A stretch of 64,000 bases of DNA, taken from NCBI GenBank assembly GCA_016928305.1, contig JAFGKY010000001.1, positions 1 through 64,000 of the forward strand, read 5' to 3'. The DNA is from Bacteroidales bacterium. GTDB lineage: Bacteria; Bacteroidota; Bacteroidia; Bacteroidales; UBA10428. Positions 1-64,000 of this stretch are shown here, piece by piece (the first letter of the stretch is position 1; every line of letters starts with the position of its first letter). The notes beneath the pieces were generated by a model. The model made no database searches and was not told where the DNA came from. It saw only the letters and a program-made list of their open reading frames with translations. Both the position numbers and the translations under genes were made by a program.

Positions 1-6
1 CAATTC

Positions 7-26
7 CCCCAACCTGAAGGTTGGGG
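7..26. repeat. REP-like palindrome A
   Basis: Perfect 8-bp stem CCCCAACC / GGTTGGGG around a TGAA loop. The outer flanks CAAT...ATTG extend the symmetry. It belongs to a set of five palindromes in this window (also 1388, 41731, 46635, 46684) that differ in stem sequence but keep pairing and a TTCA/TGAA/TTAA loop. Confidence 0.75.
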
Positions 27-85
27 CTATTGAATTAACTTTTATTGTATCTTTTTGGGCAATGGTTTCAACTCTTAATTCGCAT

Positions 86-113
86 TATGAGCAACGAGCT
101 ATGAGCCTCGAGA
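86..113. repeat. 7-bp tandem array, TATGAGC type
   Basis: Four consecutive heptamers TATGAGC, AACGAGC, TATGAGC, CTCGAGA in a non-coding stretch. It is one of several period-7 arrays in the window. Confidence 0.6.
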
Positions 114-510
114 AGTTAATGATTGACTATCCTGCTCCAATTTTTTCATAGAACTCATTATCATTTAACAATTTCGATCCCTTTTTACCAGATTAAATGT
201 TGTTTGAAGTTTTTCATCTTTTTAAGTTTATTATTTTAAGATATGCATCGTATCCCGGAGAATCTGGTAGCTCGAAGCTCATGGCCTGAATTCTCTTGCA
301 TTAGTTACGCATCTTTATGATGAACCATTATAAGATTTATTATTCGAATATAGTTGATAATGATGTTTTTTACATATAAAATCCATATAAAAAAGACTTT
401 GTTGTAATTTCTGGTTTATCTGAACAAAAAGACTTATTCAACGTATTTCTTCTTTGTTTTGCGATTCTTCCAACTTTCCGTATCTTTCAGCCTGAAATCA
501 ATTCAGCTGC

Positions 511-1206
511 ATGTTTAAATCTGTTTCTTTAATAACCATTTGGATGGTTGTCCTTCCATTGTATGCGCAAACTGAGTTCAGGAAAGAATTTAATATCGGA
601 CTGTCCCAGGGAGCTGCTCTTAACTGGGTAGGGTTCGATCCTCCGGTCAGCCAACAGATCCTGGTCAGTTATACCGGCGGCCTCGTGTTCCGGTACATTA
701 CCGAGCCAAATCTCGGCCTGCAGCTTGAAGTCAACTATTTGCAACGCGGATGGACCGAAGATCCCAAAAAATCGGGAGTATATGAAAGAAAACAGGAAAT
801 GGTCACCATTCCGGTGATGACCCATATTTATTTCGGGAAGAAAAGCAAAATCCGTCTTCTGTTCGTTGTAGGACCTTATATTGCATTTCTCCTGAGTGAC
901 ACGGAAAAAAACAAGGTAACCGACACCATCGAATACAATGATTATTACGGAAAATCCCTGGCCGGCAAATTCGAGTATGGGTTAACAGGCGGATTGGGTG
1001 GTTCCTTTCGAACACGCGTGGGCATTTTTGAACTCCAGGCCAGGTACAGCCACAGCCTGACCAATCTGTTTAAAGCAGGAAAGGAAGAATTCCGTTACCT
1101 GGGATCACGGCCGCAAACAGTGGACATCTGCCTCCGGTACGTTTTTAATCTGTCATCACGTAGACAGGGTAAAGGTGAGCCGCAATCGGTGACCGGTAAC
1201 TGGTAA
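511..1206 (+). CDS. Outer-membrane beta-barrel (PorT-like) protein
   Basis: 231 aa with an N-terminal signal peptide (hydrophobic residues about 5-18, likely cleavage after LYA before QTEF). The rest alternates short hydrophobic strands with Gly/aromatic turns, as in the 8-stranded outer-membrane barrel proteins common in Bacteroidota (PorT / outer membrane protein beta-barrel domain). The probable site is the outer membrane; the ligand or function is unknown. The ATG is the first codon of the frame and sits right before the signal peptide. It stands alone, with long gaps on both sides. The last residues TGNW and the TAA stop lie inside a three-unit 7-bp repeat (GGTGACC, GGTAACT, GGTAATC; 1188-1208), so the C-terminus may have been extended or trimmed by that repeat. 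Family is fairly sure, role is not. Confidence 0.8.
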   Translation: MFKSVSLITIWMVVLPLYAQTEFRKEFNIGLSQGAALNWVGFDPPVSQQILVSYTGGLVFRYITEPNLGLQLEVNYLQRGWTEDPKKSGVYERKQEMVTIPVMTHIYFGKKSKIRLLFVVGPYIAFLLSDTEKNKVTDTIEYNDYYGKSLAGKFEYGLTGGLGGSFRTRVGIFELQARYSHSLTNLFKAGKEEFRYLGSRPQTVDICLRYVFNLSSRRQGKGEPQSVTGNW

Positions 1207-1208
1207 TC
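1188..1208. repeat. 7-bp array over the stop codon of the barrel gene
   Basis: Three heptamers GGTGACC, GGTAACT, GGTAATC. The TAA stop of the upstream gene (1204-1206) is in the third unit. The same GGTAACC unit recurs at the end of the superoxide dismutase gene at 15656-15676. Confidence 0.65.
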
Positions 1209-1278
1209 AGTCCCTCAGTATAATTTCATATCGTTAACAGAAAAATAAACTATCGATTCGTACTGATTTTACATAAAA

Positions 1279-1306
1279 GTCGACAGTCCACGGTCGACAG
1301 TATATT
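1279..1306. repeat. 7-bp array, GTCGACA type
   Basis: Units GTCGACA, GTCCACG, GTCGACA, GTATATT. They fit the GTnnACn unit seen at 8992, 15744 and 47357. Confidence 0.6.
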
Positions 1307-1326
1307 TATGGTATCCCATGGCCAAA

Positions 1327-1348
1327 GCCTGTCTGGCAGCAGACAGGC
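1327..1348. repeat. GC-rich hairpin
   Basis: Perfect 9-bp stem GCCTGTCTG / CAGACAGGC with a GCAG loop. There is no T-run on either side, so it looks like a repeat hairpin, not a clear intrinsic terminator. Confidence 0.6.
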
Positions 1349-1387
1349 CAAGGGCAATAGATGCCTCACAGCAAGACTTATCCATTG

Positions 1388-1407
1388 CCCCTGACTTCAG
1401 TCAGGGG
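1388..1407. repeat. REP-like palindrome B
   Basis: Perfect stem CCCCTGAC / GTCAGGGG with a TTCA loop. The left flank GACTTATCCATTGCC is identical to the flank of the palindrome at 46635, 45 kb away, which marks both as copies of one dispersed element. Confidence 0.75.
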
Positions 1408-1473
1408 TCATAATTGGTCTTTGGGTCTTTGCTTTGTTCTTTTATCTTGCCTTTTGACTCTTGATTCTGTTTT

Positions 1474-1515
1474 GATTTACGATGTACGATGTGCGATTTT
1501 CGATTTACGAAGTAA
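1474..1515. repeat. 7-bp array, GATTTAC type
   Basis: Six consecutive heptamers: GATTTAC, GATGTAC, GATGTGC, GATTTTC, GATTTAC, GAAGTAA. Non-coding. Confidence 0.65.
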
Positions 1516-1580
1516 ACCAAAGCCCAAGTCCCAACTGCCGCTGCTACTGCCGCAGAAGCAACCATACCCTCATAACCCCT

Positions 1581-1700
1581 TACCCTCATCCCACACCAAA
1601 AGTCCCCCCACCTGGGGTGGCCACAGGGGGGCTCCTCCTGCCCTCATCCCACACTCCAAAAGTCCCCCCATTTGGGGGAGACCACAGGGGGGCTCCCTAC
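1581..1700. repeat. C/G-rich tandem repeat, two copies of about 60 bp
   Basis: Two similar units. Each has CCCTCATCCCACA, then AAAAGTCCCCCCA, then a short GGGG-containing palindromic core, then CCACAGGGGGGCTCC. A shorter third start (CCCCTTATCCCTCA) overlaps the end of lysC, so the lysC stop codon and last few codons derive from repeat sequence. Each unit can fold through its C-run and G-run. Confidence 0.65.
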
Positions 1701-2959
1701 CCCTTATCCCTCACCACCATCTGAATGGTCGATTTGGTGCGCTGGGTCAGCAGGAGATCTTTATTAACCAGCACCCTGCTTATGGTTGCATCATCATAAT
1801 ACCGTATGGTGACAAGTTCGAGATTATTGGTGCAGGTCACCCTGAAATCTTTTCCCAGGTCTTCCAGGATCCCCGGAATCCGGCTCCGGTCATTGTTTAC
1901 ACATATGTCAAAACTAACGGCTGAGTTTTGCATCAGATTTATTTTCAGGCCGTAACCGGCAACACACCTGAAAATCTTCTCCAGGTGATCTTCGGCAATG
2001 AATGAAAAGTCAACCGGATGAATATGGATCAGCACCTGATCCATCTTGAATATAAAAGATGGAATGAGCTTATCATAAGTTTCATTACCAATAACTGTAC
2101 CCGGTTCATCGGGATCCAGGAAGGATCTGACATAAAGTTTTATCCCCTTGTTTTTCAGGGGTTGGATGGTTTTGGGATGGATCACGCTGGTACCGTAATA
2201 AGCCAGTTCAATAGCATCCATATACGATATTCTGTCGAGTTTCACGGTATTGTCAAACCATTTGGGGTCTGCATTCAACACTCCCGGAACATCCTTCCAC
2301 ACGGTAACCGATTCGGCATCGAGGATGTAGGCTATCACTGCTGCAGTATAATCCGAACCTTCCCTGCCCAGGGTAGTTGTGAGGTTATTGACTGTGGATC
2401 CTATAAATCCCTGGGTAATGTATAATTCCCTGGCATGAAACCGAAACCGGTCCTGGATAAGGTGTGTTGAAAGGTTCCAGTCTACCCGTCCTTCCCTGAA
2501 AGTACTGTCGGTCTTCAGGTATTGTCTTATGTCCACCCATTCGTTCGTTAATCCCGCTGAATTCAGATGACTGCTAACGATAAGGGTTGAAAGAATTTCA
2601 CCCCATGGTACGATCTGATCATAATCGCGGTTGTAATAACCGGTCGGATCTTCATCGACAGCCGTATATAAACCGGTGAAAACAGCATTCAGTTCAGTTA
2701 TGAGGCCATGATCGGCATTGGAATCCAGATCCTCCACTATGGACATATGAAAATCCTTTATCTGATCAAGCTCGGCACGGGCCTTTGTTTTATCACCATT
2801 AACCTGAGCATGGACAACCCTCTCAAGGGCATTGGTTGTTTTCCCCATGGCGGAAATAACCACAACCAGCGGCTCATTGTATTTCCGTAATATGGTACCG
2901 ATACTCCTCACGGTTTCAGCACTCTTTACCGAGGCTCCACCGAACTTAAAAACTTTCAT
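1697..2959 (-). CDS. lysC: Aspartate kinase (monofunctional aspartokinase)
   Basis: Catalyses ATP-dependent phosphorylation of L-aspartate, the first step to lysine, threonine, methionine and diaminopimelate. 420 aa. The N-terminal kinase domain opens with KFGGASV (family KFGGTSV), has the ATP-site region VISAMGKTTNALE and the nucleotide loop LGREGSDYTA, and ends near PLKNKGIKLYVRSF. An ACT-type regulatory region follows (about residues 300-415), so end-product feedback is expected, though the ligand cannot be read. Length fits lysC-type enzymes and there is no homoserine dehydrogenase fusion. The ATG at 2959 precedes the conserved motif directly. The gene diverges from mfd. The final residues (MVVRDKG) and stop come from the adjacent C-rich repeat, so the extreme C-terminus is probably not conserved. 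Confidence 0.93.
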   Translation of the reverse strand: MKVFKFGGASVKSAETVRSIGTILRKYNEPLVVVISAMGKTTNALERVVHAQVNGDKTKARAELDQIKDFHMSIVEDLDSNADHGLITELNAVFTGLYTAVDEDPTGYYNRDYDQIVPWGEILSTLIVSSHLNSAGLTNEWVDIRQYLKTDSTFREGRVDWNLSTHLIQDRFRFHARELYITQGFIGSTVNNLTTTLGREGSDYTAAVIAYILDAESVTVWKDVPGVLNADPKWFDNTVKLDRISYMDAIELAYYGTSVIHPKTIQPLKNKGIKLYVRSFLDPDEPGTVIGNETYDKLIPSFIFKMDQVLIHIHPVDFSFIAEDHLEKIFRCVAGYGLKINLMQNSAVSFDICVNNDRSRIPGILEDLGKDFRVTCTNNLELVTIRYYDDATISRVLVNKDLLLTQRTKSTIQMVVRDKG

Positions 2960-2973
2960 GCAATTGTTTTTGT

Positions 2974-2981
2974 CAAATTTA
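2974..2981 (-). promoter_or_regulatory. Putative -7 box of lysC
   Basis: Reads TAAATTTG on the minus strand, an exact match to the Bacteroidota -7 consensus TAnnTTTG, 14 bases before the lysC ATG. No good -33 TTTG is seen at the usual spacing, so this rests on the -7 match alone. Confidence 0.45.
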
Positions 2982-3111
2982 CAGCATTTGATGCTTATCT
3001 GAAAAAAACAAATATCAACCTTTTTTGGTTGTCACAGAATATGCAATGCTGTTCAGCAGAAAATCGGAAATTTTAGCCAACTTTGCAGCCTTCATTCTTA
3101 TTATAGTCGTT

Positions 3112-6100
3112 GTGGCGCTTTCTGATCTGCTTATCTTATACCGGCAGCATCCTCGTTTTCGCGAGCTGACCCAATGCGGAAACCGCAGAGTATCCCTGAC
3201 CGGGCTCACCGCCTCTTCACGTTCCCTTATAATGGCTTCTGCTATCAGTGAAACAACCTGTCTTCATCTTGTGATACTACCCGGGAAAGAAGAAGCCGCA
3301 TATTGCTACAACGACCTTATGAACCTGCTTGGCAAGGATTATGTATACTTTTTTCCGTCTTCCTATAAACGGTTATTCCATTATGATCAGATTGATCCGG
3401 GAAACATCATCCTGCGAACCAATACACTCGACCGGATAGGCTCGGGGCAAACCGGAAAGTCCGGTAATATATTTACGGTTGTGGTAACATACCCCGAAGG
3501 ATTGTCCGAGAAGGTCATTGCTCACAAGAAATTAAAAAAGAACACATTACAACTTACTGTTGGCGAAAAGATTTCCCCTGATTTTATAGAGGAAGTGCTT
3601 GACGTATACAAATTTCAACCGGTTGATTTTGTATATGAACCCGGACAGTTTTCACGCCGGGGAAGTATCATTGATATTTTTTCCTATTCCGGTCCAAATC
3701 CTTACAGGATTGATTTTTTTGGTGATGAGGTGGAATCCATCCGATCCTTTGATGTGGAGGATCAGCTGTCAAAAGACAAATTTAAATCGATCAACATAAT
3801 TCCGAATATCCGGGACCTGACACTGGAAGATACAGGCGAGTCGTTTCTTGATTATCTTCCTGCCAACACCCGGATATGGATGCATGATATTGAATATGTT
3901 TCCGAAAAACTCAACGAAATCTATCAACAGGCCACACAAAATAAAGGGAAGGAAAATATACAGTTAAACGAGGATCAACTTACTACCGGTCATTATTTGC
4001 TTCAAAAAATACCTGCATTCAACGTGATTGAAATTGCTCAACGTCCGTTTTATAATGATGCCCGTATCATAGCTTTTTCAACCAGTCCCCAGCCTCCCTT
4101 CAACAAGAATTTCAACCTGCTTGCAGACACCTTACGACGGAATCATGAAAATGGGCTTGTAAACTATATACTAAGCGACAGTGAAAAGCAAATCGAGCGC
4201 CTTACAGCAATTTTCCATGACATCCATCCGGATATTCCGTTTCATCCGTTACTTCGTACCCTGCATGAGGGCTTTACGGATCATGACCTCAGGATTTGCT
4301 GCTATACCGATCACCAGATATTTGAACGTTATCATAAATATACCTTCGATGCTTATTTCTCAGCTAAAGGAGCGCTTACCCTCAAGGAATTAAAAGGGCT
4401 GCATCCCGGCGACTATGTGGTTCATATCGATCACGGCATTGGTAAATTCGGCGGCCTGGAAAAAATCATGATCGGCGGAAAAGCACAGGAGGCAGCAAGA
4501 CTGGTATACCAGGATAACGATATCCTGTATGTGAGCATACACTCGCTGCATAAAATCTCAAAGTACAAAGGAAAAGATGACAGGGTTCCTCGGCTTTATA
4601 AACTGGGTACCGGATCGTGGCAACGTCTTAAACAGTCAACCAAGACCAAAATTCAGGATATTGCCCGCGACCTGATTGCACTGTATGCAAAGCGCAGGAC
4701 GATCAAAGGGATGGCCTTCTCGCCCGATACTTACCTTCAGTATGAACTTGAAGCTTCCTTTATTTTTGAAGACACTCCCGACCAGGTAAAAGCCACCCGG
4801 GCGGTTAAGGAAGATATGGAATCGGAAGTACCGATGGACAGGCTTGTATGCGGTGATGTGGGGTTCGGAAAAACAGAGGTGGCGGTGAGGGCTGCCTTTA
4901 AGGCTGTCGCCGACAGCAAGCAGGTGGCTATCCTTGTTCCTACAACCATCCTTGCATTGCAGCATTTCAATACCTTCAGGGACAGGCTCAGGGATTTTCC
5001 ATGCAATATCGATTATATAAGCCGGCTAAAAAGGCCGAAAGATCAGAAGGAAACTATCAGGAAACTTGAAGAAGGCAGGATAGACATAATAATTGGAACC
5101 CACCGCCTGCTGGGTGCGGATATAAAATTCAAAGATATCGGTTTGCTGATACTCGATGAGGAACAAAAATTCGGTGTGACGGCTAAGGAAAAACTGAAAA
5201 AACTGAAGCTGAATGTCGACACCCTGACCCTGACGGCAACACCTATTCCGCGCACGTTGCAGTTTTCGCTGATGGGAGCCCGTGATCTGTCCATCATCAA
5301 TACACCACCACCTAACCGTCATCCCATTGTTACCGAACTGCACTCCTTCCATGAAGAAATCATCCGTGAAGGCATTTTGTATGAGGTTTCCCGCGGGGGG
5401 CAGGTTTTTTTCATCCATAATCGTGTACAGAATATTGCTGAGATGGAAACGCTGGTCAGAAAACTCTGTCCCGGTGTAAAAGTTGTTGTTGCCCACGGTC
5501 AGATGGATGGGCCGAAACTTGAAAAGACCATGCTCGATTTTATCGGAGGTGATTACGATGTACTGGTGTCTACCACGATAATCGAATCGGGGCTGGATAT
5601 TCCCAACGCCAATACCATTTTCATCAACAACGCACATCACTTCGGTCTGAGCGATCTGCATCAGCTCCGGGGCCGTGTTGGCCGTTCCAACAAGAAGGCT
5701 TTCTGTTACCTGCTGGGCCCTCCGGTAAGTCTTATGACACCAGAGGCCCGTCGCAGAGTGAAAGCAATTGAGGAATTATCCGATCTCGGCAGTGGTTTTA
5801 ACATTGCTTTACAGGATCTGGATATCCGCGGGGCCGGCAACCTGCTTGGCGCAGAACAAAGCGGGTTCATCGCTGAAATCGGCTTTGAAACCTACACCCG
5901 CATTCTCAATGAAGCCATACAGGAACTTAAAGAAAAAGAATATAAAGAAGTCTTTGCAGCAGAACAAAAGCCCGATTCAACATTAATCACAACCCATTTT
6001 CTGGAGGACTGTCAGATTGATACCGACCTGGAACTGCTCTTTCCCGAAACCTATATTGCAAACGTAGCTGAACGGATGAATCTATACAGGCAACTTGATC

Positions 6101-6453
6101 AGATGGAAGATGAAACATCCCTTGCTAAATTCGAAAATCAGCTGAAGGATCGTTTCGGACCTTTGCCGCCGGAATCCGGAGAATTAATGCAAGTGGTCAG
6201 GTTGCGATGGCTTGCGGTAGATCTTGGCTTTGAGAAACTGGTGTTGAAGGGCAGGAAAATGATCGGATATTTCATTTCGGATCCAAATTCACCGTATTTT
6301 AAATCTGCAACCTTTGATTATATCCTCAGGGTCATTCAGAAAAATCCCGGGCAATTCAGGATGAAAGAGGCAAACAACAAACTCAGCCTTACCATTGATA
6401 ATATTGAGACTGTATCCGACGCAAAAGAGAAACTCCTGCGATTTAAGTCATGA
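3112..6453 (+). CDS. mfd: Transcription-repair coupling factor Mfd
   Basis: SF2 DNA translocase that removes RNA polymerase stalled at lesions and recruits UvrA. A UvrB-like N-terminal region is followed by the CarD-like RNA-polymerase interaction domain (LHPGDYVVHIDHGIG), then the RecG-like motor with Walker A GDVGFGKTE, DEEQ box, TATPIPRTL motif III and the GRVGRS motif VI, and a C-terminal TRCF domain. The frame is open from 3025 (TTG) and has an ATG at 3046, but those starts add a hydrophobic stretch not expected for Mfd. I chose GTG 3112, just before SDLLILYRQHPRF, where similarity to the family would begin. The length of about 1,113 aa is normal. It diverges from lysC and converges on groEL across a terminator. 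Confidence 0.93.
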   Translation: MALSDLLILYRQHPRFRELTQCGNRRVSLTGLTASSRSLIMASAISETTCLHLVILPGKEEAAYCYNDLMNLLGKDYVYFFPSSYKRLFHYDQIDPGNIILRTNTLDRIGSGQTGKSGNIFTVVVTYPEGLSEKVIAHKKLKKNTLQLTVGEKISPDFIEEVLDVYKFQPVDFVYEPGQFSRRGSIIDIFSYSGPNPYRIDFFGDEVESIRSFDVEDQLSKDKFKSINIIPNIRDLTLEDTGESFLDYLPANTRIWMHDIEYVSEKLNEIYQQATQNKGKENIQLNEDQLTTGHYLLQKIPAFNVIEIAQRPFYNDARIIAFSTSPQPPFNKNFNLLADTLRRNHENGLVNYILSDSEKQIERLTAIFHDIHPDIPFHPLLRTLHEGFTDHDLRICCYTDHQIFERYHKYTFDAYFSAKGALTLKELKGLHPGDYVVHIDHGIGKFGGLEKIMIGGKAQEAARLVYQDNDILYVSIHSLHKISKYKGKDDRVPRLYKLGTGSWQRLKQSTKTKIQDIARDLIALYAKRRTIKGMAFSPDTYLQYELEASFIFEDTPDQVKATRAVKEDMESEVPMDRLVCGDVGFGKTEVAVRAAFKAVADSKQVAILVPTTILALQHFNTFRDRLRDFPCNIDYISRLKRPKDQKETIRKLEEGRIDIIIGTHRLLGADIKFKDIGLLILDEEQKFGVTAKEKLKKLKLNVDTLTLTATPIPRTLQFSLMGARDLSIINTPPPNRHPIVTELHSFHEEIIREGILYEVSRGGQVFFIHNRVQNIAEMETLVRKLCPGVKVVVAHGQMDGPKLEKTMLDFIGGDYDVLVSTTIIESGLDIPNANTIFINNAHHFGLSDLHQLRGRVGRSNKKAFCYLLGPPVSLMTPEARRRVKAIEELSDLGSGFNIALQDLDIRGAGNLLGAEQSGFIAEIGFETYTRILNEAIQELKEKEYKEVFAAEQKPDSTLITTHFLEDCQIDTDLELLFPETYIANVAERMNLYRQLDQMEDETSLAKFENQLKDRFGPLPPESGELMQVVRLRWLAVDLGFEKLVLKGRKMIGYFISDPNSPYFKSATFDYILRVIQKNPGQFRMKEANNKLSLTIDNIETVSDAKEKLLRFKS

Positions 6454-6484
6454 ATCGTGTTTTGCTTCAATGCTGCTGCAAAAA

Positions 6485-6509
6485 AAGCCCCGTCGTACCG
6501 ACGAGGCTT
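6485..6509 (-). terminator. Intrinsic terminator after groEL
   Basis: On the minus strand, GCCTCGTCG / CGACGGGGC forms a near-perfect stem around GTA (one mismatch) followed by a run of seven T. It lies between the convergent groEL and mfd stops; the T-run serves groEL, and the stem could also stop mfd transcripts. Confidence 0.75.
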
Positions 6510-6533
6510 ATCATGGATATGTCAACCTGATTT

Positions 6534-8168
6534 TTACATCATGCCGCCCATTCCGGGTCCTCCGCCCATGGGCACGGGAGGTTCTTTTTCCGGTTTTTCA
6601 GCAACCACACACTCGGTGGTAAGGAACATGCCGGCAATGGATGCGGCATTCTCCAGCGCTATTCTCGCTACTTTAGTAGGATCCATAACACCCGCTTTGT
6701 ATAAAGGCTCATATTTATCATCCTGAGCATTGTAACCAAAGTCATCTTTGCCTTCCTTGATCTTTTGAACTACAACGGAACCTTCGTTGCCTGCGTTTTC
6801 AGCTATCTGACGTGCCGGTTCTTCAAGTGCGCGGCGAACAATAGCAATTCCGGTGTTCTGGTCTTCATTTTCTCCCTTTAAGTTATCAAGAGCTTTAATA
6901 GCCCTTATGTAGCCAACACCTCCACCGGGAATGATACCCTCTTCGACGGCTGCACGCGTGGCACTTAATGCATCTTCAACGCGGGCCTTCTTTTCTTTCA
7001 TCTCCACTTCAGAAGCAGCACCCACGTATAATACTGCTACACCACCGGCAAGTTTGGCCAATCTTTCCTGTAATTTTTCCTTGTCGTAATCGGATGTCGT
7101 AGTCTCAATCTGAGCTTTTATTTGTTTAATACGTCCTTCTATATTCTTTTTTTCACCGGCACCGTTTACTATGGTGGTATTCTCTTTGTCAATTACCACT
7201 TTTTCACAACGTCCCAGCATATCAATCTTGGCTCCTTCCAGGGTAAGCCCTTTTTCTTCAGATATTACCACACCTCCTGTAAGAACAGCAATATCTTCAA
7301 GCATTTCCTTTCGTCTGTCACCAAATCCCGGTGCTTTCACAGCTGCAATTTTAAGCGAACCCCTGAGTTTGTTCACAACCAATGTTGCCAATGCTTCACC
7401 GTCAATATCTTCAGCAATGATCAACAGTGGCTTGCCACCCTGTGCTATGGGTTCAAGAACAGGGAGCAGGTCTTTCATGGTCGATATCTTTTTATCCGAA
7501 AGAAGAATGTAAGCATTTTCAAGAACAGCTTCCATCTTGTCGGGATCGGTGATAAAATAAGCCGAAATATAACCACGGTCGAACTGCATACCTTCCACAA
7601 CATCCACATGGGTTTCTGTTCCTTTGGCTTCTTCAACCGTAATAACACCTTCCTTCTTAACCTTGCCCATAGCTTCGGCTATCAGTTTCCCGATGTTATG
7701 GTCGTTGTTGGCTGAAACCGCTGCAACCTGTTCAATTTTCTGATTATCTTCCCCAATGGTATGTGATTGTTTTTTCAGGTCATCAATCACAACCTGCACG
7801 GCTTTGTCAATTCCCCTCTTCAGATCCATAGGATTTGCACCGGCCGTAACATTTTTCAGGCCGACATTCACGATGGACTGTGCCAATACGGTAGCCGTTG
7901 TGGTGCCATCACCGGCGTCATCATTGGTTTTTGAAGCGACCTCTTTGACAAGCTGTGCTCCTATATTCTCAAACGGATCTTCAATTTCAATTTCCTTAGC
8001 TACTGTAACACCATCTTTCGTGACGGCGGGAGCACCAAATTTTTTATCCAGAATAACATTACGCCCTTTGGGCCCCAATGTGATCTTTACAGCATTGGCG
8101 AGAGCGTCAACACCCTTTTTAAGCAGATCGCGGGCTTCAATATCATATTTAATCTCTTTTGTTGCCAT
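6534..8168 (-). CDS. groEL: Chaperonin GroEL (60 kDa)
   Basis: ATP-driven double-ring folding chaperonin of the cytoplasm, partner of GroES. 544 aa, the standard length. It starts [20 protein letters not shown] and carries the ATP-site signature LGPKGRNV and [10 protein letters not shown], the apical-domain substrate region, the [12 protein letters not shown] signature and a flexible Gly/Met tail ending GGMM. It lies 33 bp behind groES in a two-gene operon and ends at a strong terminator. No CIRCE element was recognised upstream of groES. Nothing unusual was seen. Confidence 0.98.
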
Positions 8169-8201
8169 ATTTATTATTTTTAAATTAGTTTTTACATTCT
8201 A

Positions 8202-8480
8202 TCAGACAATTGCCAGAATGTCGGTTTGTTTCATTATTAGATAATCCTGGCCATCAATATTGATTTCGGTTCCGGCATACTTTCCATACAATACAACGTC
8301 GCCTACCTTAACTTCCATTTTATCATCTTTTGTGCCGGGTCCGGCGGCTACTACAGTACCCCGCTGGGGCTTTTCCTTGGCAGAATCAGGTATAATGATC
8401 CCGCTTACAGTTTTTTCCATCGCTTCCAAAGGTTTAATAACTACCCTGTCGGCTAAAGGTTTAATTTTTACATCTGACAT
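8202..8480 (-). CDS. groES: Co-chaperonin GroES (10 kDa)
   Basis: Heptameric lid of the GroEL cavity. 92 aa, usual length. The mobile loop ([20 protein letters not shown]) and the roof and base segments ([27 protein letters not shown]) are intact. The ATG at 8480 is the family start. It is the first gene of the groES-groEL operon and follows the secG terminator, so it must have its own promoter in 8481-8571. Confidence 0.97.
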
Positions 8481-8571
8481 ATACTATTATTTTTAAGTTA
8501 AACATGATTTCAAATTTCGTAGGGAACTTTAGCGAATTTTATGCCAAAGGTCCTAAACAGCCATCACAAAC

Positions 8572-8610
8572 AAAAAAGTGTCAGTTGCTATGACATACTG
8601 ACACTTTTTT
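8572..8610 (-). terminator. Intrinsic terminator after secG
   Basis: Stem GTGTCAG / CTGACAC (8578-8584 with 8598-8604), lengthened by flanking A6 and T6 runs that pair with each other. Either strand ends in a T-run, so it can work both ways. On the minus strand it closes the operon ending with secG and separates it from groES. Confidence 0.8.
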
Positions 8611-8627
8611 ATTGTTGTGCATAACTG

Positions 8628-8966
8628 TTATTGGTTATCATTATCTCCCTGTTCAGGAATATTGGTGGGATAAGATGGCAATTGATCGGTGGGAATAGCA
8701 TTCTCAATATTCTGAATCTTGGTCTGGCTTTCTGTTCCCCGATTCCGGTTAATGAACATAGTGGCTAAAATGCTCAGTATAACAATGGCTGAGGCAAATC
8801 CCCATGTAGCCTTTTCGATAAAATCAGCTGTTCTTTTTACCCCCATAATCTGATTCGAAGAAGAAAATCCCGAGGCCAGACCACCGCCTTTGGGGTTTTG
8901 CACCAGCACAATAAGAATCAGCAAAATGCTGATGAACAAAATAATTCCTATAATTAATCCGTACAT
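8628..8966 (-). CDS. secG: Preprotein translocase subunit SecG
   Basis: Small accessory subunit of the SecYEG inner-membrane channel. 112 aa with two membrane segments (about residues 3-22 and 54-75) and, between them, the family motif VQNPKGGGLASGFSSSNQIMG followed by KRTADFIEKATW. The C-terminal tail is polar, Asn/Gln/Pro-rich and unlikely to be conserved. It sits downstream of the TPR and lptE genes, with a 7-bp repeat array in the gap. Confidence 0.93.
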   Translation of the reverse strand: MYGLIIGIILFISILLILIVLVQNPKGGGLASGFSSSNQIMGVKRTADFIEKATWGFASAIVILSILATMFINRNRGTESQTKIQNIENAIPTDQLPSYPTNIPEQGDNDNQ

Positions 8967-8991
8967 AGTATTGGTTGATTTGTTGTTGTAT

Positions 8992-9059
8992 GTTCACAGT
9001 TAACAGTTAACCGTTCAACGTTTATAGCTCTGCGAACGGTGAACCGTAAACCGTAAACT
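8992..9059. repeat. Two 7-bp arrays, GTTAACA / GTAAACC type
   Basis: 8992-9019: GTTCACA, GTTAACA, GTTAACC, GTTCAAC. 9032-9059: GCGAACG, GTGAACC, GTAAACC, GTAAACT. The second array runs into the stop codon (TAG on the minus strand, 9058-9060) of the next gene. Confidence 0.7.
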
Positions 9060-10032
9060 ATTCTTCTTTATCCATTAATTTTTTAATAGCTTCTATTTGG
9101 CCTGCAAAGTAAGTACTTTTTTCGGGAAATTTCAACAACAATTTTTCATAGGTAAAAATCGCCTTGGAGTAATATCCTTGTTTTATATAGATCTTTGCAA
9201 GTGTGTCGGTAAGCAATCCCTCATCTTCCTTTACGCTGTCAGCTGAAATATCAATTTGCGGCGTTGTCTCAACCGGTGGTGTTATGCGAGGATTCGATTC
9301 GATAAAACGGTCAATAAGGATGTCTTTGCTGACGGTGGTATCATTAGCTTCTTTTTCTCCCTCCTCCACAGAATGCTCCGGAATATTATTCCCGTCAGGT
9401 GTTTTCAGCCAGTCATTGAAGGTTTTTGAATCCTCGAGATCAATCAGGTCATCCTGTTCACCAGCCGGCGTATCCAAATATACATCCTGGTCCACCGAGA
9501 CAAAAGGCCCGTTTTCAGCCTCGTCAAGCCAGATTATTCCCTCATCCCTTTCTTCTGACTGATCTTCAAACTGACCATCCTCTGCTGTTATTTCCGATTC
9601 TCCATACTCTTTCTTTATATCCAGCGCAATTGCAGTTACCAGTTCTGCTTCATCGGGTTTAATCGAATTTGTAATATGTACCTGGGCATTCAGTGCGTCA
9701 GCTATATTCTCCTGAAGGGTAGACTTTATTTCTTTCTCAGCCTTTCCGGATAAGGGTGTGTCAGGTTTTTCCGTTTCCCTATCTGCAGGTTTTGATTCCA
9801 GCGGATAAATAAGCTCATACAAAATTCTCCGGTCGGTAACAAAAGCGGCACCAAAAGATAACTTTGACTGAAAATCAAGAGATCCCGCGGTATGATAATT
9901 TTTCACTTCCAGTAACCGGGCAGTCTGAAAATAGGGATACTGATCCGTTAACAGCTGAATCTCTTTCATCGATTGTGTATTCAGCAAGTTCGGATTCCTG
10001 AGAAATTTTATCATTAAATCATTCGTCAACAT
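9058..10032 (-). CDS. TPR-like protein of unknown function
   Basis: 324 aa, no signal peptide. The N-terminal third (about 1-85) is a compact helical region rich in aromatic residues (YPYFQTARLL, DRRILYELIYPL). The middle (about 90-270) is acidic and low in complexity, probably disordered. The C-terminus (about 275-320) looks like a tetratricopeptide unit (TLAKIYIKQGYYSKAIFTYEKLLLKFPE). It lies 7 bp behind lptE in the same transcription unit and ahead of secG, so an envelope or secretion link is plausible by context only. I do not recognise a named family beyond the TPR-like end. Confidence 0.8.
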   Translation of the reverse strand: MLTNDLMIKFLRNPNLLNTQSMKEIQLLTDQYPYFQTARLLEVKNYHTAGSLDFQSKLSFGAAFVTDRRILYELIYPLESKPADRETEKPDTPLSGKAEKEIKSTLQENIADALNAQVHITNSIKPDEAELVTAIALDIKKEYGESEITAEDGQFEDQSEERDEGIIWLDEAENGPFVSVDQDVYLDTPAGEQDDLIDLEDSKTFNDWLKTPDGNNIPEHSVEEGEKEANDTTVSKDILIDRFIESNPRITPPVETTPQIDISADSVKEDEGLLTDTLAKIYIKQGYYSKAIFTYEKLLLKFPEKSTYFAGQIEAIKKLMDKEE

Positions 10033-10039
10033 ATGATAA

Positions 10040-10549
10040 TCACCAATTTACAAAAGCTTTATTAAAGATATCCTCAATCAGCAGTTTTAATATCTTATCT
10101 GTCAGCTCAGTCTTCACATCTTCAAAATTCTCATTTGCACCAAAATCTTCATACCGCGAAAAGCTGGCCTCATAATCCATATCTTCTTTTACCGAACAGG
10201 TATATCGGACTTTGACCGAAATGGTAAACCGGTTCTGTGCAGCCACCTCTGAGGTAATGGATACCGGCCTGACATCATACCCCGTAATGTTACCTTCAAA
10301 ATCAAGGTCACCTGCACCATTGACCAGTATTAGCCTTGTATTTGCCTGTATGTAATCTTTCAGATCATCTGTCATTTCCTGACTGAGGTTGGGCTCAACG
10401 ATCCTGGCCATGTTCTGAAAATATTGAACGGATACCGTTTTTGCTTCTGTTGGGATAGAAGCATCTTTTGTGGTCAGCTTGAAGGTGAAACATCCCTGTG
10501 ACACCCATGATAACAATAATACGAAGATACAGACAGCGTTTCGGTTCAT
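10040..10549 (-). CDS. lptE: LptE-family lipoprotein
   Basis: 169 aa. The signal peptide ends in a lipobox (SQGC, Cys about residue 20), so the mature protein would be an outer-membrane lipoprotein. The remainder fits the Bacteroidota LptE-like family: a segment after ATTENTION to outer-envelope assembly with VSVQYFQNMARIVEPNLSQ, a conserved GNITGYDVRPVSI stretch, then a C-terminal helix ending IFNKAFVNW. In better-studied bacteria LptE plugs the LptD barrel that places LPS in the outer leaflet. It starts 6 bp after the sigma-54 activator stop, forming an operon with it and the TPR gene. The family call is good; the role in LPS export is by family. Confidence 0.85.
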   Translation of the reverse strand: MNRNAVCIFVLLLSWVSQGCFTFKLTTKDASIPTEAKTVSVQYFQNMARIVEPNLSQEMTDDLKDYIQANTRLILVNGAGDLDFEGNITGYDVRPVSITSEVAAQNRFTISVKVRYTCSVKEDMDYEASFSRYEDFGANENFEDVKTELTDKILKLLIEDIFNKAFVNW

Positions 10550-10555
10550 GGCTGT

Positions 10556-11797
10556 TTACTCATCAATATTATATTCCTTTATTTTTCTGTACAACGTCCG
10601 CTCGGATATACCCAGCTCATTGGCAGCACTTTTTCTTTTACCATGGTGCTTTTCCAATGCTTTCACAATCAACTCCATTTCTTTGTCAGCCAATGAAAGT
10701 GATTCTTCCAAAACTTCCTGTGTATCCTGTATATTATCCGGCTGGGATCGTATTTTGTCAAACTTCCGGAAACCTTTTTCCTTGGGTATTAAAGTTTCCA
10801 CATCCTCATATAGCTTTTGTATTACACCGGCATGATTTTCATGTGCCTCAGCTGCTGCCGGACCATGCTGTATGATTTCAAAAACAAGCTTCTTTAAATC
10901 ACTAACATCGTTTTTCATATCAAACAGAATTTTGTAGAGAATCTCCCGCTCTGTGGCAAAGGTTTTCTGGTCGACAGTATCATATAACGCCGGCAGTTTC
11001 GTCTCGTAATAATCCGGAAGATAATTCCGGAGTATTTCACCCGAAATTTCTCTTTTCGATTCAATTATGGATATCTGTTCTGTTATATTCTTTAATTGCC
11101 GAATATTTCCTGGCCAGCGATAATTTGCAAGCATGTTCAAGGCATCATCCGTAAGTGTTATAGCGGGCATACGGTTTCTTTCTGCAAAATCAACGGAGAA
11201 TTTCCGGAATAGAAGGGCAATATCTTCTTTTCTGTCGCGCAACGGAGGTATATCGATGGGTACTGTGCTGAGTCTGTAAAACAAATCTTCACGAAAATTT
11301 CCCTTTTGAATGGATTGCTGCACATCCACATTGGTCGCTGCAATTACCCTGACATTGGTTTTGATAACTTTTGATGAACCCACTTTCAGAAACTCACCGG
11401 TTTCGAGAACCCGGAGTAACCTCACCTGGGTGGAAAGCGGAAGTTCGGCTATCTCATCAAGAAATATTGTTCCGCCATTGGCTACCTCAAAATAACCTTT
11501 CCTGCTTTCATAAGCACCGGTAAAAGAACCTTTTTCATGACCAAACAATTCCGAATCAATAGTGCCCTCAGGTATTGCTCCACAATTCACAGCAATGTAT
11601 GTACCATGCTTACGTGAACTGAACTGATGAATGATCTGTGGAAATACTTCCTTCCCTGCCCCACTTTCACCGGTAATTAATACAGACAAATCGGTGGGAG
11701 CCACTTGTATGGCAATATCAATAGCCCGGTTTAATCCAGGTGCATTACCGATGATGCCAAAACGTTGCTTTATTCTCTGTATCTCAACTTTCTCCAT
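10556..11797 (-). CDS. Sigma-54 activator, AAA+ with Fis-type HTH, no receiver domain
   Basis: 413 aa. Residues about 10-245 are the sigma-54-interacting AAA+ domain: Walker A GESGAGKE, the sigma-54 contact loop as GSFTGA (usual GAFTGA), Walker B FLDEIAELP, and a sensor region with RLSTVPIDIPPLRDRKEDI. A linker follows, then a Fis-like helix-turn-helix at the C-terminus (AANELGISERTLYRKIKEYNI). There is no N-terminal receiver or GAF domain, so it resembles PspF-type activators whose control comes from partner proteins or expression level. It heads a unit with lptE, the TPR gene and probably secG. Its targets are unknown. Confidence 0.93.
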   Translation of the reverse strand: MEKVEIQRIKQRFGIIGNAPGLNRAIDIAIQVAPTDLSVLITGESGAGKEVFPQIIHQFSSRKHGTYIAVNCGAIPEGTIDSELFGHEKGSFTGAYESRKGYFEVANGGTIFLDEIAELPLSTQVRLLRVLETGEFLKVGSSKVIKTNVRVIAATNVDVQQSIQKGNFREDLFYRLSTVPIDIPPLRDRKEDIALLFRKFSVDFAERNRMPAITLTDDALNMLANYRWPGNIRQLKNITEQISIIESKREISGEILRNYLPDYYETKLPALYDTVDQKTFATEREILYKILFDMKNDVSDLKKLVFEIIQHGPAAAEAHENHAGVIQKLYEDVETLIPKEKGFRKFDKIRSQPDNIQDTQEVLEESLSLADKEMELIVKALEKHHGKRKSAANELGISERTLYRKIKEYNIDE

Positions 11798-11841
11798 ACT
11801 TGTTCATGCTTGAATCATGCCTGATGAATCGAACAACATGA

Positions 11842-11849
11842 CAAAATTA
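11842..11849 (-). promoter_or_regulatory. Putative -7 box of the sigma-54 activator operon
   Basis: Minus strand TAATTTTG matches TAnnTTTG exactly, 45 bases before the ATG at 11797. The -33 side is only T-rich. Confidence 0.4.
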
Positions 11850-12035
11850 CAATATTAATGGATTTTAAAGAATATTCACTGCCATTTCTTCATGTTTTAC
11901 CCAAAATAGTTATTTCAGGGCTGAACTCAAAAAACAAGAATTCAGTTAAGACCAGACTTTATAGATAATTAGAATCCTTATTCCTTATTTCAGGCTATAT
12001 TTCGGGACTTTTAAAGATTAAATTATAAAAAGCAT

Positions 12036-12043
12036 TAGATTTG
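12036..12043 (+). promoter_or_regulatory. Putative -7 box of kdsB
   Basis: TAGATTTG matches the TAnnTTTG consensus and ends 15 bases before the kdsB ATG at 12059, giving a short leader. No clear -33 TTTG. Confidence 0.45.
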
Positions 12044-12058
12044 TTCAGCTGAATTCCT

Positions 12059-12817
12059 ATGAATAGTATTGCTATTATTCCCGCACGATATGCATCCTCC
12101 AGGTTCCCGGGGAAACCGCTTGCTGATATGGGAGGAAAACCAATGATCCAAAGGGTATATGAACAGGCTAAAAAGGCTTTTTCCAACGTGATCGTTGCTA
12201 CCGATGATGAGCGTATTTCCGGGGCTGTCATGAACTTTGGCGGAATGGTAGTTATGACATCCGCTGCACATAAAAGTGGTACTGACCGTTGTGCCGAAGC
12301 ACTCCAGCTCGCTGAGAATATTCTTTCATCGGTTTTCGATATTATTGTAAACGTACAGGGTGACGAACCCTTTGTACAGCCTGCACAGCTAGAGCTTTTA
12401 GCATCATGCTTTACGCATTCTGAAACACAGATTGCCACACTTGCAAGACCTGCACATAATGTGCAGGAACTCTCTGATCCCAACAAACCCAAGGTGATCC
12501 TGAATAAAAACTCGGAAGCCATTTATTTCAGCCGTTCTGTTATTCCTTATGTAAGAGGGATCGATTTAATGAAATGGACCGATCTCCATAACTTCTATAT
12601 GCATATCGGATTGTATGCTTTTCGCAAGGATGTTCTGAAGAAAATCACAAAACTGGAACCAACGTTGCTCGAGAAAGCAGAATCGCTTGAGCAGTTGCGA
12701 TGGATTGAAAACGGTTACCGTATACAGGTAAAACTAACCAATTATGAGAGTCATGGTATTGATACACCGGATGACCTGAAAAAAGCGATGCAGATGTTAG
12801 GCAACCAAATCAGCTAA
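12059..12817 (+). CDS. kdsB: 3-deoxy-manno-octulosonate cytidylyltransferase KdsB
   Basis: Makes CMP-Kdo from CTP and Kdo, the activated sugar for the LPS inner core; cytoplasmic. 252 aa, usual length. The nucleotide-binding start IPARYASSRFPGKPLADMGGKPMI is typical, followed by VATDD, the VQGDEP motif and HIGLYAFRKDVL, and the C-terminal ...RIQVKLTNYESHGIDTPDDL. The ATG at 12059 is the family start. A TAnnTTTG box lies just upstream. The Kdo transferase gene waaA is 1.7 kb downstream on the other strand. Confidence 0.97.
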   Translation: MNSIAIIPARYASSRFPGKPLADMGGKPMIQRVYEQAKKAFSNVIVATDDERISGAVMNFGGMVVMTSAAHKSGTDRCAEALQLAENILSSVFDIIVNVQGDEPFVQPAQLELLASCFTHSETQIATLARPAHNVQELSDPNKPKVILNKNSEAIYFSRSVIPYVRGIDLMKWTDLHNFYMHIGLYAFRKDVLKKITKLEPTLLEKAESLEQLRWIENGYRIQVKLTNYESHGIDTPDDLKKAMQMLGNQIS

Positions 12818-12852
12818 CCCGAATGATGGCGGGCAGGTTTGCAAATCTCTGA

Positions 12853-12886
12853 ATCAACCAATCATTAAATCATCAAATCAACAAAT
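12853..12886. repeat. 8-bp tandem array, ATCAnnAA type
   Basis: Four octamers ATCAACCA, ATCATTAA, ATCATCAA, ATCAACAA followed by AT, between kdsB and the terminator of the convergent gene. Confidence 0.6.
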
Positions 12887-12913
12887 AAAAAGTCAGGTTG
12901 TCTAAACCTGGCT
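12887..12913 (-). terminator. Intrinsic terminator after the YidB-like gene
   Basis: On the minus strand a 9-bp stem AGCCAGGTT / AACCTGACT (one G-T pair, loop TAGAC) is followed by TTTTTATTTG. It lies 31 bases past the stop at 12945 and between convergent genes. Confidence 0.7.
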
Positions 12914-12944
12914 GAAACAAAGATCTGTAGACTTTCAGGATTCT

Positions 12945-13355
12945 TTACTTTTTAAGTATCTTGCCTAAAATATCCTGTACATTGATCTGACTGGTAGATG
13001 ATGTTTTACCGTCGGGAGTAAGTTTGTCAATGATCATGGGCAAAAACTTAGCAAGCATTCCGGAAGCAGCAGTATTCGAAACTCCCAGTTTCGCAGCAAT
13101 CTGAGAAATAACATCACTGCCAAGTGCATTGTTAAGCTGACTTGATTTTACAGACTTGTTTTTGCCCGTGCTGATCCAGGAATCTACTGCGTTTCCAAGT
13201 CCTGCCTTGGTCAATTTTCCGACAAGGCCGTCAAGACCTCCGGTTTGTTGGTTATTGACTAATATATCCATGATGCTGGTAACAGCATTTTTGTTGGATT
13301 CGGTTGCTTTAGGCGAACCGCCAGCCATGTTTAAAAGACTGTCTAATAATCCCAT
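12945..13355 (-). CDS. YidB-like (DUF937) protein
   Basis: 136 aa, no signal peptide or membrane segment. It begins MGLLDSLLNMAGG and is rich in Gly, Asn, Ser and Leu, with short helical repeats (GLDGLVGKLTKAGLGNAVDSWISTGKN; LGSDVISQIAAKLGVSNTAASGMLAKFLPMIIDKLTP). This pattern is that of the YidB/DUF937 family of small soluble proteins of unknown function. Single gene with its own terminator; no functional partners nearby. Confidence 0.85.
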   Translation of the reverse strand: MGLLDSLLNMAGGSPKATESNKNAVTSIMDILVNNQQTGGLDGLVGKLTKAGLGNAVDSWISTGKNKSVKSSQLNNALGSDVISQIAAKLGVSNTAASGMLAKFLPMIIDKLTPDGKTSSTSQINVQDILGKILKK

Positions 13356-13371
13356 TTTCGTTGGTTTATAA

Positions 13372-13701
13372 AGTTAAAGCTGATGTAAATATCCATATTA
13401 AATATCAAATAAATGTAATGATTAATTTACACGTTTTCAATGCCAACGGCTAATCTTTGGTCTTTATGCTGCAAAAGTCCAGGCTGACCTAACCTGCTCT
13501 ATTCATAAAAACACAGATTATTCTGTTTTAAAGCAGGTTAGCCCGATCTATATACACATAGTTTTCGAAGAAAAGTTTGTGTAACTTAATCGTAATCTGT
13601 TCATTAAAAGAAATTCATGAATTATACAGGCTAAATGTTTTTATAATATATACAGAAGATTCCGGGTTGATGAATAAGGCTATAAAACCATTGCCCGCCC
13701 A
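13372..13701. other. Gap with nested inverted repeat
   Basis: About 330 bases without a gene. The main feature is a long imperfect hairpin at 13489-13541. Sequence at 13474-13500 (AAAAGTCCAGGCTGACC...) partly resembles the terminator at 12888, so the YidB-like gene has related sequence on both sides. Promoters for that gene (minus strand) should also be here. Confidence 0.5.
13489..13541. repeat. Nested inverted repeat, possible structured RNA or terminator
   Basis: Outer arms CTAACCTGCT and AGCAGGTTAG (13489-13498, 13532-13541) are perfect complements. Inside, ACAGA-TTAT-TCTGT forms a second stem. About 160 bases past the waaA stop on the minus strand, too far to be an ordinary waaA terminator. 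Confidence 0.5.
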
Positions 13702-14937
13702 CTATTTTTCGACTGCAAATAACCGATTGACAATTATTCCGGTGGCTCCGGCGTTCCTGCATACAAAATCCTTTGAAATCTTACCCAGCCGAAATCTCTC
13801 TTCCGGAAAATCCAGCCACTGATTCAGGCACGTTGTTAAATCCTTCAGGGTGGTGTAACTCATTGCACCTCCAAGCCCGATCAATTCCACAGCTTCATTG
13901 AATTTTGCATAATTGGGCCCGAAGATTATCGGAAGTCCAAACGTAGCCGCTTCCAGAATGTTGTGGATACCCGCACCAAATCCACCACCAATATAAGCTA
14001 TATCGCCGAAACGATATAAGGAAGACAACATGCCAATATTGTCTATTATGAGCACCTTCCTGTCGGTGACATTCTCCTTGGTGGCTTCCGAATACCTTAT
14101 AAAAGGCTTTTTTAATTGTCTTATCATCCACCGGATATGATCCTCATGGACTTCATGGGGTGCTATGATAAATCTGGCCTCTCCATCGTAATTGTTTATG
14201 TAGGATATTAAATTGTGTTCATCTCCGGGCCATGTGCTTCCGGCTATCAGGCATATACGATCACCTTTGAAAGAGGCCGCAACCGGTATATCTTTTGCCC
14301 CGGATGCTATCTGTAATACCCGGTCAAAACGCGTATCGCCTGACAGGGTAACATTGCTTAACGATATGCCATGTAACAGATCCAATGATTCCTGCGTCTG
14401 CACAAAAAAGTGTTCAAAATAAAAAAGCATCTTGCGGAACCACTTGCCATACCATCGGAAAAAAAACTGCCCCGGCCGGAATATTCCCGAAATCAGGTAT
14501 ACCGGGATTTTATTAACGTATAACTGATGAATATAATGATACCAGAACTCATACTTTACGAATATGGCCATAGCAGGTTTCACCAGTTGTATAAAGCGTC
14601 TTGCATTCTTCTCAAGGTCTAAGGGCAGATAAAATATATAGTCGGCCCCTGCATAATTCCTGCGAATTTCATAACCGGATGGAGAAAAGAATGTGAGCAA
14701 TATTTTATAGTGATTATACCGGTGTTTAATCTCTTCCATAACCGGCCGCCCCTGTTCAAACTCTCCCAGCGATGCAACGTGGAACCAAATCAACGGACCG
14801 CTCTTAACCGTTTCCGAAATCTGCCCGAAGATTCTTTTTCTTCCCTTGATCCATAATCGGGCTTTTGGGCTGAACGGGGCAACGATGAGAATACCCAGGT
14901 AATACAGAAGCAATCCTGCCGAATAGATGTATTTCAT
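13702..14937 (-). CDS. waaA: 3-deoxy-D-manno-octulosonic acid transferase WaaA
   Basis: Inner-membrane-associated GT-B glycosyltransferase that adds Kdo from CMP-Kdo to lipid A. About 411 aa. It has an N-terminal membrane anchor (YSAGLLLYYLGILIVAPF), then WIKGRKRIF and the catalytic-Glu motif WFHVASLGEFEQGRPV, a GDTRFDRV motif, AGSTWPGDE and the CMP-binding region YIGGGFGAGIHNILEAA. The frame is open to 14970, but I start at the ATG at 14937 (MKYIYSAG), which matches the family N-terminus; the earlier ATG adds 11 residues. A single gene, functionally paired with kdsB nearby. Confidence 0.93.
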   Translation of the reverse strand: MKYIYSAGLLLYYLGILIVAPFSPKARLWIKGRKRIFGQISETVKSGPLIWFHVASLGEFEQGRPVMEEIKHRYNHYKILLTFFSPSGYEIRRNYAGADYIFYLPLDLEKNARRFIQLVKPAMAIFVKYEFWYHYIHQLYVNKIPVYLISGIFRPGQFFFRWYGKWFRKMLFYFEHFFVQTQESLDLLHGISLSNVTLSGDTRFDRVLQIASGAKDIPVAASFKGDRICLIAGSTWPGDEHNLISYINNYDGEARFIIAPHEVHEDHIRWMIRQLKKPFIRYSEATKENVTDRKVLIIDNIGMLSSLYRFGDIAYIGGGFGAGIHNILEAATFGLPIIFGPNYAKFNEAVELIGLGGAMSYTTLKDLTTCLNQWLDFPEERFRLGKISKDFVCRNAGATGIIVNRLFAVEK

Positions 14938-15061
14938 ACTGCTTACATGACAGGGAACAAAGTAAATCATTTTTGAACAATGTATCCAATGAAATGTTAT
15001 TCTATTAATTTAGAATTATTCTAAATAATTTTTTGATTGTATAACTAAAAAAACACTTCCT

Positions 15062-15667
15062 ATGGCTTTTGAATTACCAACTTTAGCGTACGATTACGCC
15101 GCTCTGGAACCGCATATTGATGCCCGAACCATGGAAATCCATCATACCAGGCATCATGGAGCCTACACCACAAACCTTAATAATGCACTGGCAGGCAGTG
15201 AATGGGAAAATAAGAAAATCGAAGAAATCCTTGCAGAAATCTCAAAATTGTCTTTGGCAGTGAGGAATAACGGAGGTGGTTATTATAACCATAACCTGTT
15301 TTGGGAAATCATGTCTCCATCCGGTGGTGGCCAGCCCCGGGGTGACCTCGCTGATGCGATAAACAATTCTTTCGGGTCCTTTGAAAAATTCAAGGAATTA
15401 TTTTCTTCTGCAGCTATGACCCGTTTTGGTTCGGGATGGGCCTGGCTTATGAAAAACGGGGGCAAACTCAGTGTGACTTCCACACCTAACCAGGATAATC
15501 CCCTTATGGATGTGTCTGAAGTGAAAGGTTATCCAATTCTTGGACTCGATGTATGGGAGCATGCTTATTATTTAAAGTACCAGAACAGGAGAAATGAATA
15601 TGTTGCAGCCTTCTGGAATGTGATCAACTGGGAGGAAGTAAACCGAAGATTCAAAGGTAACCGGTAA
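15062..15667 (+). CDS. sodA: Superoxide dismutase, Mn-type signature
   Basis: Dismutates superoxide; cytoplasmic. 201 aa. Metal ligands are visible as His27 (EIHHTRHH), His77 (YYNHNLFW), Asp163 and His167 (DVWEHAYY). The outer-sphere glutamine that tunes the metal is at Gln144 (NQDNPLM) with Gly at 73 (GGGYYNHN), the arrangement of Mn enzymes, in contrast to the next gene. The last residues GNR and the TAA stop lie in a 7-bp repeat (15656-15676). Followed 192 bp later by an Fe-type paralogue. Activity is sure; metal choice is inferred from two residues, and Bacteroidota enzymes can be cambialistic. Confidence 0.93.
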
Positions 15668-15676
15668 CCGGTGTTC
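15656..15676. repeat. 7-bp array over the stop codon of the first SOD
   Basis: GGTAACC, GGTAACC, GGTGTTC. The TAA stop (15665-15667) is inside the second unit. Confidence 0.65.
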
Positions 15677-15743
15677 AGCGATGGTTGTGCTGTCATCGGA
15701 TTTACGGGATAACAGAAAAAAGATCCAATAAATACACAATTTA

Positions 15744-15803
15744 CTGTCGACCGTTGACTGTTGACCTTTTTCTATAAACTGTGAACTGTGAACTGTTAAC
15801 GGT
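15744..15803. repeat. 7-bp arrays between the two SOD genes
   Basis: CTGTCGA, CCGTTGA, CTGTTGA (15744-15764), then AAACTGT, GAACTGT, GAACTGT, TAACGGT (15776-15803). Both fit the GTnnACn class read on one strand or the other. Confidence 0.65.
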
Positions 15804-15859
15804 ATTTGTTATTTTACTTAATTATCACTACCTTGTAGAATAATTTAAAATAACAAGTC

Positions 15860-16441
15860 ATGCCGTTCGAATTGCCAAAACTGCCGTATGCCCTTGACGC
15901 ACTCCAGCCTCATATATCAAAGCAGACACTTGAATTTCATTACGGAAAGCATCACCAGGCGTACATTAATAACCTGAATAACCTTATTGCCGGGACAAAA
16001 TTTGAAAATGCTTCCCTCGAGCAGATTATCCGGGAGGCGGATGGAGGTATCTTTAACAATGGGGCACAGGTATGGAATCATACTTTCTATTTTATGAGCT
16101 TTTCTCCGCAGGCATCACATGAACCTCAGGGTAAACTTGCACAAACCATAAACAGTCAGTACGGATCTTTTGCTTCCTTTAAGGAACAGTTTTCAAAAGC
16201 TGCCGTGACACTCTTTGGATCGGGATGGGCTTGGCTGGCTGCAAAGGAAGACAGTTCCCTGGAAATCATACAGGAAAGCAATGCAGGCAATCCGCTTCGT
16301 AAAGGATTAATCCCCTTGCTCACATGCGATGTTTGGGAACATGCCTATTACCTTGATTATCAAAATAAACGACCTGATTACCTGCAGGCATACTGGAATG
16401 TACTGGACTGGAAGGTAATATCGGAAAGATTTTACGATTAG
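15860..16441 (+). CDS. sodB: Superoxide dismutase, Fe-type signature
   Basis: 193 aa paralogue of the preceding gene. Ligands are His27, His74 (WNHTFYF), Asp157 and His161 (DVWEHAYY). The tuning glutamine is at Gln70 (NGAQVWNH) and the other position is Ala142 (SNAGNPL), the Fe-SOD arrangement. Sequence similarity to its neighbour is moderate, so the pair is old or was brought together and is not a recent copy. The two are 192 bp apart with repeats between, so co-transcription is uncertain. The stop codon is the first part of a hairpin (16440-16463). Confidence 0.93.
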   Translation: MPFELPKLPYALDALQPHISKQTLEFHYGKHHQAYINNLNNLIAGTKFENASLEQIIREADGGIFNNGAQVWNHTFYFMSFSPQASHEPQGKLAQTINSQYGSFASFKEQFSKAAVTLFGSGWAWLAAKEDSSLEIIQESNAGNPLRKGLIPLLTCDVWEHAYYLDYQNKRPDYLQAYWNVLDWKVISERFYD

Positions 16442-16463
16442 AGACGCAATATATTGTGTCTCT
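16440..16463. terminator. Hairpin at the end of the second SOD gene
   Basis: 10-bp stem AGAGACGCAA / TTGTGTCTCT (one G-T pair) with TATA loop, starting inside the TAG stop. There is no T-run, so it may be a repeat hairpin or a transcript 3'-end stabiliser between convergent genes. Confidence 0.5.
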
Positions 16464-16498
16464 GCTGACAATAAAGATTATCGATGATGCATTACCGT

Positions 16499-17866
16499 TT
16501 ATCGGTACAGGTAAATGAATCCTGTTTTCCGGAATCGTTTATTGGGATCATTGTTGATTGCATCCAGTACGTAAAAATATACTCCCTGACTAAGTTCTAA
16601 TCCCCATGCGGTTCGGCCGTCCCAGGTAATAGTATATCCTTCAGTTTCATACACCAGTGATCCTGTACGGGTAAATATTTTAATGGATAATGGAACGCTT
16701 CCGTTGCTGCTGACTTCAAAGATATCATTAATACCGTCGTTATTGGGCGTAAATACATTTTGTACCTGCAGTTCTTCGAAAACACTAATAATTGTTGAGT
16801 CCGAACTCACGCATCCGAAATTATCCGCTACCGTTAATTTTACGATGTATGAAGTATCCGAAAAAGGAAATTTCACCAGCTGCCGTTGACCTTCGTAACT
16901 GCCAACACCCTCTATATCCCAACTATAAGTATAGGTAGCTGCTGTATCTGCTGCTCCGGTTGCCAAAAGCACATAGGTATCAAAAGTTACGGTATCGTTA
17001 TATGAGAAATCGGATGATGGCAGAAGTTGAACATGTATCAGATCCTCTTCGATAACACGATGAATTATATCTCCGTTGATAACGACACTTATGTCAAATA
17101 AGCCTGGATTGTTGTAGATTACGGTATCCGGATCTACCAGGCTGCTGGAAGAACCATTCCCAAAATCCCAGTTTATCGTTGTTATGGTATCCGTGTCTAC
17201 ATTGGCAAGAGAATATTTCACCCTTGCTTCACCACAGCCAAATGTATCACTGGCGATGATATCCGGCATTCCGGGGGGTGCTGCAAGAGTAACTATCTGA
17301 GTAGTGCTGTCAGCACAACCAATAACGTTTGATACTTTTAGTTTGACATTATAAACACCCGGTCCGGCATAGGTATGGACAACGTAACGCTGGTCAGAAC
17401 CGGTTCCGTCACCAAAATCCCATTCGTAAATACCGGCATAACTGTAATCCTGATCCTGATGCTTAAACGATATAGCGTAATACCCGATTTCTGTGGTATC
17501 GGAATAACTGAAATCTGCTGTTATAACGGGGTATACGGTAAATGTAGTATCTTTCATAATAAGGTATTTCAGCGGCTCGGAGTCGGGACCGAAGAAAAGA
17601 ATAATATCCATGGCATACGAACCCGGAGTGGTGAAATAGAGCGTATCCGGATCACGCACATAACTGGTCATGCCACTTCCAAAATCCCATGAATAAATAG
17701 TTATTGGTTCAGCTGAAGGAGTATTGAAGAAGGTGAATTTTATTTTTGTAACACCGCATTCCTCGAAGATCTCGGTGGTAAAATCATAGTCCGCATACTG
17801 AGTCATGGCCTTAAACGGGAATAAAAGGACCAGGGCAAGAACCGGTATATATTTTTTAATTTGCAT
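16499..17866 (-). CDS. PKD-domain secreted protein with gliding-motility-type T9SS C-terminal domain
   Basis: 455 aa. Signal peptide about residues 1-22 (IPVLALVLLFPFKAMTQ). Several Ig-like PKD domains follow, shown by repeated WDFG(D/N)G motifs (YEWDFGDGTGSD, INWDFGNGSSSS) and V-HTY-GPGVYNV turns. The C-terminal 85 residues are a gliding-motility-associated sorting domain (NVFTPNNDGINDIFEV, then GVYFYVLDA and RKTGFIYLYR). It should be exported by T9SS to the cell surface; function is probably adhesive. The frame is open to 17968, but the ATG at 17866 gives the signal peptide and avoids overlap with the upstream permease gene, 7 bp away. Confidence 0.9.
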   Translation of the reverse strand: MQIKKYIPVLALVLLFPFKAMTQYADYDFTTEIFEECGVTKIKFTFFNTPSAEPITIYSWDFGSGMTSYVRDPDTLYFTTPGSYAMDIILFFGPDSEPLKYLIMKDTTFTVYPVITADFSYSDTTEIGYYAISFKHQDQDYSYAGIYEWDFGDGTGSDQRYVVHTYAGPGVYNVKLKVSNVIGCADSTTQIVTLAAPPGMPDIIASDTFGCGEARVKYSLANVDTDTITTINWDFGNGSSSSLVDPDTVIYNNPGLFDISVVINGDIIHRVIEEDLIHVQLLPSSDFSYNDTVTFDTYVLLATGAADTAATYTYSWDIEGVGSYEGQRQLVKFPFSDTSYIVKLTVADNFGCVSSDSTIISVFEELQVQNVFTPNNDGINDIFEVSSNGSVPLSIKIFTRTGSLVYETEGYTITWDGRTAWGLELSQGVYFYVLDAINNDPNKRFRKTGFIYLYR

Positions 17867-17873
17867 TCGTATA

Positions 17874-18980
17874 TTATATATTCTTGGTAAGCGATCGTAC
17901 AAACTTAAAGTTATTAAAAAATTCCTTAGCAAAAACTCGTATAACAATATAAGCCGGAACGGCAACAATCATCCCTACCATACCTCCAAGGCTCCCGGCC
18001 ATCAGAAAAACAATAAAAATCTCCAACGGATGGGCATTTATACTGCTGGAATAGATAAACGGCTGGAAGATCCAATTATCGATTACCTGAACCACAACAC
18101 AAACAACCAGAACCCAAATCAGCAACGGTAATAATTCTGTGCGGAATGGAAGCTGCATATGCGTGACAAATCCTATCAGCAAAGCAAAAGATCCGCCCAT
18201 CATGGGACCAATATAGGGAATAATATTGAATATTCCCGCCAGGAAGCCCATCAATAAAGAATCACTAAAGGAAATACCAACAATCAGAAAGCCGATAAAG
18301 CTCAATAAAATAACACCGGTAACTTCCAGGGTAAGGCCGCCAAAATACCTGACAAGCAATCGTTTGGTCGATGACATAATGCTGGTCACCTCATCGGCCA
18401 TATGGTCAGGAATAACCGATAAAAGTGCGTTGGCAAACAGTGATTCGTCTTTCAGAAAAAAAAATGTGATGAAGACAATACTAAAAACAGCGACTGCAAC
18501 ATTCCCTATTGCACCTGCAACGGTACTAAAAAAATCGGCCACCGACGATATATTGATTTTGGACGCGATTGTCAAGGCCAGCTCCTGGATGGAAAAACCA
18601 CCTTCAGGCAACACCCTGAAACGGTCTAACAGCTTTTCAAGGTTTCCCAGAGGTACCTGCAGACTGGCCACAAGTCGCTGAATATCGAGGTTTGAAAGCT
18701 CATACGCCTTGTTCACAATAAGGGGTATAAAAATACCAAAAAAAGTCAAAAAGGCACCGATGATAACAACCAGCGTGATCAGGGAACGGATAGCTGCCGG
18801 AAGACAACGTTTACGTATCCTGATTTTTCCCAGCAGGTCAAATATTGGTCTGCCCAACAATGACAAAACCAGCGAAACCAGAATATAGATTACAATATTT
18901 TTAAAATACCACAGGAGATAACCTAACAGCACCAGGCCGATTGCAGTGAAGATATACCGCGCGGTTTTACTCATCATCAA
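17874..18980 (-). CDS. AI-2E family (PerM-like) permease
   Basis: 368 aa inner-membrane protein with about eight membrane segments: two at the N-terminus, a long amphipathic middle (about 85-150) and a C-terminal bundle. Motifs typical of the family are the internal FFLKDE and the stretch GFLAGIFNIIPYIGPMMGG, then VVQVIDNWIFQPFIYSSSINAHPLEIF. Members have been linked to autoinducer-2 export or Na+/H+ exchange; the substrate here cannot be told. The surface-protein gene follows 7 bp later on the same strand. Confidence 0.92.
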   Translation of the reverse strand: MMMSKTARYIFTAIGLVLLGYLLWYFKNIVIYILVSLVLSLLGRPIFDLLGKIRIRKRCLPAAIRSLITLVVIIGAFLTFFGIFIPLIVNKAYELSNLDIQRLVASLQVPLGNLEKLLDRFRVLPEGGFSIQELALTIASKINISSVADFFSTVAGAIGNVAVAVFSIVFITFFFLKDESLFANALLSVIPDHMADEVTSIMSSTKRLLVRYFGGLTLEVTGVILLSFIGFLIVGISFSDSLLMGFLAGIFNIIPYIGPMMGGSFALLIGFVTHMQLPFRTELLPLLIWVLVVCVVVQVIDNWIFQPFIYSSSINAHPLEIFIVFLMAGSLGGMVGMIVAVPAYIVIRVFAKEFFNNFKFVRSLTKNI

Positions 18981-19136
18981 GGTAATAAGGGCTAAAAATA
19001 GTAAAAAATGACCCCACGATTATGTTAATAACTGAAAAGAAATTAACACCTGTAGATAACTTTATCGGTTTCAGACAGCAGCTTTATGGCTTCTTTACTA
19101 TTTTTACGACGCGTATTTTCAATGAAATGAAACACC

Positions 19137-19931
19137 ATGAAAGCCTACCTGGATTTGCTAAAACATGTGCTTGAGAAGGGACACGAAAAGAAGGACCGTA
19201 CCGGCACCGGTACCCTCAGCATATTCGGATACCAGATGAGATTTGATCTTCAGGATGGCTTTCCCCTGATGACAACCAAGAAATTGCACCTGAAATCCAT
19301 TATTTATGAACTCCTGTGGTTCCTCAGGGGGGAGACAAACATAAAGTACCTGAATGATAATGGAGTTACCATCTGGAATGAATGGGCAGATCCAACGGGT
19401 GAGCTTGGGCATATATATGGTTTTCAGTGGAGATCATGGCCTTCTTATAACGGGAAATCCATTGATCAGATTGAAAAGGTATTGCATTCCATCCGGCAAA
19501 ATCCCGATTCCAGGCGACATATTGTGAGTGCATGGAATGTTGCCGATCTAAGAAATATGGCGCTGCCTCCCTGTCATGTTTTATTCCAGTTTTATGTTGC
19601 CGATGGCAGACTCTCACTTCAGCTTTACCAGCGGAGTGCCGATATTTTTCTGGGTGTACCGTTCAACATCGCCTCCTATTCTCTTTTGTTATTAATGGTG
19701 GCCCAGGTTACTGATCTCAGACCAGGAGAGTTTATCCACACACTTGGCGACGCCCATATTTATAATAATCACTTCGAACAGGTTAAGCTTCAACTGACAC
19801 GTGAACCCCGAAACTTACCTTCCATGCAGCTGAATCCGAATGTCAGGTCACTCTTTGAGTATACATTTCAGGATTTCCGGCTTGAGAATTATAATCCTTA
19901 CCCTCATATCAAAGGTGAAATATCTGTTTAA
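19137..19931 (+). CDS. thyA: Thymidylate synthase ThyA
   Basis: Converts dUMP and methylene-tetrahydrofolate to dTMP and dihydrofolate. 264 aa, the length of the bacterial enzyme. The motifs [27 protein letters not shown], the nucleophile Cys146 in [27 protein letters not shown] and the C-terminal IKGEISV are intact. The folA gene starts 11 bp after its stop, an operon that recycles the dihydrofolate it produces. Confidence 0.98.
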
Positions 19932-19941
19932 CCCGATTCCC

Positions 19942-20445
19942 ATGATGAAAAAAATATCCATCATTGTTGCTGTTGCTGAAAACAATGCGATAGGTAAGGA
20001 CAATAAATTGCTGTGGCATATATCCGCAGATATGAGGCTTTTTAAACATATCACCACCAGCCACACGGTGATCATGGGGAAAAACACTTTTCTTTCATTG
20101 CCCAAAAGGCCTCTGGTGAATCGAAGGAATATTGTTATTTCCGATAATCCCGACGACCGCTATGCAGGATGTGAAATGGCCTATTCTATCGATGAAGCCA
20201 TTCAGAAATGCGATAACAAAAAGGAAAATTTTGTCATAGGCGGAGCATCCATATACCGCCAATTTTTACCTTTCGCACAGAAATTATATGTCACAAAAAT
20301 TCATAAATCATTTGATGCCGATACATATTTTCCCGAACTATCATCTCACGAATGGGAAATTACTGAAAGGAAAGATGTGACTGATGATCCTCAGAATGAT
20401 TTTTCATATTCCTTTTTAACCTATCAAAGAAAAAATTATCTTTAA
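19942..20445 (+). CDS. folA: Dihydrofolate reductase FolA
   Basis: NADPH-dependent reduction of dihydrofolate. 168 aa. Start MMKKISIIVAVAENNAIGKDNKLLWHI (substrate-binding loop), then VIMGKNTFLSLPKRPL, the NADPH motif FVIGGASIYRQFLP and KLYVTKIHKSFDADTYFP. The frame is open further upstream inside thyA, but ATG 19942 is the family start (ATG 19945 is equally possible). Confidence 0.97.
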   Translation: MMKKISIIVAVAENNAIGKDNKLLWHISADMRLFKHITTSHTVIMGKNTFLSLPKRPLVNRRNIVISDNPDDRYAGCEMAYSIDEAIQKCDNKKENFVIGGASIYRQFLPFAQKLYVTKIHKSFDADTYFPELSSHEWEITERKDVTDDPQNDFSYSFLTYQRKNYL

Positions 20446-20469
20446 TGCACTAACATTAATTCATCTACT

Positions 20470-20913
20470 ATGAAAAAGAATCTGTTCATGCTGATTATAC
20501 TGGTATCAGCAACCAGTTTACTATACGGGCAAGCTGATAAGGTTAACGGGATCTGGCTTACTGAGAAAAAAGGATCCCAGGTCAAGGTGTTTAAGGCTAC
20601 CGACGGCAAGTATTACGGCAGGGTTGAATGGCTTGAAGACGACAGGGAAAGGCTGGATACGAATAATCCGGATGAGAAGCTCAGTAAGCAAAAAGTCTGG
20701 GGTTCGCTTATCCTTAGAGGATTTCAGTACAACGAATCCAAAAAGCAATGGGAGGGGGGCACCATCTATGATCCGGACAACGGAAAAACCTATAGTGCTT
20801 ATATATGGTTTGAAGAAGACCCGATACAACTGCATATTAAAGGCTATGTGATGGGTATGAAATTCATCGGAAGACAAACCCTCTGGATAAGGGAAAATGA
20901 ATTAAGAAAATAA
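20470..20913 (+). CDS. DUF2147 secreted protein
   Basis: 147 aa. A signal peptide ([17 protein letters not shown]) precedes a compact beta-rich domain of the DUF2147 type: [57 protein letters not shown] and a final [17 protein letters not shown]. Probably periplasmic, lipocalin-like fold; no enzymatic residues are known to me. 24 bp after folA and 13 bp before the ATPase gene. Confidence 0.9.
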
Positions 20914-20926
20914 TACGTCACAGACC

Positions 20927-22429
20927 ATGATTGATGCTTCCGGAAATCTTTTAATTGCCAAATCAGATAAAGAACTGCATCTGATACCGAAAATGGCAAA
21001 CCGTCATGGTCTGATTGCCGGGGCGACCGGGACAGGAAAAACGGTCTCCCTGCAGGTGTTGGCTGAAACTTTCAGTGCGATTGGGGTACCCTCTTTTCTG
21101 GCCGATGTGAAAGGTGACCTCTCGGGCATTGCAAAAGCTGCATCCGACAATCCAAAAATAGCAGCCCGTGTTCAGGATATGAAATTAACCGGTTATACCC
21201 AACGGGCATCTCCGGTTTGTTTCTGGGACCTGTACGGTGAGAAAGGACATCCGCTCCGGACTACCATATCCGAAATGGGTTCTTTGCTCCTCAGCCGGCT
21301 GCTGAATCTCAACGAAGTGCAAAGTGGTGTGCTCAACCTCGTCTTCCGGTTGGCAGACGACAGCGGACTGCTCCTCCTTGACCTGAAGGACCTCAGGAAA
21401 ATGGTTGAATTTACCGGTGAAAACCGTGATAAATTCACCAACGAATACGGAAATATTTCTCCCGCCAGCATTGGCGCCATCCAACGCGGATTGCTGGTAA
21501 TGGAAGAACAAGGTGTTGAAAAATTCTTCGGGGAACCTGCGGTTGATCTCATGGATTTTATGCAGACCGACAGTCAGGGAAAAGGTATCATTAATATACT
21601 GGCAGCCGATAAACTTATGCTGTCACCTGCTTTGTATTCCACCTTTTTGCTCTGGCTTCTGTCCGAACTTTTTGAGCAACTCCCGGAAACAGGTGATCCT
21701 GAAAAACCCAGACTGGTATTCTTTTTTGACGAAGCACATCTCCTGTTCGACAATGCCCCAAAAGTATTGCTTGAAAAAATAGAACTGGTGGTACGACTGA
21801 TTCGCTCCAAAGGTGTTGGAGTTTATTTTATTACACAGAATCCACTGGATATTAATGAAGACGTGCTTGGACAATTGGGTAACCGTATCCAGCATGCCAT
21901 AAGAGCCTATACCCCTAAGGATCTGAAAGCTGTAAAAGCAGCTGCTGATACTTTCAGGACTAATCCCGCTGTGAACGTTGAAGAAACGATAACTCAGCTC
22001 GGAGTCGGAGAAGCACTCGTTTCTTTCCTGGATGAAAAAGGAATCCCCTCACCCGTGGAAAAGGCTAAAATAGTGCCTCCTTCCTCACTTATTGGAGCTA
22101 TTACTGACGAAGAAAGAAAAAAGATCATACAGCGATCAACTGTCTTCGGTGTCTATGAAAAAAAAATCGATCGTGAATCGGCTTTTGAAATGCTTCAAAA
22201 AAAGATGGAACTCCAAAAAGCTGAGGAAGATAAGCAGAAAATGGAACAGCAACATGCAAGGGAAGCGGGAAAAAGGACGCGGCAACAAAAAAGCAAAAGA
22301 TCCACCGGCAGCATTATCCTGGACGACCTGACCAAATATGCCGGACGCACCATTACCCGCCAGATCGGTACTACAATAGGGAGGCAAATTGTACGTGGGA
22401 TACTCGGATCCATGCTTAACAAAAGATAA
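20927..22429 (+). CDS. HerA-like ATPase of the DUF853 family (YjgR-like)
   Basis: 500 aa P-loop protein. Walker A is [10 protein letters not shown] (about residues 27-36), followed by [11 protein letters not shown]; Walker B is [12 protein letters not shown]; a later FITQNPLDI segment fits sensor 1. The family is related to HerA/FtsK hexameric translocases, but the substrate is unknown. A charged, Lys/Glu/Gln-rich coiled-coil segment lies near 400-450, then a Gly/Arg/Ile-rich tail. Cytoplasmic, no signal. No NurA-like nuclease is near, so a HerA-NurA pair is not supported. Confidence 0.9.
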
Positions 22430-22558
22430 CATCAGCAAGCTAAAACGAATTCCTGCGCGCTCTGCTACAAGGCAAGAATTTCAAATAAAGCAATTGCATA
22501 AACGGTGTTCAGGACAATTCATTCGACTGCTAAACATTGCCTCTTGGTTTTATCTGAT

Positions 22559-23650
22559 TTATTCTTTGTTTCCGTTTTTGCTAAATCCCGATGCTACTTG
22601 TTCGATCCTGTCCACATGCGTAATTCCTCCATAAACAGGCGGTAAGGCCCATTTTCCTTCCCTATCGATTATTCCCCATTTATCGTTTATTTTAGCAGCC
22701 GCAAAGCCGTTTTTAAATTCCCATACCGCTTCATATTGCGGGGTTATGATCCATTCTCCTTTTGGATTAAAATATCCTATTTTACCATTCTTTCTTCCCC
22801 AGCACAGTCCATCGGAAAAATCCCCGAATGCCTCTGCATCATAATATAAAATTTCTCCCATGCAATTTGTAAATGCCACATTGCCATACAATTTAATCCT
22901 TGCCCGGTCTGTCTCCCCATCGTAGTTCTTTGCACTTTCAAACTGGGGTTGAATAATCCAATCCCCGTTCGTATTTATGTATCCGATTTTTTCATTAGTT
23001 GCTCTGGCCCAGGCCAATCCTCCCGAGAAACATCCCACGGCTAAAAACTGCGCGGGAATTGCTGTTTCTCCTTTCTCATTAATAAATCCGTATCTGCCCT
23101 TATTGGACTCGTACGGAGCAAGATTTTCCGTGAAGAATTTTACATCTACAACGGACGCATCATTAACCGGAAATTCACTCCCCTTTGAATCAAGAACCAT
23201 GAATTTTCCCCTTATTACTGCTACAGCAAAACCACCATTGAATTCTGTGACTTTGTCATACTTTAACGGAATGGCAACTTTGCCGGATGCATCTAAATAC
23301 CCCCATTTTTTACCCTGCCGTACGGGAAGCAGTCCATTGCTAAATCCTTTGGGAACTTGGCCCCATCCTGTCATGAACTTAATATCCTTAACATTAACCG
23401 GCACAATTTTACCATACATATTAATGATATAATACAGATCCCTGTCAATATCGTATATGGTCGCCAATCCTTCTGCTGAAAACTCACTGCACTTGGAAAA
23501 CTGTGTAGTCATAAGAAATTTACCATTACACCCAACGTATTGCCATTTATCGCCATTAACAGGCCTAACCCGAGCAACGAAGGTCTGTGAAAAAACATCA
23601 AAAGCAGTCAAAAAAACCAATATTGAGCTGATAACTAGTAATTTTTTCAT
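22559..23650 (-). CDS. WG-repeat secreted protein (copy 1)
   Basis: 363 aa from ATG 23650, giving a clean signal peptide (LLVISSILVFLTAFDVFSQ). The frame opens upstream to 23698, but that adds 16 residues before the signal. The mature part is a chain of WG repeats: KWGYLDASGKVAIPLKYDKVTEF, RYGFINEKGETAIPAQF, KIGYINTNGDWIIQPQFE, KIGYFNPKGEWIITPQYE, KWGIIDREGKWALPPVY. WG repeats fold as beta-rich solenoids; the role is unknown and probably binding. The next gene upstream (23923) is a close paralogue. Confidence 0.9.
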   Translation of the reverse strand: MKKLLVISSILVFLTAFDVFSQTFVARVRPVNGDKWQYVGCNGKFLMTTQFSKCSEFSAEGLATIYDIDRDLYYIINMYGKIVPVNVKDIKFMTGWGQVPKGFSNGLLPVRQGKKWGYLDASGKVAIPLKYDKVTEFNGGFAVAVIRGKFMVLDSKGSEFPVNDASVVDVKFFTENLAPYESNKGRYGFINEKGETAIPAQFLAVGCFSGGLAWARATNEKIGYINTNGDWIIQPQFESAKNYDGETDRARIKLYGNVAFTNCMGEILYYDAEAFGDFSDGLCWGRKNGKIGYFNPKGEWIITPQYEAVWEFKNGFAAAKINDKWGIIDREGKWALPPVYGGITHVDRIEQVASGFSKNGNKE

Positions 23651-23922
23651 CCGTACAAAATTTATTTTCAAAGGTCGGATGGAACCCACATATTCCATAC
23701 GGGTAGTATTAAAATTAGCAACACCAATATTTTACCATCCACCTTTGTATTAAACACTTAATTAATATGTGGGTTTCATTATCTGCAAATAAACATAATA
23801 AATGTCAAATATTTACCATATTACATGAAGTAATTATACAGAAAAACACAAAGTAATAATCCTTAGCAAAGAATAAATTATACCTCTGCCGGCTCCCGGT
23901 GCCAAATCATCGGATTACATAC

Positions 23923-24978
23923 TTATTCAACCCGGTCAACATCCGTGATTCCTGCGAAAGAAGGTTCCATGACCCACTTTCCTTCCAAATCAATCAGTCC
24001 CCATCTGTCATTGATCTTGGCGGCTGCAAAACCGTTTTTGAAATTCCGCACAGCTTCAAATTGCGGCGATATTTTCCATTCCCCGTCTCTGTTGAAGAAT
24101 CCTATTCTATTCCCTTTTCTTCCCCAACACAGTCCATTCGAAAAATCACCAAAATCCTCGGCAACAATATAAAGAATATCCCCTTTACTATTGACAAAGC
24201 CCATTTTACCTTCCAGTCGTATCCTTGCTCTGTCTGTTTCAGCATCATAGCTTTTTGCAACCTCAAACCGGGGTTGAATGATCCAATCACCGTTGGTATT
24301 GATATAACCCATTTTTTCATCAGCTGTCCTGGCCCAGGCCAGTCCTCCGGAAAAATAGCCTACAGCAGTAAACTGCGCCGGGATTGCAATTTCTCCGGTT
24401 TCTTTAATAAATCCAAATTTACCATTGCTTGATCTGTACGGGGCTAAATTTTCCGTGAAAGATTTCAAATCAATAACCGCCGGATCATTAACAGGAAATT
24501 CCTCTCCCTCTGAATCCAGCACTATGAACTTTCCTCCTGTTTCAGCTGTGGCAAAACCGCCGTTAAATTCGGTAACTTTATCATACTTCACCGGAATGGC
24601 CACTTTGCCGGATGTGTTTATGTAACCCCATTTCTTTCCCTGACGTACCGGCACCAATCCATTAGTGAATCCTTTGGGCATGTTGATATAATAAATACTC
24701 ATCAATTTAAAATCACTTAACTCAATCGGCGTTGTATTTCCCTGTAAATCAATCAGGTAATAAATTCCTTTGGCCTCATCGTATACGGTTGCAATGCCCT
24801 CACCGGAAATCTGACTGCACCGGTAAAACAATGCGTTAATAATAAGTGCGCCATCCACGCCGGCTATTCCCCACATATCTTTTCCAACAGGCTTCACCCG
24901 GGTTACATAGGTTTGTGAGAATAAAGTACTGGTTGTGGCCAAAACTGCCAAAAGGCTTAGGAAACGTAACTTTTTCAT
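23923..24978 (-). CDS. WG-repeat secreted protein (copy 2)
   Basis: 351 aa with signal peptide (LSLLAVLATTSTLFSQ) and the same order of WG repeats as copy 1. Long blocks are almost identical: QGKKWGYINTSGKVAIPVKYDK with ...WGYLDASGKVAIPLKYDK, and GYFSGGLAWARTADEKMGYINTNG with GCFSGGLAWARATNEKIGYINTNG. The pair is a tandem duplication that has diverged. The 272-bp gap between them is AT-rich with no further gene. Confidence 0.9.
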   Translation of the reverse strand: MKKLRFLSLLAVLATTSTLFSQTYVTRVKPVGKDMWGIAGVDGALIINALFYRCSQISGEGIATVYDEAKGIYYLIDLQGNTTPIELSDFKLMSIYYINMPKGFTNGLVPVRQGKKWGYINTSGKVAIPVKYDKVTEFNGGFATAETGGKFIVLDSEGEEFPVNDPAVIDLKSFTENLAPYRSSNGKFGFIKETGEIAIPAQFTAVGYFSGGLAWARTADEKMGYINTNGDWIIQPRFEVAKSYDAETDRARIRLEGKMGFVNSKGDILYIVAEDFGDFSNGLCWGRKGNRIGFFNRDGEWKISPQFEAVRNFKNGFAAAKINDRWGLIDLEGKWVMEPSFAGITDVDRVE

Positions 24979-25223
24979 TATCTATAGATTAAATATAATT
25001 GCAATAAGGCAAATGCCATGGATTTTGAAATCAATCAAATATAAAGAAAATATTAAAACCGTTCATATACAGCCCGATAAACACATTGTTATTGAATATC
25101 CTGAATCTTTAATCCGTTCAATTTATCCATTTATTCTCATTTCCGATTCATTCATCAATATAAAACAACCATAGCCAAAGGAATGCGTTAATACAAATAA
25201 ACTAACAACAACAATTGGGAATC

Positions 25224-25712
25224 ATGAAACAGTTGGGAATTTTAAAGGTATGCACGATCATTGCAATGCTGATGCTAATCTCCTGCAACAAGGAAGTAAT
25301 TATAACCGAAGAAGAGATTAAGCCCGATCTGTTTTACAGCAGCAACGACATCAATCCTTTTACCGGCACCTGTAAAGTCGTCTTCAGTGATACGAATCTG
25401 TTGAAAGAAAAATTCCAGTTCAGAAACGGAATCCTGAATGGCGAAGCCATTGCCTATTACCGCGATGGCAAACTTCGGTGGAAAGGACATTACAAAAACG
25501 GTTCCTGCGCCGGTAAATGGGAATACTGGGATCAGAATGGGAACAAGGCGATTGAAGCTAATTACAGCAACGATACACTTATGGGACCATATTATTCATG
25601 GTACAGCAATGGCCTTCTAAAAGAAAAAGGACAATATATTCAAAACAGCAAGACAGGTAAATGGATCAGTTATAACGAAACAGGACAGGTTATCAGCGAG
25701 ACCATTTATTAA
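25224..25712 (+). CDS. MORN-repeat lipoprotein
   Basis: 162 aa. Signal peptide with lipobox LISC (Cys about residue 21). The remainder has MORN_2-type repeats: GILNGEAIAYYRDGKLRWKGHYKNG, CAGKWEYWDQNGNKAIEANYSND, MGPYYSWYSNGLLKEKGQY, KTGKWISYNETGQVI. Such proteins are often annotated as YwqK-like; here an envelope lipoprotein is more likely than a toxin-antitoxin part. ATG 25224 gives the lipoprotein signal; a TTG three codons earlier is possible. Its last 20 bases overlap the end of the convergent phosphoesterase gene. Confidence 0.85.
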   Translation: MKQLGILKVCTIIAMLMLISCNKEVIITEEEIKPDLFYSSNDINPFTGTCKVVFSDTNLLKEKFQFRNGILNGEAIAYYRDGKLRWKGHYKNGSCAGKWEYWDQNGNKAIEANYSNDTLMGPYYSWYSNGLLKEKGQYIQNSKTGKWISYNETGQVISETIY

Positions 25713-26586
25713 TGCTGAATGCTTTCTCTTCGATTCCGGTCACTGAGTAAGCACATTCACGCCACTGGTTATTCCATAAAACCATAATCGTTTTAAATCC
25801 TATTCTTTTTAAAACTGCGGCAGCATGGGTAAATCCCGAATCAATCTCCCCGGTGAGATGAGCATCGGAATTGATGATTACCGGGATATTCTTGCTGTAA
25901 ATCCTTTTCAATATCCATTCTCCGGGATATAAATCATCCTGGTTATGCCGATATATACTCCGTGTATTTATTTCAACAATACATTCCTTATATGCAATAA
26001 GATCAAGAGCATCCTCTACACAAGCATGGTACCAGTTTTCCTGTTCATTAAGGAAGAATTGATGTCGATTGTGCATTTTTATCTTATCCAGGTGACCAAT
26101 GATGGTGGGATGGTCATTTTCTATCATTTCCATTATCAATTGGTAATAACGCTTAACCAGTTTTTGGGTATTGTTTTTGAAGATCTTTTCAAAGCCGCTG
26201 AAAAATAGATCCGGTGATCCATCAATACTCCAATGCGTACCATCCGGAAAAGCATCCACAAAATGGATGGAACCGATATAATAATCCAACGAATGTTTTC
26301 CGAATAACGCATTACGGGAACTCCAGGATTCGTCAATATAGTCGACCTCAAGACCTAAATATACCTGAATGATATCCCTGTATTTTTCTTTCAACCGGCT
26401 AATTTCTGCAACATAATCCTGAAGGCTTTCCTGTTTCATGTTCCAGGTTGTGGCAAAAGGCAATGGTGCATGCGAGGAGAATCCACAGGCCGGGAATCCC
26501 TTTTCGATTGCTTTAATCAGGTAAGCCTCCAGTTCAGCCTTACCGTCACAATAATGGCAGTGTGTATGATAATTTACCCAGGGCAT
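25693..26586 (-). CDS. PHP-domain phosphoesterase (histidinol-phosphatase type)
   Basis: 297 aa from ATG 26586 (MPWVNYHTHCHYCDGK). The HxH start of PHP motif I is immediately after the start, with further metal-ligand segments GFSSHAPLPF, LGLEVDYID, IGSIHFVD, IGHLDKIK and the C-terminal INSDAHLTGE. This is the HisK-type class that dephosphorylates L-histidinol phosphate. No other his genes are in the window, so the substrate is by family only. It converges on and overlaps the MORN lipoprotein gene by 20 bp. The frame is open 14 codons further upstream. Confidence 0.88.
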   Translation of the reverse strand: MPWVNYHTHCHYCDGKAELEAYLIKAIEKGFPACGFSSHAPLPFATTWNMKQESLQDYVAEISRLKEKYRDIIQVYLGLEVDYIDESWSSRNALFGKHSLDYYIGSIHFVDAFPDGTHWSIDGSPDLFFSGFEKIFKNNTQKLVKRYYQLIMEMIENDHPTIIGHLDKIKMHNRHQFFLNEQENWYHACVEDALDLIAYKECIVEINTRSIYRHNQDDLYPGEWILKRIYSKNIPVIINSDAHLTGEIDSGFTHAAAVLKRIGFKTIMVLWNNQWRECAYSVTGIEEKAFSINKWSR

Positions 26587-26737
26587 ACTATATTCGCTTT
26601 CAGGTAACGAAAATACAACACCCGACACTTATTCCAAAATGATTTTACCCTATGCAGCAAATTTGTTAGCGTGCTTTTTTACTTAAACCTGATTTTTTAC
26701 TTTTATTGTCCTTTATTTTGTAACTAAAAATCAATAT

Positions 26738-28171
26738 ATGTATATGAACTGGAATTTCAATTCTTCGCGTGCATTCCGGAAAGTCACTGGAATTTATATT
26801 CTCCTTAAAACAAGGGTATTAATAACAGCTTTTTTCATATTGATAATTTATCCTCCTGCCTGTTCTCAGATCAAAAAGTCTGCAATTACTGACTCCAATA
26901 CGCCTCTGCATACGCTGCAACCTGATTACCCCGTTCCTTACGGTGTGATGCAAACAGCACATATAAAAGCTGTCCTCGACAAGGTTTATGACTATCTGAA
27001 TGAAGTCACTCCTGTAAAAATAATAGACAGACCTTCCGGTAAAGAGATCACTGACATTGCAATGCTGGATGAAAAATCGGTTTTTGCCGGCGGAGACTTC
27101 AGGCTTATCAGTTATGAATGGGGTGTGACCTATGCCGGTATGCTGCAGGCGGGTGAGGTGACAGGTGATTCTCGCTTTACGGCCTATACGACTGATCGTC
27201 TTGATTTCATTGCCCGTATAGTTGAAATCTATCGGCAAAAGATAGATGCTATTCCTGTCCGGCAAACACCGGTCAGATCCATACTGGATCCCCATGCTCT
27301 GGATGACGCGGGAGCGATGTGTGCCGCCATGATCAAAACACACCGGATGGGATTGGGAAATAATCTCCGAACGATAATTGATAACTATATCGATTATATA
27401 TGCCATAAAGAATTCCGCCTTAACGACGGAACCCTGGCACGGAACAGGCCGTTGCCCAATACCATCTGGCTTGACGACTTGTTTATGAGCGTACCTGCTC
27501 TTGCCCAGATGGGGAAACTCACCGGTGAGCAAAAGTACTTTGATGATGCTGTGAAACAGGTGTTGCAGTTTTCACAACGCATGTTCAATCGGGACAAAGG
27601 TCTCTTTATGCATGGTTGGGTGCAGGATATGGAGCCTCATCCGCAGTTTTATTGGGCCCGTGCCAACGGCTGGGCTGTCATGGCCACAATAGAATTACTG
27701 GAAGTTTTACCGGAAGATCATCCGGGATATACCGAAATACTTAAAATCGTGAAAAGACATATCCAGGGATTGACAGCTTTTCAATCAGGACAAGGATGCT
27801 GGCATCAGTTGCTCGATCGGAACGATTCTTTTCTCGAAACCTCGGCAACGGCCATTTTCACCTATTCTATTGCCCGCGCTATCAACCGCGGTTATGTTGA
27901 TGCCAAGGCATTCGGTCCTGCGGTAATGCTGGCATGGAATGCCGTATCAGAGAAAGTGAATGAAAAGGGACAGGTGGAAGGCACTTGTGTAGGCACCGGT
28001 ATGGCCTTTGACCCGGCTTTTTATCATTATCGTCCGGTAAATGTTTTTGCCGCCCATGGTTACGGACCTGTTTTACTGGCCGGAGCAGAAGTAATTATGC
28101 TATTGCGTAACCATGCAGCCGAAATCAATGACAGCGCCCTGATGTTTAACGACCAAAAACAACATAAATAA
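26738..28171 (+). CDS. GH105 unsaturated rhamnogalacturonyl hydrolase
   Basis: Removes the 4,5-unsaturated galacturonate that lyases leave at the non-reducing end of rhamnogalacturonan oligomers. 477 aa. Membrane-like signal (VLITAFFILIIYPPACSQ) with a possible lipobox PPAC, so a periplasmic or lipid-anchored enzyme. The (alpha/alpha)6-barrel motifs are DDAGAMCAAM (candidate catalytic Asp189/190), WLDDLFMSVPALAQMGKLTG, WARANGWAVMAT and GQGCWHQLLDRNDSFLETSATAIFTYSIA. First gene of the PUL; its stop overlaps the start of the esterase gene by one base (TAATG), which indicates translational coupling. Confidence 0.92.
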   Translation: MYMNWNFNSSRAFRKVTGIYILLKTRVLITAFFILIIYPPACSQIKKSAITDSNTPLHTLQPDYPVPYGVMQTAHIKAVLDKVYDYLNEVTPVKIIDRPSGKEITDIAMLDEKSVFAGGDFRLISYEWGVTYAGMLQAGEVTGDSRFTAYTTDRLDFIARIVEIYRQKIDAIPVRQTPVRSILDPHALDDAGAMCAAMIKTHRMGLGNNLRTIIDNYIDYICHKEFRLNDGTLARNRPLPNTIWLDDLFMSVPALAQMGKLTGEQKYFDDAVKQVLQFSQRMFNRDKGLFMHGWVQDMEPHPQFYWARANGWAVMATIELLEVLPEDHPGYTEILKIVKRHIQGLTAFQSGQGCWHQLLDRNDSFLETSATAIFTYSIARAINRGYVDAKAFGPAVMLAWNAVSEKVNEKGQVEGTCVGTGMAFDPAFYHYRPVNVFAAHGYGPVLLAGAEVIMLLRNHAAEINDSALMFNDQKQHK

Positions 28172-29532
28172 TGAATATTGGTGTTTTCCTTTTACGATCA
28201 ACCTGCTTGTTTATTGCCTGTGTCACCCTGGAGCTCTTATCTTATGCTGCGATTACTCCACGTCCGGATCGAACCCTGTGCCTGAAATTTGATATGGGTT
28301 CCGGTAAGGTAGAAATCGGTTATATACAAGTTCTTGGTAATATGATGTATACAGAGCAAAGAGGTTATGGTTTTGTTTCCCGGGAACCTTTGCAGGATAT
28401 AGACCGTGGTGGCAAAGATCGGTTGCGACGTGATTTTTGCACCAGCCATAAAGCCTTTTATTTTGTTGTTGACCTGCCCGAAGGCAACTATAAAATCAAC
28501 ATCATATCCGGTGACAGAAAAGGTGAAACGAAGAGTACCATCAAAGCTGAATCGCGGCGGTTAATGCTCGAAAACATAATGACTGCCCGGGGGGAATTTC
28601 AGACCAGCACCATCATGATAAATGTTCGTACGCCCCGCATTCATGATACAACCTTTATCAGACTAAAACCACGTGAATTGAATTATCTTAACTGGGATGA
28701 CAAGCTGACCCTGGAATTTAATAATCTACGGCCTTGCGTCAATGCCATCGAAATTACAAAAGTCGATTCCGTGAAAACCGTTTTTCTTGCTGGAAATTCA
28801 ACGGTTACCGATCAGGAAAAAGAACCCTGGGCAGCATGGGGCCAGATGATCCCACGGTTTTTTAACAGCCAGGTGGTAATTGCCAATTTTGCTGAATCGG
28901 GGGAAGCCCTGAAAAGCTTTGTTGCCGAAAGACGGCTAATGAAAATTATGAGCCTTATCCGACCCGGAGATTACGTATTCGTTGCATTCGGACACAACGA
29001 TCAAAAGTCGGCAGGTTCTGCCTATGTAGAGCCCTTCTCGGGATACAAAGAAATGTTGAAGCTATTCATTAACGAAATCCGTGCAAAAGAAGCTTTTCCG
29101 GTACTGCTGACTTCTGTGCACCGGCGAAAATTTGATGAAAAGGGCAAGATAATAAATACGCATGGCGACTATCCCGAAGCCATGCGGCAGGTTGCACAGG
29201 AAGAAAATGCACCCCTTATTGACCTGCATGAAATGAGTGCGGTTCTTTATGAGGCGTTGGGTGTGGATGCATCAAAAAAACTGTTTGTTCATTATCCGGC
29301 AAATTCTTTTCCGGGCCAGGATACCGAACTGAAGGACGACTCACACCACAGTCCTTATGGAGCATACGAACTGGCAAAATGTGTAACGGAAGGCATTAAG
29401 GCAAATGTTCCGGGACTTGCCAGATATTTAGTGGATACACCAACTTTTAATCCTGTCCGGCCCGATCCGGTTGAAGATTGGTATTGGCCTGTTAGTCCGG
29501 TGTTTGAGACTATAAAACCGGAAGGGCATTAG
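28171..29532 (+). CDS. Rhamnogalacturonan acetylesterase-type SGNH hydrolase (CE12-like)
   Basis: Would remove O-acetyl groups from rhamnogalacturonan. 453 aa. Signal peptide, then a beta-rich N-terminal module (about 30-200: CLKFDMGSG, GYGFVSREPLQDIDRGG, LPEGNYKINIISGD) that resembles a carbohydrate-binding domain. The SGNH domain follows: block I FLAGNSTVTDQ with the nucleophile Ser, GHNDQK (Gly/Asn blocks), and the His block DDSHHSPYGA. Coupled to GH105 through a TAATG overlap. The assignment of CE12 by motif is good; substrate is by family and context. Confidence 0.9.
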   Translation: MNIGVFLLRSTCLFIACVTLELLSYAAITPRPDRTLCLKFDMGSGKVEIGYIQVLGNMMYTEQRGYGFVSREPLQDIDRGGKDRLRRDFCTSHKAFYFVVDLPEGNYKINIISGDRKGETKSTIKAESRRLMLENIMTARGEFQTSTIMINVRTPRIHDTTFIRLKPRELNYLNWDDKLTLEFNNLRPCVNAIEITKVDSVKTVFLAGNSTVTDQEKEPWAAWGQMIPRFFNSQVVIANFAESGEALKSFVAERRLMKIMSLIRPGDYVFVAFGHNDQKSAGSAYVEPFSGYKEMLKLFINEIRAKEAFPVLLTSVHRRKFDEKGKIINTHGDYPEAMRQVAQEENAPLIDLHEMSAVLYEALGVDASKKLFVHYPANSFPGQDTELKDDSHHSPYGAYELAKCVTEGIKANVPGLARYLVDTPTFNPVRPDPVEDWYWPVSPVFETIKPEGH

Positions 29533-29592
29533 GCGTCGCTTCCAATATTTTTGTTATTTTTACAGTGGAATACCAGATTACAAATCTGAAAA

Positions 29593-30180
29593 TTGAAGCA
29601 TCTTCCGGATTATATTGAATTACAATTGGTAAAAAGCCTGAAAAAAGGTGATGTCCTGGCTTTTAATAATTTATTTTCATACTACGGCCAGCGCCTGTAT
29701 CATTTTTCCTATGGCTATTTACGATCCGTGCCGGAGTGTGAAGAACTGGTGCAGGAAGTATTCACAAAGGTTTGGGAAAAACGGTCGGAACTGAAAGAAG
29801 AACTGTCCTTCCGATCTTACATTTTCACCATCGCATTTAATATTATCCGGAAACAATTCCGGAGCCGGGCTCAGACTGACACCTATATTCAATCACAGTT
29901 GCTGGAAGACTTCAGTATGGAAACAACTGAAAATATTGACTTTAATTCGTTGAAAAACCAGTTGACACAACTTGTATCCAGGCTGCCCTCCCGACGCAAG
30001 GAAATATTCACCAAAAGCCGTATTGAAGGCTTTTCTGTAAAAGAAATAGCCGAAGAAATGAACATCAGTAAAAAAACGGTTGAAAACCAGCTTACCGAAG
30101 CCCTCAGGTTTATTCGCAGCAACCTGACAAGGGAACGCATAGCCGGTTTGCTGTTTTTTTATCTGTTTGTTGCATGTTGA
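29593..30180 (+). CDS. ECF sigma-70 factor of the PUL
   Basis: 195 aa. Region 2 (LFSYYGQRLYHFSYGYLRSVPECEELVQEVFTKVWEKR) and region 4 HTH (SRIEGFSVKEIAEEMNISKKTVENQLTEALRFIR) are both present, as in the Bacteroidota RNA polymerase sigma-70 family paired with FecR. No ATG lies near the start; the TTG at 29593 gives a full region 2. A short hydrophobic tail (AGLLFFYLFVAC) is unusual for a sigma factor and might touch the membrane. The fecR gene follows 197 bp later, and SusC with an STN domain after that, a complete trans-envelope signalling set. It probably activates the SusC promoter. Confidence 0.93.
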   Translation: MKHLPDYIELQLVKSLKKGDVLAFNNLFSYYGQRLYHFSYGYLRSVPECEELVQEVFTKVWEKRSELKEELSFRSYIFTIAFNIIRKQFRSRAQTDTYIQSQLLEDFSMETTENIDFNSLKNQLTQLVSRLPSRRKEIFTKSRIEGFSVKEIAEEMNISKKTVENQLTEALRFIRSNLTRERIAGLLFFYLFVAC

Positions 30181-30377
30181 GCCTAATTCCTTTTCAGAAT
30201 CCCATATGATTTTTTTCGCAGACCTGACCGATGAGGTTCATTCTTCTGTTTTTTATTAATCCTCAATTTTTACTTATCTTATAGAAAAAATTCAAAAATT
30301 ATCGGATAAACGAATAGGTGTATTTTCTTACTTACGGATATAATTTATAGAAATCAATAATACAATAATAAATTTGG

Positions 30378-31457
30378 ATGGATAATACTGAAAAAGAAAA
30401 ACTTGAACGTTTTTTTAACAGCAAGTCCGGGAATAAGGACACCGGGTTTATCCAGGAGATCTTTACCGATGAAAGTAAAAAAGACGCTTTGCACTCTTTT
30501 CTGACCCATCAGTGGAATTGCTTTGTTGACAAAACCGACCTTCCTGAAAAAGATTTGGATAATATTTTGCACCATATTCATTTCAGGATAAACATTGACA
30601 AGAACATAAAAGAAAATAAACCGCTGTATAAAATATGGAGGTTTTATTATCGTACAGCTGCAGTTATTTTGTTGCCCCTGTTGATCGCAGCCGGCATAAG
30701 CATTTACAGACAGATTGCCAGGCATGATTATGACCAGATAGCCTGGGCTGAGATACACTCCACCATGGGATCACAGGTAAGTTTTAATTTACCCGATGGT
30801 TCCAGGGGCTGGTTAAACAGCGGTTCAACCCTGAAATATGCCATAAATTTCAGTGAAAACCGGAAAGTAGAGCTCGAGGGCGAAGCCTATTTCGAAGTAA
30901 CACCGGATCAATCACATCCGTTTTTTGTAAGAACCGCCGAAGTGCAGCTCAAGGTGCTGGGAACTACTTTTAATCTGAAAGCCTATAAGGAAGAAAAAAC
31001 AGTGGAAGCAACCCTGATTTCAGGACTGCTGCAAATAGAAACCCTTTCTCCGTTCAAAGGTGATCACCAAACTGTTGTTTTAAAGCCCAACCAGAAAGCC
31101 ACCTTTCAGAAAAATACCGATCAGTTGAGTGTTACTGAAAAACAGGGAACACCTGAAAAGATCGAAGGTATACAGGCTGTGAGGATATCACAGAACGTAA
31201 ATGCTTTACCGATTGTTTCATGGAAAGACCACAAGCTGGTTTTCGTGAACGAGCCCTTCGAATCGTTGTTGAAAAAAATGGAAAGATGGTACGATGTGGA
31301 GATCAAGTTGCTTGATGTTCCATTGGATAACCTCAGTTACACGGGAATTTTTGAAAAAGAAAGTATTGAACAGGCATTGCGTGCATTAAAAGTAGCCACA
31401 CCCAATTTCAGCTACACCATCAATAAAAATAAAATTGAAGTATCCTTTAAGAAATAA
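30378..31457 (+). CDS. FecR-type anti-sigma factor
   Basis: 359 aa. A cytoplasmic N-terminal part (about 1-90) that would hold the sigma factor, one membrane helix (AAVILLPLLIAAGISIYRQI, about 95-115), then a periplasmic FecR domain (STMGSQVSFNLPDGSRGWLNSGSTLKYAINFS, GEAYFEVTPD, LGTTFNLKAY) and a C-terminal DUF4974-like region (LVFVNEPFESLLKKMERWYDVEI). On contact with the STN domain of loaded SusC it should release the ECF sigma factor. Its place between sigma and susC is the standard order. Confidence 0.95.
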   Translation: MDNTEKEKLERFFNSKSGNKDTGFIQEIFTDESKKDALHSFLTHQWNCFVDKTDLPEKDLDNILHHIHFRINIDKNIKENKPLYKIWRFYYRTAAVILLPLLIAAGISIYRQIARHDYDQIAWAEIHSTMGSQVSFNLPDGSRGWLNSGSTLKYAINFSENRKVELEGEAYFEVTPDQSHPFFVRTAEVQLKVLGTTFNLKAYKEEKTVEATLISGLLQIETLSPFKGDHQTVVLKPNQKATFQKNTDQLSVTEKQGTPEKIEGIQAVRISQNVNALPIVSWKDHKLVFVNEPFESLLKKMERWYDVEIKLLDVPLDNLSYTGIFEKESIEQALRALKVATPNFSYTINKNKIEVSFKK

Positions 31458-31569
31458 TTCAATGTATAACAAAGAAGCTTAAACCTATGGAGGTATAACA
31501 TGAATTAAATGAATCTCCCCGCCGCAAACGGGAGGGATTGACCTAATCCCGATACGCTCCTGAAAACTG

Positions 31570-31614
31570 AGCCTTATTAAAAAAGGCTGGCAAATGCGGT
31601 AACATTCACCAGCC
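31570..31614 (+). promoter_or_regulatory. Overlapping alternative hairpins in the susC leader
   Basis: Hairpin 1: AGCCTT (31570-31575) with AAGGCT (31583-31588). Hairpin 2: GGCTGG (31585-31590) with CCAGCC (31609-31614). Both use GGCT at 31585-31588, so only one can form at a time. They lie 47-91 bases before the SusC ATG, after a further hairpin at about 31515-31534. Confidence 0.5.
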
Positions 31615-31660
31615 CAAAGATCAGAATTAATTAACTATTAACTCTTAACCTGACAAATGT

Positions 31661-34600
31661 ATGAATAAACCTTTAATGATGGGCATATTTTTGATATGCC
31701 CGAAAAAAATCTTGCTAACCATGAAACTGACCCTTTTACTAATCGTATTGGGTGCTCTTCAGACCTTCGCAACCAGCTTTTCACAAACGACGGAGATAAC
31801 CCTCGACCTGAAAAATGCACCGATCGCTCAGGTTTTTCATGAAATTGAACAACAATCCGATGTCCGGTTTCTGTATATAAACGAAGTTGTTCAGAATAAA
31901 ACCATTACCCTGAGTGTTGAAAAGAAAAACCTGGAAGAGGTATTGGACAAATTAAGAAATGAAACCAGGATGAAATTTACCGTACTGGAGAACAACCTCG
32001 TGGTTATTACCCCCAGTCGTCCGGCTCAGCAGGGCATTAAAATAACGGGGAAAGTAGTTACGGCGACAACAAGCGAAGCTCTTCCTGGCGTCAATGTCCT
32101 GGAAAAAGGAACCGTTAATGGCACCATCACCGATTTAGACGGTAATTTCTCATTAACAGTAGCCGGAACCGCTTCAGTACTTGTTTTCTCTTTTGTGGGC
32201 TATTTACCGGAAGAAATTGCAGTGGGTAATCAGACCAGTTTTTCTGTCAGCATGGTCGAGAATATTGAAGCCCTGCAGGAAATTGTTGTCGTTGGATACG
32301 GTGCCGTCCGGAAAATAGACCTTACAGGTGCCGTTAGCAGCGTTAAAACAAAAGATATACCCATTGTGGCAACTACTTCTGTTGATAATATGTTGCAGGG
32401 CAGGATTGCCGGTATGGTAATGCGGCTGAACAGCGCTCAGCCGGGCGGAAGATACAACATTACCGTACGCGGAGGAAATGATCCCCTGTACATTATCGAT
32501 GGCGTCCCAATAACCAATAACAGAGCGATTGAGAGTGGAATAATTGACGATAACCTTGGTTACTCGGGCGGAGTTGACAGGGACCCGCTCAACAGTATCA
32601 ATCCTTCTGATATCGAATCCATCGATGTGCTGAAAGATGCCAGTGCGGCTGCGATATACGGTTCAGCGGCTGCCGACGGTGTTATTCTTATCACCACAAA
32701 AAAAGGGAAAGCCGGTAAAGTGAATGTCGAATACAGGGGAAGTTCTACTATGCAGCGACCAAAACCTTATTTTGATCTGCTCGACTCAAAAGAGTTTATG
32801 GAGCAACACAACCGGTTTGAACTGGATCAATTTTTACTGGCCAGGCAGAATCCGCCATACGGAACAAGCGAAACCCCGGCTCCGACGCTTTTTTTCTCGC
32901 AGGAAACGATTGACACCACGACAACCAATACCGACTGGCTTGATCTGCTAATGCGGAATGGCACCATCCAGGAACATAACCTTTCCGTGACCGCGGGAAA
33001 TGATGTTTCAAAGCTGTTCGCATCCTTTAACTATTACGGAAATGAAGCATTGCTCGAGAATTCCTCCTTTAAACGTTACTCCGGAAGAGTGAACTTCGAT
33101 CAGAAAATCACAAAATGGCTGAAGTTCGGTGTTAACCTGACCTTTAGCCAGATCAATGCCAATAATGCATCAAGCGGTGCTAATGCGGGCGGACCCGAAA
33201 AATACAACATGCTCCAATCAGCCTATGTTTACAGTCCTGCATTACCTGTTTACGACAGCCTTAGAAAATATTCCAGGACTTACGACCCCAAAATTACCAG
33301 TCCTGCTGCATTTCTGATTATTAATGACATTACAAAAAACAATCGTTTTTTCGCCAATCCCAACCTGGAAGTCAGCATTTGTAAAAGTCTGAAGTTTAAT
33401 GCTGTAGGTGGCATTGACAAACAAACTTCAAACCGTAGTTTTTATCTGCCCAGAAGCGCCCTGAATGTTCAGCTGCCGAACGGTATGGCGCAGTTACTCA
33501 ACAATAAAATTGACAACTACAGTGCTGAAGCCTATTTTACTTTTAACAGGTTATTCGGGGCTCACAGCCTGAACGTTGTGTTGGGAGGAGGATATTATAA
33601 ATCCATCAATGAGGGATATGGATTGCAGGCTGTTGATTTCTTCACCGATGCTTTTTCATACCATAATATCGAAATTTCGTCAGACGATATACAGGACATG
33701 ATGAATTCCTATTTTGTTGAACGCACCAAGATTTCCCAGTTTTTACGAATAAACTATACAATAAAAGACAGGTATCTGTTCTCCATTGTCGGAAGAAATG
33801 ACGGAAGCAGCATATTTGCAGAAAACAGAAAATGGGGATTCTTTCCGGGCATCTCTGCAGCCTGGCGAATAAATCAGGAAGGATTTATGAAAAATGTCGA
33901 TTTTATTTCCGACCTGAAACTTCGGGCAGGCTTCGGAACAGCAGGTAATGAAGGGGCGATCGGCAATAATCCCTGGAAGTTATACGGCACAGGATATCCG
34001 TTCCTGATAGGTTCCACTACCTATCCGGGAGTTACTCTTTCCCAGCTTGATAATCCGAATCTTACCTGGGAAACAGATATTACGGAGAATATTGGTCTGG
34101 ACTTAGGCTTTTTCAAAAACAGGATCACCCTGGTTACCGATTTTTATATTAAAACAAAAAAAGACCTGTTGAGTTATAATACGCTGCCCTCCAATTCTCC
34201 TGTCGGTCGTATTGCCGATAATGTCGGAATACAGCGCAGCAAAGGATGGGAATTGAACATTTCATCGAAGAACCTTGTAGGGAAATTCACGTGGACAACC
34301 GATTTCACCATCTCAACCTATGACCTGAACTGGATTGAAAGAAATCCCCGGATAGCGCTTCCCTCGTATGTTAAGGAGGATGATCCGGTTTATGCGGTCT
34401 ATGGTTGGAAAACTGACGGACTTATAAAATCTTACGATGATACTATCGGTTATGTCAGCCAAATGACTTCAAAAGCACAGCTGGGGAATATTAAATATGT
34501 TGACATCAATAACGATGGTGTGCTGGATGAAGAAGATGTGGTAATGCTTGACGATGGTATACCCGACTGGAGCCTCGGATTAAACAATACATTCAGATTC

Positions 34601-35095
34601 TTTGGTTTTGACCTGAATATTTATATTTATGGCCTGCTGGGCAGAAAAGCATATAACGGGTACCGGAGTTTTCTGAATCCAACTGCTATTTCGGATAAAA
34701 TATATCCGTACAATACAATTACTGACATTAAGGATGTCTGGTCAAGTGATAATCCGGATGGCATATACCCGGGATTATCGGAAAACAGTAATCCCTATAA
34801 CGGCAGCAATCCGACATCAACCAATGATTTCTGGCTGATGGACGCCGGCTTTGTCAGGATTAAAAGCATTACACTGGGTTATACTTTACCGCAGCAATTG
34901 CTTTCGGCAATACATTTTAATACAATCAGACTTTATGTCGATGTGCAAAACCTTTATGTGTTCACAAAATATAAGGGTATTGATCCGGAATTATCTGATA
35001 TAAGATCATCAACCACTCCTGGGGTATTTCCGTCTGATGTAAATCCATATCCGCAAGCGTTGTCTATAACAACTGGTTTGAATTTCTCATTCTAA
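31661..35095 (+). CDS. SusC/RagA TonB-dependent glycan transporter with STN domain
   Basis: 1144 aa outer-membrane transporter. Signal peptide, then an STN domain (about 45-110, ITLDLKNAPIAQVFHEIE...), a carboxypeptidase-regulatory-like domain (about 125-205, ITGKVVTATTSEALPGVNVLEKGT), the plug (GYGAVRKIDLTGAVSSVK, LYIIDGVPI, DPLNSINPSDIESIDVLKDASAAAIYG) and a long barrel to the C-terminal Phe. The STN domain marks it as a signal transducer for the FecR and ECF sigma pair just upstream. It likely imports galactan or rhamnogalacturonan oligomers, with SusD as lid 23 bp downstream. The ATG at 31661 gives the long N-terminal signal typical of this class. Confidence 0.96.
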   Translation: MNKPLMMGIFLICPKKILLTMKLTLLLIVLGALQTFATSFSQTTEITLDLKNAPIAQVFHEIEQQSDVRFLYINEVVQNKTITLSVEKKNLEEVLDKLRNETRMKFTVLENNLVVITPSRPAQQGIKITGKVVTATTSEALPGVNVLEKGTVNGTITDLDGNFSLTVAGTASVLVFSFVGYLPEEIAVGNQTSFSVSMVENIEALQEIVVVGYGAVRKIDLTGAVSSVKTKDIPIVATTSVDNMLQGRIAGMVMRLNSAQPGGRYNITVRGGNDPLYIIDGVPITNNRAIESGIIDDNLGYSGGVDRDPLNSINPSDIESIDVLKDASAAAIYGSAAADGVILITTKKGKAGKVNVEYRGSSTMQRPKPYFDLLDSKEFMEQHNRFELDQFLLARQNPPYGTSETPAPTLFFSQETIDTTTTNTDWLDLLMRNGTIQEHNLSVTAGNDVSKLFASFNYYGNEALLENSSFKRYSGRVNFDQKITKWLKFGVNLTFSQINANNASSGANAGGPEKYNMLQSAYVYSPALPVYDSLRKYSRTYDPKITSPAAFLIINDITKNNRFFANPNLEVSICKSLKFNAVGGIDKQTSNRSFYLPRSALNVQLPNGMAQLLNNKIDNYSAEAYFTFNRLFGAHSLNVVLGGGYYKSINEGYGLQAVDFFTDAFSYHNIEISSDDIQDMMNSYFVERTKISQFLRINYTIKDRYLFSIVGRNDGSSIFAENRKWGFFPGISAAWRINQEGFMKNVDFISDLKLRAGFGTAGNEGAIGNNPWKLYGTGYPFLIGSTTYPGVTLSQLDNPNLTWETDITENIGLDLGFFKNRITLVTDFYIKTKKDLLSYNTLPSNSPVGRIADNVGIQRSKGWELNISSKNLVGKFTWTTDFTISTYDLNWIERNPRIALPSYVKEDDPVYAVYGWKTDGLIKSYDDTIGYVSQMTSKAQLGNIKYVDINNDGVLDEEDVVMLDDGIPDWSLGLNNTFRFFGFDLNIYIYGLLGRKAYNGYRSFLNPTAISDKIYPYNTITDIKDVWSSDNPDGIYPGLSENSNPYNGSNPTSTNDFWLMDAGFVRIKSITLGYTLPQQLLSAIHFNTIRLYVDVQNLYVFTKYKGIDPELSDIRSSTTPGVFPSDVNPYPQALSITTGLNFSF

Positions 35096-35118
35096 TTTAA
35101 ACGACTAATAACAAAAGT

Positions 35119-36684
35119 ATGAAATCGATAAAGTTCCTTATATATTTATTCACAGCCTTCGTTATATTATTGTCTGCCATTAGCTGTGAAGATGTGCTTG
35201 AACCGGTGATATACAGTGATCTTACTCCGGATAACTTCTTTAAGACAGAAGAGGATTTAAACAATGCCGTAATCGCTTTGTATAACCCGTTTTCCACCAA
35301 CTGGGGTACAACGGACCAGGGAGTAAACATATATTATGCCTCCTTGTATAACATCGACCAGAAAACCTATGTATGCCGCAGTATGCTTACTACCGACGAG
35401 TTGTATGATAATCCCACCTGGGATGCCAACCTGGTGAATTTTACCTGGGGACCCTCCACCTGGCTGATGTACGACTTCTCGGGTAGTTTGTATGAGGCGA
35501 ATTATCCCAAAATCCGTTTCGTTGCAAGGGCCACCGAAGTAATTGACAGGATTCCTGATGCCACTGATGTTCCGGAGCTCGTAAGAGACAAATACCTGGC
35601 AGAAGCAAAGGTGCTGAGAGCCTGGCTGATGTATGTATTGTATGATTTCTATGGCCCGGTAAATGTAAGGTTAGATCCCAATACGCTGACAGATACCACA
35701 ATAACACCAAGGCCTTCCACAGAAGAGTATTGCCTGCAGATTGAAACAGATCTGAAGGATGCCCTGGCAATTTCCAGTTCCAGTTTTCCGGAAAATTATA
35801 ACGACGATCCCGGTAACTGGGGAAGGGTTTCAAAAGGAGTTGCACGTATGCTGCTGCTGAAGCTGTACATGCACAACAGGCAATGGGCCAAAGCAGAGAC
35901 TATCGCAAAAGAGATAATAGATCTGAATTATTACAGTATTCTGCCAAATTATGAGGACGTTTTCAATGTTTCAATGAACAAGGAAGTTATATATGGATTA
36001 CCATGCAATTCCGGTTCTCCCAATTACTGGCTGGCACCTATTTTCCCGGGTGAATTTTCTTCGGGATATGCCGGGAGTACGTTGATAGATGTTAAAATAA
36101 ACGGCTGGTATGGTTTCTGGATGCCCTGGTCGCACTTCAACCAATTTGATACTGCCGATTTACGCAGAAATACAATTATATACGAATACCGAAATACCAA
36201 CAACCGGATAAGGAATCAGGCGAATTCAGGTCCAATGCTGGGAGCAATACCAATGAAGTATACTAAAATCCCATCAGGTGATGTCGGCCCTGCATTTACT
36301 ATGGATATGGTAGTTTTCAGGTATGCCGAAGTATTGTTGTCACTTGCCGAGGCCATTAACAACCAAAGAGGGCCCGAAGAAGCATTGCCTTATGTAAAGA
36401 TCATACGCGACAGGGCAGGTTTAACCACTGACATTGGAAGAGAATGGGATATTACAACCATACCTACCCGGGAAGTTATGAAGGATTCGCTGTTAGTTGA
36501 GCGTGGACGGGAACTATACTGCGAGGGATCACGCCGTCAGGATCTTGTTCGCAACGGGAAGTTTATTGAATATGCCCTGGCAAGGGGAGCCTTCGGCGCC
36601 ACCGATGCCGATACGATATTCCCCATACCTCAAGTCGTGATAACAGAGGGCAGAGGTATCATCCAGCAAAATCCGGGATATTAA
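35119..36684 (+). CDS. SusD/RagB surface glycan-binding lipoprotein
   Basis: 521 aa. Signal peptide with lipobox SAISC (Cys about residue 23), so anchored at the cell surface. The SusD motifs are present: LTPDNFFKTEEDLNNAV, YLAEAKVLRAWLMYVLYDFYGPV near the N-terminus, AKAETIAKEIIDLNYYSILP in the TPR part, and RYAEVLLSLAEAIN plus LLVERGRELYCEGSRRQDLVRNGKF at the C-terminus. It forms the lid of the SusC transporter encoded 23 bp upstream. Confidence 0.96.
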   Translation: MKSIKFLIYLFTAFVILLSAISCEDVLEPVIYSDLTPDNFFKTEEDLNNAVIALYNPFSTNWGTTDQGVNIYYASLYNIDQKTYVCRSMLTTDELYDNPTWDANLVNFTWGPSTWLMYDFSGSLYEANYPKIRFVARATEVIDRIPDATDVPELVRDKYLAEAKVLRAWLMYVLYDFYGPVNVRLDPNTLTDTTITPRPSTEEYCLQIETDLKDALAISSSSFPENYNDDPGNWGRVSKGVARMLLLKLYMHNRQWAKAETIAKEIIDLNYYSILPNYEDVFNVSMNKEVIYGLPCNSGSPNYWLAPIFPGEFSSGYAGSTLIDVKINGWYGFWMPWSHFNQFDTADLRRNTIIYEYRNTNNRIRNQANSGPMLGAIPMKYTKIPSGDVGPAFTMDMVVFRYAEVLLSLAEAINNQRGPEEALPYVKIIRDRAGLTTDIGREWDITTIPTREVMKDSLLVERGRELYCEGSRRQDLVRNGKFIEYALARGAFGATDADTIFPIPQVVITEGRGIIQQNPGY

Positions 36685-36692
36685 TAGCCGTT

Positions 36693-36734
36693 CATTACCT
36701 TCCGTTTATTGTATCTTTTAAATGGAAGGTAATG
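36693..36734 (+). terminator. Hairpin after susD
   Basis: Perfect 11-bp stem CATTACCTTCC / GGAAGGTAATG with a 20-base AT-rich loop, 9 bases after the susD stop. It lacks a clean T-run, so it could end or protect the susCD part of the transcript; the next gene starts 71 bases later. Confidence 0.55.
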
Positions 36735-36804
36735 TATTTCATTTGCAAAAACTTAAATCAAATAAGATCAGAAAATTGAATTATTAACTTAAAACAATCT
36801 AATT

Positions 36805-37629
36805 ATGAAAAAATTCTACTTTGTATTAGGCGTTTTAGCGCTTACGTTTGCACTGAACACAGCTTTTAAGGCAGCTGCACAAGATTCAATCAGCATTACC
36901 ATTTATGCCGATTGCAGAGACTTTGAAAATATAACAGCAGAGCCGGGCTCACCCGATTCAGCGGCTAATGCCCATAATGCATCACAGTATGTAAGTTATG
37001 ATCCCGCTGTATTATACCTGACCGGCAGCTGGACACCCGGACCTACGCCAGGTGATCCTAACTGGACTTTCTTTACCATGGATTCCATTGCCCCGCATAT
37101 CTTTAGTGTTACTTTCAAGTATGCACCGGGACAATTCGCAGGCAATGAAGCCGATGATCCGGATCTTCTGGAGGATTGTCCGGCATGGTATTTTTGCCCT
37201 ACCAACGACTGGAGTACTGCAGAATATGTACCGGCACCCTGTAACATTTGTTGGGATGTACAAAGGATTTTTTATATCGACGTCTACCAACCTGATCCTG
37301 ATACTGTGGTTGCCTTTAAATATGGCGTATGTGATCCGGTTCCGCTGGAATCGCTGGGCCTTCCCTGGCTGGGTGTAAACGATGCCGTAAATGAAAACAA
37401 CCTTATCATTTATCCGAATCCAAGTGACGGGGTAATTCATGTTGATTTAACTTCCTTTGCACCCGTTGCATCGATCGAAGTACTTGATCTGGCCGGACGA
37501 GTGGTCAGTACGATGAAAAATGCTTCCGGGAAGGTAACATTGAATATTACCGGAATGCCATCAAGCCTGTATTTCATCAGGGTGAATGACGGTATTCATT
37601 CCATTTATAAAAAAGTCGTCCTTAAATAA
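36805..37629 (+). CDS. T9SS-sorted protein with the GH53-accessory module, candidate surface glycan-binding protein
   Basis: 274 aa. Signal peptide 1-25 (cleavage near AAAQD). Residues about 65-178 hold a module with TGSW, GDPNW, FSVTFKYAPG, AWYFCPTNDW, EYVPAPCN, DVQRIFYIDV and FKYGVC. The same order of landmarks occurs twice in the GH53 enzyme of this PUL (for example DPWK, YSYSLNMHPG, FYFMNDNVWG, EDVPAEC, VDRGYKIGI, YKWGSC). Extra cysteines suggest disulfides. A type A T9SS sorting domain (about 195-274, IIYPNPSDG ... SLYFIRVNDG ... KKVVLK) would attach it to the surface. Its position just after susD is where SusE-type glycan-binding lipoproteins usually sit. I know no named family; binding is inferred from the shared module and context. 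Confidence 0.8.
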   Translation: MKKFYFVLGVLALTFALNTAFKAAAQDSISITIYADCRDFENITAEPGSPDSAANAHNASQYVSYDPAVLYLTGSWTPGPTPGDPNWTFFTMDSIAPHIFSVTFKYAPGQFAGNEADDPDLLEDCPAWYFCPTNDWSTAEYVPAPCNICWDVQRIFYIDVYQPDPDTVVAFKYGVCDPVPLESLGLPWLGVNDAVNENNLIIYPNPSDGVIHVDLTSFAPVASIEVLDLAGRVVSTMKNASGKVTLNITGMPSSLYFIRVNDGIHSIYKKVVLK

Positions 37630-37655
37630 AAACTTTCTCGTAGTATTTAGTTAAC

Positions 37656-37741
37656 ATAACCGCAGGGACAATTCAGATAAGATGAAAGACGGGGTTGAAG
37701 ATTTTCTGCCTGGCAGCAAAATCTATGGTCTCTGCGGTTAT
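37656..37741. repeat. Nested inverted repeat, MITE-like
   Basis: Outer arms of 14 bases (ATAACCGCAGGGAC with GTCTCTGCGGTTAT, one G-T pair) enclose 58 bases. A second smaller palindrome, TTTTCTGCC / GGCAGCAAAA with one bulge, lies inside near 37711. The whole is 86 bp, between the T9SS protein and the MFS gene. No transposase is present. Confidence 0.6.
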
Positions 37742-37779
37742 TTATTTTAATTTAGCGAAAGGCTGTAAAAAACCTTTTC

Positions 37780-39123
37780 ATGCAAGCGAAATACAACTGG
37801 GGATTTCTGGTTGGGGCCTCCCTTGCTTCAGCTATGGGAGGTTATTTATTTGGATTCGACTTTGCTGTGATCACCGGAGGCCTGCCATTCCTTCGCGAAC
37901 AATTCGGACTTGATGCTTTTTGGGAAGGATTCACAACAGGCTCGCTGGCTCTTGGATGTATGATGGGTTGCCTGATAGCCGGTAATATCGCCGACCGGTA
38001 TGGCCGAAAACCGGGGTTGCTTGCCGCCGCTTCTGTCTTTTTCCTTTCCTCCTTATCGATGGGACTTGCTCCCGACCTTGGCTTCTTTATTTTCTCCCGT
38101 TTTTTTGCCGGCATTGGTGTCGGGATGGCCTCGGTACTTTCCCCCATGTATATTGCCGAAATATCACCCCCGGAGGTGCGGGGCAGACTGGTTGCCATTA
38201 ACCAGCTTACCATTGTACTCGGCCAGGTTGTTACTCACCTCGAGAACTTCCTGCTGCGCAATATCGGAACCGATGCCTGGCGCTGGATGTTCGGACTGGG
38301 TACGGCACCGTCCCTGCTGTTTTTCACCGGTGTGCTTTTTCTTCCCGAAAGCCCGCGATGGCTGCTGCTTGGCGGCCGTGAAAACGATGCACGCAACGTT
38401 TTATGCCGTATTGGTTCCGCTGATTTTACTAAGGGCACCATTGAAACCATTCGTAAAACCTTGCACGGAATTGTTAAAGTGAGTTACAAAAAGGTTTTTA
38501 GCAAAACGATGCTTCCGGTTGTTCTAACTGGCATCGGACTGGCAGTTTTCCAGCAATTCTGCGGCATCAATATGGTATTCAATTATACCACCAATATATT
38601 TGAAAGCATTGGCGCCAGCACCAGTGAACAATTGTTGCAGGCAGTATGGATCGCCTTGTCTAATCTTGTGTTCACCCTACTGGCCATGGCGCTGGTTGAC
38701 CGTCTCGGGAGAAAACCTATTATGCTCTTTGGGGCCGGAGGGCTGGCTGTCCTGTATGTCATCATCGGATCGATTTTATACCGGTCAACCGGAAATGGAC
38801 TGTCCCTGTTTATCCTCATGGCCATCGGAGTATACGCCATGTCGCTTGCACCATTAACCTGGGTGCTGATTTCGGAGATCTTCCCGAACCAGATACGAGG
38901 TGCGGCTGTTTCCATTGCCGTTCTCAGTCTCTGGTTCGCCTATTTTATCCTTGTATTTACATTTCCTGCCATTGCCAAAACCTATGGCCCTGCCAAAGCA
39001 TTCTGGGGATATGCTGTCATCTGTGTGCTGGGTTTTATTTTTATATTTTCCCGCGTAAAAGAAACGAAAGGGAAATCGCTTGAAGACATTGAAAAAGAAC
39101 TGGCAGGCAAACCCAACGCGTGA
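37780..39123 (+). CDS. MFS sugar porter
   Basis: 447 aa, 12 membrane segments, inner membrane. The sugar-porter signatures are GYLFGFDFAVITGGLPF in helix 1, GNIADRYGRKPG and RFFAGIGVGMASVLSPMYIAEISPPEVRGR in the N-half, PESPRWLL in the central loop, QQFCGINMVFNY in helix 7 and DRLGRKP in the C-half. Family members (XylE, GalP) are proton symporters of hexoses or pentoses. In this PUL it probably takes up galactose released by GH35 or by the GH-A enzyme. Confidence 0.95.
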   Translation: MQAKYNWGFLVGASLASAMGGYLFGFDFAVITGGLPFLREQFGLDAFWEGFTTGSLALGCMMGCLIAGNIADRYGRKPGLLAAASVFFLSSLSMGLAPDLGFFIFSRFFAGIGVGMASVLSPMYIAEISPPEVRGRLVAINQLTIVLGQVVTHLENFLLRNIGTDAWRWMFGLGTAPSLLFFTGVLFLPESPRWLLLGGRENDARNVLCRIGSADFTKGTIETIRKTLHGIVKVSYKKVFSKTMLPVVLTGIGLAVFQQFCGINMVFNYTTNIFESIGASTSEQLLQAVWIALSNLVFTLLAMALVDRLGRKPIMLFGAGGLAVLYVIIGSILYRSTGNGLSLFILMAIGVYAMSLAPLTWVLISEIFPNQIRGAAVSIAVLSLWFAYFILVFTFPAIAKTYGPAKAFWGYAVICVLGFIFIFSRVKETKGKSLEDIEKELAGKPNA

Positions 39124-39192
39124 GAATAACCACAAATCGGAATCCTGCTGCACAGTAAATAAATAATGCATTAAAAATTAATTTATATACGG

Positions 39193-41655
39193 ATGAAAAA
39201 GAAAAAAGTAAGTTGCTTCTTTTGCCAAACAAGATTGCTTGCAATGCTCTGCCTTTGTTGGTTTAACCTGACATCAGGTCAGGATATATATACCATTGAT
39301 GTCAGCCAAACAAAAAAAGAAATCCTACGGGATCATCTCGACCTTGGCGGTAAAAGTGTTACCGGTGAATCCATCGAAGTAAACAGCTTCTATATCGAAC
39401 GAAACGGAAAACCTTATTTCCCCGTGATGGGTGAATTTCATTACAGCCGCTTTCCCAATCAATACTGGGATGAGGAAATAAAGAAAATGAAAGCCGGGGG
39501 TATCAACGTCATTGCCAGTTATGTTTTCTGGATTCTGCATGAACGGCAGGAAGGAGTATTTAACTGGCAAGGTGATCTGAACCTGCGGAAATTTGTTGAA
39601 CTGTGCCACAAAAACGATATGGAGGTGATCATCCGTATCGGACCGTTTGCACACGGTGAAATGCGGAACGGTGGACTGCCCGACTGGCTTTACGGAAGAC
39701 CCTTCGAGATCCGTTCCAACGACCCGGCTTACCTTGCTTATGTAAAGCGCCTTTACGACCAAATTGCCAATCAGCTTAAGGAATTGTACTTTAAAGACGG
39801 TGGCCCGATCATCGGCATCCAGCTTGAAAACGAATACCAGCATTCCGCAGCTCCCTGGTCGCTTTATTACCCGGGAAGTGACAAAGAATGGTCGGCCGCA
39901 CGATTTGACCGTGAAATCATCCAGGGAGGTGTTGGTGTGAATGAAATGGGAAATGACTATGCAGCATACGGGCAAAAGCACATGCAGCTATTGAAAGAAA
40001 TGGCAAAATCGGCCGGTATGGATGTTCCCATTTATACAGCCACGGGTTGGGGCTTTGCCAGCATTGTTGAGAAAGGATCGATTCCGGTATCAGGAGGTTA
40101 TGCTTATCCAACATGGGTCGCAAGTGACATCCCTTCAACTCTGTATCTCTATAAAGACCTGCATAAAAATCCTGATTATTCACCGGTCAGCTATAATCCC
40201 GAACTATATCCTTCTATGGCAGCAGAACTTGGGACCGGCATGTGCAATACCTATACCAAACGGCCTCGTGTGCCGGCTGAAAGCTTTTTACCCATGATGG
40301 TGCGTACACTGGGCAGCGGTACAAACGGACTGGGTTATTATATGTACCACGGAGGTAACAATCCTTCCGATGGCCCTTTGTATTATTCCGAAGGCTTCGG
40401 ATACACCAATAAATCCTATGACTATCAGGCACCCATTGGCGAATATGGTATCGCTGGTCGGGGATTCTATTACCTTAAACTGGTTAATTACTTTTTACAG
40501 CATTATGGTGACCTGCTGGCTCCACTTCCGACTGTATTGCCCGAAACAAACAGCCGGATTGCACCCGACAATACCACAACCCTGAGGTATGCTGTGCGAA
40601 GTAATGGCAATACAGGCTTTCTGTTCATGCACAATTTTCAGGATCATGTCAAAACCGGCGACCTGAATAACCTGCAAATAAAAATCCATACGGGAAAAGG
40701 AGAGATCACCATTCCGGAAACCGGCAGCTTTAACCTGAAAACAGGTACTTCGGTGACTTTACCCTTCCATTTGGAACTGGATGGATTACTGATAAAATAT
40801 GCCACAGTGCAACCCTTCTGTTCATTCATGAACGCCAATGATACTTACCACGTGTTTTGGTCAGTGGAAGGGCTATCTCCCGAAATTGTTTTCAACAATC
40901 CCCTGTCTGTGAAAACCGACGGCATTGCCGTTTTACATAAAAACGGAAATATGGTTGTGACAGGAGAGGAGGGAAAATTATTTGAATGCATTGTCGATCA
41001 AACAGAACAAAAAATTCATTTTCTGGTTATCCCGATGGAAAAAGCATTACAGGCATATCTTACAGGAAGTCCGGGGAATCAGCATCTTGTGATAAGTGAG
41101 GCCATCGTGCTGGAAGAAAAAGATATCATCAGCCTGATAAAAGCCGGGAAAGAGGAATGGAAAATCGAAGTATATCCGAAAGTAAAATCGGTTGAGGCAG
41201 TAGATGCAAAACTTACCCTCCTGAAAAGCGAAAAGGATTATATGACATCATGGAACATAAGCGTTTCTGCACTTGTTCCTGCCGTCACATTTACCCGGAC
41301 CGATGATCGTCATACGGTTCTTGATGCAAAAGATCTTAATCTGAAAAACCTTAATGATGTTTATATACGATTTGATTACCTGGGTGACAGGGCGATGTGC
41401 TTTCTGAATGGCGAATTGCAAACGGACAATTTCTGCATTGGCGAACCCTGGCTGATCGGATTAAAACGTTTTGAATCACAGCTTCAGGAAAATGACATGT
41501 ATTTCTATTTTATCCCGATGAAAAAGAAGGCTCCTTATTTAAGCTATTTTGATAAAGAAATATTGCCTGATTTTTCAGCCATCAGGGACTTCCTCGAGAT
41601 AAAAGAACCGGAAGTTATACCGGAATATAAGGTAAAAATAAAAATTATGAAATGA
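39193..41655 (+). CDS. GH35 beta-galactosidase
   Basis: 820 aa. Signal peptide (LLAMLCLCWFNLTSGQ). The (beta/alpha)8 domain begins with YIERNGKPYFPVMGEFHYSRFP and has YVFWILHERQEGVFNW, IRIGPFAHGEMRNGGLPDWL and the acid/base motif GIQLENEY. The candidate nucleophile Glu is in PSMAAELGTGM. Beta-sandwich domains follow (from about residue 420). GH35 enzymes remove terminal beta-galactose from galacto-oligosaccharides. It is 69 bp behind the MFS gene. Periplasmic location is most likely; no T9SS tail is seen. Confidence 0.92.
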   Translation: MKKKKVSCFFCQTRLLAMLCLCWFNLTSGQDIYTIDVSQTKKEILRDHLDLGGKSVTGESIEVNSFYIERNGKPYFPVMGEFHYSRFPNQYWDEEIKKMKAGGINVIASYVFWILHERQEGVFNWQGDLNLRKFVELCHKNDMEVIIRIGPFAHGEMRNGGLPDWLYGRPFEIRSNDPAYLAYVKRLYDQIANQLKELYFKDGGPIIGIQLENEYQHSAAPWSLYYPGSDKEWSAARFDREIIQGGVGVNEMGNDYAAYGQKHMQLLKEMAKSAGMDVPIYTATGWGFASIVEKGSIPVSGGYAYPTWVASDIPSTLYLYKDLHKNPDYSPVSYNPELYPSMAAELGTGMCNTYTKRPRVPAESFLPMMVRTLGSGTNGLGYYMYHGGNNPSDGPLYYSEGFGYTNKSYDYQAPIGEYGIAGRGFYYLKLVNYFLQHYGDLLAPLPTVLPETNSRIAPDNTTTLRYAVRSNGNTGFLFMHNFQDHVKTGDLNNLQIKIHTGKGEITIPETGSFNLKTGTSVTLPFHLELDGLLIKYATVQPFCSFMNANDTYHVFWSVEGLSPEIVFNNPLSVKTDGIAVLHKNGNMVVTGEEGKLFECIVDQTEQKIHFLVIPMEKALQAYLTGSPGNQHLVISEAIVLEEKDIISLIKAGKEEWKIEVYPKVKSVEAVDAKLTLLKSEKDYMTSWNISVSALVPAVTFTRTDDRHTVLDAKDLNLKNLNDVYIRFDYLGDRAMCFLNGELQTDNFCIGEPWLIGLKRFESQLQENDMYFYFIPMKKKAPYLSYFDKEILPDFSAIRDFLEIKEPEVIPEYKVKIKIMK

Positions 41656-41730
41656 GTCCACACCGAAAAGCACTAATAATCATGCTTATGTTAAGGACTA
41701 AAGCCCTCTGTACATAGCTAATTGACTAAT

Positions 41731-41750
41731 CCCAGCCTTAAGGCTGTGGG
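41731..41750. repeat. REP-like palindrome C
   Basis: Stem CCCAGCC / GGCTGTGGG (one extra base) around TTAA. On the complementary strand its flank AATAACCCCA resembles that of palindrome A (AATAGCCCCA). Confidence 0.6.
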
Positions 41751-41773
41751 GTTATTGAGAACCTGCTTTTTAA

Positions 41774-41787
41774 AGGGCTTTAGCCCT
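41774..41787. repeat. Short palindrome AGGGCT-TT-AGCCCT
   Basis: Perfect 6-bp stem with TT loop. A related half (ACTAAAGCCCTC) occurs 70 bases upstream at about 41697-41708, so palindrome C is framed by two related sequences. Confidence 0.5.
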
Positions 41788-41854
41788 GAATTGAATATTT
41801 TTCAAAGTAGACTCAATAAGAGAATCTTTAATAACGAAATTATCACAAAATCTA

Positions 41855-44473
41855 ATGAAAATCAGAAATTGCGTTCTATTGCTGGTTTTGCTCTTTATGA
41901 TTCCAGCATTTGCACAAAAACCGGGGGACGCTGGTACAAAAACAAGGTCGGTCCACCTCGATAAAAAGGGTGTGATCCGCTGGGAAAACAACGAAGAGGT
42001 GGCCCTGTTCGGCGCCAATTATTGCCTGCCTGCAGCCGGTGATTACCGTGCAGCCGGCTACATATCGGATGACCGGAAAAAAATGATCGACCAGGATATG
42101 GCGCATTTTGCCCGTATGAGTTGGGATGGACTGCGTGTCTGCCTGTGGGGCGATTACGAGAACAGTGACAAGGAAGGAAACCTGGTCGAGAATGATCACC
42201 TCGACCTGATGGACTACTTGATTTACAAGGCAAAAGAAAGAGGTATTTATATGTTGTTTACTCCCATTCATACGTATAATTCACAATGGCCTGATGCCCT
42301 GGAAGATACGATTTCAGCCAGGGGATTTTCAACCTTTTATAAAAAGTCGGAACTGGGTACCAACCCCGAAGCGATAAGGGCACAGGTTAACTACCTGAAA
42401 CAAATCCTTAATCATGTCAATCCTTATACCGGAATAGCCATAAAAGATGAACCTTCCATACTTTTTATTGAAATGATAAACGAACCTGATCATCACAGTA
42501 ATGATTTTGCAGGATCGGTGAGTTACATCAATACCTTGGTGGATGCAGTCAGGAGCACCGGGTGTAAAAAAATTCTGTTTCATAATGTCACCCAGGATAT
42601 GAAAATGGCCCGGGCAATAAAAGCCTCGAAAGCGGATGGGATCACATTTGGCTGGTATCCGATGGGACTGGTGTCCGGGCACAGACTGCAGGGAAACCAC
42701 CTGAGGGCCGTTGATGATTATACTACCATGCATACAACCGAATTAAAGAGCATGCCCAGAATCGTTTACGAATTCGACGAAGCCGACAGCTATACACCTT
42801 ATATGTATCCCGCCATGGTTCGTTCTTTCAGGGGTGTAGGAGCACAGTTTGCCTCCATGTTCTCATACGATATGCTGGCTACCGCTCCTTATAACCTGGG
42901 ATGGCAGACACACCTGATGAATATGGTATATTATCCCCAGAAAGCGGTTGCAGCCGTCATCGCTGCCGCCGTTATGAAAAAAATCCCTTTGTATCAGCAA
43001 TATGGCAGATATCCTCAGAATACAACATTTGGTCCGTTCCGGGTTGATTACGAACAAAACCTGAGCAAGATGGTCTCTACCGAACAATTCTATTATTCCA
43101 ACACAACAACTACCCAACCTCCGGATGCAGGCAGGCTGAAAAAAATAGTCGGATACGGATCTTCACCTGTAATCCATTATCCCGGCAAAGGAATTTATTT
43201 TATGGATAAGGTTAAAGACGGTGTATGGCGGCTTGAAGTGTATCCGGATGCCCTGCTGACCGAAGATCCCTTTGAACAGCCGAACCGTAATAAAATTGTC
43301 AGCCGGCTGATTGCACGCAGGTGGCCGATGACTGTCGACCTGCCTGACCTGGGTCGAACCTTCGACGTTTTACCGGTAAATAAAGGAAATTCCTGGACTA
43401 CCCGTGCGAAAAACGGGAAATTCGATATCCAGCCCGGAGTCTATGTGCTCTCATCCGATGAAAACCTTGCTATGAGCACCCTGCCTGAGAAAATAGGAAG
43501 TATCGGCTTCAACGAATTTGTTTGTCCTGCCCCCATGGAGCTGCCCTTGAGCGTGAACTGCATTGCACAGGCTGTATATAATGAAGGCGACAGTATCGCT
43601 ATCCGGATTGAGGTCATTGACAACCAGACACCGCAGGATGTGAGCCTGTATTACCGTTCCATCCGTTACCGTAACTGGTATCATAAAGTGCCCATGAAAT
43701 GCCTCGACGGATATATCTACGAAACTGTGATACCCGCTGATAAAATACAGACCGGAATATACAACTATTGTGTCACTGTAACCTCCGGCCATTCAACCCT
43801 TACTTTTCCCGGAGCTGTGAAAGAAGGTCCCCGAAACTGGGATTTTTATATGCCCGAATCGTGGAAGTTTTCTGTTGTGGATAAAAAGGCAGCTTTATGT
43901 TTGCTTGATCCCTTAAAAGATATTGAATATCTCTCGTTCACTCGCATTGGTGACGGATGGCGGCAGGGTGTTTATGATGTCCTGCCGGCGGCCGACAGGG
44001 GAAAAACAGCCCTCCGGTTGTATCTTCCTTTTACCATCGATAAAACCCTCGACGATTATACCATGTCCGTTCCCATAAAAGACAAGATCCTTGCCCGCAG
44101 AAATAACCTGGAGCATGCAAAGGGAATTGTTCTGCGCACAAGGGGAGACCTGAAAGGACAGTCAGCTTTTATTACGCTGATGGAAGCCGACGGAACCTCA
44201 TGGAGCGCATCCTTTGAAGTAACCGGTGAGTGGCAGGAGCAATACATACCGCTTGAGAACCTCAAAGCGGGCAATGGTGTTTTGCTGCCCCTCGGATTCC
44301 CGGAACGGTGGAATTACTGGGTCAGACCTGCCGGCGACCGCGGAGGCCCGGATGACCATATAAAAACAGACCGGGTTGAAAGGATTCAGGTATCGGTAAG
44401 GCCATCCGGAACCCTTATCCCCAAAGAAAATCCCTGGTTGGATGTGAGTACGATTACTATTAACTTTGAATAA
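41855..44473 (+). CDS. Clan GH-A glycoside hydrolase, possible GH147-like beta-galactosidase
   Basis: 872 aa. Signal peptide (CVLLLVLLFMIPAFAQ). The first 400 residues are a TIM barrel: LFGANYCLPAAGDYRAAGY, MSWDGLRVCLWGDYEN, and the clan GH-A acid/base motif FIEMINEPDHH, with a candidate nucleophile in PRIVYEFDEAD. The second half is beta-rich, with a C-terminal part (about 690-872) that looks like a carbohydrate-binding sandwich (AKGIVLRTRGDLKGQSAFITLMEADG). GH5, GH2-like and GH147 remain possible; GH147 beta-galactosidases are known from Bacteroides galactan loci, which is why I favour it. Five bases separate it from the GH53 gene. Confidence 0.75.
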   Translation: MKIRNCVLLLVLLFMIPAFAQKPGDAGTKTRSVHLDKKGVIRWENNEEVALFGANYCLPAAGDYRAAGYISDDRKKMIDQDMAHFARMSWDGLRVCLWGDYENSDKEGNLVENDHLDLMDYLIYKAKERGIYMLFTPIHTYNSQWPDALEDTISARGFSTFYKKSELGTNPEAIRAQVNYLKQILNHVNPYTGIAIKDEPSILFIEMINEPDHHSNDFAGSVSYINTLVDAVRSTGCKKILFHNVTQDMKMARAIKASKADGITFGWYPMGLVSGHRLQGNHLRAVDDYTTMHTTELKSMPRIVYEFDEADSYTPYMYPAMVRSFRGVGAQFASMFSYDMLATAPYNLGWQTHLMNMVYYPQKAVAAVIAAAVMKKIPLYQQYGRYPQNTTFGPFRVDYEQNLSKMVSTEQFYYSNTTTTQPPDAGRLKKIVGYGSSPVIHYPGKGIYFMDKVKDGVWRLEVYPDALLTEDPFEQPNRNKIVSRLIARRWPMTVDLPDLGRTFDVLPVNKGNSWTTRAKNGKFDIQPGVYVLSSDENLAMSTLPEKIGSIGFNEFVCPAPMELPLSVNCIAQAVYNEGDSIAIRIEVIDNQTPQDVSLYYRSIRYRNWYHKVPMKCLDGYIYETVIPADKIQTGIYNYCVTVTSGHSTLTFPGAVKEGPRNWDFYMPESWKFSVVDKKAALCLLDPLKDIEYLSFTRIGDGWRQGVYDVLPAADRGKTALRLYLPFTIDKTLDDYTMSVPIKDKILARRNNLEHAKGIVLRTRGDLKGQSAFITLMEADGTSWSASFEVTGEWQEQYIPLENLKAGNGVLLPLGFPERWNYWVRPAGDRGGPDDHIKTDRVERIQVSVRPSGTLIPKENPWLDVSTITINFE

Positions 44474-44478
44474 AACGA

Positions 44479-46578
44479 ATGATGATGAGAAATTGCTTTG
44501 TGTGGATCACAATTTTGCTTGTGCATGGTTTTGCCGGCTTCAGCCAGACTTTTTACCGGGGAAATGACCTTTCTTACGTAAATCAAATGGAGGACTGTGG
44601 TGCAGTTTTCAAGGAAAACGGAGTGCCTAAAGACGTATATCAGATTTTCGCTGATCATGGTACCAACCTGGTAAGGATGAGGCTTTGGGTGGATCCTGCC
44701 TGGCAGAATGATCTGGTTCAGCCAGCAGGAGTAAAACTCCAATACAGTGACTTTGAAGATGTAAAGGAAACCATATCCCGTAGCAAGGCCGCCGGGATGC
44801 AGGTTCTGCTCGATTTTCATCTTTCTGACTTCTGGGCCGATCCGGGGAAGCAGTTAATCCCTGCGAAATGGCTTGGAGTGGCTTATGACGTAAATGCATT
44901 GAAAGATTCGGTATACAACTATGTTATTCAGGTGCTTACCGATCTGAATAACGATTCGCTGATGCCCGAAATGGTTCAGATCGGGAATGAAACCAACGGA
45001 GGTATATTGCGTCATACCACCATTGATGAAAACTACAACGTGGGAGGAAGCGTTAGTTCCAGCTGGGCCAGGCATGCACAGTTGTTTAACAGCGCCATAA
45101 AAGCCGTAAGAGATATTAATGACAGCACAACAATAAAACCAAAGATAGCATTACACTGTGCTGACCCGAAAAACATTTCCTGGTTCTTTTCAAATATCAT
45201 AAGCTATGGTGTCACCGATTTCGACATCATGGGATTTTCATACTATTATGCCTGGCATAAAAAAAGCATCGCAGAACTTGGCTCAGCAGTGAAATCGCTG
45301 AAAACCACTTATCCCGCGTATGAAGTCATGGTTCTTGAAACAGGTTATCCGTGGACAACGCAAAATTTTGATGCTTATCCGAATCTCATTACAATCCCTG
45401 ATCCGCAATATATACCGCTGTTTCCAGAAAAGCAGCTGGAATATATGGTGGATTACACCCGTGCAGTAATGAAAAACGGAGGCTCAGGAGTTATCTTCTG
45501 GGAGCCGGCCTGGGTATCCACTCCCTGCAAGACACCCTGGGGTCAGGGATCATCTCATGATCATTTGGTACTCTTTGATCCGGTAAATGTTAACTTTATG
45601 GATAATGGAGGTGGAAGATGGACCGAACCTCAATTCTATGAGGACCTGAATACCGTTAAAGTTACATTCAAGGTTGATATGACCGGACAGGACGTCTCAA
45701 ATGGAGTATACATTGCGGGTGACCTTGCAGGTGACACCGCCGGTATTTTTCCAATGGCTGATAACGGTCACGGAATATATAGTTATTTCACATACCTCAC
45801 ACCCGGTGATACAGGAAGTTATTGTTTTTTAAATGACAGCTCACTGATAGCCGGGGAAACGGTTCCTCCTGAATGTGCAATAGGGGGCGGTACCTTAAGG
45901 AGATTTACAGTTGAAGAAAGCGATAAAGTTTACGCCTACACCTGGGGGACCTGTTACCCTCCCGGCATTCCTGAAACCGTGAAGGTTACATTTGTTGTTG
46001 ACATGACGGATCAGGATATATCTGACGGGGTTTGGGTAACCGGGACAATGACCGGAGATCCCTGGAAAATAATGGCAATGACACCGGTCGGTAACAATCT
46101 TTACAGCTACTCCCTGAATATGCATCCCGGGGATTCCGGTGCCTTTTATTTTATGAACGATAACGTATGGGGGGAACGCGAGGATGTGCCAGCGGAATGC
46201 TCACCATGGTGGGGTGTTGACAGGGGATATAAAATCGGCATTAAAGATACGATCTATTCTTATAAATGGGGCTCATGCGAATCACTTGGACTTACAACAT
46301 TATACAGGGATAAAAAAATGGAAGCAGGAGAAATAACTTCTGGCATAGAGATCTATCCGAATCCTGCATACCGTAAGGTATTCATTCAAACTTCCGATTG
46401 CGATCCGATTAAGGCTGTCATGATCTTCAATTATTCCGGCAAACTTATCAGAACAACAAACGATAACACCCTGAAGCCTGAGGTTGAGATAAGCCTTGCT
46501 GATTTGGCACCAGGAATTTATTTTTACAAAGTGACAACAGAAAGTAATTTCGTCTGTAAAAAGATTATCAAACTTTAA
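44479..46578 (+). CDS. GH53 endo-beta-1,4-galactanase with two accessory modules and T9SS tail
   Basis: 699 aa. Signal peptide, then a GH53 barrel (about 20-385): RGNDLSYVNQMEDCGAVF, TNLVRMRLWVDPA, acid/base Glu171 in QIGNETNGG, nucleophile Glu287 in MVLETGYPW. It cuts beta-1,4-galactan side chains of rhamnogalacturonan I. Two related modules follow at about 393-492 and 501-600, each starting KVTF-VDMT-QD and ending in YxWGxC with a VPxEC before it. A type A T9SS sorting domain (about 625-699: IEIYPNPAYRKVFIQ ... LAPGIYFYKVTTES) would place it on the cell surface. The accessory module is also found in the protein after SusD. It is the last gene of the PUL. Confidence 0.95.
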   Translation: MMMRNCFVWITILLVHGFAGFSQTFYRGNDLSYVNQMEDCGAVFKENGVPKDVYQIFADHGTNLVRMRLWVDPAWQNDLVQPAGVKLQYSDFEDVKETISRSKAAGMQVLLDFHLSDFWADPGKQLIPAKWLGVAYDVNALKDSVYNYVIQVLTDLNNDSLMPEMVQIGNETNGGILRHTTIDENYNVGGSVSSSWARHAQLFNSAIKAVRDINDSTTIKPKIALHCADPKNISWFFSNIISYGVTDFDIMGFSYYYAWHKKSIAELGSAVKSLKTTYPAYEVMVLETGYPWTTQNFDAYPNLITIPDPQYIPLFPEKQLEYMVDYTRAVMKNGGSGVIFWEPAWVSTPCKTPWGQGSSHDHLVLFDPVNVNFMDNGGGRWTEPQFYEDLNTVKVTFKVDMTGQDVSNGVYIAGDLAGDTAGIFPMADNGHGIYSYFTYLTPGDTGSYCFLNDSSLIAGETVPPECAIGGGTLRRFTVEESDKVYAYTWGTCYPPGIPETVKVTFVVDMTDQDISDGVWVTGTMTGDPWKIMAMTPVGNNLYSYSLNMHPGDSGAFYFMNDNVWGEREDVPAECSPWWGVDRGYKIGIKDTIYSYKWGSCESLGLTTLYRDKKMEAGEITSGIEIYPNPAYRKVFIQTSDCDPIKAVMIFNYSGKLIRTTNDNTLKPEVEISLADLAPGIYFYKVTTESNFVCKKIIKL

Positions 46579-46634
46579 TAATACATAATCTCACAAGGAT
46601 TTTGAATTTTCAAACTGTTAGGACTTATCCATTG

Positions 46635-46654
46635 CCGTTGGCTTCAGCCAACGG
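46635..46654. repeat. REP-like palindrome D1
   Basis: Stem CCGTTGGC / GCCAACGG with TTCA loop and left flank GACTTATCCATTGCC, the same flank as palindrome B at 1388. Confidence 0.75.
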
Positions 46655-46683
46655 GAGAATGAATGTTTCTGCTCACCATCCTT

Positions 46684-46703
46684 CCGTCAGCTGAAGCTGA
46701 CGG
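46684..46703. repeat. REP-like palindrome D2, inverted partner of D1
   Basis: Stem CCGTCAGC / GCTGACGG with TGAA loop, followed by CAATAAGTG. Read on the minus strand it is CACTTATTGCCGTCAGC, so it is a copy in opposite orientation to D1. The two together form a facing REP pair. Confidence 0.75.
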
Positions 46704-46900
46704 CAATAAGTGCCGGCATCCTGAAAAGCATACCCTGAATCAAGATTCTTTTGTGCCTGCCGTATCACAAGAGCATTAATTATATAGATTATACTTTCTT
46801 TATTCCTTGATCGAAAAAGAAAAGCTCGACGGCCTTTTACTAATATAAATACATTATCTTCTTTTGGGAATTACCTTTCCAGTAATCTTTCTGACCATAT

Positions 46901-47179
46901 ACGTAAAGTCCATCGGGATCTCCGCTTCGCTCCGACTTCTCGTCCGGTCTTTACGATGTTGAAAAAACATTGATCCCAAAAAAAAAATCCCGGTCTCAAC
47001 CCGGGATCTCGGGTGGAAGACCGGACTCCCCGACTGGCTTTTCTGGGTCCCGGTCATACGGGACTACGAAAAGTCCATCGGGGTAAACTTCTCGTCCGGT
47101 CTTTACGGTGTTGAAAAAACATTGATCCCAAAAAAAAATCCCGGTCTCAACCCGGGATCTCGGGTGGAAGACCGGACTC
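46901..47179. repeat. Tandem duplication including the tRNA-His 3' end
   Basis: The block from CTTCTCGTCCGGTCTTTACG through GTGGAAGACCGGACTC occurs twice, at 46936-47028 and 47088-47179 (period about 152). ACGTAAAGTCCATCGGG (46901) and ACGAAAAGTCCATCGGG (47066) extend the similarity, the left copy having 13 extra bases. The right copy ends inside the tRNA T-arm; the left copy stops at the same base, leaving an orphan 3' end of tRNA-His. Confidence 0.8.
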
Positions 47180-47237
47180 GAACCGGCGACCTCCAGAGCC
47201 ACAATCTGGCGCTCTAACCAACTGAGCTACGACCACC
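47163..47237 (-). tRNA. tRNA-His (GTG)
   Basis: A full cloverleaf can be drawn on the minus strand. D-stem GCTC/GAGC, anticodon stem CCAGA/TCTGG with loop TTGTGGC (anticodon GTG, His), T-stem GCCGG/CCGGT with loop TTCGAGT. A G at position -1 (47237) fits the His-specific extra base, with C73 opposite. In the acceptor stem, GTGGTCG against CTTCCAC pairs at 1-4 and 7 but positions 5-68 (U-U) and 6-67 (C-U) do not. No CCA is encoded. The mismatched half lies in the sequence shared with the tandem duplication, so the 3' half may have been altered. Confidence 0.85.
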
Positions 47238-47356
47238 ATATGGGACGGCAAAGTTAATATTCTTTCACAGTTTATAAAAATTATCACCTAGCAAAAATCA
47301 GTTTCTGCTATTAAAAAGTCTATTAATTTTGGATCAGAATTGCCTATGGAATAGAA

Positions 47357-47426
47357 GCTCACAGTTCACAATGCACAGTTCACAGTGCAAGGTTCACCGT
47401 CAGCCGTAAACGGTCAACTGTCACGA
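47357..47426. repeat. 7-bp array, GTTCACA type, ten units
   Basis: GCTCACA, GTTCACA, ATGCACA, GTTCACA, GTGCAAG, GTTCACC, GTCAGCC, GTAAACG, GTCAACT, GTCACGA. It is the longest of the GTnnACn arrays in the window and lies upstream of the aminotransferase gene. Confidence 0.7.
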
Positions 47427-47454
47427 TCGCGTTGTTTTTATATCAAGATACTGT

Positions 47455-47489
47455 CTTTGATCTTTGTTCTTTGCTCTTTAATCTTTTAT
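47455..47489. repeat. 7-bp array, CTTTGnT type
   Basis: CTTTGAT, CTTTGTT, CTTTGCT, CTTTAAT, CTTTTAT, directly before the aminotransferase start. It has the same period but a different consensus from the array 30 bases upstream. Confidence 0.65.
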
Positions 47490-47498
47490 CTGATTCAC

Positions 47499-48971
47499 AT
47501 GTCTTCACTCGAAAAATATTTCGCCACCTTCAGGCAGAACATCATTGGTAATGATACGCATTACGAAACCCCTTACGGACGGAAGAAGATACACTACTTC
47601 GACTGGATTGCCAGTGGCCGTTTGTACAAGCCTATTGAAGATAAGATCACGAACGTTTTCGGACCTTATGTAGCCAATACCCATACCGAAACCAGTGAAA
47701 CCGGAACCCGTATGACCCTTAGCTATCATCATGCGCATGAATTGATTAAAAAACATGTCAACGCAGGTCTCGATGATCTGATCATAACCTTTGGCTCAGG
47801 GATGACATCGGTCGTTAATAAGCTGCAACGAATCCTGGGACTTAAAGGATGCAGCCTGCGACGTAAAAAAGACTGTTATCCTGTTGAAGAACGACCTGTG
47901 GTTTTCCTTACGCATATGGAACATCATTCCAACCAAACCTCATGGTATGAAACTTTTGCCGATGTGGTACTATTAAATCCCACTCCTGGTTTATTGATTG
48001 ATCTGAATGAACTTGACGAAGAATTGAAGAAATACGCCAACCGCAAGTTCAAAATCGGATCCTTTACAGCATGTTCCAATGTTACCGGCATTGTCACTCC
48101 ATACCATGAAATGGCGGCTATCATGCATAAACATCAGGGCATCTGCTTTATTGACTTTGCCGCTTCTGCACCCTATGTAAACATGAATATGCATCCCGAA
48201 GATCCCATGCAAAAACTTGATGCCATCTTTTTTTCTCCCCATAAATTTCTGGGGGGACCGGGGTCTTCCGGTGTGCTCATCTTCAATTCATCGCTTTATC
48301 ATGCAACTGCCCCGGATGATTCCGGGGGAGGAACAGTTGACTGGACAAACCGCTGGGGTGAATACAAATACGTGGACGATATTGAAGTTCGTGAAGATGG
48401 CGGAACCCCCGGGTTTCTTCAGACGATTAAGGCTGCCCTTGCCATTGAACTCAAAGAAAAAATGGGTGTGAAAAAAATCCTGGGCCGGGAGAAAGAACTC
48501 ATCACACTGACACTCTCGGAATTGCGAAAAATACCGGGTATAAAAATTCTGGCAGATTCGGCAAATCAACGGCTTGGGGTTATTTCTTTCTATCATAGCA
48601 AAATCCATTATAACCTGATGGTAAGACTGCTGAGTGATCATTATGGTATTCAGGTAAGGGGAGGGTGTGTATGTGCAGGTACCTACGGTCACTATCTGCT
48701 GGAAGTCAGTTATGACCGGTCACACGAGATTACTGAAAAGATCAATCACGGCGATTTGTCAGAAAAGCCTGGCTGGGTAAGGCTCTCTCTTCACCCCACC
48801 CTTATGGATGATGAAGTTCATTACTTCATAAAAGCCCTAAAAGAAATCGTCCATACGATCGATCTTTTGAAAAAAGATTATCTTTATAATCCTAAAAAGA
48901 ATGAATTCGAGCACGCTTCTCGAATAAACAATACACCTGGATGGCTTTCTGAATGGTTTGATATCACTTAA
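47499..48971 (+). CDS. Class V aminotransferase (cysteine-desulfurase-like)
   Basis: 490 aa PLP enzyme of fold type I. Motifs: HYFDWIASGRLYKPIEDKI, TFGSGMTSVVNKLQRILG, FLTHMEHHSNQTSWYE, IDFAASAPYVNMNM and the PLP lysine Lys249 in FFSPHKFLGGPGSSGVLIF. A late Cys motif, RGGCVCAGTYGHYLL, lies where SufS/NifS enzymes carry their active Cys. The reaction (desulfuration or another) is not sure. I start at ATG 47499 (MSSLEKYF); the upstream frame is repeat sequence. A GNAT gene follows 10 bp later, so they are probably co-transcribed. Confidence 0.88.
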   Translation: MSSLEKYFATFRQNIIGNDTHYETPYGRKKIHYFDWIASGRLYKPIEDKITNVFGPYVANTHTETSETGTRMTLSYHHAHELIKKHVNAGLDDLIITFGSGMTSVVNKLQRILGLKGCSLRRKKDCYPVEERPVVFLTHMEHHSNQTSWYETFADVVLLNPTPGLLIDLNELDEELKKYANRKFKIGSFTACSNVTGIVTPYHEMAAIMHKHQGICFIDFAASAPYVNMNMHPEDPMQKLDAIFFSPHKFLGGPGSSGVLIFNSSLYHATAPDDSGGGTVDWTNRWGEYKYVDDIEVREDGGTPGFLQTIKAALAIELKEKMGVKKILGREKELITLTLSELRKIPGIKILADSANQRLGVISFYHSKIHYNLMVRLLSDHYGIQVRGGCVCAGTYGHYLLEVSYDRSHEITEKINHGDLSEKPGWVRLSLHPTLMDDEVHYFIKALKEIVHTIDLLKKDYLYNPKKNEFEHASRINNTPGWLSEWFDIT

Positions 48972-48981
48972 CACAGTAAGT

Positions 48982-50172
48982 ATGAATTACATCGAAGTGA
49001 CCGACAAAAAAACCCGCAATGAATTTCACCGTGTACCCAAGATCCTTTACAAAGATGATAATAACTGGACATGCCCGCTGGATATGGAAATTGAGAATAT
49101 TTTCAATCCCGCAAAGAATGAATGTTTTACAAATGGCAATGCTGTCCGCTGGGTATTGAAAGACGATTTTGGCAATTTGATAGGCCGCATTGCTGCCTTC
49201 TTTGACCGGAATAAAGCCAACCTGAATCCACAGCCCACCGGAGGGATCGGATTCTTTGAATGCATCCATGATCAGCAGGCTGCTAACCTGCTCTTTCAGA
49301 CAGCACGGGAATGGCTCGAATCAAATGGCATGGAAGCTATGGATGGCCCGATTAATTTTGGTGAAAACTTTGTGTACTGGGGCTTACTGGTTGAAGGCTT
49401 TACACAGCAGGGCTACGGAATGCCATACAACTTCCCTTATTACAGGGAACTTTTTGAAAATTACGGTTTCCAGATCTATTTCGAGCAATATAGTTTTCAT
49501 GATGTTTTCAGTAAGCCTTATCCCGAAAGGATGAAGAAGTTTGCCGAACATTTTCTGGAAAAACCTGAGTATTCATTCCGGCACCTTGAAATGACCAATG
49601 TTGATAAGTACCTTAACCAGCTGGTTGAAATGTATAACAAAGTATGGGCTGATTTTCTGGAAAACTATAATCCGTTGAAATACGATGATTTCTATAATAT
49701 TTTCAAAGAGGCAAAAGCCTTGTTGAACGAAAAGACGATCTGGTTTGCCTATCACAACGAAATGCCTATTGGTTTTTTAATCGCTTTCCCGGATATAAAC
49801 CAGATATTCAGGAAGTTAAAAAACGGAAAGCTCCATCTCATTAACATACTGAAATTGATGTATTACCGCAGGCGTGCCGTAACCCGTGCAAGATTATTGC
49901 TTTCCGGAATTATACCCGATTATCAGCGAACCGGCGTGATAACTGCACTTTACCTGAAACTTACTGATTCTATGAGAAGCCTGGGTATGACTGAACTTGA
50001 ATTATCGTGGGTTGGTGATTATAATCTTACAGTGAACCGTATGTACAGCCAGTTTGGAGCAACCAAAGAAAAAACACACATTACGTATCGATATCTGTTC
50101 AATAAAGATGCTGAATTTATAAGATTTACAAATCAAAGCCAGAAGTTCAGTAAAAATAAGAAAAATGAATAA
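48982..50172 (+). CDS. GNAT-superfamily protein of unknown substrate
   Basis: 396 aa from ATG 48982 (MNYIEVTDKKTRNEFHRVPK); an upstream ATG at 48958 overlaps the aminotransferase end. N-terminal half: KDDNNWTCPLDMEIENIF, IGRIAAFFDRN, MDGPINFGENFVYWGLLVEGF, GMPYNFPYYRELFENYGF. C-terminal half: WFAYHNEMPIGFLIAFPD and SGIIPDYQRTGVITALYLKL, the last similar to an acetyl-CoA binding loop, then ELSWVGDYNLTVNRMYSQFGA. It is a large, double-domain GNAT-like protein of the sort seen in Bacteroidota; the acceptor is unknown. Confidence 0.8.
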   Translation: MNYIEVTDKKTRNEFHRVPKILYKDDNNWTCPLDMEIENIFNPAKNECFTNGNAVRWVLKDDFGNLIGRIAAFFDRNKANLNPQPTGGIGFFECIHDQQAANLLFQTAREWLESNGMEAMDGPINFGENFVYWGLLVEGFTQQGYGMPYNFPYYRELFENYGFQIYFEQYSFHDVFSKPYPERMKKFAEHFLEKPEYSFRHLEMTNVDKYLNQLVEMYNKVWADFLENYNPLKYDDFYNIFKEAKALLNEKTIWFAYHNEMPIGFLIAFPDINQIFRKLKNGKLHLINILKLMYYRRRAVTRARLLLSGIIPDYQRTGVITALYLKLTDSMRSLGMTELELSWVGDYNLTVNRMYSQFGATKEKTHITYRYLFNKDAEFIRFTNQSQKFSKNKKNE

Positions 50173-50180
50173 TGCATTCT

Positions 50181-50212
50181 TTTGTGTTTTAAAAAATGTT
50201 TATGTACCTTTG
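50181..50212 (+). promoter_or_regulatory. Promoter of rpmE
   Basis: -33 TTTG (50181-50184), 20-base spacer, and -7 TACCTTTG (50205-50212), a full match to the Bacteroidota housekeeping promoter (TTTG-N19-21-TAnnTTTG). Transcription would start about 50218, giving a leader near 25 bases. Confidence 0.75.
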
Positions 50213-50242
50213 CAGGCTGTTTAAAAACGGAAATTATAAAAA

Positions 50243-50509
50243 ATGAAAAAGGGAATACATCCGGAGGGTTATCGATTGGTTGCATTCAGGGATATGTCCA
50301 ACGGTTACACTTTTGTAACGCGTTCCACAATGAATTCCAAGGAAACAGTTACACTGGAAGACGGAAAAGAATACCCGCTGGTAAAAATAGAGATTTCAAA
50401 CACTTCGCATCCTTTTTACACAGGTAAAATGAAACTTGTTGATACGGCAGGACGCGTTGATAAATATATGAACCGGTACAAAAATCATTTCGATAAAAAG
50501 AAAAAGTAA
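50243..50509 (+). CDS. rpmE: Ribosomal protein bL31, type B
   Basis: 88 aa protein of the large ribosomal subunit. It starts [35 protein letters not shown] and has the family core [15 protein letters not shown] and [13 protein letters not shown]. It lacks the zinc-binding Cys residues of type A L31, so it is the zinc-independent form. Single gene with a clear promoter and terminator. Confidence 0.97.
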
Positions 50510-50533
50510 TCCATGATTAACATATACCATTGG

Positions 50534-50568
50534 GCTCCGTTCTCTTCCAGAAGACGGAGCTTTTTGTT
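50534..50568 (+). terminator. Intrinsic terminator after rpmE
   Basis: Stem GCTCCGT / ACGGAGC (50534-50540 with 50554-50560) followed by TTTTTGTT, 25 bases past the rpmE stop. Confidence 0.8.
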
Positions 50569-50667
50569 TGTACGCACGAATAATTCTGTTTCCATACAAA
50601 TAATTGGCACAGCAATTGCCTTATTGAATAACCATTCTTTTTTCACCGGTAACTGACATTTTGTCCA

Positions 50668-50675
50668 TAACTTTG
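50668..50675 (+). promoter_or_regulatory. Putative -7 box of lon
   Basis: TAACTTTG matches TAnnTTTG, 27 bases before the lon ATG. The -33 side is only T-rich (about 50638-50644). No heat-shock element was recognised. Confidence 0.45.
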
Positions 50676-50702
50676 TTACTTTATTGTACGACATAAAAAT
50701 CT

Positions 50703-53159
50703 ATGAGCATATCACAGGATAACAAAAACAACAATTTAATCATTACTTCGCCTGTTAATGAGGACAGTGATTTTATTCCCCTTATATCGGAAGAGGATGA
50801 GGAAAGTCTTAACCTGACTCAAATACCGGAGAGCTTGCCCATATTGCCATTACGAAATACGGTATTGTTTCCCGGTGTTATCATACCCATTACTGTCGGG
50901 CGGAATAAATCCATGAAACTGGTGCGGGATTTTTATCATAAAACGAAAATAATCGGCACGCTCGCACAGAAAGATCCGAACAGCGACGATCCGGCTCCGG
51001 ATGAGTTGTATAAAACCGGTACCATAGCGCATTTATTGAGGATTCTTGAAATGCCCGACGGATCAACATCTGTAATCATACAGGGTAAGAAGCGTTTTCA
51101 TCTGGAAGAAATCCTCTCCACGGAACCTTATTTGATCGGGAAAGTCAGTTCAATGGATGATTCCAAACCCCGTAAGAAAGATCCTGAATTCGAAGCCATA
51201 ATAGGTTCACTCAAAGATCTCTCCCTGAAGATTATCAAGTTATCAAGTAACATACCACCAGAGACTTCTTTTGCCGTGCGCAACATCGAAAGTTCATCTT
51301 TTCTGATCAATTTCATAAGCTCAAACAGTGATATTAAAATTACAGAAAAGCAACAGTTACTGGAAACCAACAACCTGAAAAAAAGGGCCACCTTGTTGTT
51401 GCAGTACCTGGCACGCGAAGTTCAGATGCTTGAATTAAAGAATGACATACAAAATAAAGTTAAGCTTGATATTGACCAGCAACAGCGTGAGTATTTCCTT
51501 CATCAGCAAATGAAAACCATTCAGGATGAACTGGGAGGCAATCCGTTGGAACAAGAAATAGAAGAGCTGAAGGCTAAAGGCAGAAAGAAAAAATGGAACA
51601 AAGAAGTATCGGCAGTATTTCTGAAGGAAGTGGAAAAACTTAACAGGCTGAATCCGGCCACAGGAGAATATTCAGTACAGATCAATTACCTGCAGACTTT
51701 ATTGGAGCTTCCGTGGAACGAGTATACGAAGGATAATTTCGATCTTCGCAGGGCTCAGCGTATCCTCGATAATGATCATTTCGGCCTGGAAAAAGTGAAA
51801 GAAAGAATTATCGAACACCTGGCCGTACTAAAGCTTAAAGGTGATCTGAAATCCCCTATCATTTGCCTGCAAGGTCCTCCGGGAGTAGGAAAAACATCCC
51901 TGGGAAAATCGGTTGCCAAAGCTCTTAACCGTAAGTATATCCGTATGTCATTGGGGGGTCTTCACGATGAAGCTGAAATCCGGGGTCACCGTAAAACATA
52001 CATTGGAGCAATGCCAGGCCGTATCGTACAGAGTCTTAAAAAAACAAAATCCTCTAATCCTGTTTTTGTTCTTGATGAAATTGACAAGGTGGGCAGGGAT
52101 TTTCACGGCGATCCGGCTTCTGCTTTGCTTGAGGTGCTTGATCCTGAACAAAACAGCACGTTTTATGACAATTTTCTTGAACTGGAGTACGATCTCTCCA
52201 AAGTGCTTTTTATCGCCACAGCAAACACAACCAGCACAATCAGTCCCGCTCTCATTGACAGAATGGAATTAATTAATATTTCCGGTTATATTCTGGAAGA
52301 AAAAGTAGAAATAGCCAATAGGCATCTTATTCCCAAAGAATTGCTTAATCACGGCTTATCAAAAAAACACCTGGTTTTTCCTAAGAATACCATTGAATAT
52401 ATCATTGACAATCATACCCGTGAATCGGGTGTACGGGAACTGGACAAACAGATTGCCAAGATTTGCCGGGTAACAGCCATGAAAGTTGCTCTCCATGAAT
52501 CCTATGATCCACAAATAAGAATAAGAGATATTGAGACTATCCTGGGATCACCAAAATTTCTCAAGGATAAATACCAGGGAAATGAATTTGCCGGTGTGGT
52601 AACTGGATTGGCATGGACGGCCACAGGAGGTGAAATCTTATTCGTTGAAACCAGCCTTAGCAAAGGTAAAGGTAATCTGACCATCACCGGTAACCTGGGC
52701 GATGTCATGAAAGAATCGGCCGTAATTGCATTGGAATATATCAAATCACACAATGAACGGATGGAAATCAAACCCTCATTGTTTGAAAACTGGAATGTTC
52801 ATATACACGTGCCCGAAGGTGCTATCCCGAAAGACGGCCCTTCAGCCGGAATCACCATGGTTACTTCAATTGCTTCAGCCATTACACAGCGAAAGGTGAA
52901 GAAAAGCATTGCGATGACCGGAGAAATAACTTTGCGCGGTAAAGTATTGCCGGTGGGTGGTATTAAAGAAAAAATCCTTGCTGCAAAACGTGCTGATATT
53001 AAAGAAATAATTATTTCTGAAGAAAACCGCAAAGATATCAGCGAAATTAAAAATATTTATATAAACGGCTTAACCTTTCATTACGTCGATAACATCCTGC
53101 AGGTACTGGATTTGGCTTTGCTGAAAGAGAAAGTTGATAATCCGCTCATTTTTGAATAA
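50703..53159 (+). CDS. lon: ATP-dependent protease Lon
   Basis: 818 aa. The N-terminal LON substrate-binding domain ([19 protein letters not shown]...) is followed by a coiled coil, the AAA+ module (Walker [12 protein letters not shown], Walker [11 protein letters not shown]) and the serine protease domain with catalytic Ser714 (KDGPSAGIT) and Lys757 (GGIKEKI). It degrades misfolded and regulatory proteins in the cytoplasm. The length is normal for the family; the 35-residue N-terminal extension before LPILPLR is acidic and common in Bacteroidota. Confidence 0.98.
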
Positions 53160-53237
53160 AAGAAGCGTGTTTTTAACAAAACAAATCCTTAATTTTCAGT
53201 CTGGATCATTATTTTCGTATTTTAATCTAAAATCTCT

Positions 53238-53771
53238 ATGAAAATGGCACCGGGTTTATTCTGGGGACTGGTTCTGATCTTTATTGGCCTGGCAATTATT
53301 TTCCGGGTTGTATTTGATGTCAATATCTTCCGTATCCTTATTGCGGTTGTGATTATTCTCATCGGCATACGGATCCTGGTGGGCAAAAACTGGATCCATG
53401 AGAAATCCCAAAAGGAACACGATACTTTTTTTGCGGACCGTAATTACCATGAGATCCCAAAAGATAAAACAGAATATAACATTATTTTTGGTAAATCGGT
53501 ATATGATTTTACAGGAATGGATTCACTGATACAGGAAAATATCAGCATTAAAATCAATGTTGTTTTTGGCGCAGCAATTATAAAAATTAATCCCGAAATG
53601 CCTGTTAGGATCAAATCAGAGGCTGTTTTTGGAGGTTCGAGGATGCCTGATGGAAATACGGTTGCTTTTGGCAGCATTGCTTATAATACTCCTTCTTACA
53701 GCATGGATACACCTCACCTTTATATTGAATCAAACGTTGTCTTTGGCGGAATAGAAATTACGGGGGAATAA
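53238..53771 (+). CDS. LiaF-like membrane protein
   Basis: 177 aa. Two or three hydrophobic segments at the N-terminus (GLFWGLVLIFIGLAIIFRVVF, IFRILIAVVIILIGIRILVG) and a soluble beta-rich C-terminus (about 75-177) with repeated V(V/A)FGG/A turns (INVVFGAAIIKI, EAVFGGSRMPDG, SNVVFGGIEI), the pattern of the cell-wall-active antibiotic response (LiaF-like) C-terminal domain. Role not known in Bacteroidota. It is 79 bp behind lon and 31 bp before the HAD gene. Confidence 0.8.
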   Translation: MKMAPGLFWGLVLIFIGLAIIFRVVFDVNIFRILIAVVIILIGIRILVGKNWIHEKSQKEHDTFFADRNYHEIPKDKTEYNIIFGKSVYDFTGMDSLIQENISIKINVVFGAAIIKINPEMPVRIKSEAVFGGSRMPDGNTVAFGSIAYNTPSYSMDTPHLYIESNVVFGGIEITGE

Positions 53772-53802
53772 ACAATCCATCACTGACCTCTAAAGACAGA
53801 AA

Positions 53803-54450
53803 ATGAAAAGAGGTGAAACAATCATATGGGATTGGAATGGGACACTGCTGGATGATGTTGATATCTGTATTGAATGCATTAACCGGATGTTGGATGTAAG
53901 AGGAAGAAACAGGATCACCAAAGAAGCTTATCTGAAATTATTCAGATTTCCGGTTATTGACTTTTACACCGATCTTGGCTTCGATTTTACCACCGAAAAC
54001 TTTGATGTACTGTCAAATGAATACATAACCCATTATACCGGTATAGAATCTCAATCATCCCTCCAGGATGGCGCACTTAACCTGCTGAAGAACTTCCATA
54101 CCAACCATATTTATCAGATCGTTCTATCGGCAATGGAACAGCGTATACTTACCCGATCGGTTAAAAAACATAACATTCACCACTATTTCAGGGAAATCGT
54201 GGGCACCCGCAATTTTTACGGACACGGTAAGCTCGAACTGGCACAACAATACATTAAGCGGTCATCCTTATCACCCTGTAAGATTACCATGCTGGGCGAT
54301 ACGATTCACGATCATGAGGTAGCCAAAGCCCTGGGATGCCATTGTGTATTGATTTCCTGCGGACACCAGCCTTATGAAAAACTTAAACAAACGGGGGGCC
54401 GCGTGGAAAAAAACCTCGCAGCACTTTTTGATCTGATTACGATTTCGTAA
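53803..54450 (+). CDS. HAD-family phosphatase
   Basis: 215 aa. Motif I WDWNGTLLDD (nucleophile Asp in DWN, in place of the usual DxD order), cap of the phosphoglycolate-phosphatase type, motif II VLSAMEQ, and motif III/IV KITMLGDTIHDHEVAKALG. Related to phosphoglycolate phosphatase (Gph) proteins, substrate unknown. coaD follows 24 bp later. Confidence 0.85.
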   Translation: MKRGETIIWDWNGTLLDDVDICIECINRMLDVRGRNRITKEAYLKLFRFPVIDFYTDLGFDFTTENFDVLSNEYITHYTGIESQSSLQDGALNLLKNFHTNHIYQIVLSAMEQRILTRSVKKHNIHHYFREIVGTRNFYGHGKLELAQQYIKRSSLSPCKITMLGDTIHDHEVAKALGCHCVLISCGHQPYEKLKQTGGRVEKNLAALFDLITIS

Positions 54451-54474
54451 TTTTTGCATTTAATCGAAAAAATC

Positions 54475-54951
54475 ATGACAACTGAAACGCCAAAAATTGC
54501 CATTTTTCCGGGTTCATTTGATCCCTTTACCGTTGGACATGAATCGGTGGTGAGAAGAGCACTGAAAATGTTCGACAAAATTGTTATTGCCATTGGCTTT
54601 AATACAACAAAGACAGCATACTTTCCGCTTGATAAACGTATTGCATGGATTAAGAAGGTGTTTGCCGATACGGATCGTGTTGAGGTGTACAGTTTCAAAG
54701 GACTTACTGTTGATTATTGCAAATCGGTCGGTGCAAAATATATTTTAAGGGGATTACGGACTGCCGCTGATTTTGAATACGAACGTGCCATTGCACAGGT
54801 CAACAAAGCTATGTTTCCTGAGGTTGAAACCGTCTTTTTGCTAACCCTGCCCCAACATACGCCTGTCAATTCGACCATAATCCGTGAAATCATAAAACAA
54901 GGCGGAGATGCCAGTCAGTTTCTACCGTCGAATTATAATATCAGGGAATGA
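54475..54951 (+). CDS. coaD: Pantetheine-phosphate adenylyltransferase CoaD
   Basis: Fourth step of coenzyme A synthesis. 158 aa. The nucleotidyl-transferase motif PGSFDPFTVGHESVV (HxGH) is right after the start; KYILRGLRTAADFEYERAIAQVNK and the C-terminal HTPVNSTIIREI motif are present. ATG 54475 is the family start; an upstream TTG would add 7 residues. Confidence 0.96.
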   Translation: MTTETPKIAIFPGSFDPFTVGHESVVRRALKMFDKIVIAIGFNTTKTAYFPLDKRIAWIKKVFADTDRVEVYSFKGLTVDYCKSVGAKYILRGLRTAADFEYERAIAQVNKAMFPEVETVFLLTLPQHTPVNSTIIREIIKQGGDASQFLPSNYNIRE

Positions 54952-55045
54952 AAAGGTCGCGAAAGTTTTATGGTTTGATTATTCCCCTCCCGGGAGAGGC
55001 AGTGGTGGGTCAAACCAGCGTATCAACAAATCGGAAAATATTCCT

Positions 55046-56494
55046 ATGATGCGATTATGTAACATAGCGTTGTTTCTTTCATTGTCTGCCATCCTGCTGA
55101 AGGCCCAGCCCGTTGTTATTACAGGAAATGCTCCGTCATACGTCGGAGATGAACTTGTTTTTTACACAATCGCCGACTTTATATCGCAAACTGAAAAGGA
55201 GATAGGCCGCAGCAAGATTACAGTTTCCGGAGATTTTCGGATTGAAATTCCGGCCGATGAAACCCTTAAGGTGTTTGCACACCTGGGAGTGTTTAAGTTA
55301 GGTTTATGGATTGAGCCCGGTCAGAAATACAAGGTTATTTTACCCGAAAAAGTTGAAAAAACACCTCAGGACATTCTGAATCCCTATTTTGAACATGTCG
55401 AGGCCCACCTTGCTATTGAGAATTTCAGGGAGGATGAGTTGAATACACTGATTATGATGTTCAAGGATGCATACAATCCATACTATGATAAGCATGTAAA
55501 CGACATTTATACCCATTATAATTATTACCAGCATCTGAAAGATGATAATAACAAAACTCAACCTGCCAGAATTGAAGAAGATATCGAACAGATTGAAAAA
55601 TCATTCAGAGAATATGAGAATGATTATTTTAAAGCCTACCGGTTATATTCCTATGGCCAGTTGAATCTTTTTGCGAACCGGCAAAAAGTAAAAAGCATTT
55701 CACGGGAATATTTCACAGACAAACCAATTTTATATACCCATCCGGCCTATATGGATTTATTTGGTCAGGTGTACGATAAATACCTGACTTTTCTGTCCCG
55801 TTCAGATGACGGAAAAAAGATCTATGATGACATCAATCAGTTGAAAAGTTATTCATCCTTATTTCAGACATTATCGGTTGTTGATAATATGGATAACGAC
55901 ACATTGCGTGAGCTGGTGATTCTGAAATCAATACACGATGAATACTACGGTATGGAATTTTCACGGAACGGATTGCTCTGCATTCTTGATTCACTTATTT
56001 TAAGCAGTCGTATCCACAAACATCAGGAAATTGGTAAACACATAAAACACAAAATTACCCGGCTACAGCCGGGTTATGATCCACCCTGCTTTAAATTACT
56101 GGATGCCGATAGCAACCTGGTAAGTTTAACCGATTTTAAAGGAAAGTATGTGTATCTTAATTTTTGCACAAGTTACAGTTATACTTGTTTAAATGAGTTC
56201 AAATTGCTGAACGATATTCATCAGCGTCATCATCAACGGCTTACTATCATTACCATTTCCACTGATCCCTATGAAATTACTTTTGATCAGTTCAAAAACA
56301 GGAATAATTACAACTGGATATTTCTTTATTACGGTCATCAGCCGGATATCATAAAAGAATACGATATACGGGCATTCCCTACCTATTTTCTTATCGGGCC
56401 TGATGGTAAGCTGATCTATTCCCCGGCTCCGGCACCTTCAGAGAATTTTGAAATTAAATTGTTTGAGGCAATGCGAGCCAAGGGTGATTTATAG
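55046..56494 (+). CDS. Secreted thioredoxin-fold protein with a changed active site
   Basis: 483 aa. Signal peptide (NIALFLSLSAILLKAQ) from ATG 55046 (or 55049). The central 250 residues are helical, rich in Tyr and Asp/Glu, like the middle domains of Bacteroidota TlpA-like proteins. The C-terminal 130 residues are a TlpA/thioredoxin-like domain (PPCFKLLDADSNLVSLTDFKGKYVYLNF). Where TlpA proteins have WCxxC, this one has SYTC (Ser378 to Cys381), plus Cys374 four residues earlier, so the nucleophilic Cys is lost. It may bind but not reduce disulfides. It converges with the NUDIX gene (56489), overlapping by 6 bp. Confidence 0.85.
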   Translation: MMRLCNIALFLSLSAILLKAQPVVITGNAPSYVGDELVFYTIADFISQTEKEIGRSKITVSGDFRIEIPADETLKVFAHLGVFKLGLWIEPGQKYKVILPEKVEKTPQDILNPYFEHVEAHLAIENFREDELNTLIMMFKDAYNPYYDKHVNDIYTHYNYYQHLKDDNNKTQPARIEEDIEQIEKSFREYENDYFKAYRLYSYGQLNLFANRQKVKSISREYFTDKPILYTHPAYMDLFGQVYDKYLTFLSRSDDGKKIYDDINQLKSYSSLFQTLSVVDNMDNDTLRELVILKSIHDEYYGMEFSRNGLLCILDSLILSSRIHKHQEIGKHIKHKITRLQPGYDPPCFKLLDADSNLVSLTDFKGKYVYLNFCTSYSYTCLNEFKLLNDIHQRHHQRLTIITISTDPYEITFDQFKNRNNYNWIFLYYGHQPDIIKEYDIRAFPTYFLIGPDGKLIYSPAPAPSENFEIKLFEAMRAKGDL

Positions 56495-57109
56495 ATACAT
56501 CATGTTTGCGTATTTCAGCACATCCATAATGGTTCCATAGGTACCCTCCATTACACTATTTATTTCATAAGGATTTATCCAACGGATTTCCGTAATATCT
56601 TCTTTCTTCTGTGGAACCGGATCCTTGCTCCCGCTATAGATAATCTCGAACCAAATGGTCTTTTTCAATATGGGCTGATTATCGAGAAGGTAAGAATGAT
56701 ACGTTGATAACAGCCGGCACACAAGGGTCAGATCCTGAATACCGCATTCTTCTTCAACTTCACGCAGAGCCGCCTGTTCAAAAGATTCCCCCGCATCAAG
56801 TTTTCCCTTTGGCAGATCCCATTTACCTCTCCGGTAAATAACCAAAAGCTGACCTTTCCTGTTTTTTATCACTCCTCCTGCAGCTTCAATGACTTTAAAG
56901 CACGATCGAAAAACCGTTCTTAACTCATCCATATCATTATGAAAAATATACAGGTTATTGATCTTTTTAAGGTTACGATAAAAATCCAACAGCTCTGCAA
57001 GGTCTTCCTTATCACAAAATTTATAGAAAAGCCCATATCTTACCTGAAATGTTCTGGCAAAATCATCCGTTAAAAATATATTCCGGTCGTTGAAAAAAAC
57101 TTTATACAT
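56489..57109 (-). CDS. NUDIX hydrolase
   Basis: 206 aa from ATG 57109 (MYKVFFNDRNIFL). The NUDIX box is GKLDAGESFEQAALREVEEECG (GX5EX7REUXEEXGU), about residues 107-128. The N-terminal half (about 1-80) is an extra domain with RYGLFYKFCDKEDLAELLDFYRN. Substrate unknown. The start codon is only 7 bp from that of the divergent pyrE. The frame opens 18 codons further upstream, but that would run into pyrE. Confidence 0.9.
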   Translation of the reverse strand: MYKVFFNDRNIFLTDDFARTFQVRYGLFYKFCDKEDLAELLDFYRNLKKINNLYIFHNDMDELRTVFRSCFKVIEAAGGVIKNRKGQLLVIYRRGKWDLPKGKLDAGESFEQAALREVEEECGIQDLTLVCRLLSTYHSYLLDNQPILKKTIWFEIIYSGSKDPVPQKKEDITEIRWINPYEINSVMEGTYGTIMDVLKYANMMYL

Positions 57110-57112
57110 TTG
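57105..57112 (+). promoter_or_regulatory. Putative -7 box of pyrE overlapping the NUDIX start
   Basis: TACATTTG matches TAnnTTTG and lies 4 bases before the pyrE ATG, so transcripts would begin at or close to the start codon. It overlaps the first codons of the divergent NUDIX gene. There is no good -33 TTTG. Confidence 0.4.
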
Positions 57113-57116
57113 TATT

Positions 57117-57776
57117 ATGGAACAAAAGGATAAAATGATTGCCCGACTGTTGCTACAATGCAAAGCTATTGCATTAAGCCCTGTAAAACCATTTTTATGG
57201 GCTTCCGGCTGGAAATCCCCGATCTATTGCGACAACAGAAAGACACTATCATACCCAGAAATTCGAAATCTGATCAAAGATAGTTTTGTGGATAGTATCA
57301 GAGAAATATATTTATCAACAGAAGCCATTGCCGGGGTTGCTACCGGGGCTATTGCGCAAGGTGCTTTGGTGGCAGATGCTCTCAACCTGCCTTTCTATTA
57401 TGTCAGGCCGGAGCCGAAAAGTCACGGGCTTGAAAACCTTGTTGAAGGAGATCCCAAACCGGGACAGCGGGTAGTGGTTATTGAAGATCTTGTATCTACC
57501 GGCAAAAGCAGCCTGAAAGCCGTTGAAGCACTTCGTCTCATCGGATGCGATGTATTGGGAATGCTGGCTGTTTTCACGTATGGTTTCCCCATTGCGATGG
57601 AAAATTTCAAGAAGGCCGGCTGTTCACTTTATACCCTTACTAACTATGAAATCCTGTTGGACATGGCCTTTGAATCCGGCTACATTGATCAGGATGCAAA
57701 GCATGTTTTAGAACTATGGCGAAAGAATCCGGATACCTGGGATCCGGACGAACTTAAAAAAAGGGGATTCCCATAA
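57117..57776 (+). CDS. pyrE: Orotate phosphoribosyltransferase PyrE
   Basis: Makes orotidine monophosphate from orotate and PRPP in UMP synthesis. 219 aa. Motifs: FLWASGWKSPIYCDNRK, VATGAIAQGALVADAL and the PRPP-binding loop VVVIEDLVSTGKSSLKAVE. ATG 57117 is the family start; the frame opens 9 codons upstream into NUDIX. An SRPBCC gene follows 9 bp later. Confidence 0.95.
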   Translation: MEQKDKMIARLLLQCKAIALSPVKPFLWASGWKSPIYCDNRKTLSYPEIRNLIKDSFVDSIREIYLSTEAIAGVATGAIAQGALVADALNLPFYYVRPEPKSHGLENLVEGDPKPGQRVVVIEDLVSTGKSSLKAVEALRLIGCDVLGMLAVFTYGFPIAMENFKKAGCSLYTLTNYEILLDMAFESGYIDQDAKHVLELWRKNPDTWDPDELKKRGFP

Positions 57777-57785
57777 AATAATTCC

Positions 57786-58190
57786 ATGAAAATCGAGAGC
57801 CATATCGGTATGATCCCTGAAAATGAAGACAGGATTTTTACTTTTCTATCGGATTTTAAAAATATTGAACCCCTGATTCCTAAAGAAAATCTTGATTCAT
57901 GGGAATTTCACAAGGATAGCTGCAAACTGGGTATTGGGGGTATAGGAGAAATCGAACTAAAAGTGCTTGAAAGGGAACCTTATAACCTTATTAAACTGGG
58001 ATCAGGAAATGACAGTGCCTATGCTTTTACGTTGTGGATACAACTCAAACATGCTGCAGAAAAAGATACACGGGTAAGGCTTACCTTGAAGGCTGATCTC
58101 AATCCGCTGTTGCAGCTTATGGCAAAAAATCCGTTGCAGAAATTCGTTGATTCCCTGGTTGACCGGATGGGCACCATTCAATACAGCTGA
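57786..58190 (+). CDS. SRPBCC-like protein
   Basis: 134 aa, no signal. The N-terminus MKIESHIGMIPENEDRIFTFLSDFKNIEPLIP and the strand pattern, ending with a long helix (LLQLMAKNPLQKFVDSLVDRMG), fit the START/SRPBCC ligand-binding fold. In Bacteroidota a protein of this kind is often next to pyrE, but its function is unknown to me. Co-directional with pyrE, 9 bp apart. Confidence 0.8.
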   Translation: MKIESHIGMIPENEDRIFTFLSDFKNIEPLIPKENLDSWEFHKDSCKLGIGGIGEIELKVLEREPYNLIKLGSGNDSAYAFTLWIQLKHAAEKDTRVRLTLKADLNPLLQLMAKNPLQKFVDSLVDRMGTIQYS

Positions 58191-58240
58191 TGCCGGGTTG
58201 ACTGTAAAAATGTATCCAACGGATTCTGAACTTGCTCAAA

Positions 58241-58993
58241 TCAAGACCTGTATTCGATTTCCCTAAACCTGTAAGGGTGACATTTACTGTTTTGCTTTTC
58301 AACCAGCAGTTCTCCGCTTTCAAGAATATCCGTTATACGGCCAGGGAATGCACCGGCAGAATCTGTGAATTCCTTCCATTCATTGAAATATAACAGGTTT
58401 TGAAGATACCGGTCTTTGATTAGCTGCCATTCTTTCCTGTATAATATGCGCACCCAGCCTGTAAGGTGTTTCAGTGCTGTTTTAAACAATGCTTCACGAT
58501 CGAACTCCTTCCTAAGTTCAAGCTTCATGGATGTTGGATTGCTACCGCGACACGCGAAAGTTGTTTGATTTACATTCAAACCTATTCCGGCTACGGATGA
58601 AATCAGGCGGGAGCCTTTTATGGAATTTTCAATCAATATGCCTCCGATTTTCCGGCCGGAGACATAAATATCATTCGGCCATTTAATGATAGCCTTCAAT
58701 CCGTAATGTGTTAACACATCGATAATGCCCAGTGAAAGACTCATGAGGAGATAAAAGTGTTTTTGTACTCCCAAAAAACCGGGCATGAGAACAATGCTGA
58801 ATGTCAGGTTCTTTCCTCTTTCACTCTCCCAGGTGTTTCCTTTCTGACCGCGTCCGTGGATTTGAAATTCTGCCAAAATTACAGTGCCTTCCGAAACATT
58901 GCCATTTTTCATTAATTGACTTGCATATGTATTCGTTGACTCTACCTCATCGAGCCTTATTATGGTAAAACCGATGGTAATTTCAGATGCCAT
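58241..58993 (-). CDS. birA: Biotin-[acetyl-CoA-carboxylase] ligase
   Basis: 250 aa group I enzyme without an N-terminal HTH, so it is a ligase and not also a repressor. Motifs: EVESTNTYASQL, the adenylate-binding loop GRGQKGNTWESERGKNLTFSIVL (usual GRGRxGR), KWPNDIYVSGRKIGGILIEN and GIGLNVNQT. It attaches biotin to carboxylases. Opposite in direction to pyrE/SRPBCC and divergent from rsfS. Confidence 0.94.
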   Translation of the reverse strand: MASEITIGFTIIRLDEVESTNTYASQLMKNGNVSEGTVILAEFQIHGRGQKGNTWESERGKNLTFSIVLMPGFLGVQKHFYLLMSLSLGIIDVLTHYGLKAIIKWPNDIYVSGRKIGGILIENSIKGSRLISSVAGIGLNVNQTTFACRGSNPTSMKLELRKEFDREALFKTALKHLTGWVRILYRKEWQLIKDRYLQNLLYFNEWKEFTDSAGAFPGRITDILESGELLVEKQNSKCHPYRFREIEYRS

Positions 58994-59165
58994 AAGGATC
59001 TGTATGATAATTTTTGGTATTGTTGTTGATAGGCATATTTATGGGAAGGCGTTGGAGAATAACCATAATTAATGTCTGTCAATCATTCTGAATACAATAA
59101 ATCCATCAGAATCCTGCTAAATTCATTAATTTTGTAGTATAAAACTATTAATACATTGATTAATT

Positions 59166-59522
59166 TTGGGAAATAACAACGAATTAGTAAATTGTATAAC
59201 GGAAGCGATACTGGACAAAAAAGGAAAGGAAATTGTCAATATTAATCTGATGAAGCTGGGGTATGCCATGTGTGACAATTTCATTATATGTCATGGTGAT
59301 TCAACAACCCAGGTCAGTGCGATTGCTGAATCTGTGGAAGATAAAGTAAAAGAACAGACAGGAATAAGAATAACGCATCGCGAAGGAATTGAAAATGCAC
59401 AATGGGTTTTGCTCGATTATGGATCCATTATTGTGCATATATTCGTGAAAGGAGCACGGGAGTATTATAAACTTGAAGATCTGTGGGGAGATGCAGACAT
59501 AACAGTAATTAAAGATGAATGA
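59166..59522 (+). CDS. rsfS: Ribosome silencing factor RsfS
   Basis: 118 aa. The Iojap/RsfS motifs DNFIICHGDSTTQVSAIAESVEDKV, HREGIENAQWVLLDYGSIIVHIF and REYYKLEDLWGDA are complete. It binds uL14 and blocks subunit joining in starvation. No ATG is near the N-terminus; I use TTG 59166. Followed by ftsH 21 bp later, an order usual in this phylum. Confidence 0.94.
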   Translation: MGNNNELVNCITEAILDKKGKEIVNINLMKLGYAMCDNFIICHGDSTTQVSAIAESVEDKVKEQTGIRITHREGIENAQWVLLDYGSIIVHIFVKGAREYYKLEDLWGDADITVIKDE

Positions 59523-59543
59523 ATCATAACAAAGGATGTAAGA

Positions 59544-61637
59544 ATGGAAGAAACGAAAGAAAATAAAGAATCCAACAATAATAATTCAAATAATAAGGAG
59601 AACAAGTCGGGTGATTCTTTTTTGGGGAATAAAAAACCTAAATTCAACGCGGTTTGGCTGTATGTTCTCATTGGGATGACCCTGGTTTCGATTTATTTAT
59701 TTGACAGTGGGCAGCAACCCCAGGAAATTGACTGGTATTATTTTAAAAATGAATTGCTGTTGAAAGGCGAAGTACAGAAAATCGTTGTCGTCAATAATAA
59801 AGATGTTGAGATATTCATAAAGCCTGAATTTCTTGATCAACCCAAACATCAGAAGCTGGCTTCAAAAAGATTTAATTCACTGAACCGATCCGGTCCGCAT
59901 TACAAATTACAGGGGATGTTATCGCTTGAGGCGTTTGAAAAAAGACTTGATGAAGCTCAGGCTGATGTTCCGGAAGAAGATAAAATATATGCCTTTTCAA
60001 AAGACAAGCAGTCATTCGGGCAGATATTGTGGTATCTGTTGCCAATCATCGCCCTGGTGGTTTTGTGGTTCGCATTCTTCCGAAGGATGAGCGGAGGCGG
60101 AACAGGTGCCGGAGGAACCAATATTTTCAATGTCGGAAAATCCAAAGCAAAAATATTTGATAAGGATACCAATGTCAAAATCGATTTTAAAGATGTTGCC
60201 GGTCTTGAAGAGGCAAAAGTTGAGATTAAGGAGATCGTTGATTTTCTGAAAAAACCCAAGAAATATACCGACCTGGGAGGCAAGATCCCCAAGGGAGCCT
60301 TACTGGTTGGTCCGCCGGGAACCGGAAAGACACTTCTTGCCAGGGCTGTCGCCGGTGAAGCTCATGTGCCTTTTTTCTCTCTTTCGGGTTCCGACTTCGT
60401 GGAAATGTTTGTTGGTGTCGGGGCATCAAGGGTGCGTGATTTGTTTAAGCAGGCAAAGGAAAAGGCCCCTTGTATTGTATTCATTGATGAAATCGATGCC
60501 ATTGGAAGAGCCAGGGGAAGAAATCCTAATTTTGGTGCCAACGATGAACGCGAAAACACCCTGAACCAGTTATTGACTGAAATGGATGGATTTGCATCCA
60601 ATGCCGGAGTGATCATACTGGCGGCTACCAACCGTGCTGACGTGCTGGATAAAGCATTACTTCGGGCCGGACGTTTTGACAGGCAGATATATGTCGAACT
60701 TCCCGATCTGAATGAGCGTAAAGAAATATTCCTCGTCCACCTTCGCCCGATCCGAATAGAGAAGGACCTGGATATTGAATTTTTGGCCAAACAGACACCG
60801 GGTTTCTCGGGGGCCGACATAGCTAACGTTTGTAATGAAGCTGCCCTGATAGCAGCCCGTAAGAATAAAAAAGCCGTACAGAAACAGGATTTCCTTGATT
60901 CTATTGACAGGATCGTGGGTGGACTTGAAAAGAAAAACAAAATAATCTCAGCCGATGAGAAACGTACCATTGCTTACCACGAAGGAGGTCATGCCACGGT
61001 TAGCTGGCTGCTTGAGCACGCTAACCCATTGGTTAAAGTAACCATTATCCCCAGGGGAAAATCCCTGGGTGCTGCCTGGTACCTGCCTGAGGAGAGACAA
61101 ATAACAACACGCGATCAGTTATACGACGAAATGTGTGCAACACTCGGTGGCAGAGCAGCAGAACAGATCATCTTTGGCAAGGTTTCAACCGGAGCCCTTA
61201 ACGACCTTGAAAGAGTCACCAAACAGGCATATGCTATGGTGACCTATTTTGGACTCAGTGATAAAATCGGGAATCTTAGCTTTTATGACTCAACGGGGCA
61301 GTCAGAATTCGCATTCCAGAAACCTTATAGCGAAAAGACATCGGAGATGATCGACCAGGAAGTTAAAGATATTATTGAAAGCCAATACAAAAGAGCTTTG
61401 AAGGTATTGGAACAGCAAAAGGAAGGCCTAATAAAACTCTCGGAACAGCTGCTCGAAAAGGAAGTCATTTTCACGGAAGACCTTGAGAAGATATTTGGTG
61501 AAAGAAAAGCCGGCAGGGTTCCGGATATGGGTAACCGGCCAAAAAAAACACACAAAACCTCAAAAATCCTTAAAGACAAGGATACATCACCAACTGAAAC
61601 GCCCAATAAAGCAGCTGCAATAAAAAAATCAGCCTGA
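59544..61637 (+). CDS. ftsH: Membrane-anchored AAA+ metalloprotease FtsH
   Basis: 697 aa. A charged, Asn/Lys/Glu-rich cytoplasmic start, then two membrane segments (about 33-50 and 155-178) flanking a short periplasmic part. AAA+ domain: Walker A GPPGTGKT, Walker B IVFIDEIDAIG, second region of homology RADVLDKALLRAGRFDRQI. Zinc protease motif HEGGH (His479-His483), with Gly in place of the common Ala; the metal ligands are kept. It degrades membrane and soluble substrates. Heads rsfS-ftsH-DUF2007-cdsA-psd. Confidence 0.97.
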   Translation: MEETKENKESNNNNSNNKENKSGDSFLGNKKPKFNAVWLYVLIGMTLVSIYLFDSGQQPQEIDWYYFKNELLLKGEVQKIVVVNNKDVEIFIKPEFLDQPKHQKLASKRFNSLNRSGPHYKLQGMLSLEAFEKRLDEAQADVPEEDKIYAFSKDKQSFGQILWYLLPIIALVVLWFAFFRRMSGGGTGAGGTNIFNVGKSKAKIFDKDTNVKIDFKDVAGLEEAKVEIKEIVDFLKKPKKYTDLGGKIPKGALLVGPPGTGKTLLARAVAGEAHVPFFSLSGSDFVEMFVGVGASRVRDLFKQAKEKAPCIVFIDEIDAIGRARGRNPNFGANDERENTLNQLLTEMDGFASNAGVIILAATNRADVLDKALLRAGRFDRQIYVELPDLNERKEIFLVHLRPIRIEKDLDIEFLAKQTPGFSGADIANVCNEAALIAARKNKKAVQKQDFLDSIDRIVGGLEKKNKIISADEKRTIAYHEGGHATVSWLLEHANPLVKVTIIPRGKSLGAAWYLPEERQITTRDQLYDEMCATLGGRAAEQIIFGKVSTGALNDLERVTKQAYAMVTYFGLSDKIGNLSFYDSTGQSEFAFQKPYSEKTSEMIDQEVKDIIESQYKRALKVLEQQKEGLIKLSEQLLEKEVIFTEDLEKIFGERKAGRVPDMGNRPKKTHKTSKILKDKDTSPTETPNKAAAIKKSA

Positions 61638-61663
61638 ATTAATAATACTTGGACAGAAATTCC

Positions 61664-61876
61664 ATGGAAAAGGACTGGGTGAATATTTTCAGTACCGGGA
61701 AAATGTACAGGGCGCAATTAGCCCAGGAATGCCTCAGCAACCAGGGAATTGAATCTGTTATTATGAATAAAACTGATTCTGCCACCTTACATCCAAGCGG
61801 CTTCATTGAAGTATTTGTCAGAAGGGAAAATGTGATAAAGGCTATGCACTTTTTAAAAACAGCTCATTTTGAATAA
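61664..61876 (+). CDS. DUF2007-type small protein
   Basis: 70 aa from ATG 61664 (MEKDWVNIFSTGKMYRAQLAQECLSNQGIESVIMN). The pattern is that of DUF2007, a ferredoxin-like ACT-type fold often labelled putative signal transducing protein. It overlaps the TTG start of cdsA by 8 bp, so the two may be translationally coupled. Confidence 0.8.
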   Translation: MEKDWVNIFSTGKMYRAQLAQECLSNQGIESVIMNKTDSATLHPSGFIEVFVRRENVIKAMHFLKTAHFE

Positions 61877-62696
61877 TTTCTTCCAGCGATTGTTTACAGG
61901 CATCGGGTATATAGCCATTATAGCCGGCGCAATACTGGCAGGCAGGTATTATTTTGGCATTCTGTTCCTTGTCATCACTTTGCTAACTTTATTTGAATTC
62001 TATCGTCTTTATGCAAACACACCTTACCCTCCACCGCAGATAACAGGAATGGTAACCGGTAGTTTTATTTATATCGCGAGTTTTTTGTTTTTTTCGGGAC
62101 TTGTAACCTTAGCCGTTTACAGTATTATCATACCTGTTGTATTGTTACTGTTCATAGCTGAAATATACCATAATAAGGAGAATCAATTCATTCCGACAGC
62201 TTTGTTGATATTTGGATTACTGTATATCGCCGTTCCTTATGCGCTGTCAGTTTATCTGGCCTTCCCCGGAGTGAACAACCACCAGTACACACCTGGCATC
62301 TTGCTGGGACTTTTATCACTTGTATGGATAAATGATACCGGTGCCTATGTTTTTGGCATGCTCTTTGGCAGACACAGGTTATTTGAACGCATTTCCCCCA
62401 AGAAATCATGGGAAGGTGCAATAGGAGGAACAGTAGTTACGGTTGGCCTCGGATATTGGCTGAATCATTTCACTCCTTATTTGTTACGTATCGACTGGCT
62501 TATTCTCAGTGTTCTGGTCTCTGTTTTTGGTGTTTACGGTGACCTGTTTGAATCGAAGCTGAAACGAAGCGTCGGCATTAAAGACTCCGGACATCTTTTA
62601 CCAGGCCATGGAGGGGTTCTTGATCGTATGGATTCACTTTTATTTATTATTCCTGCATCGTTTGCTTACCTGATGCTTAAAACTGCAATTCAATAG
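61869..62696 (+). CDS. cdsA: Phosphatidate cytidylyltransferase CdsA
   Basis: Makes CDP-diacylglycerol from CTP and phosphatidic acid; inner membrane. 275 aa with 7-8 membrane segments. Motifs: WINDTGAYVFGMLFGRHRLFERISPKKSWEGAIGG and the CDP-binding signature GDLFESKLKRSVGIKDSGHLLPGHGGVLDRMDS. The start is TTG 61869; no ATG is close. psd follows 10 bp later, the next enzymes of phosphatidylethanolamine synthesis (the synthase pssA is not in the window). Confidence 0.95.
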   Translation: MNNFFQRLFTGIGYIAIIAGAILAGRYYFGILFLVITLLTLFEFYRLYANTPYPPPQITGMVTGSFIYIASFLFFSGLVTLAVYSIIIPVVLLLFIAEIYHNKENQFIPTALLIFGLLYIAVPYALSVYLAFPGVNNHQYTPGILLGLLSLVWINDTGAYVFGMLFGRHRLFERISPKKSWEGAIGGTVVTVGLGYWLNHFTPYLLRIDWLILSVLVSVFGVYGDLFESKLKRSVGIKDSGHLLPGHGGVLDRMDSLLFIIPASFAYLMLKTAIQ

Positions 62697-62706
62697 CTCA
62701 ACGGAT

Positions 62707-63363
62707 ATGAACATACATAAAGAAGGCATACTGACATTGGCAATAGTTTTTGTGGTAATCATCGGTATTAATTATGGCGTTTCGCTGCTGACCCGTAATA
62801 TGCTGATTGAAATCATCACAGCTCTTGTGACAATACCGTTTTTTCTTCTTCTGGTATGGTTTTTTAGAAGTCCTTCCCGGCCAGTTGTCCCGGACGAAAC
62901 CAGTATTCTTTGTCCGGCTGACGGAAAGGTGGTTGCCATTGAAAAAACCTTTGAAAAAGAATATTTCAACGATGAACGATGGCAGATTTCAATTTTTATG
63001 TCACCGCTTAATGTACATGTTAACCGATACCCGATAACCGGTGAGGTCACCTATTTTAAATACCATCCCGGGAAATACCTGGTAGCCTGGCATCCAAAAT
63101 CATCGGAACTCAATGAACGTGCAACCTTTGTTATGAAAAATAGTAAATCTCAGGAAATACTGGTCAGACAGATCGCCGGGGCTGTCGCGCGACGCATTGT
63201 TTCCTATGCAAAAGAAGGAGATCTTATTGTCCAGGGCGACGAACTTGGTTTTATAAAATTCGGATCGCGTGTGGATATCTTCCTTCCCCTTGACGCGGAA
63301 ATAAGAGTTAAACTGAACCAGCGGGTCACGGGGAATGTGGATGTTATCGCGTTATGGAAATAG
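62707..63363 (+). CDS. psd: Phosphatidylserine decarboxylase proenzyme
   Basis: 218 aa, inner membrane. Two N-terminal membrane segments (about 8-28 and 36-54), then the short Psd-A-type decarboxylase: ILCPADGKVVAIE, SIFMSPLNVHVNRYPITGEVTYFKYHPGKY and the self-cleavage site Gly186-Ser187 (KFGSRVD), where cleavage makes the pyruvoyl group. Produces phosphatidylethanolamine. Operon with cdsA. Confidence 0.94.
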   Translation: MNIHKEGILTLAIVFVVIIGINYGVSLLTRNMLIEIITALVTIPFFLLLVWFFRSPSRPVVPDETSILCPADGKVVAIEKTFEKEYFNDERWQISIFMSPLNVHVNRYPITGEVTYFKYHPGKYLVAWHPKSSELNERATFVMKNSKSQEILVRQIAGAVARRIVSYAKEGDLIVQGDELGFIKFGSRVDIFLPLDAEIRVKLNQRVTGNVDVIALWK

Positions 63364-63372
63364 TCTGAATTA

Positions 63373-63451
63373 GGATTTATTGGATTAGAAGATTATTGGA
63401 TTGAAGACTGGTTGATGCAACCTCTCTCAGTCGCTCGGCAGAGCCGAGCGA
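63373..63451. repeat. 8-bp array and hairpin after psd
   Basis: GATT-containing units with spacing 8-9 (63374-63410: GATTTATTG, GATTAGAA, GATTATTG, GATTGAAG) and then a perfect hairpin TCGCTCGGC / GCCGAGCGA with AGA loop minus one base (63431-63451). Between the convergent psd and kbl genes. No strong T-run. Confidence 0.55.
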
Positions 63452-63517
63452 TTGATGGAATTGATGGAGTTATTTTGAATTTCAATCCTGTCATCGTTAA
63501 ATCTTAAAAATCTTAGT

Positions 63518-64000
63518 TCAGACAATCACCTTCAATTCCTTTCCCACCTTAATAAAGGCTTCAACAGCTTTATCGAGATGCTCTTTTGTATGTGCAGCGG
63601 AAAGCTGAACCCTTATGCGGGCTTCTCCTTTCGGAACCACAGGGAAATAAAATCCGATTACATAGATTCCCTCTGAAAGCAAAGCAGCAGCAAAATCCTG
63701 TGATAGTTTTGCATCAAAAAGCATAATGGCTATTATTGCTGACTTCGCGGGTTTAATTGTGAATCCGGCTTCCTGTATTTTACTTCTGAAATAATCGGTG
63801 TTGGCATGCAAGCGATCCTGTAACTCCGTTGTCTCACTCATCATATCGAACATTTTTATACCTGCAGCAGTGATCATCGGAGGCAATGAGTTGGAGAACA
63901 AATAGGGCCTTGAACGCTGCCGGAGAAGGCCAATGATCTCTTTCCGACCTGTTGTGAATCCACCGATGGCACCGCCAAAAGCTTTACCCAACGTACCGGT
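63518..64000 (-). CDS. kbl: 2-amino-3-ketobutyrate CoA ligase (glycine C-acetyltransferase), C-terminal part
   Basis: The window ends inside the gene. The visible 161 residues start at TGTLGKAFGGAIGGFTTGRKEII, the PLP-lysine region of the alpha-oxoamine synthase family, and run through RPYLFSNSLPP, YVIGFYFPVVPKGEARIRVQLSAAHTKEHLDKAVEAF, the C-terminal signature of Kbl. It makes glycine and acetyl-CoA from 2-amino-3-ketobutyrate in threonine catabolism. BioF and HemA are relatives, but the GFTTGRKE and YFPVVPKGEARIR segments fit Kbl. The 5' part lies past base 64000. Confidence 0.85.
   Translation of the reverse strand, partial: TGTLGKAFGGAIGGFTTGRKEIIGLLRQRSRPYLFSNSLPPMITAAGIKMFDMMSETTELQDRLHANTDYFRSKIQEAGFTIKPAKSAIIAIMLFDAKLSQDFAAALLSEGIYVIGFYFPVVPKGEARIRVQLSAAHTKEHLDKAVEAFIKVGKELKVIV

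Follow-up and report, generated by a model that had tools for sequence, protein, structure and literature searches.

Introduction

CBM61 is a β-1,4-galactan-binding module of some GH53 enzymes; the ligand proposed for the modules analyzed here is shared with it. A described starch-binding site is offered by CBM20, whose site one is formed by Trp543, Lys578, and Trp590 (PMC9920598). That the wider CBM20/CBM48 superfamily also occurs on non-starch enzymes of PULs is illustrated by the CBM48 domains of CE1 feruloyl esterases, for which starch binding is reported as lost (PMC8040265). With regard to surface proteins, the galactan PUL of B. thetaiotaomicron is drawn with a SusE-like protein (PMC5238430).

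Here, we analyzed a 64,000-nt stretch of DNA from a Bacteroidales bacterium (the window), in which a PUL encodes a GH53 galactanase, the sole GH53 found in the genome, with two module copies (M1 and M2) and, directly after SusD, a 274-aa protein (S) with a third (Table 1). S consists of this single module, a signal peptide (about residues 1–26, by eye), and a T9SS tail and carries no enzyme domain. The name of the upstream SusD-type protein is our assumption from sequence features and gene order, and that of the SusC-type transporter from sequence features; in other loci, proteins similar to the SusD-type one occupy the equivalent place. Both TIGR04183 and PF18962 were found behind the copies, as anticipated by a sequence-only reading of this DNA that had placed a T9SS type A sorting domain there, and together with PorV in the genome (two matches over the cut-off) the TIGR04183 matches mark S and GH53 as putative T9SS substrates.

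Table 1. Coordinates of the features considered in this study
Feature	Position in window	Strand	Evidence
SusC-type TonB-dependent transporter (presumed)	31661..35095	+	ORF
SusD-type protein (presumed), immediately upstream of S	35119..36684	+	ORF
Stand-alone module protein S, 274 aa	36805..37629	+	ORF, sequence; directly 3′ of SusD gene
Module of S, residues 27–179 (recognizable core 68–179)	36883..37341	+	BLASTP, alignment, model fold
T9SS type A sorting domain of S, residues 202–274	37408..37626	+	TIGR04183, 44.3 bits (cut-off 23); PF18962
GH35 β-galactosidase, same PUL	39193..41655	+	PF01301, 205 bits
GH53 endo-β-1,4-galactanase, 699 aa	44479..46578	+	PF07745, 311 bits
GH53 catalytic domain, residues 26–368	44554..45582	+	Pfam
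Module M1, GH53 residues 393–494	45655..45960	+	BLASTP, shuffles, alignment
Module M2, GH53 residues 501–603	45979..46287	+	BLASTP, shuffles, alignment, predicted fold
T9SS type A sorting domain of GH53, residues 625–698	46351..46572	+	TIGR04183, 45.5 bits; PF18962 agrees

Three copies of one module

Pairwise BLASTP aligned M1 with M2 over 100 residues without a gap (43% identity, E = 3e-30), M2 with the module of S at 29% identity (E = 8e-14), and M1 with the module of S at 24% identity (E = 0.002). In 1,000 shuffles per pair, none matched the real score (z = 41, 19, and 5.8, respectively), and both tests agree with the sequence-only reading, which had recognized one module in three copies at these positions. 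Its list of shared landmarks fared less well: the homology of the three copies stands, but M1 deviates from the list, having GDTA instead of GDPW, NDSSL instead of NDxW, and TLRR instead of V(D/Q)R. Across the whole source genome (completeness, 93.75%), the module profile gave just M1, M2, and S at E ≤ 0.001, with 12 of 21 and 12 of 43 first-look candidates scored. Pfam profiles assigned no name to any of the three modules, NCBIfam profiles matched the T9SS tails alone, and single-sequence queries against the PDB returned no match for the GH53 tandem and, for S, nothing other than T9SS tails and weak noise.

Relationship to CBM20 and CBM48

A profile search and a structure prediction had been proposed as checks alongside the sequence-only reading. 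In the former, the best PDB match of the module alignments A1 (E = 3.7e-4) and A4 (E = 2.3e-4) was the CBM20 starch-binding domain of A. niger glucoamylase (1ac0); the second match of A4 was BT3088 SGBPdex (E = 4.5e-4), a likeness to SusE/SusF-type proteins that covers only positions 14–53 of the module. The Pfam CBM_20 cut-off was reached by no window copy in the Pfam profile search; a GH53 module from another locus (L116) passes it (24.2; cut-off, 23.3), and a two-module protein (L182) passes AMPK1_CBM (29.6; cut-off, 26.8).

The structure prediction gave the CBM20 β-sandwich clearly for M2 and less so for M1 and S. Specifically, in the tandem model (pLDDT 89), the M2 portion matched the CBM20 of STBD1 (8x8k) with a Z score of 11.1 (rmsd 2.6, 94 aligned, 18% identity), and the best 20 matches in its fold search comprised STBD1, human CBM20 (2z0b), glucoamylases, and CGTases, at identities (9–21%) that set the module apart from CBM20. 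The glucoamylase and CGTase matches presumably run through their CBM20, which is consistent with the aligned C-terminal ranges. M1 gave one single-domain match (Z 8.9, rmsd 2.4, 86 aligned), and the S module, with a weaker model (pLDDT 76.5), reached Z 7.7 (rmsd 2.8, 93 aligned; best Foldseek E = 4.6e-3), a score in the range where the tool warns of a merely common arrangement. The module further resembles CBM20 in retaining an equivalent of Trp543 and in having Cys at the VP-x-C position. In glucoamylase CBM20, the partner of that cysteine is N-terminal, whereas here it would be the second conserved cysteine at the C-terminus of the module (Cys574 and Cys600 in M2; Cys146 and Cys176 of S align with the conserved pair).

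The nearest outgroup found consists of Bacteroidota modules of the CBM48/X25/AMPK1_CBM type, which have the Cys, Glu, and Arg framework in common with the window copies but differ in Lys or Arg at position 57 and, for the most part, His at position 19 and Asn at position 81, and which reside in α-amylases and long multi-module proteins. In a tree of 92 modules, built with the three site columns left out, a branch found in 200 of 200 bootstrap trees (support, 100/97) splits 53 pectin-linked modules from 39 modules of amylases and other proteins. S has a long branch in this tree (1.88), so its place in the pectin group is unsure. Because profile, predicted fold, and tree place the module in the CBM20/CBM48 superfamily, its earlier description as undescribed lacks support in that form; judged by sequence and model, the three copies are β-sandwich modules of this superfamily and of one pectin-associated branch. 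Among the papers listed in literature searches, none names this module in its title or abstract opening, and a CAZy or dbCAN number may already exist.

Host proteins and genomic distribution

The 53-module side of the tree is hosted by GH53, the RG-I lyase PL11, an RhgA-like protein, and small PUL proteins. GH53 accounts for 23 host proteins, PL11 for two (L135 and L136), and the RhgA-like type for one (L137, a β-helix protein), counts that form a biased census because the collecting profile was derived from GH53. The earlier proposal of a galactan- or RG-I-binding module is supported by these genomic data insofar as the module accompanies galactan and RG-I enzymes. Since the branch is separate and found on pectin-degrading proteins, binding of pectin side chains on the cell surface is the probable function of the three copies.

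On sequence and modeling grounds, we lean toward the explanation that the module is a pectin-directed offshoot of CBM20/48 that serves both as an enzyme-borne domain and, attached through the T9SS, as a surface glycan-binding protein replacing SusE. Its ligand would be β-1,4-galactan, or RG-I that bears galactan, bound where CBM20 has its starch-binding site 1. That the module instead binds the backbone of RG-I or some other chain of pectin, a sub-question whose probability overlaps with that of the explanation above, seems somewhat unlikely: the copies on the two PL11 lyases and the RhgA-like protein speak for it, but these three hosts stand against 23 GH53 proteins, though the search profile favors GH53. 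RG-I bears galactan side chains, and therefore the GH53 and the PL11 and RhgA-like hosts both fit galactan.

Matches to the module profile occurred in 28 of the 395 phylum genomes and in 48 of the 393 genomes from the order. GH53 scored above the cut-off in 94 of the 395 and carried the module in at least five of these (the window's own genome, G089, G238, G270, and G341), a lower bound with up to 12 candidates scored per genome; phylum-wide, module-bearing GH53s are in the minority. Among 60 relatives, 23 genomes have GH53, eight of them (own included) with the module on it, and S has a single close relative (G002, 70%). Plasmids searched with S gave weak matches only.

The slot after SusD

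In its location directly after SusD in a GH53 PUL, S resembles the SusE/SusF-type lipoproteins. Among 15 loci examined, the window's included, this slot held a T9SS single-module protein in eight and a SusE protein in five; in L029, L104, L116, L182, and L183, the protein at this place contains PF14292, the SusE N-terminal domain. S thus occupies a slot held by SusE in related loci, in line with the positional part of the earlier proposal that it takes the SusE role. It differs from SusE/SusF-type proteins in having one module and a T9SS tail; PF14292 was not found in S by Pfam profile search, and by eye its first cysteine (residue 37) lies past the signal peptide, with no lipobox to mark S as a lipoprotein.

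Under the pectin-binding explanation, S would be exported by the T9SS and attached outside the cell, where it would bind surface glycan for the galactan PUL instead of a SusE lipoprotein and feed SusCD, while M2 would tether the GH53 galactanase to its substrate. If so, the SusE role in a PUL would be open to a protein delivered by the T9SS and not by the lipoprotein path, a starch-binding fold would have been re-used for pectin, annotation could put a name to a module in these pectinases for which Pfam gives none, and a new probe for galactan or RG-I might be at hand. A literature search found no paper combining "SusE-like," "T9SS," and "carbohydrate-binding module."

The site 1 triad

The CBM20 triad Trp-Lys-Trp is absent from M1, M2, and S. 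In its place, Trp-Tyr-Trp occurs in 40 of the 53 pectin-group modules and likewise in M2 (W529, Y557, and W564, all intact) and S (W87, Y129, and W136, as site-1-like residues), and M1 has Ala-Cys-Leu at the triad positions. Position 64 was equated with Trp590 by its place before the RE-VP-C motif, HMMER putting Trp590 in an unaligned insert. Position 29 is an imperfect group marker, as the outgroup Trp seems to sit in shifted columns.

The triad is intact in 10 of 11 stand-alone modules and, among 14 tandem GH53s, in all 14 second copies and eight first copies; the other six first copies, M1 included, have all three triad residues changed but retain six to nine of a further nine conserved residues. 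Single-module GH53s keep it in four of nine cases (L037, L104, L111, and L116), with one or two changes each in L031, L106, and L183 and both tryptophans gone from L032 and L033. Both the persistence of six first copies without the triad and the changes in five of the nine single-module GH53s would suit a structural or docking module that stabilizes or spaces the enzyme, or joins GH53 and S like with like, and binds no sugar. A precedent is given by the CE1 esterase CBM48 domains, from a Bacteroidota PUL, which are reported to pack against the catalytic domain and to have shown no binding to any glycan tested (PMC8040265). Nevertheless, we regard this reading as unlikely in view of the enzyme-free T9SS proteins in the slot after SusD, the near-complete conservation of the triad in stand-alone modules, and the fact that in the six first copies the triad changed together while other conserved residues stayed. 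In the pectin-binding explanation, M1 would be a decayed copy in the role of a spacer.

At position 57, the site-1 lysine position, the pectin group has Tyr in 44 and Phe in two of 53 tree rows, versus Lys in 31, Arg in four, and Tyr or Phe in none of the 39 outside it, and the exchange is one change on the tree. Continued binding of α-glucan, as expected of amylase-borne relatives, could draw on the shared superfamily and on both site-1 tryptophans being kept in M2 and S, but it is improbable given Tyr or Phe in 46 of 53 modules and identified catalytic hosts (GH53, PL11, and the RhgA-like β-helix protein) of which none is amylolytic. In the pectin-binding site proposed here, the two tryptophans would stay and tyrosine would replace the starch-binding lysine, an exchange open to testing. 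As a possible and more tentative history, suggested by sequence comparison, the ligand may have switched from α-1,4-glucan to β-1,4-galactan or RG-I through this Lys-to-Tyr exchange, after which the module would have reached GH53, PL11, and RhgA-like proteins across two phyla and been freed as a T9SS-attached, SusE-replacing single-module protein. Every window copy precedes a T9SS tail, but an accessory domain for T9SS export or surface attachment that binds no sugar is highly improbable, being contradicted by copies without such a tail: the gammaproteobacterium Saccharobesus litoralis has the same tandem at the extreme C-terminus of GH53 without a sorting domain, and a gammaproteobacterial MAG encodes a 154-aa secreted single-module protein ahead of GH53.

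Three module copies and their fold

The sequence-only reading had given one ordered list of landmarks for three copies of a module, two in tandem in the 699-aa GH53 galactanase (M1, residues 393–494; M2, residues 501–603) and one in a 274-aa stand-alone protein (S; window 36805-37629). BLASTP and profile searches bore out the homology of the three copies, but the landmark list fails for M1, which has lost GDPW, NDxW and VDR. Specifically, M1 and M2 aligned without gaps at 43% identity, and M2 and S at 29% (E = 8e-14), with S carrying an insertion; the M1–S comparison was marginal (BLASTP E = 0.002; z of 5.8 against shuffles), and both belong to the same module profile. Among 27 aligned copies, five residues never varied, namely the two cysteines, the Arg, the Gly in PG and the Glu in RE. 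Cysteines beyond the conserved pair occur in S (37, 125, 131 and 149) and M1 (residue 449), with none in M2.

Pfam-A returned only chance-level rows under the cut-off for the window copies. The predicted model of the GH53 tandem (mean pLDDT 89) was matched over its M2 half by CBM20-bearing chains from Z 11.1 downward, and the best 50 fold matches, down to Z 8.7, were starch- or glycogen-binding entries plus 4rkk, whose title says phosphatase and nothing more. One of these 50, the B. cereus beta-amylase 1veo (Z 8.9), covered M1 alone. The S model was poorer (pLDDT 76.5); its top match was the STBD1 CBM20 (Z 7.7), followed mostly by starch-binding chains, and its best Foldseek E-value was 4.6e-3. 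Sequence-profile searches agreed with the fold, with the glucoamylase starch-binding domain as top PDB match, and the module of one other GH53 (locus L116) passes Pfam CBM_20. We place M2 in a branch of the CBM20/48 superfamily with high confidence; its homology to M2 makes M1 a probable member, with good confidence, and the S module is assigned with fair confidence.

Distribution and phylogeny of the module

After removal of identical proteins, the module set comprised 80 proteins with 201 modules; because it was gathered with a profile built on GH53 modules, host counts are skewed toward GH53. Aligned modules were found in GH53 proteins, assigned through similarity to the catalytic domain of the window GH53 (37 modules, 23 proteins), stand-alone proteins (11 and 10), PL11 (2 and 2), an RhgA-like protein (1 module), fragments (3 modules), alpha-amylases (7 and 3) and other proteins (137 and 37). 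The RhgA-like host (L137) is a right-handed beta-helix protein with NosD and Beta_helix as top Pfam rows and PF12708 (rhamnogalacturonase A/epimerase-type) above the cut-off at 34 bits. Fourteen of the 37 other proteins were scanned with Pfam, and 13 exceeded the cut-off for CBM48, CBM20, X25 or AMPK1_CBM, whereas L034 matched below the cut-off only; one of the 14 (L142) is an ASST protein. In six long proteins (L120, L121, L124, L132, L184 and L185), modules of the outgroup, starch-like kind are repeated in tandem 4 to 10 times.

A tree was built from 98 columns, after removal of three site columns, for 92 modules, of which 53 were pectin-linked (including two fragments assigned by neighbourhood) and 39 were others. 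The pectin and other labels required one change, compared with an average of 30 for shuffled labels. The branch splitting off the pectin group had support of 100/97 and appeared in 200 of 200 bootstrap trees, with the bootstrap not yet settled, and 35 of the tree's 89 inner branches are open. S-type rows (window S and L039) fell within the pectin side, where their exact place is unsure because of a branch length of 1.88; the pectin row closest to the outgroup was the second module of a two-module T9SS protein (L182).

A changed and jointly lost putative binding site

PMC9920598 gives starch-binding site one of glucoamylase as Trp543, Lys578 and Trp590. In the HMMER alignment, M2 positions 29 and 57 correspond to Trp543 and Lys578, and Trp590 falls in an insert adjoining position 64, so that its match to this position is a putative one. 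The mapping of Trp543 and Lys578 uses the PDB-to-protein numbering offset that we assume for glucoamylase. Position 57 was Tyr in 44, Phe in 2 and another residue in 7 of the 53 pectin-group modules, versus Lys in 31, Arg in 4 and another residue in 4 of the 39 outgroup rows, a difference for which the tree requires one exchange. In the full set, Tyr-57 appeared in 4 of the 137 other modules; in the alignment, three of them resemble a displaced Lys-Tyr, and L124 has a true Tyr. The pectin group is also marked by an aromatic residue for His at position 19, Asp for Asn at 81 and Arg at 67.

Among 14 two-module GH53 proteins, the Trp-Tyr-Trp triad was present in every second copy and in eight first copies. 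In the remaining six (window, L112, L115, L138, L139 and L182) all three positions had changed, with conservative Phe for Trp at 64 (L112, L115) or for Tyr at 57 (L182), and each retained 6 to 9 of nine further conserved residues. Since L112/L115 and L138/L139 are sister pairs, we count up to four separate losses, which, given the open forks, may not be independent. The three triad positions, distant in sequence but changing jointly, behave like a single site. The triad was intact in 10 of 11 stand-alone modules, 1 of 2 PL11 modules and the RhgA-like module.

The hosts, the conservation of the site and its joint loss suggest that the module most likely binds pectic glycans. However, just 4 of 9 single-module GH53s kept the triad, which counts against binding. 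The sole GH53 module of L032 and of L033 lacks both tryptophans, and the stand-alone protein neighbouring the former keeps the triad; a GH53 accompanied by a separate surface binder may therefore be able to do without a module of its own, or binding may not be the module's sole function.

The stand-alone protein and the gene after SusD

We surveyed 15 loci showing SusD and the next gene, leaving out L037, which also has a SusC/SusD pair. A single-module protein followed SusD in eight (window, L028, L030, L031, L032, L112, L115 and L039, the last a contig without GH53 whose SusC, SusD and MFS share 77 to 89% identity with those of the window) and a SusE protein (PF14292) in five (L029, L104, L116, L182 and L183); in L136 this gene encodes another T9SS protein, and in L033 one with other domains. 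Mutual exclusion is broken by L182, where SusE co-occurs with a two-module T9SS protein whose second module shows Ala at the Lys/Tyr position. Pfam confirmed the T9SS tails of six stand-alone proteins (window, L028, L039, L112, L115 and L182) and BLAST those of L031, L032 and L035; the tail of L030 was read by eye only. In PMC5238430, the legend to a drawing of the galactan PUL of B. thetaiotaomicron names SusE-, SusD- and SusC-like proteins.

From its position and architecture, we infer that S is a surface glycan-binding protein that T9SS delivers and that occupies the SusE slot. Filing under CBM20 proper or SusE is not warranted, because the window copies, unlike CBM20, have neither the site-1 Lys nor a Pfam CBM_20 match, and S, unlike SusE, has neither a PF14292 domain nor a lipobox; the module and S might nevertheless work like both.

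Genomic context and copies outside Bacteroidota

The window is contig C109 of a 4.8-Mb genome in 173 contigs, whose SusC/SusD pairs, T9SS tails and PorV point to Bacteroidota. Its ORFs give the PUL order sigma factor, FecR-type regulator, SusC, SusD, S, MFS transporter, GH35, 872-aa protein and GH53, where GH35 and GH53 were assigned by Pfam and the sigma factor, FecR-type regulator, SusC, SusD and MFS names are presumptive, given from sequence features. One GH53 was found in the genome, and among the candidates scored, the module profile reported only M1, M2 and S. The 872-aa protein had no Pfam family over the cut-off (CBM_48 weak, E = 0.03); it looks like a clan GH-A hydrolase and carries IEMINEP, which we take to be a motif of that kind. 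Homologues at 33–55% identity lie near GH53 in L002, L029, L031, L104, L136 and L182. Two PorV homologues exceeded the cut-off and are either paralogues or from a second organism; listed contamination is 6.8%.

Coordinates of features discussed in the text
Feature	Location	Remarks
872-aa secreted protein	window 41855-44473	between GH35 and GH53
PorV homologue	G000:C146:40014-41075	window's genome
PorV homologue	G000:C94:18180-19310	window's genome
Two-module T9SS protein	L182 8714-9757	after and adjoining two-module GH53; SusE also in locus
Saccharobesus litoralis plasmid locus	L002 13834-24916 (NZ_CP026605.1)	module-bearing GH53, TonB-dependent receptor, GH2-type enzyme, 872-aa homologue
Gammaproteobacterial MAG locus	L110 1976-3295	154-aa secreted single-module protein, then GH53

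In the gammaproteobacterium Saccharobesus litoralis, a 208-kb plasmid encodes a GH53 that has the tandem but no sorting domain, in what looks like an exchange between phyla. Further copies occur in one Thalassotalea contig and one gammaproteobacterial MAG; therefore, the module is not tied to T9SS. In the MAG, a stand-alone module protein without a T9SS tail is found outside Bacteroidota, its stop codon directly preceding the start codon for a GH53 that has a signal peptide as well.
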